Shown piece after piece: positions 1 to 64,000 of a DNA stretch of 64,000 nucleotides. The stretch lies in NCBI GenBank assembly GCA_947172415.1, contig OX359194.1, positions 5,890,001-5,954,000 on the forward strand, read 5' to 3'. A program made the position numbers and the translations under genes. Position 1 is the stretch's first letter. Every line of letters starts with the position of its first letter. The stretch comes from Chondrosia reniformis. Lineage: Eukaryota > Porifera > Demospongiae > Chondrillida > Chondrillidae. The notes beneath the pieces were generated by a model that made no database searches, had not been told where the DNA came from, and saw only the letters and a program-made list of their open reading frames with translations.

Positions 1-169
1 ACTGCAACTCTGATGGGCAGTCACTTTCAATAATGCAAATAGGTGTGTGTCAAATAACGCTTAACAAAACCATCACATTATACGTACAATCAGTAACATA
101 ATTCGTGTGATAGTACTACATAAAACCCGATTTAATACTTGTGTGTGCATAATAAGGCCTTTGACTAAC

Positions 170-436
170 GTTATCCCAGTGATCGTACTGATATTTCGAT
201 CTTCTGAAGGAGCGGTCAACTTCTTCCACAAGAATATCGTGCTCTTTTTCAGTTATGAAATTCTCATAAAGCGACGCAAACCGAACCTCCTTCTCGGCTG
301 AGGGGCTGCACTCTATGTTTCTATGCAGAATAGTAGAATTCCTATTGCTGCTCAACAATAAATATGTGCAATTAAGTTTAAATCTACAACAAGTGCTCTT
401 CAATTGTGGAAGAAATCGACTCAGCGTGGAGGCCAT
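170..436 (-). CDS. ALKBH7: ALKBH7, first coding exon (partial gene)
   Basis: Mitochondrial AlkB-homologue dioxygenase (Fe(II)/2-oxoglutarate family), first exon only; the remainder lies off the left edge. The read-through ends in FRRSKYQYDHWDN, which matches the family's (R)RRRYEYDHWD signature, and the codon for the last Asn is followed by a GTTAGT donor (intron begins at 169). I chose the inner ATG at 436 because it opens a basic, Ser/Arg-rich leader (MASTLSRFLPQLK) that looks like a mitochondrial presequence; an upstream in-frame ATG at 469 would add 11 residues. The catalytic His/Asp/His residues are not in the window. It is divergent from PSME3IP1, with only 34 bp between the chosen start codons. 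Confidence 0.75.
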
Positions 437-470
437 ATTAAAAAAGGGTATTCCCCCTAGAGCTATCAAA
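437..470. promoter_or_regulatory. Minimal bidirectional promoter / 5' ends of ALKBH7 and PSME3IP1
   Basis: The 34 bp between the two inner ATGs must hold, or be overlapped by, the 5' ends of both transcripts. No TATA box is visible. The PSME3IP1 ATG at 471 has a good context (A at -3, G at +4). Because the space is so short, the two 5' leaders very probably overlap in antisense. Confidence 0.5.
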
Positions 471-3323
471 ATGGCGGACAGTAGTCAAGATCAACCCCGG
501 TTAATGTCATTTATCTCCGAAAACCAAATTGAAGATGTCAAAAAAAAGCAACAGGAGGAATGGGAACGAACTAGGCGACCCGACCAGCCCCTAGGTACCT
601 CATCATTGAGAAATACTATATATTGACTATTAGACTTGCGTTTAATGACAACTATGTTATTGTACAAATATTTATTAGGGTAGTACATACATGTTTTTAT
701 GAAAATTTAAGGAATGTATTTACTATACTAATAGATTTTTAAAAACTATTCAGCAGGGTCTATGCATTATTAGATAGATGGATGAAGGGCATACTACCAG
801 ATTAAATGCATTTATTTGAATTTGTAGAGAAACCGGAAGTGTATGACCCGAGATCATTATATGAGAGACTGAAGGAGCAGAAAGACAAGAAACAGATGGA
901 ATGGGACGAACAATTTAAACTCAGTTAGTATTAAAATTAAAGTGCATGTTGTACATGATAGGGAGGGTGATTGCATCATAATGGGGTCTGATTTTGAAAT
1001 AACAGAACAAAATTCCAAAATAGTTCAAGTAATATATAGAAGGTACATACGTATGAGTCTATATTGTTATTTGATGTCTTTCTCCCTACCCACCTAAGTT
1101 AGGTAACAGTTATACCCACCCCTCTAACAGCTAGGTTGACTGAATGGATTTAAGAATTTGTGCTTTTTATTTGGGACTATTGCATTTCATACTGTAGAGA
1201 CCGTGAAATTCCTAGTTACATGTGTTGTTACCAAGTGCTTAGCCTCTCAATGCGTATGAATTGAAAGCACTAAGATTTTAATGGAGGAATCCAGCTGACC
1301 TTTGAACCTTGCCTTTTTAATGTCCTTTTGGTATTATACCTACAAGTACGTATGTACATTCATATAAAAATAGGAAGTAATAACTGTATATTAATTAGTA
1401 ACATCATTTTATGAGAAATTAATTGTCCAATTCTTGTTTTTGTAACACATATCAATGTGTCTGTGATATGACAAAAGTATATTGTACAAGATTCATATTG
1501 TGTTGTTTCTTCACAAACCATTATCCACTGGTAGAGAATATGATTTACAAAGGCCTAGATGATGAAGAAGCTAGGTTTCTCAACATAGTGTCAGAGAAAC
1601 AAGCAGAAGCTGAAGAAAAGCAAATTTTAGAGGAAATGCAAGAAATTAAACAATTCAGAGTATCCACTGAATAGTTACATATTTGATTAACAGCTTCAGA
1701 TTAGAGTAGATTTTAGCCAGCCTATAAAACATGCCAGCACACACCACATGTAATTATGTCATTTGAAAGTAATAACCAGGAAATACGTGCATACTTTGAA
1801 TATCAATTCACTCATTAATCACATCTTCCTACTGGAGATGAGGAAGATAGCAACTTCAGTTTAAGCTCTATCCTCCTATTTCTCATGCAACTGATAGACT
1901 GTTAATAATAATAATGTTGTATAGTTAGCCAAAGTGCTTTGTGTGCTCTCTTTTGCTGAGAGTACTTTTGAATCCATTAATAAATATGTACTTTACTGTA
2001 TGTGACGCAAACCAGTATATTTGTATTTAGAGTACTACAGAGAATTTAGACAATGTATTGAGATTACAGAGTGCCAAGGTCATCCCTCGGTTTCTAGATT
2101 GATTTATTCTTTATTTAGTAATTTTGCCACCTCCAGCTGTACCCTAAGTTTTTGTATATTGCTGATAAGTAATCACAACTCTTTAACCTCAATAGATAGG
2201 GTATGGTACATCGTCTACTTGGACTAGAGTTATGTAATATGTAAATACCTTCCTATTATTTCAATGTGTTAGCCCATACTCCCTACGAAGTATAATTTGT
2301 TTGTTGTGGTAATTGGCAGTGTTCAGTCAAAAATGTGGCTTTCAGTAGAATAAAAAGTGAGAAGAGGGTATGTTCTGTACTTGTGGGAGGCCACCGTCAT
2401 ATCAACATCTTGTAAACAAATTTGAAGGGTTTTAGAGTTGAGGGAAATACCTGAGATTATCTATTAAGAGGAGGTTTGCACTTTTCTGGAGGTCACAGTC
2501 ACTTTTCTGCCATTGCACATATGTTATTGTTATTGTAATTATGAAAGTCTAGTGAATTCCTTAATGCTATGCCTTGGGCTGAAGTAAACAGCATTCAGAA
2601 TGTGGATACAGATCCATCAATTGGACCCTCAGAGCCGGTTAAAAGTACTCATGCAGTCGCTAGACCTTGTAAGACTGTACAGAAGGAGAGGTCCCAGTTA
2701 AAGCTCTTAGCTGGAGCCATCAAGCCCAATAGGAAGAGGTATGCATGCACTGCGCTGACTCATTTGTGTACTCATACACATGCACTGACATACGTATAAC
2801 TGTAGTGATAACCAAACCACAAGTAATCAAACCCAAATCCCTTTAAAAGGGACACAAACTAAAAGAAGCAGTTGATGGAAATTTAATCCAGGATAGCTGT
2901 TTTAAGCCACCAGTTCTCCATGTAATGTGAAACTTACTAGCACCATAATACGCAGTACTACATATTTGTACATGTACTCTAATGTATTGTACTCCAATTG
3001 CACCTTATTTGTTTTATGATACAGTGTGCGCTATCAAGAAAATCATTGAAATATACATATTTTTCATCAAATTTATATATGTACGTACATGTGTATTTAG
3101 GTCTAAATCTGGCAATGATAGTGAGGTGGTTTCATCTAAGAGGGCAAAGGACATCACAACCTCAAGTCACACTGCTGAGGTAGTCACAAGAGACAGCCAA
3201 GAGGGGAAGGAGAAAGAACGGAAAGCCACAGAGAAACTTGGAGATGAAAGTGACTCAAGAAAGGAACAGATTACAAGCGGATTATCTGGATTGTCTGCTT
3301 ATACAGATTCTGACTCAGACTAA
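471..3323 (+). CDS. PSME3IP1: PSME3-interacting protein (FAM192A/NIP30 family)
   Basis: Nuclear NIP30-family protein; in vertebrates it binds the PA28-gamma (PSME3) proteasome activator. Exons: 471-594, 828-923, 1535-1659, 2031-2078, 2599-2738, 3101-3323. Their summed length (756 nt) is a multiple of three and gives 251 residues, close to the human ~254. Exon 1 has the SEAxL…RRQEEWE-like segment ([17 protein letters not shown]), exon 2 [14 protein letters not shown], exon 3 the [10 protein letters not shown] motif, exon 5 the LLAGAIK motif, and exon 6 the acidic, Ser-rich tail [14 protein letters not shown], where CK2-type sites lie in the human protein. The phases 1, 1, 0, 0, 2 join correctly. 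The 48-nt exon 4 and the acceptor of exon 5 are less certain, since they rest only on splice sites and frame. Confidence 0.85.
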
Positions 3324-3342
3324 TGACATCGTTGAATTTTTA

Positions 3343-3348
3343 AATAAA
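3343..3348 (+). promoter_or_regulatory. Poly(A) signal of PSME3IP1
   Basis: AATAAA 20 nt after the PSME3IP1 stop codon. The gene converges on RUVBL1, whose stop is at 3601, so the two 3' UTRs share about 277 bp. Confidence 0.6.
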
Positions 3349-3600
3349 TTTGGCAAATGATGACTTTGGATTTTATTTGTTGTCACCATATAGATTATTT
3401 ATATAGGAAGCCATTACTACAAGTATTGTACATGTATATATACCCTTTATACATATGTACATGTATTTATACTACTCTACGTATTACAATGATTAGCAAC
3501 CATAGGAGCATATACAATACAATACATAAAGAGTTAGATATGCAATGGATACAAAATGAGTACTGTTGGAAGAATTGTTACTTAATCAACAGTCAGACGG

Positions 3601-5116
<1,516 letters not shown>

Positions 5117-8100
5117 ATGTCTATTGCTGCAGTCCAGTTGAAACACACTTTTGGGCTCAAGGGAGACGTTACAAATAACGTCGCATACTTGGACGAACAA
5201 ACCATTCTTCTGCCAGTCGGTTCGATATGCATTCTATACAATATCGATCAGAAAAATCAAAAGTTTATAACCTGTGCCTCCTCTACAGATGGCATGACCG
5301 CAATGGTAAGCCATCACACTATTAAGCGGAACCTTTAAATAGACCTCCTTTCATTGCTTGCTGACGCTGCACTGTTTGGCTAATAATGTCCAAAGATACA
5401 TACTAAATCAATTTATATAATAATTGTACCTTTCTAGTATTGTTACGTATCTCCACGTGGACCATAAGCTTGAAATATTAGCTATTTATATATCTATGCA
5501 AAAAATAAATTCTTTATGTATAAAGCTAAATTATTCAGTTAGCTACGTATGTACCTACATAAGCTCCTGCAAATATACTAGACTAGTGCATGCCTTCAAG
5601 AAGAGCATTATCAGTTTATGGGTCTCCATATACGTAGGCTGTCAGTCCTAACAAGAGATATGCAGCAGTAGCTGAGAAGGGAGAGAAGCCGACTGTCACA
5701 ATTGTTGATCTGCACACACTGAGAAAGAGAAAAGTTCTATCATTTCCGGATCTTCAGTCTCTGGAGTTTGTCAGTCTTGCCTTTTCTCCCGACTCCAAGT
5801 ATCTGATAGCTCAGGGGGGAGCCCCAGGATGGGTACTGGTCTACTGGGGATGGGAGAAGGCTAAAGTGATGACAACACTCAAAACAACCAACCAGCACAA
5901 TTCACCCATCAAACAGGTACCTACCTACGTATGTATGTATATACTTGTGTATGGAAAGCAGACTGCATTTGTAGGCTCTACCACTGCACATAAATTACAT
6001 ACGTAGGTATAAGGTATATGAAACAAGGGATCTTGTTGTGGACTATAATACTTCTATAGTATGAATATTGTGTGTTTATCTAATCTTTAGTATCTCCACG
6101 TGTTTGTTACAGGTGTCATTCAATCCGAAAGACAACACTTCTATCTGTATTATAGGCGAGACCATCTACAAACAGTTTAGATATACTGAGGGCAACTTGA
6201 AGCAACATTCATTTCAAAAAGCTGAACCCCAAAACTATCTTTGCCATGCATGGCTCTCTGAAACCAGGTTGATAATTGGCACAGATACTGGGAAGGTACA
6301 GCTTTTCGAAGGAGGGGACATGAAGAATGAATTTGAAGTTCCATCTGTTCCGGCCCCAGAATCATCCAAGTCTCCATCTCGCTCTTCTAAACATGAACTG
6401 GGTACTGGCTATGAAGTAGCTATCAATTGTATTACAACATACTCAAAGGTCAGCTTTAGGAACCTTTGGTAGCTATATCAGATGGAACTTAGTAACAATA
6501 CCTACGTATGTGAATATAAATATATGTATGTACGTATACGTACTCATAAAAATTGCACAATTACGTACGTATATACATGCTAATACACATATGTACATAC
6601 TTATGTGATTAACAGTGAAAATACGTACTTACACACTTACAGGGTTTCCTGTGCTCTGGTGGTAGTGGAACATTGCACTTGTTTGAGAAGACTGATGAAA
6701 AGAATGTGTTCAAGCATGTCCGTTCAGTTAGCATCTGTGTCGATCCCAATATACAAATCAACATCTCTGACAAAGTTACAAACCTCCACGATATTATGAG
6801 CCTATCGCTGAGTCCTTCAGAAGAGAATGTAGTGTGTTCTACAAGATCACACCAGTTGTACTCCCTCACACTGTCTGCTGCAGATCTTGGAAAGGTACGT
6901 ACATACATATGTGCATGTGTATATACATAGATGTTTCTCTTGTATGCATGTATATATGTAATTGTTTACGTACGTATATAATTTGAGTTTGTATGCATTC
7001 TCGGAACAATGCTATATATGTATGTACATGTGAATGTAGATGAGTATTTGAATATTTAAGTATCAGCTACTTCTATAAACAAATTTGGAAGTTTCGAACC
7101 ACAGGTCTTCCTCAGCAATAAATTATGTTCCTGGGTATCAAATATGTACCTCCCATATTCATTATGAAAGCAACAGAATACCGCTTACTATTACAATGCT
7201 ACGATTATGTGTACATACGTAATTGCAACATACGTATGTACATTTGACTTTTATCTAGGCTGCAAGTAATTCTGCTTTCAGCTACCTCTCTCAAGCCTTC
7301 CATTCTGCTCCCATACTTGGAATGGATGTTTGTCTCAGGAAGCCCCTTGTTGCTACGTGTTCTCAAGACAGATCAGTGCGCATATGGAACTACGAACAAC
7401 AGTAAGCAGAAGTACTGCAATATAATAATAATAATCTGCAATATACGTACTGCAATACGCTGTTCCTGCATGATAGCCAGCTACATATGTACGTATGTGC
7501 ACAACTTAGTCTCTGATGGAATATCTAGTGCACTTAAATTACACATGTACGTGCCAACGTACGTACATACATATGGAAAGTTGTTGCCTAAATATGTATT
7601 TATTGTACTAGACCTCTTGATTCAATATTACAGGCCATACGTACGTATTTTAGTGTCTTTTAAGAATTGAGTGGATTACAAAATTGCTTATTTAATATTC
7701 TTTTTTTATTAAGAGTACTTGATATTTGGAAGGAATTCCAAGAAGAAGCGTATAGTGTTGCCTTACATCCAAGTGGACTCTTTGTTCTGGTTGGGTTCAG
7801 TGAGAAGTTGAGGTTACTCAACATCTTGATTGATGAGCTCCGAGTGTTTAAGGAGATCAGTATAAGAGGCTGCAGAGAATGCAGGTTCAGCAACGGTGGA
7901 CATCTTTTTGCTGCAGCCAACTCAAACCTCATTCAGGTGTACGGAACATTCTCATTTGAGAATGTGGGAAACTTGAAAGGACACAGTGGAAAGGTACGTA
8001 CAAACGTATATTGTTACTGTATAATTTTATACATAAAATGTTTTTGCCCTCAAAGTGTGTCTCAAGCTCTCACTAGGTTTAGTTCCCTATAGGCCTTTTA

Positions 8101-11100
8101 CTCTAAAGTAGATGTAGTAAGAAAATGATACATATATTAGATTATTCATACGTACGTATGTATAGATGTCTTACGTATATGTACGTATGTATATATGGTT
8201 TGTCATAGGTGCGCAGTATTGGATGGAATCAAGATGATACTCGTCTGGTGTCTTGCAGTAGTGATGGAGCTGTGTATGAGTGGAATGTCCATGCCTACAA
8301 GAGGGAGGGTGATTGTGTGGTCAAGAACTGTTCATACACATCTCTTGCTGTCAGCGGGGATGCCAGGACCACCTATGCCGTGGGGACAGACTGTACACTA
8401 AAGGAACTCAACCTGATGGATTCAACTGTAAGTATTCTCATTTAACTTGGGCTTGTATGTAACCAAAAGTATGTACGTATATCATGCATATGTTCTTATC
8501 TATGGTGAACCCTCTCTCAACAGAACTCCCTTGGGACCAGCTACATACATGTAGCTATAAGGGTCAGTTTAGAGAGGTGTCTAGATTAGTGAGGTTTCAC
8601 ATACTACTATAAATGTACGTACGGTACGGTTCATAAAAACGGTATCGTTAACCTTCTAATACGTAGTTACCATTTTTCGGTTAAAAGGTAACATAAAACA
8701 GGTAACAGTTAACTGTTAACTTTTAACCGAAAATCGTTAATAATTAACAGTTATGTACCTTTAGCACTAAAGGTGTAAATCGTATTCGAATAGGGAATAT
8801 ATGAATTATTAATTTTTTTCATTATTATTGTTGCACATACATACCTACGTACGTAAATAGAACTGTAGCACTGTAATCCATATTTCGTGTGGCTCAGCCC
8901 CGTCCTATTGACATGTTGGGGAAATATTGTATGTAGGAACACACATACGTATATAACATGTACGTATATAACAACATAGTGAGCCAAGGATTCACAGAAG
9001 ATCAAGATAAAGAAAAAGACAAAGACTCCCAGGATCACTGATGAAGGGTGGAATTCCCAGAAACGGCTGTCTGACCCAGTGGAGAAGAAGATGAAAGAAG
9101 GGAAAAGAAGGAAGAAAAGACTACTGTATCTTCATCTAAAGCTCTCTTTAGGTTTAGTTCCCCTATAGGCTCTTTTTACAGAATAGGCATATAGCATGTA
9201 GGAAAATGGTATCTTAGATTTTTCATGTTCTGTACTTAGCTTCCTTGTTTTTGTGTTAGGTGAAACGTGAGATCAGTGTTGGTCCAGCTGCTTGTACACA
9301 GATCAGCCTTTCTAGATCTGGTCGCATGATGTTTTGTGGTACCGCTAATGGTGTCATCAGAGCAGTCAAATTTCCCCTGGGAGAGACTGGTGATTGGCAG
9401 GACTACCAATCTCACACTGGACCTATAAATAGGGTTAGCTATAGCAGCATGCTACATATAGTACCTCAGTATTATTAATGAATTCAATTCAATAAATGAA
9501 TATACGTATGTACATAGGTATTACACACTACAGGGTTTCTTTTGTCTTTTGGAAGATATCACAAGGGGGCAATATACGTATGTACATATGTAGTAAGCTT
9601 ATGAGGGAGCAACCTGGTTCAAGGTTTTATTTGCAATGAATATTTGGTAATTTGACTTTCTTCAAGTGGATAAGATATTTTTAAGAGGGGTAAATGCCAC
9701 CCCCTTAAAAGAAACCCTGGCTTACATTCATGTATACGTACGTACATGCATGTGTACGTATATACGTACATGATTATAGTATTTTTGTATAGTAATAAAT
9801 AATCTATTATTTGATTTCCAGTTGTGTGTTTCATGGGATGACCAGTTCATGTTCTCTGCTGGAACAGATGGGTCTCTCTTCATCTACAAAGTTGCTGACA
9901 AGGATGGTAGGGGAATGAAAAGAGACAAAGAGATTACTTATTCAGAGGAGATCCTCATCACAAAATCAGACCTTGAAGAAAAGGTATATATAATTACTGT
10001 GTTCCATGCAGTGTAGTTTCTGTCTGATAACTTCAGTTAACTTTAATAAGTTAGTAATAAGTTAACTTAATTACTATGTAATTTATGGAACATGCGTACA
10101 TATGTATGTATGTATGTACACAGTTATATATATATATGTCAGTGCTACAGTACAACTGAATGTATTGCAGAGATAATATGTACATAAGTACATACATACG
10201 TAAGTACCCTGCTACGTATGTCTTATGTAGAATACCTTGATGTCTGAACTGAAGACACGTGTGGATGAGTTGAAGATGGAGAATGAGTATCAATTGAGAT
10301 TGAAAGACATGAATTACAGTGAAAAGATCAAAGAAATGTCTGACAAGTTTTTACAAGAAAAGGAAGATCTAACAGCTAAGCTAGTAGTAAGGATATACAC
10401 ACATACATTAAATTTTGTATGTACGTACGTATGCCTCTAGAGTATGGCCTTCAGGACTCATCTGTCTTGTCAGTATATACTACAATGCATTACATACATA
10501 AGTATGTAGGGGCAAGTTTAATATTTAATACTACGAAATCCTGTCTGTTAGTCTTTGCAAAGTGAGAAGGAACAAATGGAAACTAAACACAATGACAAGA
10601 TACAAGAGCTGAAAGAGAAGCAACAACAAGAAATTCATGACCTCAGTAAGTGACATACAGTATGTACATACGTACGTACGTACATCAAACACTAATGGCT
10701 ATATACTATAATGCATACCTACGTACATATATGTACGTATATTTACGTATGTACTGTATACGTACATATCACCAACTGTACATACGTACGTACATACCAT
10801 ACCTACGTATCTGTTACAATCTATTAATCAAATTACTCATACATATGTATTTATGCAGGCAACGCAGATGCTCAGAAACTGATGAATGAATATGAGAAGT
10901 ATCAAGAACTGCAAGCAAGAAACCAGAAACTTCAGGAAGACTATGAAAGACAGTTGGTAGAAATGGAAGCATCAAGGGAGAAAGCCTTGAATGAGCTGAC
11001 AGAGATGTATGAAGGAATGCTCCATGATAAAGCCCTGCAGTTGGACAATGCAAGAGAAGAGCAGAGACAGCACCATAAAGAGTGGGATGAGATGAGAAGA

Positions 11101-13909
11101 CAGATCGAAGAAGACAGTGATATGGAAATTCTTGATATTCGAAACAAGTTTGAGAGGAAGCTTCGTGAGGAAAAAGAAGAAAATATCAAACTTAGAGGAG
11201 AATATGGCATTACAAAGAAAAAGGTTGAGTTTTCAAATGCATGTAATTACTTGCATACATCCCTTAATATATAAAGGTGTCACATTCCCAATTGCTAGTG
11301 TTCCACACACCTACATACGTACGTCGGTAGGTAGGTATGTGGGTAGAATCTCATCTAGAAGCAGGTCCTCTGTTCTTTTCATTCCTTTGTATACATATGT
11401 ATGTAGGTTGACAGTTTGCAGAACGAAATTGGTTCATTGAAAGGGGAAATTCAGAAGTTGGAGAGTGAGCTTAGGAAGCGAGAGGCCATCATTTCTTCCC
11501 TTAAGGTGGATATTGATGGGCTAAGGAGGGAAATACAAGAAAGAGATGACACAATTCAGGTAAGTACTTCCATATACGTACGTGCATACATATGTATACT
11601 TGAGCATCAGCAACATTATAACTCAATGCTCAAATATACCTACCTTTTCATTATGAATGCAACAAATACCCCCTTTCACATACGTACGTATATGTACAGT
11701 ATGTAATACGTACATACATACATACATACATTTATTACATATTGTAGAAAATACGTATACATACGTATGTCTCGTATTTCATTGACAGTACATTACGTAT
11801 ATATGTGTATATAGGATAAAGAGAAGAGGATTTATGACTTAAAGAAGAAAAATCAGGAACTTGAAAAGTTTAAATTTGTTCTTGATTATAAGATTAAGGA
11901 ATTGAGAAGACAAATGGAACCAAAGGAGAATGAAATTAAAGCAATGAAAGAACAGATTAAGAAGGTATGTATGTACGTACATATGTAAATCTCTGTAATT
12001 GATGCATTGTGTTTACAAATGTATAAGTACTGTAAATACGTACGTATATATACGTAACTGTATTCATTAACAGTCTTATACATTTGTACGTACATACGTA
12101 TGTAGTACTCTCAAGTTATATCATGCATCCTCTAGGCTCTGTAGATTATGGGTTACGAATTACATAATGTATGTAGTAAAAGGTCCCTATTAAATAAATG
12201 TATGTATGTATGTTCACATGCATAAGTTTCTCTTATCTTCCTTGGTCAACTGACAGATGGAGTCTGAGTTAGAAGAGTCAGACAGAGAGAACAAAGCCTA
12301 TGAACTCGCCTTAGAGAAACAAGATCTTAAGCTACAAGCTTCTAACTCTGAAATGATGAAAGAAAGAATCAAAGTGAGTTTCTAAGATATTCTAGTTATA
12401 CTATGTCTATGTATTTAGTGTAGGCATAATACGTATGTATGAATAATCTAAAACAGTGTTAAAGAGGTACGTACGTATGTACTAATTTCTAACGTAGCTT
12501 TTCATACTGTGGGTGAATATACGTATACTTCTTGTTTACTTTAATGTATGTACATACACATGATTGATATAATACATTATGTACGTACTTCCATACTTGT
12601 ATGCTCTTAGGTTCATGATATGAGGGTTGAGTTGCAAAACATTAAAGCTGGTCTGCATGGAACTTCACGCTATATACAGGAGCCCAAACAGTTGAAGGAG
12701 AAAATTAAAGAACTCTACAGATTACATCTTGGCGATTTTGAGGAAGTATGTATGTACATATGTACATACATAATTTTTAAATTATGCAACATTTAAATAT
12801 ATGCATCTCATACAATAATACTATTTCTTGTTCATGTACTTACATACGTATGTACGTACATGCTTATGTATTTACGCTTTGGTGTGTTTGCCTCAAAATC
12901 TTGTTCCTTTCTGCTTTGGGCTAGACAGCTGTTTCTAGGAAATCCACCCTTCATTAGTAACCCCAGGCGTCCTTTGTCTTTTCTTGATCTTGAGTCCTTG
13001 GCTCTCTGTGCTAGATCTAGTTGTCTTATATACAGTAAATTGAATTAGGTGTTAACTAAGACACATAATGATATTGTACCTTAAAACCTGTAGGGTTCTC
13101 AAGCTGATCAGAATGCTGAAAGTGATATGCATAGTGAGTATGCCAGACAAAGGAAACACTTGGAGCACAGTGTGGCAGCTCTCAGAAAGAAGTTATCTAA
13201 GGACACAGAGATCCATCGTATGGATAACATCAGAGTAATGCAGGTACGTACGTATGTTTAGACATGCTTACGTATGTACATATATGTACTGTAAATCCCA
13301 ATATTTGATACTTTTTAATTACATGAGTTTTAACATAATTTTGTACATATACGTACATACCTACACAATGTATGCATGTACGTATATAAGACATACGTAC
13401 TTAAGACTTGGGTCTTGTACGTACGTATACTGCAAATCACAAAGATTTGACACCCCTTTTTTAATGACTTCTAACACTGGTATAGTTTAATTAAATTTAG
13501 TGAACATTACTGGATTATATCAGATTGATTTTGAGTTACATATTATACGTATCTCCACTCTTCAAAAATATAGGAGAATGTAACTTTACTTAAAGAAGTG
13601 AATGATTTACGTAAAGAATTGAAAACTGTCAGATCACAGTTGCATGATAGTCAAGCAGCCATGAAGATTCTGCAAAAAAATGTTTCAGAAGTCACACTAA
13701 GGACAACCAGTTCCCAGCCCCCACAAGTGTCTACTGTCAGTGGAATTGTTCAGGTCGAGCCTTCTCCTAATGATCAGTCAAGGATCATTGACATGCAGAG
13801 AACTGAGATTAGCAAACTGAGACTTAGGATTCGTGAACTTGAGAGTGGTAGACCACATTCTGGAACTAGGTTACCACCACTTGGAACTGTCACGTTACCT
13901 GTGTCGTAA
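5117..13909 (+). CDS. CFAP57: Cilia- and flagella-associated protein 57 (WDR65)
   Basis: Axonemal WD-repeat/coiled-coil protein (inner-arm dynein region, motile cilia). Eighteen exons: 5117-5305, 5638-5916, 6113-6448, 6643-6894, 7259-7401, 7714-7993, 8209-8427, 9260-9433, 9822-9983, 10231-10386, 10552-10645, 10859-11223, 11407-11559, 11815-11964, 12257-12373, 12611-12745, 13094-13243, 13574-13909. All junctions keep frame and give 1,229 residues (human about 1,250). Residues 1 to ~660 form WD40 beta-propellers (for example [38 protein letters not shown]); ~675-1190 is continuous coiled coil ([40 protein letters not shown]); the end is [12 protein letters not shown]. Most introns are phase 0. 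They contain TACGTA palindromes and several repeat insertions listed separately. No break was found. Confidence 0.95.
7075..7125 (-). repeat. Penelope/hammerhead relic in CFAP57 intron 4
   Basis: Minus strand reads CTGAGGA + A + GACC…GGTTC + GAAAC, the same core string found in the pseudo-LTRs of the Penelope-like element at 24.5-26.8 kb, but without the cleavage triplet or pairing flanks. A decayed terminal fragment. Confidence 0.4.
8056..8151 (+). repeat. Retrozyme-like repeat, 3' fragment (CFAP57 intron 6)
   Basis: Matches only the 3' part of the dispersed ~240-bp family (AGCTCTCACTAGGTTTAGTT … CCCTATAGGCC … GATTATTCAT). It belongs to the older subfamily together with the copies near 39.4, 61.5 and 62.0 kb. 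No hammerhead core. Confidence 0.55.
8504..8601. mobile_element. MITE-like remnant in CFAP57 intron 7
   Basis: Imperfect terminal inverted repeats: GTGAACCCTCTCTCAACAGA at the left and, inverted at the right, GTGAAACCTCACTAATCTAG, both followed inward by an ACTCCCTTGGGACC-like block. The layout resembles a short non-autonomous DNA transposon; the superfamily cannot be told. Confidence 0.4.
8664..8740. repeat. Foldback sequence in CFAP57 intron 7
   Basis: Two arms, TTTTCGGTTAAAAGGTAAC and its near inverse GTTAACTTTTAACCGAAAA, separated by a short A-rich loop. It could form a long hairpin in the pre-mRNA. No coding sequence. Confidence 0.5.
8981..9226 (+). mobile_element. Retrozyme-like element, near-complete copy (CFAP57 intron 7)
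   Basis: About 246 bp, non-coding, and ending in TTTTTCATG. In order: A/G-rich leader (GCCAAGGATTCACAG … AAAGACAAAGACTCCC), the hammerhead-like core at 9032-9077, a purine run (GAGAAGAAGATGAAAG), the AGCTCTCTTTAGGTTTAGTT block, a CCCTATAGGCTC block and a tail with AGCATGTAGGAAAATGG. Very similar to the copies at 38252-38492 (inverted) and 49525-49796, so this subfamily is young. It ends 33 bp before exon 8 of CFAP57. It has no tRNA-like promoter, no terminal inverted repeats and no reading frame conserved between copies. Confidence 0.7.
9032..9077 (+). ncRNA. Hammerhead-ribozyme-like motif (copy 1)
   Basis: Stem I 5' strand GGATCA (9032-9037), core CTGATGA (9038-9044), stem II GGG/CCC (9046-9048 with 9056-9058), GAAA (9060-9063), a tiny stem III C…G around GGCT, then U and cleavage residue C at 9071 (GTC), then stem I 3' strand TGACCC (9072-9077). 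Five of six stem I positions pair. Departure from the classic core: an A sits on each side of stem II where a G-C pair is usual. That may lower activity. Confidence 0.6.
12880..13040 (-). mobile_element. Retrozyme-like element, 5' part (CFAP57 intron 16)
   Basis: On the minus strand it starts TATATAAGACAACTAGATC, runs through CAGAGAGCCAAGGACTC and the hammerhead region and breaks off soon after. It shares its 5' start with the 49.5-kb copy, which helps to define the left end of the family. Older and diverged. Confidence 0.6.
12918..12963 (-). ncRNA. Hammerhead-like motif, covarying relic (copy in intron 16)
   Basis: Stem I GGGTTA/TAGCCC pairs at all six positions (one G·U), although the bases differ from the 9.0-kb copy: a C-G pair there is U-A here, and an A×C mismatch there is G-C here. 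Core reads CTAATGA (the invariant G5 is A, so probably inactive). Stem II is GGG/CCT, then GAAAC-AGCT-GTC; stem III is the self-complementary CAGCTG. Confidence 0.55.
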
Positions 13910-14283
13910 TATGAGAGACACACTTATGCTTTGTTATGTGCATTACATCCAGTATACATGTATTACATATTATTTGCTTGTATCTTCAAGTCATTTATTG
14001 GCTTAGAATGTGTTTCATTTGATACAACATACTGCTACATAAAATGTGTCCAAAGCCATTCAGATCTGCACTAATAATGCACACTAATGTATGCATGTAT
14101 TTTGAAGATACTGTATAAGTATGACATAAGAATTGTATATAGGTTTACATAATTAGATTACATAATGTGTTTCCTGTGATCTCTGTGGCTAATTGACAGG
14201 TCACAGTAGGAATATTCTTAAGAGAAATAACATATGTACGTATACGTACGTAGTATAGATTATCTAAAATCTAGATCTATAGG
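13910..14283. other. CFAP57 3' flank
   Basis: AT-rich sequence after the CFAP57 stop, probably the 3' UTR and spacer. No coding signal and no recognisable repeat. Confidence 0.5.
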
Positions 14284-14640
14284 GTCATGTGAAGGGACTT
14301 TATTTCTCCTCACTGTGCATGCCTGTTTGTGCTCCCCAAGTCTCACCTTAAGAGTCCTCCCCATCTCACCTACTATAGGTACAGTCCTTGCAAGGGACTT
14401 GGTACACTATACCCCCTCTCTAGCTTCTTATATTATTCTCTGGAGTTACGTAGCAGATAGAAGACATCTTTCTTTTTCCCTTTTTTTTCGTTTTACCTTC
14501 TATTTTTTTCTTGTTAATTCCTCCTTTACTTATAACACGAAGGACATTTATGATACATATCTGAGTCTTTCAACTTGCCGCAATCTAAGGGACATGGATC
14601 GGCCTTTGGATTTTTATATATAATACACTTGTTATGCAAT
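14284..14640 (-). pseudogene. Decayed Penelope-like GIY-YIG fragment
   Basis: Read on the minus strand, 14305-14400 gives GEMGRTLKVRLGEHKQA, closely matching GETGRTLKVRLAEHKRA in the intact element at 26.3 kb; upstream residues resemble the VPCxxC segment of the GIY-YIG domain, with frame changes and stops. This is an older insertion of a related element; its reverse transcriptase part is gone. Confidence 0.6.
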
Positions 14641-14924
14641 AATTTACAAGAGTATACTGAATGCTTACATAGATGCATTTGCGATGAGCTGGGTCGTATA
14701 TCTTACTATACCAACCCATTATGAATTCATCATTATCAAAATTGGGATTGTATATAACCACTGCACAATGATCATTTTGTTTGAAATATACATCTTATAC
14801 ATGGTTTTAAATTTTAAAAAATGTTCAAACAATGTAATTCTTAAACAAGTTCTTCATGAGACAATGCTGTTTCTTCTCCTTTTGAGTGTTACTGGAACAC
14901 CGCTGTAGTACTTCGTTTCGCATC
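14641..14924. other. AT-rich spacer
   Basis: I see no gene, repeat or RNA signature here. Confidence 0.4.
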
Positions 14925-15780
14925 ACTTTACTGAGTGTAGTAAAGGTGACCCCAGGGCACACCACGAGGAGGTAGAAGTACTTCGTGCCCCAAATGGCCT
15001 CCGGTTTCTCAACTCTGTTTGACACTTCCACTACTTGCGTCGTAAGAGAAGTTGCACGGGAGCGATCCGGCGTACCTGACCGACCTATGACCAGTTACTA
15101 GTCTTGCCCTGCCACGCTACGAACAGAACAAGCCCGACCCTGGCGGACCACAAACTCCCACCAATGAGAATCATCATGTGCACACAACGTAGCTTGGGAA
15201 CACTGCACACAGACTTTAGCTCATTGGGATCGGCCAGGCGCTTTAGAGTAGGGACCCATCAGTTCACTGAACTATAAGAAAAGAATTGAAAATACATGAA
15301 ATACAATGAAATACTGCATTGATGCATGGATAGGAGAACTGAATACAAACTTCAAATGCAAATTCCAAACCAACCTGAAGCTGCAGCCTACAACAGGGGT
15401 TCCTGACCGACTACGTAGTGGCACTGGACCCACGCTCCTCCAGGTACGGGTCGTATAGTGAGAACCAACAAAGTTGATTAATAGTGAGATACATCTCCAG
15501 GCACTAGCCCATAGATAGAGAGACCACCCCACTATACGAACACCGATAACCCTTTGTCACATGGTACCATGGTCGTGCTCCTACCACGGTTGGCGCATCG
15601 ATCCACACCAAAGTAGACCTCCAGAGTTGATAGCCCGGAGGCCAAAGACTGAAAATTTCCTTGTCTATTTATTAGAAATTGTCGGCGGGAAACATCGTGA
15701 CTTTGGCGGAAAATCGGGGAATTAAAATTTTGCTTATTGTTTTTCGAGGTCCTTTTCAAGAACAATAGAGAACATGCAGA
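14925..15780. other. GC-richer unidentified segment
   Basis: About 850 bp clearly richer in G+C and CpG than its surroundings, single copy in the window. Short reading frames exist on the minus strand (14825-15031, 15272-15532, 15532-15765) but none resembles a known domain, and they are not linked by evident splice sites. It does not resemble rRNA, tRNA, snRNA or SRP RNA as far as I can judge. It could be a fragment of a foreign or mobile sequence, or a structured non-coding RNA. Confidence 0.4.
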
Positions 15781-16411
15781 ACATAACCCGGCCTATTCAG
15801 CAAGTTGTTATTGTTAGACTAGAAATCAATCATGGCTATCCAGCGAAGCAAATCATAAGATGTACAGTGACCCCATGAATAGAAGTGCTTAATTAATAAA
15901 CAAGCTATCAGTATCTTAATGAACTGATTATTTCAGTGATCTGTTTACGCTATTGTGTTCTGGTGAGCATACATAGCTAAATCCATTGCTATTGCTCAAT
16001 CAATTTGTAAATCCAAAATGGCCGTTGCTCAAATATTGCAAATTGAGGAACTTTGGCGTTGTCCATGCCCAAACTACACTCATTGGTAGGTCATCTTGTT
16101 TAGAGAATTGGACAAACTATATAGCTACTTTAAATGAAGTCTATAATGTTTTAAGTTGTAATGTTATGATTAGCTAACGTATTAATCAGCATCTTTACCT
16201 CATGTATAATACTTTTTGCTTGTGAGACTGTTTAAAATGTAATTTGTACTTAACGTTTATACAAATTTGATTAGACAAGTATATGTCTTATTGTGCAGCC
16301 TATACTTGATTTGCTGTATTTTCATCTATTTATAGAATTGTCATGGAAGTCAAATATCAGTTGCCTAGCAACATGTCCAATTAAAAAGGAGGACTGAGTA
16401 CAATTATCATT
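15781..16411. other. AT-rich spacer before the duplicated region
   Basis: No convincing gene; a short open frame at 15986-16177 has no recognisable features. Confidence 0.4.
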
Positions 16412-19400
16412 AAAATTATTGGCTTAACTCATTCAGGTGTGAAAAGATAGTGAAAGAAAGTGTTGGATCAAAAGAAAATTTGCATGGAATTTACAGTGAG
16501 TATAACAACTGTAAAGCACCTGGACTACATCTGTTCAAAGGAACCACCAGATTTAGCAGTCCCTAATAACTAGTGACTCCTAGCTACTGTAGTTCAGTTT
16601 GGGGAGATATGTAGTACATGCTTACCAGGTTCTCTGTATTGCAAAGATTAATTTACCTAGCTACTGGTATTTGGCTATAAAACTCTACAATCCTTTGAGA
16701 AATTGATTGGCTTTGACATTCAATTGGAAGTAAAGTAGTTAATTGTTCATGCACTGGCTCTCACTTGTAGAACAAACTTAACACATGTAAGTCAAGTTGT
16801 AACTTCAACTAATCAGCTGATCCCAATTGAGTTCAGTCAGTTTTCCAAAGTAATTATTAATATATGTACAAAACAAAATAAATATTGTATTATGATGTGT
16901 GTACTTTATGTGTATGTCCTTTTTAACAGGATCTATCTGTGACTGCTATAGGTAGAGAATTACTTTGTGGAATATCATTGAGATTTTTCCCACGGTTTCA
17001 CTGTAACAGCACATGACAGTGGTTGATGCAATAACATGTTTTGGCAAGATTTTTATCTGCGCATGCACTAATTGAATAAAAACTTCTTTGGAGGTTACAA
17101 TACCTTCTTGTTACAAGTCTAGAAAACCTAACTTTATAATCTCTTAAAATATAAAAGTACATTACACTGCTCTGCATGGGAAGATATGCATGGCAAACCT
17201 TAACTCACTGCACTACATTGTACATCTTTATTTGTAGTTTCATTTAATAATATTAGCAAGTAAGGCTTTTGGTATATGTGTTACCTTGGATACTGTAAAT
17301 GGGATATCTATTTGGCAATAGTACCTCATGTATGTAGTTCTGGCAATAGCTATGGTACCCCCTAAAATGTAGCTGCATGGGACCACTGGATTTAAATAGC
17401 TGTAATGTATATAGGCCTATAGCCTCCTTGCCTCTTTAGTCAGGTGACACTTGCCGGTATTAAGTGTACCATCCAGTGCTGTCTCTTTTGTAACATTACT
17501 CCCCTCGGACCAGAGGAACACACAAAAAGTCAAATTTGTCATTTAACGAACGCTGCAGTTCTTCCATAAGATCTAGTATATACTCTGTCCCAGCTGATCA
17601 TTCATTGTATATAAATACCAACAAAACTATATCATAGATATGATTTTCATCCTCTGATATACGTATACACAAACTTCACTCTGGCATGTACAAATAATAG
17701 ACTAAGTGAAACAATTAGGCACAGCAGCAAAATTAATTGATTTTCCATAATTCCTTCCTTTACAAGTATGAGTCATGTGTTCAGTTTGTGATTTAGTATA
17801 TAGTATATTGTGGACACATGACAAGCTATCTCAGAGTCCTCTGAAGAATGACATAAAAGACAAGAGTTAATATTGCTACTGCATGACATAATATATTGAT
17901 TGATTGATTTGTGCTGATTCTGTCTATTTATAGTTAGTTGCTTCTTTTAATATATTTTAGTCATGTTGTTTCAATTCAATATTAGCTCTATCAATCTAAT
18001 ACAAACAGCCAAAATATAAAAAAAAACATTAATGTAAAATGTTCCTTGTACGTATAAGCATATTTGCAATTGAGAATCCTTCAAATACTCTAAAAGTTAT
18101 CAATTCACTCTGCAATTAAGGAATTTAAAAGATTCATACTCTATTGTAGTATGATACATAGAACATTCATTCAACAATTAGGTACAGAGGATATATTCCA
18201 AAATGACTACTTGTTTCGGGGATAATTACTTCCTAAACAAACAGGAAGTAATGTTATTAGAGCTCCATATATACATAGTTACAGTCTACATTTAGTATGC
18301 TGACGAAATCCTAGCCACTCAAATGTTGGAGTATTTGTCTATAGGATGCTGTTCTTATGCCATTTTCAATAATTAAAAGTGTTGTTCATTGGTAGGGATT
18401 TTATAGGACTGCTATATTGGTGGGCGTAATGCTGAGCTATAAATGGTTAACTGCTTTTTATATTCTGATTTCATTGTTGTGGTTATCAAAGAGGAAAGTG
18501 TTACTAAGTAACTGGTTCCATGTGGAACATCTCAGAGATCTGTGGTATAGAACTAAGAGTTCAAAGAAACCTAAATGTATATATATATATATGTAGGTGG
18601 GTATTACGTATATACTCCATCTGGCTTCTTTCAGATGCCTATACTGTATATATGTTATATGATAAATGCCCAAAATTTTGCAGATTTCCTATTATATTTA
18701 TTGTACATAGTAATCATGACAGTTTCAATGATTGGATACACACCTCAATAATTTGGTAACCAAACCTCTTAGCATGCAAAATTTGATATTTTAAAAGTTA
18801 ACCTATCAAATGTTACATGCTGAGAGGTTATAGGCACAAAAACATGGTCACCCTATTCAATCAACAACGATACAATTGGTAACTGATCTAGCATGCAGCA
18901 GTGTACAGCAGCTTTATATATTATACATCTGTAATGTTAAATTCTAACATTAATTTGCAGTACTTAGGATCCATAGCTATTTTAAAATTTGCTGCTATAC
19001 CTCCCTCATTTAAAGATCCCCTACCTATACTAGTCCTTGTGGGCTACAATATATAAGTTAGTACATTAGTTACCTAGCTTATACACACTAAATATATAAG
19101 ATTATTATATTGATATCAAGATTGAAGTCATAAACTTAAAGGGAAGTAGCCATTTTTAGGTTTAATATATCTGTAATGTAATTTGATCTGCCTTTGATAA
19201 AAAACATTAATGTAAAGCGTTCCTTGTACGTATAAGCATATTTGCAATTAAGAATCCTTCAAATACTCTAAAAGTTATCAATTCACTCTGCAATAAACGA
19301 ATTTAAAAGATTTATTGTAGTATGATACATAGAACATTCATTCAACAATTAAGTACATCACAGAACCCAAAATGACTACTTGTTTCGGGGATAATTACTT

Positions 19401-20248
19401 CCTAAACAAACAGGAAATAATGTTATTAGAGCTCTATATATACGTAGTTACAGTCTACATGTAGTATGCTGACGAAATCCTAGCCACTCAAATGTTGGAG
19501 TATTTGTCTATAGGATGCTGTTCTTATGGTATTTTCAATAATTAAAAGTGTTGTTCATTGGTAGGGATTTTATAGGACTGCTGTAATCCTATATTAGTGG
19601 ACGTAATGCTGAACTATTTAATAAATGGTTAATTGCTTTTATATATTCTGATTTCATTGTTGTGGTTATCAAAGAGGAAAGTGTTACTAAGTAACTGGAA
19701 TATCTCAGAGATCTGTGGTATATTATAGAACTAAGAGTTCAAAGAAGTCTAAATGTAAAGGTCGGTTTACTATGTGTAGCTTCTTTCAAATGCCTATATA
19801 CGTACATACATGTATGTGTTATATGATGAATGCCCAAATTTTGCAGATTTCATAGTATATAATAATGACAGTTTCAATGTTTGGATACACACCTGAATAT
19901 TTGGTAGGTCTCCGAAAAATCAAACTAACAATTTCTGCAAGCCGAGAGGCTATAGGGATGGCACAAAAACATGGCCACCCTATTCAATCAACAACATTTT
20001 TAGCTTTTTATATATAATATTAGGCTATACGAGGCATAAACACACTCTATACAGAGTTGCCTGCTCCACTAATGTGACAATGCTGCAGTAGTAACATGGA
20101 CCCTACTGTGTGCTGTATAGTGAATGAAATTTCATGTAAGTATATCTAAGATGCTTTTGATATTATATAAAAACTGAACAAGAGATAACATTACAATAAA
20201 TTTTCTAAAGAAACTCTGCATCTATGGATGAGCTATATTATACATATA

Positions 20249-20403
20249 TATCTTTTGAAAGGATCATCTCTTGACTTTTAAAGATGCAGTTTTGTTGTCT
20301 CTCTTAAAAGTCAGACATTTCGACCTTCAGTTACGCTCTAAAAGTCGAAAGATGATTCTTTGAAAAGATAAATTTGATGCAGTTAGAAGATTTCCTTATT
20401 CTG
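20249..20403 (-). mobile_element. Penelope-derived foldback element (copy 1)
   Basis: Arms ATCTTTTGAAAGGATCATC and GATGATTCTTTGAAAAGAT flank a centre that resembles a shortened pseudo-LTR (CATTTCGACC…TTCAG), followed by the inverted Penelope tail (TTTGATGCAGTTAGAAG). It lacks coding sequence and was probably mobilised by the full element. Confidence 0.55.
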
Positions 20404-22028
20404 CTATACATATATACGTATGTCTGTGTGAATTGAGTTACATTAAAAGTGTGTGTCACATACAATTTACATGTCATTTTTATGGAAAATCAATTGCAAT
20501 GGAGTATATTATGCCAAACCAGCCAAGTAACCAAGGTCATCTTGACTGGGGGGGACTAAAGTCCCATTTGAAATAGCAGCCCATGATTGCCTCCCAGATC
20601 CTCAAAAATGATAATATTTAAAATTACTGGAGCACTCTGTACTATATACTGTCCCAGCTAATCATAAATTATATATAGCTACCAACAAAACTACCATAGA
20701 TATGACTTTCTGATATACATACAAAACTCACTCTGGGCATATACAATTAGTACTAGTTGAACAAGTCCCACTTAACAGCAAAATTAATTGAATTTCTATA
20801 ATTTCTTCTTTACAAGCATAAAATTATGCATGTGTTCAGTTTGTGATTTAGTATATAGTATATTGTGGACACATGACAAGCTGTCTCAGAGTCCTCTGAA
20901 GAATGACATGAAAGGCTAGAGTTAATATTGCTACTGCATGACATAATATATTGATTGATTGTGCTGATTCCATCTATATATAGTTACAGTCTACACATTT
21001 AGTATGCTGACGAAATCCTAGCCACTCTCTCATAGAAGCTCTAATAGGATGCTGTTCTTAAGTTTTGTTCATTGGTAGGGATTTTATAGTTGTAATCCTA
21101 TATTGGTGGGCATAGCTATTTAATAATGCTGAACTATTTAATAAATGGTTAATTGCTTTTATATAGTTGATACATGGAGCATTCATTCAACAATTATAAG
21201 TTGTTATGGTATCAAAGAGGAAAGTGTTACTAAGTAACTGGTTCCATGTGGAACATCTCAGAGATCTGTGGTATAGAACTAAGAGTTCAAAGAAACCTAA
21301 ATGTATATATATGTATGTATAGGTGGGTATTACGTACTCCATCTGGCTTCTTTCAAATGCCTATACTGTATGTATATGTTATATGATAAATGCCCAAAAT
21401 TTTGCAGATTTCCTATTATATTTATTGTACATAGTAATAATGACAGTTTCAATGATTGGATACACACCTCAATAATTTGGTAACCAAACCTCTCAGCATG
21501 GAAAATTTGATAGTTTAAGGTATAACCTATCAAATGTTACATGCTGAGAGGTTGTAGGCACAAAAACATGACCACCCTATTCAATCAACAACGATACATT
21601 TGGTAACTGATCTAGCATGCAGCAGTGTACAGCAGCTTTATATATTATACATCTGTAATGTTAAATTCTAACATTAATTTGCAGTACTTAGGATCCATAG
21701 CTATTTTAAAATTTGCTGCTATACTTCCCTCCTTCCTTTAAAGATCTCCTACCTATACTAGTCCTTGTGGGCTACAATATATAAGTTAGTACATTAGTTA
21801 CCTAGCTTACACACACTAAATATATAAGATTATTATATTGATATCAAGATTGAAGTCATAAAACGTAAAGGGAAGTACCCATTATTAGGTTTAAATGTAA
21901 TATGATCTGCCTTTGATGTATATCCAGATCCACCGGTACCATTGACTTCAAAATGTACAATATTGCTGAGCTTTGTAAGAGTGTTATGTAACATAAACTA
22001 TAGAGATAAATGTATGGCTTCATTTTGA

Positions 22029-22037
22029 TTATAAAAG
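22029..22037 (+). promoter_or_regulatory. TATA box of secreted-protein gene 1
   Basis: TTATAAAAG about 85 bp upstream of the ATG at 22115. The same element at the same distance precedes the paralogue (33471), and the whole promoter and leader between are conserved. Confidence 0.6.
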
Positions 22038-22114
22038 TAAAAATTTGTGCTCCTATTTATCACACTAACCAGAAAATTGGATACTTCAACTTACTAGAGC
22101 AATCAGAATAAGAA

Positions 22115-22816
22115 ATGAAGCTAGAGCTATTTCTCTGCCTTATCATTGGAGTTTTCCTCAATGAAGCTACAGCTGGTCCTTCAGGACCAGCCGGAGACCT
22201 TGGACCACCTGGACCACCTGGACCAGCACCAAGATGCGCATATTTGAGGACTGTAAGGTATTATGCTACTAAAGACACAACTCTGGAGAGAAACGCCAAC
22301 CTAGGATCCTTCCGATATCTCTTGGTTGGTCAGCACATTTATTATCCTATTAAAAGATTTGTCGTCCAGTTTTCCAGCATTACTTCAAGGTGCACTATTC
22401 TGAGGGCAACAATGTTTTTGAAGTATGCTTATGCTCACAAAGCTAGTTTTGTATCTTCCAGTCAGGCTCCAATCATAGACAGACCTCTCTGTACTCATCG
22501 AGTGCTTAGTTATTGGAATGAAGCAACCATTGGTAGTAGTGGTCCTGCTGGGTTGCCACTCGGGAGTGGAGCTGACTCTACCTGTATGAGTACAGTTGTA
22601 CTTACTTCAAGCAATGGATTTCAACCTGATCAACGTTCTGATAAGTATGTAGCATTTGATGTGACAGCGGCAGCCAAAGCTTGGGCTAATGGATCCCCTA
22701 ACTATGGTATTCTAGTCAGGGATATTAATGAAAACACTCTAGGACGGGACAGAAGGTTCTACAGCAGTGAGTCCTCTTATAAACCATATTTGGAGGTGGA
22801 GTGCCTTTATAGGTGA
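22115..22816 (+). CDS. Secreted DNRLRE-type protein with short collagen-like linker (paralogue 1)
   Basis: Intronless, 233 residues. Residues 1-20 are a signal peptide (MKLELFLCLIIGVFLNEATA). Residues ~21-38 are Gly-X-Y triplets (GPSGPAGDLGPPGPPGPAP), too few for a stable triple helix alone. Residues ~45-233 follow the DNRLRE/CBM96-like pattern: ATKDTTLERNANLGSF, a Phe-rich strand (KRFVVQFSSI), YWNEATIG, YVAFDVTAAAKAW, NYGILVRD and a final PYLEVECL. Cysteines at conserved places suggest disulphides. In bacteria such domains are surface or wall-associated; here an extracellular matrix or secreted role is an inference. A TATA promoter and single-exon structure suggest strong, simple expression. 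The paralogue at 33.6 kb has a different linker. Confidence 0.8.
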   Translation: MKLELFLCLIIGVFLNEATAGPSGPAGDLGPPGPPGPAPRCAYLRTVRYYATKDTTLERNANLGSFRYLLVGQHIYYPIKRFVVQFSSITSRCTILRATMFLKYAYAHKASFVSSSQAPIIDRPLCTHRVLSYWNEATIGSSGPAGLPLGSGADSTCMSTVVLTSSNGFQPDQRSDKYVAFDVTAAAKAWANGSPNYGILVRDINENTLGRDRRFYSSESSYKPYLEVECLYR

Positions 22817-23378
22817 AAGAGTTTTTGCTGATCGGTTTAGTATACTTGAACCTTATGATAATGCAATACATATAAACTATACTTTAGACATTTAGAACTC
22901 TTGATTTATTATATTATTATGAACTTGTAACAGTTAATAATAATAATCATACAGCATTTTCTGAATCGATAAAAGAATATATAGAAACTTCCATATCATG
23001 ACCATTTAAGATATACCTACAGACACATATGATGCTATATACATGTCCAACAAGATATAATTTAAAACATGGATCACAGATATCCATACATAGTCACAGC
23101 CGGATTTATATTTAGCTAAAGACATGGTTTACAGCTACGTATTACCATATAGCCCCAATTAAGAAAAACTATTTACAATAGACTGACTGGTTTCCTATAG
23201 AGATCTATTACATACACTATCGATCTCTATATAGAACTTATATTTTTCTCTTTTTTCCTCACAATTGCAAATGGAGGCCTGTGCTATATATCAGATCTAG
23301 AGGTGGCAATGGTACAGACTGCAGTATTATAAATCATGCACCTCGGTAATGTAGGCTGTTCTGCCGTTTTCTGTTTAG
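22817..23378. other. Downstream flank of secreted-protein gene 1
   Basis: Non-coding, duplicated downstream of paralogue 2 (34.30-34.81 kb), and in part at 28.29-28.50 kb. The last ~150 bp contain a pyrimidine-rich tract ending CTGTTTAG, the acceptor of the AASDH exon copy. Confidence 0.5.
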
Positions 23379-23626
23379 GAAGATTTTGGGTTCTCAGACT
23401 TACCTACGCTGCAAAGCCTAGTCTCACTAGGGTCGATTGAGAGATGTCACAAGATAGCTCTTGTGTGGGACGACGGATCCATACCATTGTATATAACTTA
23501 TGATAACTTATATGTTCGAGTTTCTAATTATAAGTTTGCGGGTTTTTTACAAATGAAATGCCCTGGATATCATATGATCGGTATACTTTCAAGATCATCA
23601 AATGACCTACCAGCAGCCGTCTTGAG
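23379..23626 (+). pseudogene. Orphan AASDH exon, copy 1 (open reading frame and splice sites intact)
   Basis: Duplicate of the AASDH exon at 34813-35054. Preceded by CTGTTTAG and followed by a GTAGAC donor. The frame is open throughout (DLPTLQSLVSLGSIERCHKI … LSRSSNDLPAAVLR) and has an in-frame 6-nt insertion (VSNYKF instead of VSKF). No further AASDH exons follow locally; the next ones are at 35.9 kb. It could be a dead duplicate or an alternative 5' coding exon of AASDH. Confidence 0.65.
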
Positions 23627-24039
23627 GTAGACCTACTTCGATTCACAATTCCACAGGCATTATGTAGTTCTCTCAGTATAAACAATCTGTAGGTATATAG
23701 ACAATAGCTAAGAGGTATCACCTATGGTACTACCGTAACATAATGTAACTAGAAATAAACAAAAGAGAGTATTATAATGGTATTACTGGTAAACCTTAAA
23801 GTACTTATAATTATTGGCTTAACTCATTCAGGTGTGAAAAGATAGTGAAAGAAAGTGTTGGATCAAAAGAAAATTTGCATGGAATTTATAGTGAGTATAA
23901 CAACTGTAAAGCACCTGGACTACATCTGTTCAAAGGAACCAGCAGATTTAGCAGTCCCTAATAACTAGTAACTCCTAGCTGCTGTAGTTCAGTTTGGGGA
24001 GATATGTAGTACATGCTTACCAGGTTCTCTGTGCCATCA

Positions 24040-24215
24040 TCATTAAACTCTGGGTATTACCCCTGCCCACTCATGTCCCCTGAGGAGCGCAATGAGCTGA
24101 TGGGCGGAACCGAAGTTCGCTTGATGGGAACCAGAGTCTCCCCCTAGCCACTCAAAAACATGGTTGAGCCATAGACAGCTGTTTCGTCCTTATTATAGGA
24201 CGAAACAGAATAACT
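24040..24215 (-). repeat. Repeat with half a hammerhead-like motif
   Basis: Inserted between unit markers and absent from units 1 and 3. On the minus strand 24215-24174 reads GTCC-loop-GGAC-GAAAC-AGCT-GTC, exactly the stem II to cleavage-site half of a hammerhead, but the CTGATGA side is replaced by CTGTTTC. The rest has a CTCCTCAGGGGACATGAG block, related to the foldback at 45.28-45.39 kb. Perhaps a second retrozyme-like family. Confidence 0.45.
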
Positions 24216-24495
24216 AATAACTAATAACTAAATAAATAACAGAATAACTAATAACACTATAAAAACATAATAACATAACATTGAAACAACACGACCAAAA
24301 TATATTAAAAGAGCATCTAACTATATATAGACGGAATCAGCACAATCAATCAATCAGTATTATTATGTCCTTGTATAAGCATATTTGCAATTGAGAATCC
24401 TTCAAATACTCTAAAAATTATCAATTTACTCTGCAATTAAGGAATTTAAAAGATTTGTATATACTCTATTGTAGTATGATACATAGTAAACAAAC

Positions 24496-24509
24496 AGGAA
24501 GTAATGTTA
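24496..24509. repeat. Target-site duplication, left of Penelope-like element
   Basis: AGGAAGTAATGTTA, repeated exactly at 26813-26826. Uninterrupted copies of the target (for example near 18.24 and 30.56 kb) have this string once. Confidence 0.85.
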
Positions 24510-24543
24510 ATAGAATAAGGATTCCTTATAACTGCATCGAACT

Positions 24544-25030
24544 TATCTTTGGGATGGTACATCCTTCGACTTTTGAGCGTTTAAAAACGCAGTTGGTTTT
24601 TTCAATTCTTGGTCAAACGTTTCGACCCTGGGGGTCTTCCTCAGTGACTGATGGTTGAGTGGAAGAATTGCCTCTATTTATAGAGGATTTTTCCCGCCAT
24701 TTCCACTTCCTGTCATGTGACCCTCAGCAGAATGAGAAAAACAGGAAGTATGAATATTAAATCGTCTCCAGGCTTGATGTAACACAATGCCTTGATCTAA
24801 ATTCATTCTCACCTGACTCTTCTGGATCCTGATGGCTTCTTTGACCCTTCTCCTTTGCCAGTGGGTTTCCCTGTCTGTAATCTTGGCCTTGTCCCAAGCA
24901 ATTGAGTGGCCAGTCTTGAGGGAGTGAACAGCTATACCGTTGTTCACATCCCCCATCCTGACTGCTCGCTTGTGCTCTGCCAATCTCACTTTCAGGGTCC
25001 TTCCAGTCTCACCAATGTAGACTGCAGAAC
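24544..25030 (-). repeat. Left (inverted) pseudo-LTR
   Basis: Inverted copy of 26327-26812, including the coding region for the second half of the GIY-YIG domain (VYIGETGRTLKVRLAEHKRA on the minus strand). It joins abruptly to the plus-strand reverse transcriptase frame at 25031. Confidence 0.85.
24612..24648 (-). ncRNA. Hammerhead-like ribozyme in left pseudo-LTR
   Basis: Same motif as 26709-26745, on the minus strand because the pseudo-LTR is inverted. Confidence 0.6.
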
Positions 25031-26679
25031 CAGAAGATAAGGGCACTCTTGGATGATACGAGTTATCAAGCCATTAAGAGAAACCCCACAATGAAGATAG
25101 AACGGAAGGTAACTGAAGTTCTAAGGTCACTTGAGAAAAAAGGCAAACTCCCCTCTGATCTGAAGAAGAAGGTTCAGAACCAAAACAGCTCCACACCTCA
25201 GCTCTACGGATTACCAAAAATCCACAAGGCAAGTGTACCCTTGAGACCAATTGTTTCCTCCATTAATTCCCCTACCTACAACCTTTCCAGGTACCTGGCA
25301 GGGGTATTGTCACCACTATGGGGGAAAACTTCTCACTTTGTGCGGAATTCTCATGACTTTGTCGAGAAGATCAGGGGAATGGATGTGAACACTGAAGATA
25401 AGTTGATCAGTTTCGATGTAAAGAGCCTATTTACCAAAGTACCCATTGATCTATCTCTACAGATCATCAGGAGACGACTTGCGCGGACCCTAACTTGGAG
25501 CAACGTACACCCTTCGATGTATCTACCATTGCGGATCTTACAGAACTCTGTCTCAGGACAACGTACTTCCTGTACAGTGATGAGTTCTTTGAGCAGAAGG
25601 AAGGGGCAGCCATGGGATCTCCTCTCTCCCCGGTGGTAGCGAACATCTTCATGGAGGAATTCGAAGTAGAAGCTCTTCGTGCTGCTGTGATAAGGCCTAA
25701 GTTGTGGTTGAAATATGTGGATGACACATTTGTCATCTGGAATCATGGTGACGAGCAGCTGGAGGACTTCTTGAGTTTCCTCAATGGAAGACATCGCAAC
25801 ATCGAATTTACCATGGAGAAGGAGACCAATGGTTCCTTACCCTTCCTGGATGTGCAAGTAAAGAAGTGCATGGGAAGTTTGGACACATTTGTGTATAGGA
25901 AACCAACACACACAGACAGGTACCTTCACTTTACCTCTCATCACCACCCTAGGGTAAAAACTGGTATCGCACTGTGTCTCAAAGACAGAGCCGAAAAGAT
26001 TTGTGGACCAAACTCCAGTAGCTTGGAAAAAGAAAAGGAGCACCTGGAAGGAGTACTTCAAGCTAATGGATACCCTAAATGGGAGGCTCACAGACTGCTC
26101 AACAGGAGAAGGCAGACTAAGGGGAGTGAGGATGAGTGTAAACACAAACTCTTTATTCCATATATAAAGGGACTCAGTGAGATGATCGATAAAAGCTGTA
26201 GAAAAATGGGTATCCAGACCATTTTCTCCAAGCAGAGATCACTGAGAACCGTTTTATCCAACCCAAAAGAGCCACAACCACCTATGGATATCAAGGGTGT
26301 AGTTTACCTAATTCCTTGCTCTGTGTGTTCTGCAGTCTACATTGGTGAAACTGGAAGGACCCTGAAAGTGAGATTGGCAGAGCACAAGCGAGCAGTCAGG
26401 ATGGGGGATGTGAACAACGGTATAGCTGTTCACTCCCTCAAGACTGGCCACTCAATTGCTTGGGACAAGGCCAAGATTACAGACAGGGAAACCCACTGGC
26501 AAAGGAGAAGGGTCAAAGAAGCCATCAGGATCCAGAAGAGTCAGGTGAGAATGAATTTAGATCAAGGCATTGTGTTACATCAAGCCTGGAGACGATTTAA
26601 TATTCATACTTCCTGTTTTTCTCATTCTGCTGAGGGTCACATGACAGGAAGTGGAAATGGCGGGAAACATCCTCTATAA
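25031..26679 (+). pseudogene. Penelope reverse transcriptase–GIY-YIG endonuclease (5'-truncated, one frameshift)
   Basis: Frame 1 covers 25031-~25484 (QKIRALLDDTSYQAIKRNP, LYGLPKIHK, RPIVSS, SFDVKSLFTKVP); frame 2 continues from ~25486 to the stop at 26679 (AMGSPLSPVVANIFMEEFE, catalytic KYVDDTFVIW, SLPFLDVQV, then the GIY-YIG domain VVYLIPCSVC…VYIGETGR). The switch occurs around 25478-25490 and is consistent with loss or gain of one base. A full-length protein of this class would have some 150-200 more N-terminal residues. The two aspartates of the YVDD box are present. Role: target-primed reverse transcription of the element. Confidence 0.85.
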
Positions 26680-26708
26680 ATAGAGGCAATTCTTCCACTC
26701 AACCATCA

Positions 26709-26745
26709 GTCACTGAGGAAGACCCCCAGGGTCGAAACGTTTGAC
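26709..26745 (+). ncRNA. Hammerhead-like ribozyme in right pseudo-LTR
   Basis: Stem I GTCA (26709-26712) pairs fully with TGAC (26742-26745). Core CTGAGGA (26713-26719), one extra A, stem II GACCC/GGGTC with loop CCA, GAAA (26734-26737), a two-pair palindromic stem III (ACGU) and cleavage residue U at 26741. Very short, palindromic stem III matches minimal type I hammerheads reported from Penelope-like elements, which are thought to act as dimers. Confidence 0.7.
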
Positions 26746-26812
26746 CAAGAATTGAAAAAACCAACTGGGTTTTTAAACGCTCAAAAGTCGAAGGATGTAC
26801 CATCCCAAAGAT

Positions 26813-26826
26813 AGGAAGTAATGTTA
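26813..26826. repeat. Target-site duplication, right of Penelope-like element
   Basis: Exact repeat of 24496-24509. Confidence 0.85.
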
Positions 26827-28504
26827 TTAGAGCTCTATACGTATGTAGTTACAGTCTACATTTAGTATGCTGACGAAATCCTAGCCACTCAAATGTTGGA
26901 GTATTTGTCTATAGGATGCTGTTTTTATGGTATTTTCAATAATTAAAAGTGTTGTTCATTGGTAGGGATTTTATAGGACTGCTGTAATCCTATATTGGTG
27001 GGCGTAATGCTGAACTATTTAATAAATGGTTAATTGCTTTTACATAGTCTGATTTCATTGTTGTGGTTATCAAAGAGGAAATTATAAAGTGTTAAGTGCA
27101 AAGGTCAGTTTACTATGTGTAGCTTCTTTCAAATGCCTATATACGTACATACATGTATGTGTTATATGATGAATGCCCAAATTATGCAGATTTCATAGTA
27201 TATAATAATGACAGTTTCAATGATTGGATACACACCTGAATATTTGGTAGGTCTCTGAAAAATCAAACTAACAATTTCTGCAAGCCGAGAGGCTATAGGG
27301 ATGGCACAAAAAACATGGCCACCCTATTCAATCAACAACATTTTTAGCTTTTTATATATAATATTAGGCTATACGAGGCATAAACACACTCTATACAGAG
27401 TTGCCTGCTCCACTAATGTGACAATGCTGCAGTAGTAACATGAACCCTACTATGTGCTGTATAGTGAATGAAATTTCATGTTATCATCGAAAAATGACAT
27501 AAGTATATCTAAGATGCTTTTGATCTTATATAAAAACTGAACAAGGGATTCCCAATATTAGATAACATTACAATAAATTTTCTTAAGAAACTCTGCATCT
27601 ATATATATGCTGCTGTTATAGATTCAACGCTGGATGAGCTATATATACATATAGATCTTTTGAAGGATCATCTTTTGACTTTTAAAAATGCAGTTTTGTT
27701 GTCTCTCTTAAAAGTCAGACATTTCTACCTGAGGGTCTTCTTCAGTGATGCTCTAAAAGTCGAAAGATGATCCTTTCAAAAGATAAGTTCGATGAAGTTA
27801 GAAGATTTCCTTATTCTGCTATACATATATACGTATGTCTGTGTGTATTGAGTTACATTAAAAGTGTGTGTCACATACAATTTACATGGAAAATCAATTG
27901 CAATGGAGTATATTATGCCAAACCAGCCAAGTAACCAAGGTCATCTTGACTGGGGGGACTAAAGTCCTATTTGAAATAGCAGCCCGTGAAACCTGGCAGT
28001 TCAAAAGAGTTTCATGCTATCTGAAACCTGAAATCCTGTGCATGACAAGCTGTCTGTGAATCCTCTGAAGAATGACATAAAAGGCTAGAGTTCAAAGAAG
28101 CCTAAATGTATATATACGTAGGTGGGCATTTATGTACTCCTTCTTTCAGATGCCTATACTGTATATGTGTTATTATGATAAATGCCCAAATGTATATTTA
28201 TTGTATATAATAATGACAGTTTTAATGATTAGATACACACCTCAATAATTTGGTAACCAAACCTCTCAGCATGCAACAACAACAAAAACTATTTACAATA
28301 GACTGGTTAGACTGGTTTCCTAAAGAGACTTATTACATACACTATTGATCTCTATATAGAACTCATATTTTCTCTTTTTTCCTCACAATTGCAAATGGAG
28401 ACCTGTGCTATATATCAGATGTAGAGGTGGCAATGGTACAGACTGCAGTATTATAAATCATGCACCTCGGTGATGTGGGCCTTGTTCTCCTGTTTTCTGT
28501 TTAG
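26827..28504. other. Non-coding part of unit 2
   Basis: Matches 30.56-31.11 and 32.05-32.95 kb of unit 3 with point changes and indels. Holds foldback copy 2. No gene. Confidence 0.5.
27654..27812 (-). mobile_element. Penelope-derived foldback element (copy 2)
   Basis: Arms as in copy 1. The centre reads, on the minus strand, CACTGAAGAAGACCCTCAGG then GAAATGTCTGAC, a degenerate hammerhead core. Followed by the inverted Penelope tail (AAGTTCGATGAAGTTAGAAG). Orthologous by duplication to the copy at 32.34 kb. Confidence 0.6.
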
Positions 28505-28745
28505 GAAGATTTTGGGTTCTCAGATTTACCTTCACTGCAAAGCCTAGTCTCACTAGGGTCGATTGAGAGATGTCACAAGATAGCTCTTGTGTGGGACGAC
28601 GGATCCATACCATTGTATAACTTACAACAACTTATCTGTACGAGTTTCTAAGTTTGCGGGTTTTTTTACAAATGAAATGTCCTGGATATCATATGATCGG
28701 TATACTTTCAAGATCATCAAATGACCTACCAGCAGCCGTCTTGAG
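28505..28745 (+). pseudogene. Orphan AASDH exon, copy 2 (frameshifted)
   Basis: Second duplicate of the AASDH exon. A 2-nt loss after ACCATTGTAT and a one-base gain in the poly-T run (7 T) break the frame. Acceptor and donor sequences remain. Confidence 0.7.
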
Positions 28746-30274
28746 GTAGACCTACTTCGATTCACAATTCCACAGGCATTATGTAGTTCTCTTAGTATAC
28801 AATCTGTAGGTATATAGACAATAGCTAAGAGGTTTCACTTATGGTACTACCGTAACATAATGTAACTAGAAATAAATGAAAGAGAGTATTACTGGCAAAC
28901 CTTAAAGTGCTTATAATTATTGGCTTAACTCATTCAGGTGTGAAAAGATAGTGAAAGAAAGTGTTGGATCAAAAGAAAATTTGCATGGAATTTACAGTGA
29001 GTATAACAACTGTAAAGCACCTGGACTACATCTGTTCAAAGGAACCACCAGATTTAGCAGTCCCTAATAACTAGTGACTCCTAGCTGCTGTAGTTCAGTT
29101 TGGGGAGATATGTAGTACATGCTTACCAGGTTCTCTGTATTGCAAAGATTAATTTACCTAGCTACTGGTATTTGGCTATAAAACTCTACAATCCTTTGAG
29201 AAATTGATTGGCTTTGACATTCAATTGGAAGTAAAGTAGTTAATTGTTCATGTGGCTCTCACTTGTAGAACAAACTTAACACATGTAAGTCAAGTTGTAA
29301 CTTCACCTAATCAACTAATCAGCTGATCCCAATTGAGTTGAGTCAGGTTTCCAAAATCATTATTAATATATGTACAAAACAAACAGTAATTTGTAAATAT
29401 TGTATTATGATGTGTGTACTTTATGTGTAAGTCCTTTTTAACAGGATCTCTCTGTGACTGCTATAGGTAGAGAATTACTTTGTGGAATATCATTGAGATT
29501 TTTCCAACGGTTTCACTGTAACAGCACGTGACAGTGGTTGATGCAATTACATGTTTTGGCAAGATTTTTGTCTGTGCATCCACTAATTAAATAAAAACTT
29601 CTTTGGAGGTTACAATGCCTTCTTGTTACAAGTCTAGAAAACCTCTCTTTATAGTCTCTTAAAATTAAAAAGTATGTTACACTGTTCTGCATGGGAAGAT
29701 ATGCATGGCAAACCTTAACTCACTGCACTACATTGTACATCTTTATTTTGTAGTTTCATTTACGTAATAATATTAGCAAGTAAGGCTTTTGGTATATGTG
29801 TTACCTTGGATACTGTAAATGGGATATCTATTTGGCAATAGTACCTCATGTATATGTAGTTCTGGCAATAGCTATGGTACCCCCTAAAATGTAGCTGCAT
29901 GGGAATAATCAGGACCACTGGATTTAAATAGCTGTAATATGTAGGCCTATACTCTGTCCCAGCTGATCATTCATTGTATATAGCTACCAACAAAACTATA
30001 TCCTAGATATGACTTTCATCCTCTGATATACGTATACACAAGCTTCACTCTGGCATGTACAAATTAAGTCACAGCAGCAAAATTGATTGATTTTCCATAA
30101 TTCCTTCCTTTACAAGTATATTTTACATGTGTTCAGTTTGTGATGATACGTAGTATATACATATAAATTACTTGTGGACACTTGTGGCAATAGTACCTCT
30201 ACCAGCAAGCTGTCTGTGAATCCTCTGAAGAATGACATGAAAGGCTAGAGTTAATATTGCTACTGCATGACACA

Positions 30275-30425
30275 ACGTTTTACATTAATGTTTTTTTATA
30301 TTTTGGCTGTTTGTATTAGAGTGATAGAGCTAATATAGAATTGAAACAACATGACCAAAATATATTAACAGCGCATTTAACTATATATAGACGGAATCAG
30401 CACACTCAATCAATCAGTATTATTA
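30275..30425. repeat. Locally inverted segment relative to unit 1
   Basis: This ~150-bp stretch (ACATTAATG…TTTTGGCTGTTTGTATTAGA…CAATCAATCAG) is the reverse complement of 17895-18045 in unit 1, although both flanks are in the same orientation. Unit 2 (24.26-24.36 kb) has the unit-3 orientation. Confidence 0.6.
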
Positions 30426-31118
30426 TGTCCTTGTATAAGCATATTTGCAATTGAGAATCCTTCAAATACTCTAAAAGTTATCAATTTACTCTGCAATTAA
30501 GAAATTTAAAAGATTTGTATATACTCTATTGTAGTATGATACATAGTAAACAAACAGGAAGTAATGTTATTAGAGCTCCATATATACTTAGTTACAGTCT
30601 ACATTTAGTATGCTGACGAAATCCTAGCCACTTAAATCCTAGCCACTTAAATCCTAGCCACTTAAATGTTGGAGTCTTATGAAGCTCTCATAGGATGCTG
30701 TTCTTATGGTATTTTCAATAATTAAAAGTGTTGTTCATTGGTAGGGATTTTATAGGACTGCTGTAATCCTATATTAGTGGGCGTAATGCTGAACTATAAA
30801 TGGTTAACTGCTTTTTTATATTCTGATTTCATTGTTGTGGTTATCAAAGAGGAAATTATAAAGTGTTAAGTGCAAAGGTCGGTTTACTATGTGTAGCTTC
30901 TTTCAAATGCCTATATATGTGTTATATGATGAACGCCCAAATTTTGCAGATTTCATAGTATATAATAATGACAGTTTCAATGATTGGATACACACCTGAA
31001 TATTTGGTAGGTCTCCGAAAAATCAAACTAACAATTTCTGCAAGCCGAGAGGCTATAGGGATGGCACAAAAAACATGGCCACCCTATTCAATCAACAACA
31101 TTTTTAGCTTTTTATATA

Positions 31119-32046
31119 CACGTTAAATATACGTGCCCAAACATAGAAGTGATGTGTATAGTTAAGTTTCAGTATGCCACTTCTGCAATGTTAGCCTTAC
31201 CATATGATCACTTTCTTCTTTCGTTACTTTTTCTAGATGTGCCAATCACTGTTATAGTGCCATCCCTACTTTTAACTTCATTTTTGAATGTTTTTATTTA
31301 ACTTATATTGCTCCTTTTTTCTTGTTAATATTTGTTTTGAAAGTTTTCTTGGCGAAAACTCGAAATAAAGTAGCAGAATAGACGATATAATAGAGAGCTC
31401 TAAATTAAAAAATGGCGTCCGAAAAGATCCCAAATTTGATAAGATGTTTTCTACCGTTCTTTAACATTCAGTTTAGGATATTAAAGAGTCCATAATCGTT
31501 AAGAATACGACTGTATATAGGCCCTGCAAAGCGACTAAGAAATTCGATCGCGGGTAACGGCAGTACCACAAATATTATTCATTCGGGTTAATTATTTTAT
31601 ATACAGAGAATTTGAAACTTAATTAAAAAATGGCGTTCAAAGAGGCCATAAATTTGGCACTTTCAAAAGTAACACGCTTCGGTTGGAGCGCGTTGAAATC
31701 TAGGGTAGTCTATTCCCTAGTTCGGAAACATTCATGACGATTTAGTATTTGTATGTACCTGCGTAAGTTCGCATGTTAGCGTTAGCTCATTTGAAAAAAG
31801 AAGAAGAAAAAATGAGGAATTGCAGAATTTGGCCTATTTCGGTTTAACCACTTTGCGAAGGTTGTAGAGCATCGTAACATGTTTTGGCGTTTAGAAAAGC
31901 ATGCAAAAACGACTGCAAACACACGAATGCAACCGAAAATCTGAACGTTGTTGATTTATGAGGTGTTAATTGATAGTACATTGAATAGGGCGGCCATGTT
32001 TTTTTTCGGCCATCCCTACTTATAGAGTACTACCGTACTCTATGAT
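31119..32046. mobile_element. Insertion of ~925 bp in unit 3
   Basis: Interrupts a sequence that is continuous in unit 2 (…AGCTTTTTATATATAATATTAG). Base composition differs from the flanks (more CpG) and it has no long frame. Its right end (ATAGGGCGGCCATG … GGCCATCCCTAC) is an inverted relative of the marker just left of the insertion (GGGATGGCAC … ATGGCCACCCTA at ~31.06-31.10 kb), so the true element may run from ~31.05 kb with inverted termini. Family unknown. Confidence 0.45.
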
Positions 32047-32340
32047 AATATTAGGCTATACGAGGCATAAACACACTCTATACGAGTTGCCTGCTCCACT
32101 AATGTGACAATGCTGCAGTAGTAACATGAACCCTACTATGTGCTGTATAGTGAATGAAATTTCATGTTATCATCGAAAAATGACATAAGTATATCTAAGA
32201 TGCTTTTGATCTTATATAAAAACTGAACAAGGGATTCCCAATATTAGATAACATTACAATAAATTTTCTAAAGAAACTCTGCATCTATATATATGCTGCT
32301 GTTATAGATTCAACGCTGGATGAGCTATATATACATATAG

Positions 32341-32503
32341 ATCTTTTGAAGGATCATCTTTTGACTTTTAAAGATGCAGTTTTGTTGTCTCTCTTAAAAA
32401 TCAGACATTTCTACCTGAGGGTCTTCTTCAGTGATGCTCTAAAAGTCGAAAGATGATCCTTTCAAAAGATAAGTTCGATGAAGTTAGAAGATTTCCTTAT
32501 TCT
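32341..32503 (-). mobile_element. Penelope-derived foldback element (copy 3)
   Basis: Nearly identical to copy 2 by segmental duplication, with the same arms, degenerate hammerhead core and inverted tail. Confidence 0.6.
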
Positions 32504-33470
32504 GCTATACATATATACGTATGTCTGTGTGAATTGAGTTACATTAAAAGTGTGTGTCACATACAATTTACATGTCATTTTTATGGAAAATCAATTGCAA
32601 TGGAGTATATGTATTATGCCAAACCAGCCAAGTAACCAAGGTCATCTTGACTGGGGGGGACTAAAGTCCTATTTGAAATAGCAGCCCGTGAAACCTGGCA
32701 GTTCAAAAGAGTTTCATGCTATCTGAAACCTGAAATCCTGTGCATGACAAGCTGTCTGTGAATCCTCTGAAGAATGACATAAAAGGCTAGAGTTCAAAGA
32801 AGCCTAAATGTATATATACGTAGGTGGGCATTTATGTACTCCTTCTTTCAGATGCCTATACTGTATATGTGTTATTATGATAAATGCCCAAATGTATATT
32901 TATTGTATATAATAATGACAGCTTCAATGATTATACACACCAAATTTTGCATGCTGAGAGGTTGTAGGCACAAAAACATGATCACCCTATTCAATCAACA
33001 ACGAATACATTTGGTAACTGATCTAGCATGCAGCAGTGTACAACAGCTTTATATATTATACCTCTGTAATGTTAAATTCGAAGATTAATTTGCAGTACTT
33101 AGGTGTCAGACATACAGTACATAGATTATTTTAAAATTTGCTGCTATACCTCCCTTAAAGATCCCCTACGTACGTATACTAGCTCTTCAAAGTCCTTGTG
33201 GGCCACAATATATATAAGTTAGTACATTAATTACCTAGCTTATACACACTAAATATATAAGATTATTATATTGATATCAACATTGAAGTCATAAAACCTA
33301 AAGAGAAGTAGCCAATATATATCTGTAATATATATAATATCAGCCTTAATTTGATGTATATCCAGATCCACTGGTATACCATTGACTTCAAAATGTACAC
33401 ATACTATATTGCTGCTTCATAAGAGTACTAGTTTTATGTAATCAATTAACTAGAGATGGCTTCATTTCGA

Positions 33471-33479
33471 TTATAAAAG
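33471..33479 (+). promoter_or_regulatory. TATA box of secreted-protein gene 2
   Basis: TTATAAAAG, 86 bp upstream of the ATG at 33557, as in paralogue 1. Confidence 0.6.
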
Positions 33480-33556
33480 TAGAAATGTGCGCTCCTATTT
33501 ATCACACTAACCAGAAAATTGGATACTTCAACTTACTAGAGCAATCAGAATAAGAA

Positions 33557-34300
33557 ATGAAGCTAGAGCTATTTCTCTGCCTATTCATTGGAGTTTTGCT
33601 CAATGAAGCCATGGAGACCAATGGAGACCTTGGACTACCTCTACCATCTGAATCACCAATTCTATTACCTCCACCACCTCCTCCACCTCCCCCACCTCCT
33701 CCACCTCCCCCACCTCCATCAGGATGCAATGTGAGGACTTTAAAGTATTATGCTACTAAAGATGAAACTCTGCAGAGAAATTACAACCTAGGATCCTTTC
33801 AATATCTCTTGGTTGGCCAGCACATTCATTATCCCATTAAAAGATTTGTCATCCAGTTTTCCAGCATTACTTCAAGCTGCACTATTCAGAAGGCAACAAT
33901 GTATTTGAAGTATGCTTATGCTCACAAAGCTAGTTTTGTATCTTCCAGTCAGGCTCCAATCATAGACAGACCTCTCTGTACTCATCGAGTGCTTAGTTAT
34001 TGGAATGAAGCAACCATTGGTAGCAGTGGTCCTGCTGGGTTGCCACTCGGGAGTGGAGCTGACTCTACTTGTATGAGTACAGTTGTACTTACTTCAAGCA
34101 ATGGATTCCTTCCTGATCAACGTTCTGATAAGTACGTAGCATTTGATGTGACAGCTGCAGCCAAAGCTTGGGCCAATGGATCCCCTAACTATGGTATTCT
34201 AGTCAGGGATATTAATGAAAACACTCTAGGACGGGATAGAAGGTTCTACAGCAGGGAATCCTCTTATAAACCATATTTGGAGGTGGAGTGCCTTTTATAG
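33557..34300 (+). CDS. Secreted DNRLRE-type protein with poly-proline linker (paralogue 2)
   Basis: Intronless, 247 residues. Signal peptide at residues 1-18 (MKLELFLCLFIGVLLNEA). Instead of Gly-X-Y triplets there is a run of 17 consecutive prolines at about residues 38-54, encoded by CCACCTCCT-type repeats at ~33668-33718. The DNRLRE-type domain (from ~residue 58, RTLKYYATKDETLQRNYNLG) matches paralogue 1 moderately at first and almost perfectly from KYAYAHKASF to the C-terminus. Cysteines, YWNEATIG, FDVTAAAKAW and PYLEVECL are kept. Probably extracellular; function not known. The linker difference implies a change from collagen-like to rigid polyproline spacer. Confidence 0.8.
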   Translation: MKLELFLCLFIGVLLNEAMETNGDLGLPLPSESPILLPPPPPPPPPPPPPPPPPSGCNVRTLKYYATKDETLQRNYNLGSFQYLLVGQHIHYPIKRFVIQFSSITSSCTIQKATMYLKYAYAHKASFVSSSQAPIIDRPLCTHRVLSYWNEATIGSSGPAGLPLGSGADSTCMSTVVLTSSNGFLPDQRSDKYVAFDVTAAAKAWANGSPNYGILVRDINENTLGRDRRFYSRESSYKPYLEVECLL

Positions 34301-34812
34301 GTGAAAGAGTTTTTGCTGATCGGTTTAGTATACTTGAACCTTATGATGATGCAATACATATAAACTTTACTTTAGACATTTAGAACTCTTGATTTATTAT
34401 ATTATTATAAACTTGTAACAGTTAATAATAATAATCATAACAACATTTTCTGAATCAATAAAAGATCTAGAATTATAGAAACGTCTATATCATGACCATT
34501 TAATATAATAAGATAGTGTACACATATACAGACACATATGATGCTATATACACGTCCAATAGTATAATTTAAAACATGGATCACAGACACCATACGTACA
34601 TAGTCACAGCCGGTTACAATAGACTGGTTTCCTAGAGACTTATTACATACACTATCGATCTCTATATAGAACTCATATTTTACTCTTTTTTCCTCACAAT
34701 TGCAAATGGAGGCCTGTACTATATATCGTGGCAATGGTACGGACTGCAGTATTATAAATCATGCACCTCGGTAATGTAGTCCTTGTTCAATGTTCTCCTG
34801 TTTTCTGTTTAG
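34301..34812. other. Spacer between secreted-protein gene 2 and AASDH
   Basis: Duplicated in unit 1 (22.82-23.38 kb). It should contain the AASDH promoter and its ATG exon, but I cannot find an ATG that joins in phase 0 to the acceptor at 34812. Confidence 0.4.
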
Positions 34813-37800
34813 GAAGAATTTCGGTTCTCAGACTTACCTTCGCTGCAAAGCCTAGTTTCACTAGGGTCGATTGAGAGATGTCACAAGATAGCTCTTGTTT
34901 GGGACGACGGATCCATACCATTGTATATAACTTATGACAACTTATCTGTACGAGTTTCTAAGTTTGCGGGTTTTTTACAAATGAAATGCCCTGGATATCG
35001 TATGATCGGTATACTTTCGAGATCATCAAACGACCTACCAGCAGCCGTCTTGAGGTATAGACCTACTTCGATTCACTATATATTCCACAGGCATTATGTA
35101 GTTCTCTCAGTATAAACAATCTGTAGGTATATAGACAATAGCTAAGAGGTTTCACCTATGGTACTACCGTAACATAATGTAACTAGAAATAAACGAAAGA
35201 GAGTATTACTGACAAAACTTAAAGTGCTTATAAAAATAATTATTATTACAGATATAATAGCATTACAATCTAAAAATTAAAATTTAGGCTTGTGATAATA
35301 TAGGATCATGTTAAATGCATTTCTGTGGAGACTTGTAACCTGTAAGTGAATATATATACTCCACAAAGAATTTACCCTATACGTGTACATATATACGTAT
35401 ATAACAAATCATGATGGTTGTTTCCTATTTGTGGAAATGATCATGTATATGTATGTATGTATGATTTAAAACACTTTATTAACTGTATTTACGTATACAT
35501 CTGTTGTCTTAGTAGCTTTGGAAGCTTTGGGTCTCATACGCACTCTGTAATATGTTGAATGGTCAGGATCTTTCAATAAAAGAGTAGCTTTGGGTCTCAT
35601 ACACACTCTGTAATATGTTAAATGGTCAGGATCTTCCATTAAAAGAGTAGCTTTGGGTCTCATGTGTACTCTGTAATATGTTAAATGGTCAGGATCTTCC
35701 ATTAAAAGAGTAGCTTTGGAAGCTTTGGGTCTCATACGCACTCTATAATATGTTAAATGGTCAGGATCTTCCATTAAAAGAGTAGCTTTGGATATATAGT
35801 GGTTTTCCCAATATTAAAGTATTCAATCATGTCTATAGCTAAGTATAGTAGTGTTGTTTGGTAACTGCCTATAAAGGAACGTATGAGACAGTATCTATAT
35901 TAATCTCACTCTGTAGTGTGTTGAATGGTGGTGGTGCATTTGTAGCATTGACTCCGGAGAAACTACTTTCCCCAGCAAATGACACAATCAGGAGGCTGAT
36001 GTACATGCTTGTCCATGCTGAATGTCTAGAGGAATTCAATGAATATATCTTACGAAACTCATGCGGTCCATATTCAGTGGATTTTCAGCCGTTGATTTGG
36101 GGATTTGTATTGATGAAGCATACTCTAAATGAGGAAGCATTACCACTGTATCGCTCATTGAAGTTTAAGTATAAAGATAGTGGTATAACCTCTACTGCAA
36201 AACTGGCATATACAGTGTTCACTTCAGGCACAACAAGGCAGCCAGTATCAGTCTCTGTGCCGCACTGCTGCATAGTGCCCAACATTATAGACCTTACTGA
36301 GCAGTTCTCCATCAGCTCTTCTGATGTGGTCTTCAATGCAGCCCCCTTCACATTTGATCCTGCTATTGTTGAGGTATATGTATGCATACTTAAACACGCT
36401 GTTTTAGAACTCTTGAGATAACCGTTAGAAATATTTGTACTTTTTAGAATGATTTATTTGATCTTTTCCAATCAATTGAATTTTAATGCATTTTATCAAA
36501 ATACAAAATACAAAATAATTTCTCACATTCAAACCTTAAGAGATTGGCTTTAGCTCTTAAAGTCCTCCTTCAGTTTTATATAGTTATAGTAGACCATATC
36601 ACTGATATAGTTTATCTATTGTACTCATACATAAAACTGCCAAAACTTACTACACTAATGATACAGTAATATGGTAGTATTATATTTCTGTGTTTTGATA
36701 GAGGATAACTATGTTTTGTAGCTGTTTTTAGCACTCTCTACCGGTGCCACATTCCTCATGGTCCCCGGGCAGCTGAAGACATCTCCAGAAGCTCTGGCAA
36801 GGATACTGCTACTCAACAGTGCTTCTGTGCTGCAAGTAAGCAACAACATGTGAAGAATATTTCCATTTGGTGATATAGTTTCTGTATAATGAGATAGATT
36901 GGTTTGTTGTACTATAGTATACTGTGATAGAGTAACAAGGACCTACAGCAATAGCCATTCTAAATGTGACTATTTGTACTGGTTTGATGGTCCAAGTAAC
37001 TAATAGGTCTTTTATATAAATACGTAGTTTAGTGTACAATGACCACGATATAATATAATAACACATTAGCTCAATACTACAGTTGTCTGTGTTATTTCCG
37101 TATTCACAGATAACTCCTTCATTGGCATACATGCTTGGAGATGGTGTAATGTCTTCACAGATTCTGTGTAAAGACTCAAGAGTTCGAGTGTTAGCTTTTG
37201 GCGGAGAAGCTTGTCCGAGTCTGGAGAAACTGGTCACTTGGAAGCACTCCAAAGTAGGCTAACACTCACAAGTATTTCTGTGTTCCTCTTCCCCCTAACC
37301 CTATTACTGTTCCTCTTCCCCTTCCTCAGAATACCACAAGATTGTTCAACATCTATGGCATCACCGAGGTGTCCAGTTGGGCAAGCTGTTGTGAAATCCA
37401 TGCTGAGCACTTACAGCTTGAAAGTACTGGTTGTCATAGAAACCGTATACCGCTAGGTGAGCCACTAATGAATACAATTATTAGAGTGATAGATGACAAT
37501 GGACATCAGGTTACATCAGACCAACCCGGAGAAGGAGAAATATGGTTAGGAGGACCAGGTAGAGTGTGCTTCCTCGGAGGGGAGGAGGAGGTTGCCATGG
37601 ATACCTTTAGAGCAACTGGTGACATGGGAGTGATGAAGAGTAATGGAGATGTATACTATGTTGGACGGAAGGACAAGCAGATCAAGAGATTAGGCCATAG
37701 ACTGAATATTGAAGGATTAGAACAGGTAGTGTGTACTTCTTACCGTAGCTAGGCAACCAAATACTGTCATTAAAATGTTGATTGACTTGAGCTAGTTGTA

Positions 37801-40800
37801 AGATATATACACAATAGATATGTAGTTACGTAGTTGGTGACATGTCTCTGTTGATAGAGCATGTATATGTAACATGATATTATAGTGATGGTGTGTGTGT
37901 ATTGAATTGTGTTGTCCTGACACTGCAGACTATTAGGGGTATACTGACTCCACGCCATGTTGACAGTTGTAGCTTGGTTTATATTCCATTGGAGAGGTAT
38001 AGTCTCTTTGGTGAGCAAAGAGGAGATGAAATGGTTCCAGTAGCTACTAATGTTCAGTTAGGAAGTGATGACACTGGAGTGCTTGCTCTCTTTGTGAAGA
38101 TGTTGTCAGGTTCTTCACGATCTAAAGACATTTTAAGTCTTTTGCAAGGAACTCTATCAACTGAAATGGTTCCTGATGCTATCATTGAAGTAGACCAGTT
38201 CCCACTGACATCACATGGTAGGTACCTGATGCACTTGGCAGGTACCTGATGAAAAATCTAAGATACCATTTTCCTACATGCTATATGCCTATTCTGTAAA
38301 AAGAGCCTATAGGGGAACTAAACCTAAAGAGAGCTTTAGATGAAGATACAGTAGTCTTTTCTTCCTTCTTTTCCCTTCTTTCATCTTCTTCTCCACTGGG
38401 TCAGACAGCCGTTTCTGGGAATTCCACCCTTCATCAGTGATCCTGGGAGTCTTTGTCTTTTTCTTTATCTTGATCTTCTGTGAATCCTTGGCTGATGCAC
38501 ATGGTAGGTACCTGATGCACTTGGTAGGTACCTGATGCACATGGCAGGTACCTGATGCACTTGACAGGTACCTGATGCACTTGGCAGGTACCTGATGCAC
38601 TTGGCAGGTACCTGATGCACATGGCAGGTACCTGATGCACTTGGCAGGTACCTGATGCACATGTTTTAATACAACATTCCTGCTAAAAAGGCTATCCTTC
38701 TCCACTGCACATGATTACTTCTACAGGTAAAGTTGACAACTCCCAACTGACACTTAGCTGGTTGGAATACAAGAGAAATAAAGTAAAGCCAATACTACGC
38801 TCAGTCAGTGAATTGAGAACATTCTTACAAAATATTGTAAAGGTACGTAGTTTTCTACATAACACTTAATAGTCATGCTATACAAAAGTTAAACTGTTAT
38901 TAGTTTCTAGCTAATCAGTGTCTCGGTATATGCTGGTGTACATGTATTCCAATTTATAGACTCATTTTGATGTGAAATGGGATTTAAATCAGAAGCTGGT
39001 TTTGGATTGTGGATTGGACTCTTTTCAGGTGCTTAAATTGCACAATATCCTGTTAGATGTTCTCTGTCTACCTTATCATACTGAAGAGAGGAACACTTCA
39101 TCACTGATAGATGATCTTCTTAATAAGGATCTCAAGACCTTGACTTGTGATCTTTTAATGAGTGAAGCTGAGCCAGTTTCCAGTCTTCAGACAGCTTCAA
39201 CATTGCAGCAGTACAAACAACTACAAGGCACTCAGGATGAAGGTGTAATGGTCATGGATGCCTCATCTGCTAACAAGGTTTCAGCAATTGAAGGTATTTT
39301 TAATGTTTATGCAGAGTGCTAATTTGAATATTAAAAACCTGCAGTACATGTGGTCCAGTGGAGAAGAAGAAATGTAAAAGGAGAAAATTACTCTTGTATC
39401 CTCACCCAAAGCTCTCACTAAGCTAAGTTCCCTATAGGCCTTTACTCTAAGGTTAGATGTATCATGTAAGAAAAATGGTGTATTGTAGATTATTCATGTA
39501 AAACATGTTATGGAAATTAGAAGACCTGTTTGTTTGTTATTAAAATGGATTTGTTGGTAGGACTTGTAGCACACACCTTAATTAATTCAATTTACATATT
39601 CACAACTATTTTCGTGCTTCATCAAGAGCTTAATGACACATTATATACGTACGTACCATGTTACTATGAGTATAAATGGCGGCTACTGGTTGCTGTGTTA
39701 TGTACATTACAGTAGATACTAAGACTGCCGATAAGAGTAGCTCAAGCTCCTTCCTTTCTGGTGAACCAAATGCAAAGAAGCTCAAAGCTTGCGGAAAGTG
39801 TTGTGTAATGCCATCTGAAGACACCTCAGCAAGACTCTTGTCTTGCTGTGATAATGTGCTTCATTCCTTTAGAAGAGGACAGTACTTCTGTGGATCTGAG
39901 TAAGATGCTTGGCTTGCCCACTTAAAGATTCTAGTTTATACTTTATACAGTCCGCTTTTCTTTGTCTATCAAGTAATAATAGAGATAGAGCCATTCTTAG
40001 CAATAGCTATATATTTTAGGTGAAACCAGAGGTAGATTTAAGAGGTTGCTCTGCATGGGTGCTGAAATTAACACCTCCTCTGAGTTTGGCTTTGTACACT
40101 GTATTAGCTATATTCTTTCTGGAGGATCTTACCTCAGTAATTTTCTCATTACTGTAACACTTCTACGTATATAATTGAGCACCCCCTTTAGATCTGTCCT
40201 GGTGATTATGACCACATAGGTAGTGTGATCAGTGAAAATCTATTAAAATTAACCAGTTAATTAACACAGTTTTCTGTCTTCTCTCATACGGCTTTGTCAG
40301 GCAAATGGTTCCACTCCTGAAAGGTGATTGTTACATTGCTGCCTTCAGTCTGAGGGTGAAATGGTCATTTAATACTGGTAAATGTGTGGATGCCTCTCCG
40401 CTGCTAGTTGTTCTGGATGAAGGGGGGATACAGCATTCCAGTGTGTGCATTGGGTCTCACTCTGGATTGATTGTGTGTTTGAAATGGGAATCGGGCTCAC
40501 CAATATGGCAGACAGAATTACCAGATAGAATTGAATCTTCTCCTGTCTTATCAAAGTGTGGCAGTTTCATAACAACAGGTATGTATTATATATTGTATGT
40601 ACTTGGCAGTCCATTCTATCAGTTTGCTTTGAAAACTGTGCTATAGATTACATGTTCTTAGCTATTGTATCTTTACTTGAAGCAAATTATATCATTTATT
40701 GAAACATTGCTAAAATTACACAGATTGACTATATACGTATAATTAGTTTTTATTGTGCATGTGGCAAATAATGATCAGATATCTGGTGTACTTCTGTAGG

Positions 40801-43030
40801 TTGCTATGACGGCTGTCTCTATGTCCTGCTACTATCTTCAGGGCAGATGTACTGGAAGTGTGTCATTGGAAAGGAACCAATCAAATCTTCACCTTGCATT
40901 GATGCCTTAACTGGTTATGTATGGGTTGGATCACATGACCATCACATGTATGCATTAGACATCAAGGTACCACTCATCAGTGATATAGCCATCATAGATA
41001 AAGGTTCAAGTTTGTTTTGTTTTTCTAGAATAAGAAAGTTCAATTCAAGGTTTTTTCAAAGGGAGGGTCGTATTTCTCTTCTCCTTGCATCAACTCTCAA
41101 TCTAGAACTGTATATATTGGTACTCTTGGTGCGAGAATGTTGGCTGTAGATGCAGTAAGTGTTCAGTGGCATTAAGCATGCAAGTGACTGTTCAGGTGTC
41201 AGGTCCATATCATTATTATACTGAACTCCACTTACCTATAAATGTGGCTACTTTACAGGGAGCCCAATGAATCAAACACCATCAGCTTAAAAATTAAAAT
41301 TGAGCATTTATTATGTTACAAATGAACTATAGCTTTAAACTCAAATCACAGTTCAGATTCTCTAGTGACAGAACATCTGCTTTCTGCCAATGTCCTTAAG
41401 CTTGAGGTGTTCTGATTCAGGTCCTTGAAAGTTGAGAACACCATGAGCTAAGATTTCCCCCTCTCAGGAAATGGGCTGGCAGCTTGTACTAGCTCACTGA
41501 GTCACCATTGATTGCTATATATAAATAAAGACTAGTCATGGATTGAGGCTTTGCTGTGGCAATCATAGCTCAGTGGCAAGCAATTGTATCTAAAATGAGC
41601 TATTTTGGGTTTAATTTTCAGTGTTACTTTTTTACTTGTGGTTTGGTTATCACTTCATAGGATACAGGTGATGTAAAGTGGACCATGTCATGTTCCTCTC
41701 CCATATTTTCCTCTCCATCACTGTTCTCTAATGGACATGTTGTATTTGGATGTGTTGATGGTAACTTGTACCATGTGTCCGACACTGGGAAGTTGGTAAG
41801 CCTATACGCGTGTACATATATGGCTATAATTACCCACTTACGTATATCTCCTGAGTAATACAAGTCAGCAGCTGCAAGATAGATCTCTACAGTTGGGGGT
41901 ACAGTACCTATACTATTTATCATGAATACGTACAACATAGGTTTTGTTGATTGATTCTGTGTTTACTCCATGTTGTTGCTGCTTTGTTGGTGATTCAGAA
42001 TAGCCTGAATGCTATAAAATATCATATATACAGTAGTACATAGTGGCCCCACACATGTAGACCAAGGTACAGCTAGTAGTGTATTCATATACCTATATTA
42101 TTTGAATAGGTTATATTAGTGTATTCATATACCTATATTATTTGAATAGGTTATAGTAGTGTATTCATATACCTATATTATTTGAATAGGTTATAGTACT
42201 GTATTCATATACCTATATTATTTGAATAGGTTAGCCATTTTCAATTAAAAGCAACTGGTTTCTTTTGCCTATATAAATGGTCTATCGATATCATATTCTG
42301 GAATGCATGTTTGATAATCCATATTTCAAAGGGATTGTAATATCCTACATACGTACATGGATTCGGGCTGTAGTTTTAATTTGAATGAAAATGGATACTG
42401 CTTCTGTCAGTGCTGTTGTATATACATACCAATAGCTTTATAGTGTAATGTAACAATGGCAATATATGTTTTGAATCTTTGAATGGATGGTGTACATATA
42501 TAGTTGACATAGATGCTTTTACTGTAGGTCAGCACTGTACAAACAAGTCAACCTGTCTTTTCCTCGTGCTGTGTAGTGCACAGTTCTGATGAGTGAGTGT
42601 TGTATGTTAATAATACCATGATTACCTGCCTCATTCTCCTCAATGTCCTTATAGAGTGAACAATACCTCAAAGGAGTTTGTCATATTTGGAAGTCATGAC
42701 TGTAAAGTGTACTGTTACAAAAGAGCAAGGTACCCTCTATCACATGACCCGGATCAGTCTCAGGATAAACTTGAAGTTGTGTGGAGTTTCTCTTCTGATG
42801 CTGCATTCTATTCAACCCCATTCACCTTCCAACTCCAAGGGGCTTTGTGTGTCTGCTGTATCAACATTCGTGGATCCCTCTATTGTCTACGGCTGACCAA
42901 CGGCCATCTTGTGGCCTCGTTACAACTCCCAGGTGATGTGTTTTCATCACCTGTCATGTGGAATGGTCAAATTGTAGTTGGTTGTCGTGACGACCATGTT
43001 TATGGAATTGACATTATTACAACTGCATAG
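34813..43030 (+). CDS. AASDH: AASDH / ACSF4-type adenylation–carrier–PQQ-propeller protein
   Basis: Acyl-CoA-synthetase-like enzyme (beta-alanine activating family). Exons: 34813-35054, 35917-36373, 36722-36835, 37110-37253, 37330-37725, 37929-38217, 38727-38842, 38960-39293, 39713-39899, 40301-40578, 40800-40966, 41029-41154, 41661-41795, 42528-42592, 42655-43030; sum 3,426 nt, frame kept at each junction, 1,141 residues without the unseen start exon. Adenylation domain: A3 is FTSGTTRQPV (usual Gly and Lys replaced), A5 FNIYGITEVSSW, A7 RATGD, A8 GRKDKQIKRLGHRLN, A10 SHGKVD with its lysine at 38729. Carrier domain: CGLDSFQ, phosphopantetheine serine at 39020. Seven-blade PQQ-like propeller: KWSFNTGKCVDASP … GSHDHHMYALDI … PGDVFSSPV … GCRDDHVYGID. 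The first seen exon exists in three copies because of the tandem duplication. Confidence 0.92.
35508..35795. repeat. 63-bp minisatellite in AASDH intron
   Basis: About 4.5 units with the marker AATGGTCAGGATCTTCCATT, period 63-66 bp. Because 63 is a multiple of three, the minus strand is open through the array (MEDPDHLTYYRVRMRPK repeats). I treat this as a by-product, not a gene. Confidence 0.75.
38252..38492 (-). mobile_element. Retrozyme-like element with target duplication (AASDH intron)
   Basis: 241 bp, inverted relative to the gene, inserted in the 20-bp minisatellite. Flanked by TGATG (38247-38251 and 38493-38497; CTGATG if one more base is counted). Because the host sequence is a simple repeat, both ends of the element are sharply defined: GCCAAGGATTC at its 5' end, CTTAGATTTTT at its 3' end. 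Confidence 0.75.
38398..38443 (-). ncRNA. Hammerhead-ribozyme-like motif (AASDH intron copy)
   Basis: Identical to the 9.0-kb motif in stem I, core, stem II and cleavage triplet (GTC at 38406-38404 on the minus strand). Confidence 0.6.
39354..39500 (+). mobile_element. Retrozyme-like element, 5'-truncated copy (AASDH intron)
   Basis: Begins at TCCAGTGGAGAAG, that is, three to four bases after the predicted hammerhead cleavage position of complete copies (GTC^TGACCCAGTGGAG), and runs to the usual 3' end (GATTATTCATG). Confidence 0.55.
41554..41630 (+). other. tRNA-like relic in AASDH intron
   Basis: ATCATAGCTCAGTGGCAAGC resembles a tRNA A-box region and GGGTTTAATTTTC, ~45 bp later, a degenerate B-box. 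No convincing acceptor or anticodon stem; perhaps a tRNA pseudogene or tRNA-derived SINE. Confidence 0.25.
42077..42236. repeat. 40-bp tandem repeat in AASDH intron
   Basis: Four near-identical units starting GTATTCATATACC at 42081, 42121, 42161 and 42201, exact 40-bp period. Confidence 0.85.
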
Positions 43031-44280
43031 CATGTCAATTGAAATGTACACCTATAATGTAGCAGAACATTAATAAACAAAAGTTACAAGGTTTGAATCT
43101 AACAATGATAAACAAACATGTACTTCACCAAGTGTTATTGCAATCTTGGGTCATCGACCTACAAAATATGAAAGGGCACAAATTACACTGAAGTGTACCA
43201 CAATAAAAGCACACGCATTAACAGAAGTTAGTCTGTATGAGTTAAATGATCGAAGTGATAGGGTTTATTTGTCGCGATCATGATGATATATGAAGTTTAT
43301 TGAGCAACAGCAACATTAAATCTTTGGAATAGAACGTTTCAACCCGTAGGTCTTTATCAACTATTTCATATATCATCTGTACGAGTTGTATACATATGGG
43401 GAAGAGGCAATCTTTTTACTAACTCAACTTCATACAAAAGTAAACCTTAATGATATCAACATCCTGGTGGAGAATTTAACGATGATAATCAAACCACAAC
43501 CATTACACACACTGTGGCAATGCAGTCTGTACATATATACACATACCTTAGCATACTTACACCACCTCTGGGATGGGATATGTCTGTAGGGTGGAACTGG
43601 TCGGCGCTACAACACAAAACATTACCTTACCACATTAAATACAATACACATGCAGACTATATATTCAAATGTTGGTCTAGAAATACATTAAAATGTAACA
43701 TTTAGTAAACACGAGAGATAATAAATATCAGGTCGAGACTACATAATTACTCGAATATGAAATTGGAGTCCGAAGAGATATACATCCAAGTAATCTTACC
43801 TCTAGTTTGCTAGATATGTGGAAAACGGGTATACAAAGGATTCCTAGAGCAACAAATGCTATGGCGGTATTTCTCTTCCAAGCCTTTGGGTTACACCACC
43901 ACCCCCCAGAGGGGGACCACACGTACAATGGATAAGGAAACTTTTTCACGCCTCCCTGTACAATACAAATTTACTAAAATGTTAGCTAAAAGAGACGCCT
44001 TTGAAGCTTAGATATATTTTGAGTTATTTTTAATTAAAAGGAGCCTCATAACAGTTAAGGCAATCAATGCGTCTACACTAGTGTACAGCTATTTGCGAAA
44101 CTCACCATCTTTTGAATTTAGTGATTGACTGATAAGTCCACCACAAGTGTTGCGATGAAACACTAAAAGCTTATAATTATTATGCACAAATGCTTATAAT
44201 TAGAGTCTATGTAACGCATTGAATTCAATAAACATTTTAAGTTATAATATTTATAAAGAAGATACTTCAAATATTTCTTC
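43031..44280. other. Convergent intergenic spacer AASDH / SRCR receptor
   Basis: AATAAA at 43072-43077 is a likely AASDH poly(A) signal. 43280-43380 is a foldback (GATGATATATGAA … TTTCATATATCATC) whose centre on the minus strand reads AAAGACC…GGGTTGAAACG, another decayed Penelope/hammerhead fragment. The rest shows nothing. Confidence 0.5.
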
Positions 44281-47200
44281 TTAAGTTATTAAATCATTGG
44301 CTTCTTCGTGGTTTTTCAAATTTGCAGAAAGACTTTGTTTTCTCCGCCTTCTCATATCCACCATTATCAGGATTATGCCAATTATTCCCCATAAAAGCAT
44401 CAACACAACTACTATAATTAATCCAAGAAATGACAGAACGCTGAGCCGATATTCAAAGGGGGTTGGAGAGAATGAGGATACAGGTTCTATAAAAAGGATA
44501 AAGAAATATGCAATATGGCAAAAGAAAGTAACTACGTATATATATATAAATAATAATAATAGATTTTCATTATTGTGACATGCCATACAATGAAAATTAA
44601 ATGACTATTTTTGGTTTATAAGTCACATATAAATATTCGTATAGGAATACATATAAGAAAAAAAGGAATTAAAGAAATATTTATTAAAAAAAAACATTTA
44701 CAAAGTAAGCAATTTGAAAAAATGAGTGGCCATATACCTCTAGCTGTGGTATTGAAGGTGAAGTTGACAAAGGTTTCCATGTAACCAGGATATGTTACAT
44801 TTGGCCTAGCTGTTAATAGATATTCTGTAGATGGAACTATAGGAAAAATAATATTAAGAATATCAAAATACACATAAATAATTGAAGTGATAAGTGAACT
44901 GTGCTATTATAAACATTATGGAGAGGGAATAAATGTATGTATTAATTGACATACCAAGATCCTTTATCAACAAATGATCTCTGAAACTTTTATAAAATAA
45001 TCTTGTTAAATTGGTACTTTGTACTTCTTCGCTCTCAATAGAATTACCAACTGATAGAGTTGTCAAAACAAATATGTAGTCCAATTTATAATCATACCTA
45101 TATGGAACAGGATCCCACCGTATATACACATAGGTAGGTCCAGAGTCAGCAACTCTCAGTCCCTCTGGCGGTCTTGGATCTATAATTGTATATAAACAGA
45201 ATATATAAAGGTTAAGTTATCGTTATATATGGAACTCTATATGAAAAATAGGGAACTTTAAGATTGGCTTCAGATCATGTCTCATCATTGACTCTAGATT
45301 TTACCTCCCTGGGGCCCCACCTTTTGCTCATCACGCTCCTCAGGAGACATTAGTTTGTGGGGTAAAATCCAGAGTCAAATGATGAGATCTATAGACTCTA
45401 TATGTACAGAATTTACATATTATATAAACTCCACATTGGTCATGCATCTAATCAATACTAACTATACCTTCATATGTACGTATACATGGTAAATGGTATC
45501 GGTCTTTACAATGGATATGAAAGTCTTTGATGTCTTGCTTCAAATCAGCACTGTATATACGTACGTACATGCAACATTATATACTAGCTGTAGATACATA
45601 ATATGTGCATGGGATCTATATATATGCATGCATTATACACACAAACCTTTACATACTAAATTGATAGGTGAATGTACCAGCCATAGAGCATTTCCCCAAG
45701 GGAGGTGGGGACAGTGAGCTATTGTGGTCTCATTACCACGGCACTGCACGTTATCTAACCACAGAACGTCACTAGCTCCTTCAAAATCATCATAAGATCT
45801 CTCAAGGACCACATCAGGAAAGCCTAGCATTCTGCACACAACTCTAGCACCTCTTATATCCCAGTCATGACTGCCAACTGCTCCCCAAGTGTTGTTGTAG
45901 TACACTTCTAATCTGCCTTCAAAGCTATACGATCCATTCACCAGACGAACCAAAACTGCAAAGAAATACGTACATAATGCAACTTTTAATTTTGTGCAGT
46001 ATATATCCATTAATTATGTTTGATCCATGCTCAATTCCTGCTCCTTATAATTGCCAATTAACCCTTCCAACTTTTCAGTATTCTAGACATCCATCTCCTG
46101 TCTCCCGACTTCCAATTAATTTTCCCCAGATTATAAAATTTGTCTACATTACAGTGCTATATATATATGCATGTCAACCAAAATATATAGTACACATATA
46201 CATGTATATATTTTGTATTTGAATACATAAAATGCAATGGTATAATGTTTTATTATAAATATTCATTAACGTTCTAAGTTATATATTCACTTGCATGTAT
46301 GCATGTATGTTCTGTATAACTGTATGTTCTCACCTCCTCCTTCAGTAGCTATAAATCCAAAAACAATTAAATCTATGTTGTTGTTTGAATATATTCTGAA
46401 ATTTATTGTGTACTCTGATAAAGGTTCTGTAAACAAAATGATGATTGTGTAAACAGTATATACTGGATAGAAAACATTTATTGAAAGTATTATATACGTA
46501 TGTAATATACATGAGTTTTATTAAAAGTATTGTTTTCATACCTAAACCACTGATAGTATATGATACTTCATTCCTATTCAAAGTCACATTTTCAAATACA
46601 AATGGCTCCACTAGATCACTTGCTGGCTCTTGTGTTAGAACCAACTGAAACCCAAGCAGTGCCGAGCTCAAGTGAACCGGTAACTTCCATGTAACATTGA
46701 TCATTGTAGAACCAATATTCTCTACATCTAAAACTGTATGATAGAAACACATTTCACAATAGCTATATATTGAAAGAAGCTTACTGTATACTATTATACA
46801 TAATATGTACTGTATATACGTATATATATATTCTTTATAGTCACTTTGTATACATTTATCCTATATCTTATATACTGTAGTTAAAGTCAAAAGGTATTAC
46901 TGTATTATGTATATTTCATGATGTATATGATTATGTATATATAGCATGCACATGTAAAAAAATCTCACTTTTACATACAACTCCAACATCTAGTGAGTGA
47001 GGAAAGTGTGGATACGAAGCAGTTTCGTTAGCTCCTTGGCACTTATCCAGAGCTAACTCATTTCCGGAACAGGATATCTCAGATATCAGGAAAAAAACTG
47101 GACCATCCCCTTCACCAAAATAAGCCCTGTCGCGTGCATACAGGGCATCCTCATAGCCCAACATTCTACACACCACTTTGGCTTCATTTATGGTCCAGGG

Positions 47201-47561
47201 ATAAGAACTGATAGTGCTCCATGTATTATTGTGGAGTACTTCCACCCGGCCTTCATAACTGTAATTACCATCTGCAAGCCTCACTGCATGTGTAACAAGA
47301 ATTTTAATGACCGTGAAAGAGGATTATATACGTTGCAAGTGCAAATAGTATATGATATTTTAGGTATAGGTGGCAATTGACATAAATTAATCTTTATATA
47401 TTATGTATTATATATATCTTTATATATATCTTAATATATTTAAATAGTAACCGCGTTTTTCCTTTAATTGCTTACTCACATTCCTTAAATTCAGGCAGTG
47501 ACACAACGAGAAAGGGTAAGGCAATCTCAATACAAAGATTACACCAGTAACTTCTCTTCAT
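44281..47561 (-). CDS. SRCR–FN3–SRCR–FN3 type I membrane receptor
   Basis: Eight exons (minus): 47561-47480 (signal peptide MKRSYWCNLCIEIALPFLVV), 47283-46969 (SRCR 1), 46733-46542 and 46426-46334 (FN3 1), 45955-45647 (SRCR 2), 45179-44955 and 44836-44738 (FN3 2), 44486-44281 (transmembrane helix LIIVVVLMLLWGIIGIILIM, stop anchor RRRRK and a short tail). Frame is kept throughout: 506 residues. Every intron is phase 1, the classic arrangement of shuffled extracellular modules. Each SRCR has the EGRVEV, VVCRMLG and CxGNE motifs but only four cysteines; those corresponding to C2 and C7 of group A are both missing in both domains. Sponges have many SRCR receptors, implicated in recognition; ligand unknown. 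Head to head with an INIP 5' copy. Confidence 0.85.
45275..45395. repeat. Foldback (MITE-like) in SRCR receptor intron
   Basis: TCTCATCATTGACTCTAGAT at the left mirrors the inverted GACTCTGGATTTTACC-type end at the right; the centre has CTCCTCAGGAGAC, shared with the repeat at 24.04-24.17 kb. About 110 bp. Confidence 0.55.
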
Positions 47562-47784
47562 AGCTCAGCTTCGAACATTTATTTCTATATCTAAATGACT
47601 CTTAGTACAATAAAAATGAATTTTCTTAAAGCGGAAGGAAGACATGCTTCAAAGTGACGCCAACTTTTTAAAGTAGAAATAATTATGTAACATATTAGGT
47701 AATGAGGATATGACCATGATAAAAGTCCTTCAACAGTTTTAAGGTCATGATCGATGACGGGTCGAAATTAGAGAAATTATGAAA
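47562..47784. promoter_or_regulatory. Bidirectional promoter, SRCR receptor / INIP copy 1
   Basis: 223 bp between start codons. The receptor half recurs at 50.36-50.50 kb and the INIP half (AAAGTCCTTCAACAGTTTTA, GGTCATGATCGAT) recurs at 60.44-60.50 kb, showing that the promoter block was duplicated and later split by satellite. Confidence 0.55.
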
Positions 47785-48513
47785 ATGGCGTCAGGTGGTT
47801 AGCTAAAAATGTAATCTCTTTTTCGTAAAGCTAGCCGTGAACAATTCCTTTCTATTTAGAATATGAAAGACGACAGAATATTCTTCAGGGACTGCAAAAG
47901 AAAAGATCTCGTTTAGAAAAGCTTCAAAGAGAAACGTAAGTATGATATGCTCAAAATTTGATTGTTCGTGTGTCTGTGATAATATACAGGTCTACTCCAT
48001 CTCCTCCATTGCTACATACAGGTCTACTCCATCTCCTCCATTGCCACATACAGGTCTACTCCATCTCCTCCATTGCTACATACAGGTCTACTCCATCTCC
48101 TCCATTGCCACATACAGGTCTACTCCATCTCCTCCATTGCTACATACAGGTCTACTCCATCTCCTCCATTGCCACATACAGGTCTACTCCATCTCCTCCA
48201 TTGCTACATACAGGTCTACTCCATCTCCTCCATTGCCACATACAGGTCTACTCCATCTCCTCCATTGCCACATACAGGTCTACTCCATCTCCTCCATTGC
48301 CACATACAGGTCTAATCCACCTCCTCCATTACTACATACAGGTCTACTCCACCTCCTCCATTACTACATACAGGTCTACTCCATCTCCTCCATTGCTACA
48401 TACAGGTCTACTCCTTCTCCATTGCTACATACAGATCTACTCCATCTCCTCCTATTAATGTCTCTCCTGTACATATTGGATCTGTTGAAAAGATGCATAT
48501 TCCAACAGTAGTA
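47785..48513 (+). pseudogene. INIP 5' duplicate (exons 1-3 only)
   Basis: Exons 47785-47797, 47860-47935 and 48435-48513 match the INIP gene at 60.5 kb almost base for base (MASG…YERRQNILQGLQKKRSR, then STPSPPINVSPVH). The last two exons, which encode the conserved QDS…NLIIPVLPRL end, are absent; instead the duplicated receptor fragment follows. The first three exons have no stop, so a truncated transcript is possible. Confidence 0.75.
47989..48434. repeat. 32-bp minisatellite built on an INIP 3' splice site (copy 1)
   Basis: About 14 units of TCTACTCCATCTCC-TCCATTGC-CACATACAGG. Each unit is a pyrimidine tract, a TACAG acceptor and the first bases of exon 3. No stop codon in any of the three forward frames, which creates long but meaningless reading frames. 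Confidence 0.85.
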
Positions 48514-49079
48514 GTAAGTTGTATTCATATATTGTGTACCTTTCTGACTTGGAGTATACATAATGCTAAGCTATGCAATGTTATAGATCCACACCCTGGT
48601 TAGCTGTATATGCAGTGCAATTATGTATTGGTTTCAATATTCAAAAAGAAATTGGTGTCTGTATCGGTACTGACAAAGCAAGGGGGATAAAAGTAGAAAG
48701 ACTTTTCAAGAGAAGGAACGGTAAATATATATGGTGGTTTGAGCTTAACAGCTCAGAAAAGTTATTGGTGGAGGTGGAATCACTATGGCACCATGATTAT
48801 TGGAGACTGGAAAGATTATAAAGAGCTGGTTTGGGGCTGCGTAGTGGACTAAGAGGAAGATGTATAGACAGACATATATAACTGTCTGTTGTATGGGGTG
48901 ATAATCAGAACTGTTTCTGTGTGTATATGCATATACTGGTGTCAATGTTTATTGTATATAGTGCTGCATTGGGCAAATTTAGCCCTAGTGTGCAACTGCA
49001 CATGATGCACTTAAATCAATCAATCAATAATAATAATAATAATAATATAATATACATATAAGTATTATATATACATGAG
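48514..49079. other. Spacer in the duplicated block
   Basis: Up to ~48.64 kb it matches 61.40-61.53 kb (INIP intron 3). Beyond that it is not duplicated here; ends in an AATAAT microsatellite (49.02-49.05 kb). A short open frame (48573-48821) is not recognised. Confidence 0.4.
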
Positions 49080-49524
49080 TTTTATTAAAAGTATTGTTTT
49101 CATACCTAAACCACTGATAGTATATATGATACTTCATTCCTATTCAAAGTCACATTTTCAAATACAAATGGCTCCACTAGATCACTTGCTGGCTCTTGTG
49201 TTAGAACCAACTGAAACCCAAGCAGTGCCAAGCTCAAGTGAACCAGTAACTTCCATGTAACATTGATCATTGTAGAACCAATATTCTCTACATCTAAAAC
49301 TGTATGATAGAAACACATTTCACAATAAAATATGCATAGTTATACATTGAAAGAAGCTATGTACTGTATATACGTATATATTCTTTACAGTCACCTTGTC
49401 TACATTTATCCTATATATACATATCTTACATAGAGAGGAATTTGAGTTAAAATCAAAAAAGGTAATACTGTACATAATATATGTATATATTTTCATGATG
49501 TATAGGATTATGTATATTAGCATG

Positions 49525-49796
49525 CATGTATGTATATAAGGCCCCTAGATTTAGCATAGAGAGCCAAGGATTCACAGAAGATCAAGATAAAGAAAAAGAC
49601 AAAGACTCCCAGATCACTGATGAAGGGTGGAATTCCCAGAAACGGCTGTCTGACCCTGTGGAAAAGAAGATGAAAGAAGGAAGAAAAGACTCCTGTATCT
49701 TCATCCAAAGCTCTCTTCAGGTTTAGTTACTCTATAGGCTCTTTTACAGAATAGGCATATAGCATGTAGGAAAATGGTATCTTAGATTTTTCATGT
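49525..49796 (+). mobile_element. Retrozyme-like element, longest copy
   Basis: About 270 bp, inserted at GCATGCA|CATGT of the duplicated receptor intron; the original site at ~46.95 kb is uninterrupted. Begins TATATAAGGCCCCTAGATT, which defines the 5' end of the family, and ends CTTAGATTTTTCATG. The insertion is younger than the receptor duplication. Confidence 0.7.
49610..49657 (+). ncRNA. Hammerhead-ribozyme-like motif (49.6-kb copy)
   Basis: Core CTGATGA at 49617-49623, stem II GGG/CCC, GAAAC, GGCT, cleavage triplet GTC at 49648-49650. Stem I (AGATCA with TGACCCT) pairs with one bulge. Confidence 0.55.
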
Positions 49797-50625
49797 GTAA
49801 AAAAACTCACTTTTACATACGACTCCAACATCTAGTGAGTGAGGAAAGTGTGGATACGAAGCAGTTTCGTTAGCTCCTTGGCACTTATCCATTTCCGGAA
49901 CAGGATATCTCAGATATCAGGAAAAAAACTGGACCATCCCCCTCACCAAAATAAACCCTGTCGCATGCATACAGGGCATCCTCATAGCCCAACATTCTAC
50001 ACACCACTTTGGCTTCATTTATGGTCCAGGGATAAGAACTGATAGTGCTCCATGTATTATTGTGGAGTACTTCCACTCAGCCTTCATAACTGTAATTATC
50101 ATCTGCAAGCCTCACTGCATGTGTAACAAGAATTTTAATGACCGTGAAAGATGATTATATACGTTGCAAGTGCAAATAGTATATGATATTTTAGGTATAG
50201 GTGGCAATTGACATAAATTAATCTTTATATATTTAAATAGTAACCGCGTTTTGCCTTTAATTGCTTACTCACATTCCTTAAATTCAGGCAGTGACACAAC
50301 GAGAAAGGGTAAGGCAATCTCAATACAAAGATTACACCAGTAACTTCTCTTCATAGCTCAGCTTCGAATATTTATTTCTATATCTAAATGACTCTTAGTA
50401 CAATAAAAATGAATTTTCTTAAAGCGGAAGGAAGACATGCTTCAAAGTGACGCCAACTTTTTAAAGTAGAAATAATTATGTAACATATTAGGTATAGGGC
50501 AAATATGAGTAAATATAAAAATTTGCAAAACTCATTGGAAGCCTTTCATACATCCCTGTGAATATTGAGATAGAGTCTAAGATTCATATCTCTCCATTTG
50601 GAAGAGTTACAACACTATAATGTAT

Positions 50626-51705
50626 ATAACATTTCTACTATACGACCTTTAATGGTGTAGCATTTATATCGTGCGATACTATTATGGAAATTATCGGCAT
50701 ACCAAGTTAAAATGATTTGACATGAATGGGGCAACTAGAAACACGCAGGGACAGTCCAGAACGCAGCTATCAGAAGGTATTTATATAGAGGCAGGTAGCC
50801 ATTATGCTATTACAGCAATTGAGATTGAGTGTGGCTGGTTATACTAGTTTACGTTCATATCGGAACACCTCTCACAAAAATCGTTTCTACATGGGACCAG
50901 AAAAGTAGTTCTCCTCCGCCAATCAAGACACTTACAGGATTCTATCCATTTTTCCCGGTTTCTAGATGAACCACAAATACTAGATATACCTTTAAAATGG
51001 CTTGGAACGATGCACTGATCCCGAATTAACTTGGTATAATTTGACTACATTTTTCTCGCAAATACCCTATTCTTAAGTATGGAATAGCGCCAACCACAAT
51101 CGTTTCCTTTTGAAATTTTGTTGTTTAAATAGAAGCGCAAAACCTTATAAAGTAGGCCTACCTGGACACATCTCTATGGTGGTAGCGGTTCCCATAGGGG
51201 TTGGTAGCGCTTAGACTCTGAAGCTGTCTCCTAATCGGTTGGTGCCATAGAGACGTGCTCACCAATAATCCGGATTTCGGGGGGGTTCCACGTAATGTGG
51301 GATTGGCATCTGATATCTTTAAGGATTCATATGAGTCGGCCATATCGAGAAGAACTGGTTCTTCTCACGCAAGTGACACCCAAAGCTCAACTCGGAAGAG
51401 CGTTACCACCGATCCCGGCCTCTGAGCGTCGTGGATGGTAGCGTTCGGTATGGTCCAACTTTTTTTCTTTGGAGTTTCGTTGGCCGTCGATTGGCAAAAT
51501 TCCACTTTAACGACATCCATATAATATATGTGGATAGATACTGCTTCAACAACAATCAAGTACTACACATTGCATATCCATATGTATAAGAAATCTTTCA
51601 AAGAGTTCTAATTTTTCAGAAATAGATACAGTACCGCATTTCGCTCTTATACCTACTCAAGGTCGGCCATTTATAGTATTACGCAATTAGGATTAGTTAA
51701 AGTAT
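50626..51705. repeat. 1.07-kb satellite spacer, copy 1
   Basis: Non-satellite sequence, higher in G+C, embedded in the array. Two small frames on the minus strand (51158-51343, 61 aa; 51365-51559, 64 aa) resemble nothing I know. It breaks a monomer in its CTGCTATATGAAGTTAA part and leaves in phase, as an insertion would. Confidence 0.6.
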
Positions 51706-53420
51706 TGGGAGATATAGGGCTAATTTGTGTAGATATCTAAATTTGCAAAACTCATTGGAACCCTTTCATACATCCCTGTAAATACTGAGATAGAGTTTCA
51801 GAATCATATCTCTCCATTTGGAAGAGTTATATCACTTAATGTACTTTAAATTGCTGCTACGTATATGAAGTTAATGTATGGTGAGAGATAGGGCAAATTT
51901 GAGTAGATATCAAAATTTGCAAAACTCATTGGATGCCTTTCATACATCTCCGTGAATACTGAGATAGAGTTTAACATTCATATCCCTTCATTTGGAAGAG
52001 TTACAGCACTTAATGTACTTTAAATTACTGCTATACAAAGTTAATGTATGTTGAGAGATAGGGCAAATTTGAGTAGATATCAAAATTTGCAAAACTCAAT
52101 GAAAACCTTTCAAACATCTCTGTGAATACTGAGATAGAGTTTCTGATACATATCTCTTCATTTGGAAGAGTTACAGCACTTAATGTACTTTTTCTATCTG
52201 CTATACAAAGTTAATGTATGGTGGGAGATAGGGCAAATTTGAATAGATATCAAAATTTGCAAAAGTCAATGAACACATTTCATACATCTCCGTGAATACT
52301 GAGATAGAGTTTCAGATTCATATCTCTTCATTTGGAAGAGTTACAGCACTTAATGTACTTTAAATTACTGCTATATGTAGTTAATGTACGGTGAGAGATA
52401 GGGCAAATTTGAGTAGATATTAAAATTTGCAAAACTCAATGAACACATTTCATACATCTCTGTGAATACTGAAATAGAGTTTGAGATTCATATCTCTTCA
52501 TTTGGAAGAGTTACAGCACTTAATGTATTTTAAATAACTGCTATACAAAGTTAATGTATGTTGAGAGATAGGGCAAATTTGAGTAGATATCAAAATTTGC
52601 AAAACTCGAGCTCAATGAAAACCTTTCAAACATCTCTGTGAATACTGAGATAGAGTTTCTGATACATATCTCTTCATTTGGAAGAGTTACAGCACTTAAT
52701 GTACTTTTTCTATCTGCTATACAAAGTTAATGTATGGTGAGAGATAGGGCAAATTTGAATAGATATCAAAATTTGCAAAAGTCAATGAACACATTTCATA
52801 CATCTCTGTGAATACTGAAATAGAGTTTGAGATTCATATCTCTTCATTTGGAAGAGTTACAGCACTTAATGCACTTTAAATTACTGCTATATGTAGTTAA
52901 TGTATGGTGAGAGATAGGGCAAATTTGAGTAGATATCAAAATTTGCAAAACTCAATGAACACATTTCATACATCTCCGTGAATACTGAGATAGAGTTTGA
53001 GATTCATATCTCTTCATTTGGAAGAGTTACAGCACTTAATGTACTTTAAATTACTGCTATATGTAGTTAATGTATGGTGAGAGATAGGGCAAATTTGAGT
53101 AGATATCAAAATTTGCAAAACTCAATGAACACATTTCATACATCTCTGTGAATACTGAAATAGAGTTTGAGATTCATATCTCTTCATTTGGAAGAGTTAC
53201 AGCACTTAATGTATTTTAAATAACTGCTATACAAAGTTAATGTATGTTGAGAGATAGGGCAAATTTGAGTAGATATCAAAATTTGCAAAACTCGAGCTCA
53301 ATGAAAACCTTTCAAACATCTCTGTGAATACTGAGATAGAGTTTCTGATACATATCTCTTCATTTGGAAGAGTTACAGCACTTAATGTACTTTTTCTATC
53401 TGCTATACAAAGTTAATGTA

Positions 53421-53919
53421 CGGTACAAATCATAATAAAGTAAACGTTTTACGCCCGTATGTAAACCCGTACCCGTACCCGTACTACGCCCGTATCATTT
53501 GCGAAGTACGCCCGTACCCGTAGCCGTACTACGCCCGTATCATTTGCGAAGTACGCCCGCACCCGTAGTCGTACTACGCCCGTAGCTTCCAAAGTGAAGC
53601 GACTTACCAGCTTCTTTCTCATTAGCCTTTCTTGCCAAACAGGCACTCATATTGTTGCAGTATCAAAATAGGTACGTATTTCAGTACGTACGTATATGTA
53701 CTTTTCAATGTAATAATTATTTACGTACGTATATTTATGTATTAACACCCACGTAGTATATTGGTAGAACGGCCGTACTTTTGAATGACTACGCCCGTAT
53801 CCGTATCCGTACTACGCCTGTACTTTTTGCGAGCTACGCCCGTTGCCGTATACGTACTACACCCGTACTGACACCCGTCCGTACTACGCAAAACGTTTAC
53901 TTTATTATGATTTGTACCG
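53421..53919. mobile_element. 499-bp TIR element with TA target duplication
   Basis: Perfect 30-bp terminal inverted repeats: CGGTACAAATCATAATAAAG… at 53421-53450 and its inverse at 53890-53919, flanked by TA on both sides within a satellite monomer that is uninterrupted elsewhere (AATGTATGG). The interior is made of degenerate CGCCCGTACCCGTA repeats in both halves. No transposase. TA duplication and short size suggest a Tc1/mariner-type MITE. Confidence 0.8.
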
Positions 53920-55262
53920 TATGGTGAGAGATAGGGCAAATTTGAATAGATATCAAAATTTGCAAAAGTCAATGAACACATTTCATACATCTCTGTGAAT
54001 ACTGAAATAGAGTTTGAGATTCATATCTCTTCATTTGGAAGAGTTACAGCACTTAATGCACTTTAAATTACTGCTATATGTAGTTAATGTATGGTGAGAG
54101 ATAGGGCAAATGTGAGTAGATATCAAAATTTGCAAAACTCAATGAACACATTTCATACATCTCTGTGAATACTGAAATAGAGTTTGAGATTCATATCTCT
54201 TCATTTGGAAGAGTTACAGCACTTAATGTACTTTAAATTACTGCTATTATGTAGTTAATGTATGGTGAGAGATAGGGCAAATTTGAGTAGATATCAAAAT
54301 TTGCAAAACTCAATGAACACATTTCATACATCTCTGTGAATACTGAAATAGAGTTTGAGATTCATATCTCTTCATTTGGAAGAGTTACAGCACTTAATGT
54401 ACTTTAAATTACTGCTATATGTAGTTAATGTATGGTGAGAGATAGGGCAAATTTGAGTAGATATCAAAATTTGCAAAACTCAATGAACACATTTCATACA
54501 TCTCTGTGAATACTGAAATAGAGTTTGAGATTCATATCTCTTCATTTGGAAGAGTTACAGCACTTAATGTACTTTAAATAACTGCTATACAAAGTTAATG
54601 TATGTTGAGAGATAGGGCAAATTTGAGTAGATATCAAAATTTGCAAAACTCAATGAAAACCTTTCAAACATCTCTGTGAATACTGAGATAGAGTTTCAGA
54701 TACATATCTCTTCATTTGGAAGAGTTACAGCATTTAATGTACTTTAAATAACTGCTATATGAAGTTAATGTATGGTGAGAGATAGGGCAAATTTGAGTAG
54801 ATATCAAAATTTGCAAAACTCAATGAAAACCTTTCATACATCTCTGTGAATACTGAGATAGAGTTTCTGATACATATCTCTTCATTTGGGAGGGTTACAG
54901 CACTTAATGTACTTTAAATCACTGCTATATGAAATTAATATATGGGGAGAGATAAGGCAAATTTGAGTAAGTATCAAAATTTGCAAAAATTCATTGGATG
55001 CTTTTCATACATCTCTGTGAATGCTGAGTTAGGGTTTAACATTCATATCTCTTCATTTGGAAGAGTTACAGCACTTAATGTACTTTAAATTACGGCTATA
55101 TTAAGTTAATACGTATATGGTGAGAGATAGGGCAAATTTGAGTAGATATCAAAATTTGCAAAACTCAATGAACACATTTCATACATCTCTGTGAATACTG
55201 AGATAGAGTTTAAGATTCATATCTCTTTATTTGGAAGAGTTACAGCACTATAATGTACATTA

Positions 55263-56342
55263 AATTTCTACTACGTATACGACCTTTAATGGTGTAGCAT
55301 TTATATCGTGCGATACTATTATGGAAATTATCGGCATACCAAGTTAAAATGATTTGACATGAATGGGGCAACTAGAAACACGCAGGGACAGTCCAGAACG
55401 CAGCTATCAGAAGGTATTTATATAGAGGCAGGTAGCCATTATGCTATTACAGCAATTGAGATTGAGTGTGGCTGGTTATACTAGTTTACGTTCATATCGG
55501 AACACCTCTCACAAAAATCGTTTCTACATGGGACCAGAAAAGTAGTTCTCCTCCGCCAATCAAGACACTTACAGGATTCTATCCATTTTTCCCGGTTTCT
55601 AGATGAACCACAAATACTAGATATACCTTTAAAATGGCTTGGAACGATGCACTGATCCCGAATTAACTTGGTATAATTTGACTACATTTTTCTCGCAAAT
55701 ACCCTATTCTTAAGTATGGAATAGCGCCAACCACAATCGTTTCCTTTTGAAATTTTGTTGTTTAAATAGAAGCGCAAAACCTTATAAAGTAGGCCTACCT
55801 GGACACATCTCTATGGTGGTAGCGGTTCCCATAGGGGTTGGTAGCGCTTAGACTCTGAAGCTGTCTCCTAATCGGTTGGTGCCATAGAGACGTGCTCACC
55901 AATAATCCGGATTTCGGGGGGGTTCCACGTAATGTGGGATTGGCATCTGATATCTTTAAGGATTCATATGAGTCGGCCATATCGAGAAGAACTGGTTCTT
56001 CTCACGCAAGTGACACCCAAAGCTCAACTCGGAAGAGCGTTACCACCGATCCCGGCCTCTGAGCGTCGTGGATGGTAGCGTTCGGTATGGTCCAACTTTT
56101 TTTCTTTGGAGTTTCGTTGGCCGTCGATTGGCAAAATTCCACTTTAACGACATCCATATAATATATGTGGATAGATACTGCTTCAACAACAATCAAGTAC
56201 TACACATTGCATATCCATATGTATAAGAAATCTTTCAAAGAGTTCTAATTTTTCAGAAATAGATACAGTACCGCATTTCGCTCTTATACCTACTCAAGGT
56301 CGGCCATTTATAGTATTACGCAATTAGGATTAGTTAAAGTAT
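55263..56342. repeat. 1.07-kb satellite spacer, copy 2
   Basis: Lies 4,637 bp after copy 1 and I see no difference between them, even in the two minus-strand frames (55795-55980, 56002-56196). Identity extends ~250 bp into the following monomers and then ends, so this is a recent duplication or conversion. Confidence 0.65.
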
Positions 56343-59300
56343 TGGGAGATATAGGGCTAATTTGTGTAGATATCTAAATTTGCAAAACTCATTGGAACCC
56401 TTTCATACATCCCTGTAAATACTGAGATAGAGTTTCAGAATCATATCTCTCCATTTGGAAGAGTTATATCACTTAATGTACTTTAAATTGCTGCTACGTA
56501 TATGAAGTTAATGTATGGTGAGAGATAGGGCAAATTTGAGTAGATATCAAAATTTGCAAAACTCATTGGATGCCTTTCATACATCTCCGTGAATACTGAG
56601 ATAGAGTTTCAGATTCATATCTCTTCATTTGGAAGAGTTACAGCACTTAATGTACTTTAAATTACTGCTATATGAAGTTAATGTATGGTGAGAGATAAGG
56701 TACATTTGAGTAGATATTAAAATTTGCAAAAGTCAATGAACACATTTCATACATCTCTGTGAATACTGAGATAGAGTTTGAGATTCATATCTCTTCATTT
56801 GGAAGAGTTACAACACTTAATGTACTTTAAATTACTGCTATATGAAGTTAATGTATGGTGAGAGATAAGGTACATTTGAGTAGATATTAAAATTTGCAAA
56901 AGTCAATGAAAACCTTTCAAACATCTCTGTGAATACTGAAATAGAGTTTAAGATACATATCCCTTCATTTGGAAGAGTTACAGCACTTAATGTACTTTTT
57001 CTATCTGCTATACAAAGTTAATGTATGTTGAGAGATAGGGCAAATTTGAATAGATATCAAAATTTGCAAAAGTCAATGAACACATTTCATACATCTCTGT
57101 GAATACTGAGATAGAGTTTGAGATTCATATCTCTTCATTTGGAAGAGTTACAGCACTTAATGCACTTTAAATTACTGCTATATGTAGTTAATGTATGGTG
57201 AGAGATAGGGCAAATGTGAGTAGATATCAAAATTTGCAAAACTCAATGAACACATTTCATACATCTCTGTGAATACTGAAATAGAGTTTGAGATTCATAT
57301 CTCTTCATTTGGAAGAGTTACAGCACTTAATGCACTTTAAATTACTGCTATATGTAGTTAATGTATGGTGAGAGATAGGGCAAATGTGAGTAGATATCAA
57401 AATTTGCAAAACTCAATGAACACATTTCATACATCTCTGTGAATACTGAAATAGAGTTTGAGATTCATATCTCTTCATTTGGAAGAGTTACAGCACTTAA
57501 TGTACTTTTTCTATCTGCTATACAAAGTTAATGTATGTTGAGAGATAGGGCAAATTTGAGTAGATATTAAAATTTGCAAAAGTCAATGAACACATTTCAT
57601 ACATCTCTGTGAATACTGAGATAGAGTTTGAGATTCATATCTCTTCATTTGGAAGAGTTACAGCACTTAATGTACTTTAAATAACTGCTATACAAAGTTA
57701 ATGTATGTTGAGAGATAGGGCAAATTTGAGTAGATATCAAAATTTGCAAAACTCAATGAAAACCTTTCAAACATCTCTGTGAATACTGAGATAGAGTTTC
57801 TGATACATATCTCTTCATTTGGAAGAGTTACAGCACTTAATGTACTTTTTCTATCTGCTATACAAAGTTAATGTATGGTGAGAGATAGGGCAAATTTGAA
57901 TAGATATCAAAATTTGCAAAAATTCATTGGATGCCTTTCATACATCTCTGTGAATGCTGAGTTAGGGTTTAACATTCATATCTCTTCATTTGGAAGAGTT
58001 ACAGCACTTAATGTACTTTAAATTACTGCTATATGTAGTTAATGTATGGTGAGAGATAGGGCAAATTTGAGTAGATATCAAAATTTGCAAAACTCAATGA
58101 ACACATTTCATACATCTCTGTGAATACTGAAATAGAGTTTGAGATTCATATCTCTTCATTTGGAAGAGTTACAGCACTTAATGTACTTTAAATTACTGCT
58201 ATATGAAGTTAATGTATGGTGAGAGATAAGGTACATTTGAGTAGATATTAAAATTTGCAAAAGTCAATGAAAACCTTTCAAACATCTCTGTGAATACTGA
58301 AATAGAGTTTAAGATACATATCCCTTCATTTGGAAGAGTTACAGCACTTAATGTACTTTTTCTATCTGCTATACAAAGTTAATGTATGTTGAGAGATAGG
58401 GCAAATTTGAGTAGATATTAAAATTTGCAAAAGTCAATGAACACATTTCATACATCTCTGTGAATACTGAAATAGAGTTTGAGATTCATATCTCTTCATT
58501 TGGAAGAGTTACAGCACTTAATGTACTTTAAATAACTGCTATACAAAGTTAATGTATGTTGAGAGATAGGGCAAATTTGAGTAGATATCAAAATTTGCAA
58601 AACTCAATGAAAACCTTTCAAACATCTCTGTGAATACTGAGATAGAGTTTCTGATACATATCTCTTCATTTGGAAGAGTTACAGCACTTAATGTACTTTT
58701 TCTATCTGCTATACAAAGTTAATGTATGGTGAGAGATAGGGCAAATTTGAATAGATATCAAAATTTGCAAAAATTCATTGGATGCCTTTCATACATCTCT
58801 GTGAATGCTGAGTTAGGGTTTAACATTCATATCTCTTCATTTGGAAGAGTTACAGCACTTAATGTACTTTAAATTACTGCTATATGTAGTTAATGTATGG
58901 TGAGAGATAGGGCAAATTTGAGTATATATCAAAATTTTCAAAACTCATTGGATGCCTTTAATACATCTCTGTGAATACTGAGATAGAGTTTGAGATTCAT
59001 ATCTCTTCATTTGGAAGAGTTACAGCACTTAATGTACTTTTTATACTGCTATACAAAGTTAATGTATGGTGAGAGATAGGGCAAATTTGAATAGATATCA
59101 AAATTTGCAAAACTCAATGAAAACCTTTCATACATCTCTGTGAATACTGAGATAGAGTTTCTGATACATATCTCTTCATTTGGGAGGGTTACAGCACTTA
59201 ATGTACTTTAAATTACTGCTTTACGAAGTTAATGTATGGTGAGAGATAGGGCAAATTTGAGTAGATATCAAAATTTGCAAAACTCAATGAAAACCTTTCA

Positions 59301-60504
59301 TACATCTCTGTGAATACTGAGATAGAGTTTCTGATACATATCTCTTCATTTGGAAGAGTTACAGCACTTAATGTACTTTAAATAACTGCCATATGAAGTT
59401 AATGTATGGTGAGAGATAGGGCAAATTTGAGTAGATATCAAAATTTGCAAAACTCAATGAAAACCTTTCATACATCTCTGTGAATACTGAGATAGAGTTT
59501 CTGATACATATCTCTTCATTTGGGAGGGTTACAGCACTTAATGTACTTTAAATTACTGCTATATGAAATTAATATATGGTGAGAGATAGGGCAAATTTGA
59601 GTAAGTATCAAAATTTGCAAAAATTCATTGGATGCTTTTCATACATCTCTGTGAATGCTGAGTTAGGGTTTAACATTCATATCTCTTCATTTGGAAGAGT
59701 TACAGCACTTAATGTACTTTAAATTACGGCTATATTAAGTTAATATATGGTGAGAGATAGGGCAAATTTGAGTAGATATCAAAATTTGCAAAACTCAATG
59801 AAAACCTTTCATACATCTCTGTGAATACTGAGATAGAGTTTCTGATACATATCTCTTCATTTGGGAGGGATACAGCACTTAATGTACTTTAAATTACTGC
59901 TATATGAAATTAATATATGGGGAGAGATAAGGCAAATTTGAGTAAATATCAAAATTTGCAAAAATTCATTGGATGCCTTTCATACATCTCTGTGAATGCT
60001 GAGTTAGGGTTTAACATTCATATCTCTTCATTTGGAAGAGTTACAGCACTTAATGTACTTTAAATTACGGCTATATGAAGTTAATATATGGTGAGAGATA
60101 GGGCAAATTTGAGTAGATATCAAAATTTGCAAAACACAATGAAAACCTTTCAAACATCTCTGTGAATACTGAGATAGAGTTTTAGATACATATCTCTTCA
60201 TTTGGCAGAGTTACAGCACTTAATGTACTTTAAATTACTGCTATACGAAGTTAATGTACGTATGGTGAGAGATAGGGCAAATTTGAGTAGATATCAAAAT
60301 TTGCAAAACTCAATGAAAACCTTTCAAACATCTCTGTGAATACTGAGATAGAGTTTCAGATTCATATCTCTTCATTTGGAAGAGTTACAGCACTTAATAT
60401 ACTTTAAATTAGTGCTATACGAATTAACGTATTTTGAGATGAAAGTCCTTCAACAGTTTTAAGGTCATGATCGATTACTGGTCGAAATTAGAGAAATTAT
60501 GAAA

Positions 60505-61618
60505 ATGGCGTCAGGAGGTTAGCTAAAAATGTAATCTCTTTTTCGTAAAGCTAGCCGTGAACAATTCCTTTCTATTTAGAATATGAAAGACGACAGAATA
60601 TTCTTCAGGGACTGCAAAAGAAAAGATCTCGTCTAGAAAAGCTTCAAAGAGAAACGTAAGTATGATGTGCTCAAAATTTGATTGTTCGTGTGTCTGTGAT
60701 AATATACAGGTCTACTCCATCTCCTCCATTGCCACATACAGGTCTACTCCATCCCCTCCATTGCTACATACAGGTCTACTCCATCTCCTCCATTGCCACA
60801 TACAGGTCTACTCCATCTCCTTCATTGCCACATACAGGTCTACTCCACCTCCTCCATTGCCACATACAGGTCTACTCCATCTCCTTCATTGCCACATACA
60901 GGTCTACTCCATCTCCTTCATTGCCACATACAGGTCTACTCCATCTCCTCCATTGCTACGTACATACAGGTCTACTCCACCTCCTCCATTGCCACTTACA
61001 GGTCTACTCCACCTCCTCCATTGCTACATACAGGTCTACTCCATCTCCTCCATTGCCACATACAGGTCTACTCCATCTCCTCCATTGCCACATACAGGTC
61101 TACTCCATCTCCTCCATTGCCACATACAGGTCTACTCCATCTCCTCCATTACTACATACAGGTCTAATCCACCTCCTCCATTGCTACATACAGGTCTACT
61201 CCATCTCCTCCATTGCTACATACAGGTCTACTCCACCTCCTCCATTGCCACATACAGGTCTACTCCATCTCCTCCATTGCTACATACAGGTCTACTCCTT
61301 CTCCATTGCTACATACAGTTCTACTCCATCTCCTCCTATTAATGTCTCTCCTGTACATATTGGACCTGTTGAAAAGATGCATATTCCAACAGTAGCAGTA
61401 AGTCGTATTCATATATTGTGTACCTTTCTGACTTGGAGTATACATAATGCTAAGCTATATGCAATGTTATAGATCCACACCCTGGTTAGCTGTATATGCA
61501 GTCCAATTATGTATTGGTTTCTATATCCAAAGCTCTCACTAGATTTATATCCCTATAGGCCTTTACTCTAAAGTAGCATGTAAGAAAAATGGTGTTTGTA
61601 TAAGATTAATTATTCATA

Positions 61619-61675
<57 letters not shown>

Positions 61676-62618
61676 GCATATATGTACGTATATGCTGTAT
61701 AATTGTGAAGCTACCCATGCATACGTGTAGTTTAAATCAAGTTTGCTGTATAATAAACCATCATTCCTCCCTACTTGCATTATTGGAGTTCTGCTGAGTA
61801 CATTTATAATACTGAACTAAGCAACTGTTGTAGACTCTTGTGTGATGGAGCAGCTGTGTTTTTCAAATATTTAAACTACATACTACGTACTTTATCTGGG
61901 GATCCAGTCTTCTTCAGTGACCCCAAGATACTTTATTTGGTAAATTACATGTCTATATGAGTGCAGTGTGCATGTCAAGGACTCACAAAAGATCAAGAAT
62001 AAGATCAAGAATAAGACAAAGATTCCTAGGGTCACTGATAAAGGGTGGAATTCCCAGAAACAGCTGTCTGGCGCAATGGAGAAGAAGTAGAAGGAGAACA
62101 CTCTTGTATCCTCATCCAAAGCTCTTACTAGGTTTAGTTCCCTATAGGCCTTTACTCTAAACTAGATGTAGCATGTAAGAAAAATGGTGTATCAGATTAT
62201 TTATGTAGAGTATTGGGAGATAAACAGTTTTAAAGTAATTCCTAACTGGCATATTCCATCTCCTGCTGATTGTAATCTTTGCTCTGTCTTCTTGTAGCCT
62301 CCTTCATCAGTGTCTTCTGTGACTCCATTTAACAAGAAGGAACAGCAAAGAATTGCCTTAGAGGTGCAAATATTTACATAGAGATTTAGAAAGATGGGCA
62401 ATTGTATTAAAGGGTTACAATTATTGGTATATGTTACTGTACAAACTATTATTATACCTAACTTCACCACTTCCTCATTACAGCATGCTCATTCACAGAC
62501 CTGTAGCTACATTATACCACAAGACTCCAATTATAACAATCTAATTATACCAGTTTTACCAAGGCTTTCAGAAGATGGAGAACTTGTACAGCAACCACAC
62601 AGATCGGGTAGCAAGTAA
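60505..62618 (+). CDS. INIP: SOSS complex subunit C (INIP, hSSB-interacting protein)
   Basis: Small subunit of the SOSS single-strand-DNA sensor complex in homologous-recombination repair. Exons: 60505-60517, 60580-60655, 61319-61397, 62298-62363, 62484-62618; sum 369 nt, 122 residues (human 104). N-terminus MASG-EYERRQNILQGLQKKR corresponds to the family's basic LxELxKEKRKLL helix; the C-terminus KKEQQRIALEHAHSQTCSYI … QDSNYNNLIIPVLPRL matches the diagnostic QQKAALQHAHA…QDS…NLILPVLPRL. Between them is a Ser/Pro linker. Intron 2 holds a 32-bp array that reiterates the exon-3 acceptor; I chose the last TACAG (61318) because it keeps the frame. Its promoter abuts the satellite block. Confidence 0.85.
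60709..61318. repeat. 32-bp minisatellite built on the INIP exon-3 acceptor (copy 2)
   Basis: About 19 units, more than the ~14 of copy 1. One unit carries a TACGTACATACAG variant (near 60.96 kb). The final unit is shortened by 3 bp. Each unit ends in a good acceptor (TACAG|G). Adding three units (96 nt) keeps the frame; adding one or two does not. Confidence 0.85.
61525..61620 (+). repeat. Retrozyme-like repeat, 3' fragment (INIP intron 3)
   Basis: Matches from CCAAAGCTCTCACTAG to GATTAATTATTCAT. No hammerhead. Followed by a (TTA)n microsatellite. Confidence 0.55.
61618..61675. repeat. (ATT)n microsatellite
   Basis: About 19 uninterrupted ATT triplets in INIP intron 3. Confidence 0.95.
61972..62205 (+). 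mobile_element. Retrozyme-like element, old full-length copy (INIP intron 3)
   Basis: Diverged copy with an internal 15-bp duplication (AAGATCAAGAAT twice) and the older-subfamily 3' half (ACTAGATGTAGCATG). Hammerhead region at 62029-62074 has CTGATAA, GGG/CCC, GAAACAGCTGTC; stem I GGGTCA/TGGCGC is partly paired; probably inactive. Confidence 0.6.
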
Positions 62619-63431
62619 AATGTTATGAGAGTTTACTTTGATACGTTTAATTAGAATTGAGGTGCTTAACCGTTTTAATCATTTATATGTACAATTCTGT
62701 GAGCAATTATGAAAGTCACATATGTATTCACCTTCTTTGGTCACTTCTATATATGGGATGTATGTATTTGTAAGAGTTACTTGTCTAATTATATTATTCA
62801 CTTATATTAACTTTCAGCACTGTTATTTAATATCATGACTGATTTGAGAAGTTTATACTAGTGTATACAGATAATAATAGAATAGAGATTCCTTCTAACT
62901 GCGTCGAACTTATCTTTTAAAACGCTCAAAGGTCAAAGGATGTACCATCCTAAAGATATGTATACATATTAGTTATACCACGACACTGAGGTGTATATGG
63001 ATCTTATACATACGAGTCATGAGGGCACGTTACAAAATTTAAACACAGGCAGTTGCCCCGGCAACGGAGTATATAGTGTGTTATGTTACCATCAAACAAG
63101 TCAAAAAATTCCAGACAGTTAAGGTACCAGTGTTAAAGGCATAATATATTACAGAAGACAGGTATGACCAATTATATACTAATGATGATGAAAGTGTATA
63201 TGCTATAGAAAAAGAAATATGAAAGAGGTATACATGTAATTCAAGTTGGGAACTCCATTAAGTCTTTTATATGCACTGCTATCATCATCAACAATGGATA
63301 TTATAAATTCTTCATTTTTCCATCTTTAGCTGAGAAAAGGACAGTCATTTTAATCATAAAATCACCTTCTTGTAAATTATTTACTATATTACATAAAATT
63401 AATATATTAACATGTCAGTTAAAACAAATGT
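62619..63431. other. Convergent spacer INIP / hydrolase
   Basis: Non-coding. 62877-62957 is a Penelope relic: the 5' tail (AGATTCCTTCTAACTGCGTC) fused directly to the outer end of a pseudo-LTR (CAAAGGATGTACCATCCTAA), an internally deleted copy. Nothing else seen. Confidence 0.5.
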
Positions 63432-63899
63432 TTATAGTACATCAGTACTGCAGGTGTTTATTATAGTATCTTTTATGAACTGAACACAATGTAGCCATGC
63501 GTCCCTCTTGCTGTGTGACACAAAGTGTCTAAGGATGGACTGACTTGCTGACTGACCAAACAGTGATATTATGCTGAAGTGGTTGTGCCCCTGCAACATA
63601 ACATGTTTAGCAACAATTCCTCTCTCTATTAAGATCTCCTTCAGTTTCTCTGCCTGTTTTTCAAGCCCAAAATCTGATGCTGCAGTAATGAGGAGTACTG
63701 GAGGCAACATCACACTACCTTGCTTTCTGGTATTACTGTATTCATGGACAGTCTGACTCGATGCTAGCAGCTGAAGTGGAGAACAGTTGATCCACTGGCC
63801 GTCCATTTCAGTCCCAAAGACCGGTCTCCTGTACAAGTAGTGAGCTATACGGCCCTCCATTTTAGTGATGTCATAGGCACCGGACATTCCAATGAATCC
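63432..63899 (-). CDS. Alpha/beta hydrolase, last exon (partial)
   Basis: Final exon of a minus-strand gene that continues past the right edge; the acceptor lies at 63900-63901 and the exon opens in phase 0 with GFIGMSGAYDI, an oxyanion-hole/strand segment typical of the esterase/lipase (abhydrolase 3) and kynurenine-formamidase-like group. PPVLLITAASDFGLEKQAEK contains the acid residue (ASD) and LQGHNHFSI the catalytic histidine. The nucleophile elbow (GxSxG) should be in the preceding exon, outside the window. Exact subfamily and substrate unknown. Confidence 0.7.
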   Translation of the reverse strand, partial: GFIGMSGAYDITKMEGRIAHYLYRRPVFGTEMDGQWINCSPLQLLASSQTVHEYSNTRKQGSVMLPPVLLITAASDFGLEKQAEKLKEILIERGIVAKHVMLQGHNHFSIISLFGQSASQSILRHFVSHSKRDAWLHCVQFIKDTIINTCSTDVL

Positions 63900-64000
63900 C
63901 TATTACACATACCATGGGAAGACATAGCAACTCGAATGATGTATTAACTTTTAAGTACATGTAAAATTGTATGTGATAAAAAGTACAAAGAATGAAGACT

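Follow-up and report, generated by a model that had tools for sequence, protein, structure and literature searches.

A variant hammerhead in the leader of a domain-permuted Penelope-like element of a sponge, and genomic copies that begin at its predicted cut site

A short repeat dispersed through the genome of Chondrosia reniformis corresponds over its whole length to the leader, a part of the pseudo-LTR, of an autonomous Penelope-like element (PLE), and the 5' ends of its copies pile up at the very nucleotide at which a hammerhead-like motif within it is predicted to cut. From these sequence comparisons we consider it likely that the repeats are leader copies of a PLE with permuted domains, and that a variant hammerhead cuts the RNA of this element in vivo before it is copied into DNA. 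Somewhat more cautiously, we favor the view that this hammerhead, in which two subfamilies of the element retain an A10.1·A11.1 opposition, works in vivo and that its cutting fixes the 5' boundary of a minority of new insertions. If this is true, the genome records the activity of a ribozyme at single-nucleotide precision, as possibly would any genome rich in PLEs. Hammerheads are widespread in PLEs, where their role is, to our knowledge, unsettled; counting where copies start offers a simple test of template cutting by a ribozyme in vivo, and the answer here looks positive.

The repeat and its hammerhead-like motif

We analyzed a 64,000-nucleotide stretch of the genome, hereafter the window, for which an initial annotation had proposed eight copies of the repeat, the full ones with a hammerhead core. 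The repeat is indeed dispersed in the window, but BLAST places it at seven positions rather than eight (Table 1); the core is intact in three of these seven, while the copies at 61976 and 12909 have core changes. The copy at 8975-9228 is 100% identical to positions 206-459 (P206-459, in pseudo-LTR coordinates) of the pseudo-LTR of a second locus, L028, and its flanking DNA is unlike the flanks of the other copies. As an exon of a CFAP57-like gene lies directly downstream, this copy is probably situated in an intron of that gene.

Table 1. Features of the window (positions counted from its first nucleotide)
Feature	Position	Strand	Basis or remark
Family fragment from the 3' half, 42-nt piece	8060..8099	+	BLAST
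Leader-only PLE copy, short	8975..9228	+	5' end near the transcription start, 3' end TTTTTCAT(G)
Hammerhead type-I-like motif	9026..9084	+	Letters; genome-wide excess; least-changed block between subfamilies
Predicted cleavage site GTC^TGACCC	9071..9072	+	5' ends of other copies pile up there
CFAP57-like ciliary gene exon	9260-9432		Directly downstream of leader copy 8975-9228; CFAP57 chains in PDB, best E 4.9e-13
Diverged old copy	12909..13075	-	Inner stem I GGGTTA/TAGCCC, six standard pairs; G5 changed
Canonical PLE, RT then C-terminal GIY-YIG, frame broken	24962-26780		RT scores 29.0 bits with RVT_1, cut-off 29.6
Second leader-only copy	38249..38493	-	100% identical; 5' end at AGCC; satellite-like array (by eye)
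Old copy with 5' end exactly at the hammerhead cut site	39351..39500	+	acatg|TGGTCCAGTGG
Third leader copy	49531..49796	+	~93% identical
Older-subfamily copy	61976..62207	+	Core G8 changed

The motif reads, in order, CTCC-CA-GGATCA, CTGATGA, A-GGG-TGGAATT-CCC-A, GAAAC-GGCT-GTC and TGACCC-AGT-GGAG. Stem I pairs 9026-9037 with 9072-9084, its inner helix containing one A·C; the core consists of CTGATGA (9038-9044), GAAAC (9060-9064), a GGCT loop and GTC (9069-9071); and stem II pairs 9046-9048 with 9056-9058 above an A9045·A9059 opposition at its base, in place of the usual G-C. The type I letter order and the A·A opposition, both pointed out in the initial annotation, are thus present in the sequence as written. 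A relaxed core pattern, CTGATGAN{8,28}GAAACNNNNGTC, occurs 1135 + 1151 = 2,286 times in the 117-Mb genome, a count that pools the leader family with the other hammerhead families of the genome, as against 2 + 3 = 5 for the reversed pattern. On this comparison we reject a chance origin of the core; the hammerhead-like core is real.

The covariance-model search that had been suggested for this copy was run with the Rfam hammerhead models and returned no match to 8975-9228 even at E<=10, the leader motif remaining below the gathering cut-off of RF00163 (hammerhead type I); five old-type copies and the full element likewise gave no match at E<=10. The motif of the canonical PLE of the window is also missed by these models (E<=1), so that an Rfam miss is not diagnostic for hammerheads of the PLE type. 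Other loci of the same genome exceed the Rfam hammerhead cut-off (51 of 72 rows).

Two subfamilies can be told apart by the inner helix of stem I, which in the old one (best 40 scored of 3,257 candidates) is GGGTCA/TGGCCC with six standard pairs and in the young one GGATCA/TGACCC with one A·C. Both usually show the A·A at the stem II base: each of the two columns is A in at least 90% of the 54 rows of our motif alignment, which holds 54 of 70 distinct copies (114 BLAST rows), the omitted ones being 15 that differ in length and L128, in which the letters are out of register. When the majority letters of 6 young and 21 old rows are compared, the motif differs at 4 of 59 positions and the rest of the leader at 54 of 187 (Fisher p 3e-4), or, counting substitutions alone, at 4 of 59 versus 32 of 165 elsewhere (p 0.02); it is the least changed block of the leader between the subfamilies.

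An excess of compensatory changes, which the initial annotation would have expected across copies, was looked for in the 54-row alignment and is absent: none of 17 pairs is changed on both sides, and 91.8% of cells are paired versus 92.2% in shuffles. Covariation thus lends the hammerhead no support; most copies probably decay neutrally. With no model hit and no compensatory excess, two of the three outcomes that the initial annotation had named as refuting its reading have come about; against them stands the pile-up of copy ends described below. One double change was seen by eye in the window copy 12909-13075, which lies outside that alignment. The free-energy fold of the young-type RNA is not a hammerhead and is no better than shuffles. 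Among five old-type copies folded, four form stems I and II, together with an extra CUG/CAG pairing across the core; only one (L088) is clearly better than shuffles, 9 of 200 being as good, the corresponding figures for the others ranging from 54 to 171 of 200. In the passages of PMC3088659 that deal with mispairs, a mispair at 10.1-11.1 was a ground for rejection and U·U was the best tolerated, from which the A·A would be expected to be harmful. A young-type ribozyme weakened by the loss of one stem I pair would fit the smaller share of young copies that start at the cut site.

The parent element and the ends of its leader copies

A search of the genome with the 246-bp repeat gave at least 41 places, 40 of them at 100% identity, among the best 40 scored of 1,635 candidates. 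Three pairs of identical leader copies lie 3,501 bp apart, and one such pair encloses an open frame of 997 codons (L028:804-3797), the flanks of which form a direct repeat, that is, tandem pseudo-LTRs. The encoded 997-aa protein has a GIY-YIG domain at residues 126-159 (Pfam E 2e-4; 21.9 bits, just under the curated cut-off of 22.6). No Pfam RT domain was matched even at E<=10; RT-like motifs are visible by eye after the GIY-YIG, and residues 609-938 match the RT of the window's PLE in tblastn searches (E 3e-6 and 4e-4). The order of domains is swapped relative to that canonical PLE (25196-26400), with the endonuclease at 124-159 and the RT at 609-938 (tblastn). The element therefore combines features of PLE membership, namely GIY-YIG and RT in one ORF and tandem pseudo-LTRs, with an endonuclease N-terminal to the RT, a feature of Naiad-type PLEs. 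Since 34 of 47 pseudo-LTR rows (>=90% identity) extend to the end of the ORF, the 246-bp family is, judged by its sequence, the leader of this autonomous PLE. The proposal that Penelope-like machinery moves the repeat is thereby supported.

A search with the 997-aa protein (46 rows scored of 1,450 candidates) gave 49 rows, 13 of which cover nearly the whole ORF; nine of the 13 are free of stops at 98-100% identity, which suggests recent activity of the parent PLE. At G000:C11:3260726-3263713 a PLE ORF 81% identical and with 19 stops is found together with pseudo-LTRs (L074, L075) that are 98-99% identical to the young type, an uneven decay within one copy. The second PLE announced for the window is present, with RT followed by GIY-YIG at 24962-26679. 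It has a hammerhead-like motif of its own at 26713; upstream, its end is repeated in inverted orientation, with the motif at 24644 on the minus strand. Several PLE and hammerhead-family copies are flanked by 13-bp minisatellites (such as TAGTACATACAAC; L050, L028), which may be a preferred target.

The short copies have fixed ends. A TATATAA box lies at P184-190. In 13 of the 47 rows the match does not extend to P1 and hence not to the end of the ORF; the start lies at P178-214 in 11 of the 13, among them L025, which is in fact the beginning of a longer copy, and at P140 and P373 in the remaining two. This sample excludes rows below 90% identity and favors copies holding all of P212-457. Young-type copies on contig C1 agree with this: 29 of 57 start at P211-218, and 12 of these share the start P214, about 30 nt past the TATA box, while 10 reach the edge of the retrieved stretch (57 of 85 C1 places were measured with duplicates kept, 28 being omitted since the exact core adjoins). 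At the 3' side the short copies end in TTTTTCAT, sometimes followed by a G; in the complete element this sequence immediately precedes the ORF. A linear mRNA that runs from its cap to an internal priming site would explain both of these fixed ends.

Copy ends at the predicted cut site

As the old copy at 39351 begins precisely at the predicted cut, copy ends were tested more widely. In a sample drawn from old-type matches to the post-cut part of this copy (the best 40 scored of 2,179 candidates), of which 35 were retrieved with upstream DNA and, with the query, make 36, eight copies have the base that follows GTC as their first, and another five start no more than 6 nt downstream; L083, L085, L087 and L093 reach upstream of the site, and counting them gives 8 of 40. 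One of the eight is the query itself and two have the same flank; with the query and the shared flank discounted, 6 independent starts stand against 15 ends over 80 upstream positions (Poisson 5e-8).

Across the genome, the exact 20-mer that follows the cut, preceded by three bases foreign to the family, occurs at 46 + 37 = 83 places (43 old-type and 40 young-type, raw), with none for the reversed control. The same design applied 7 nt upstream gives 5 (raw). We judged this control weak because 5' junctions favor TG, and hence used one at a TG 4 nt upstream that matches the ACA|TG preference, which gives 9 (5 old, 4 young; raw), and then the reciprocal end, copies ending at GTC, which gives 3 (raw). 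At the place equivalent to the site 9071^9072, predicted beforehand from the letters, copy ends thus pile up, 83 raw versus 5, 9 and 3. Collapsing local repeats (same contig, flank and type within 1 Mb, a rule under which one C2 array still counts as three) reduces the 83 to 62, and setting aside five TGT-flanked places, which are probably one-base deletions, to 57. At 14 of 20 inspected places, hand-chosen, unclustered and on several contigs rather than random, no element sequence lies upstream; the other six are internal deletions, duplications or not clean (L192 was called not clean by eye, despite a score no higher than shuffles). Extrapolated to the whole set, this proportion would put the true count closer to 40 than to 62, still well above the control counts, which were not cleaned in this way.

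The 5' junction reads ACA|TG in 34 of the 83 places, and hence microhomology contributes to these junctions; ACA-flanked starts nevertheless number 22 (collapsed) at the cut site versus 2 at the TG-matched control. In the young C1 sample, which was chosen independently of ends, 3 of 57 copies start at the cut site, two of them with the same flank, and 2 of 57 at the TG 4 nt upstream, so that the evidence of an excess in the young type comes from counting the pattern genome-wide, 40 versus 4 raw. Two of the control places at that TG (L168, L180) were also met in this sample. A tree of 71 rows with 21 cut-site copies requires 16 changes of label, where shuffles average 17.8 and 94 of 500 need no more; within the weak resolution of this tree (one starred branch of 63, forcing at least two label changes), the cut-site copies are not one lineage.

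Two further observations concern the same site. At G000:C2:756960-757401 there are eight pattern matches, several 25 bp apart, each starting at the cut-site sequence. In L192, L200 and L198 leader copies have an apparent internal deletion whose downstream joint coincides with the cut site, as a jump of RT at a cleaved end might produce.

Proposed mechanism, alternatives and relation to known systems

We propose that the 246-bp repeat arose when the 5' leader of the PLE mRNA was copied into cDNA. The PLE protein would nick target DNA and start reverse transcription internally, at UUUUUCAU; a start in the first leader of the mRNA would be copied back to the cap, over about 246 bp, and stop there. 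The type I hammerhead with its A·A, midway in the leader, would cut part of the RNA after GUC, and RT running off at the new 5' end would yield copies of about 150 bp that begin with TGRCCC. Passages of PMC11167929 on the anole PLE describe internal initiation near the boundary of leader and ORF, as well as a hammerhead that cut only with protein present. Such dependence on protein could explain how a poor core might still be active.

The same copies could carry a dead hammerhead, the cut-site ends being microhomology joints, in which ACATG meets the leader TG, or an RT stop. This we hold to be unlikely, though the A·A pair, the absence of covariation, the misfolding of the young-type RNA, the share of ACA|TG junctions and the similar counts of starts at the cut site and at the neighboring TG among the few young copies measured (3 versus 2 of 57) all speak for it. 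Microhomology or a stop would have to coincide to the nucleotide with a site predicted beforehand, would have to account for the gap between cut site and TG-matched control both in raw counts and among ACA-flanked collapsed starts, and would leave it unexplained that almost only the 3' product is inserted. A separate short lineage that starts at TGRCCC and amplified on its own would fit a few local expansions, such as the C2 array and ten similar places at C2:2.55-3.52 Mb; we consider it very improbable, given that both subfamilies contain cut-site copies and that these lie dispersed over the tree. Still less credence is due to the idea that the stretch is protein-coding and its hammerhead resemblance incidental. 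A 61-aa frame does span the motif, but three of the four subfamily differences in the motif, the three that were read by eye, change the amino acid, pieces of 6 and 12 nt nearby are absent from the old type, and the 2,286 versus 5 cores point the same way; this reading was rejected.

Copies of a leader alone can be mistaken for a SINE or a retrozyme in its own right, and the initial annotation had taken the repeat for a retrozyme, which would be a small non-autonomous element of its own that spreads by way of circular RNA. It is small and non-coding, has a hammerhead core, occurs as 1,039 exact young-type 30-mers in a genome where PLEs are present, and among the 57 young C1 copies the short ones outnumber those reaching the edge of the retrieved stretch. 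We nonetheless reject this identity as improbable: the entire sequence is common to a PLE pseudo-LTR with an open 997-aa ORF, the ends are linear and fixed with a TATA box upstream, and the 85 exact-30-mer places listed on C1 include no unit-length tandems (170-400 bp), their smallest same-strand distance being 1,865 bp. One pair of cores lies 191 bp apart (C1:2734627 and 2734818) and is not unit length. According to the passages of PMC7229834 on animal retrozymes these are tandem and highly self-paired, whereas the leader RNA folds less well than shuffles (z +1.79). A different family of about 355 bp in this genome, with hammerheads over the Rfam cut-off spaced 352-355 bp and direct repeats of 350-355 bp (L044, L050), looks retrozyme-like in its sequence. 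BLAST of the 246 bp against 30 hammerhead loci of this kind gave five matches, none at the hammerhead: three are PLE-leader copies in the flanks (L046, L032, L055) and two are short (E 0.06 and 0.74). In the window, 24032-24195 is a partial relic of the ~355-bp family that ends, judged by eye, in what resembles a snap-back of its own hammerhead stem. A further hammerhead type over the Rfam cut-off, with stem II GCCC/GGGC, was seen in L030 and L033, and similar cores recur on C1.

In the reading preferred here, the short repeats are leader copies of a domain-permuted PLE with a hammerhead that probably cuts in vivo. Naiad-type PLEs share with this element an endonuclease N-terminal to the RT, a likeness in domain order alone. 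With the PLEs that carry minimal hammerheads in their pseudo-LTRs, as described in parts of PMC11167929 (Poseidon of Anolis) and PMC6155905, the sponge element shares GIY-YIG and RT in one ORF, tandem pseudo-LTRs, a hammerhead upstream of or at the ORF start, a short stem III and internal 3' ends; it differs from them in having GIY-YIG before RT, an A·A at the base of stem II and many leader-only copies. It also has genomic copies that end at the cut site, whereas the passages of PMC11167929 on the anole element report no RNA-seq reads that begin or end there, and hammerhead mutants with unchanged insertion in vitro. In the open-access papers searched, among the matches listed, we found no report of PLE copy ends at hammerhead sites. 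As for metazoan retrozymes, as treated in parts of PMC7229834, the leader repeat resembles them in its type I core letters, which come with an A·A at the stem II base and no Rfam match, and in a length within 170-400 bp, dispersal and coexistence with PLEs, and differs from them in showing no unit-length tandems on C1, in its linear ends and in being part of an autonomous element. A parallel is found in R2 with its HDV-like ribozymes (passages of PMC3774820 and PMC3414825), where self-cleavage defines the 5' ends of insertions, as it would here; the sponge leader differs from R2 in using another ribozyme fold, and in that a minority of its copies end at the cut site.
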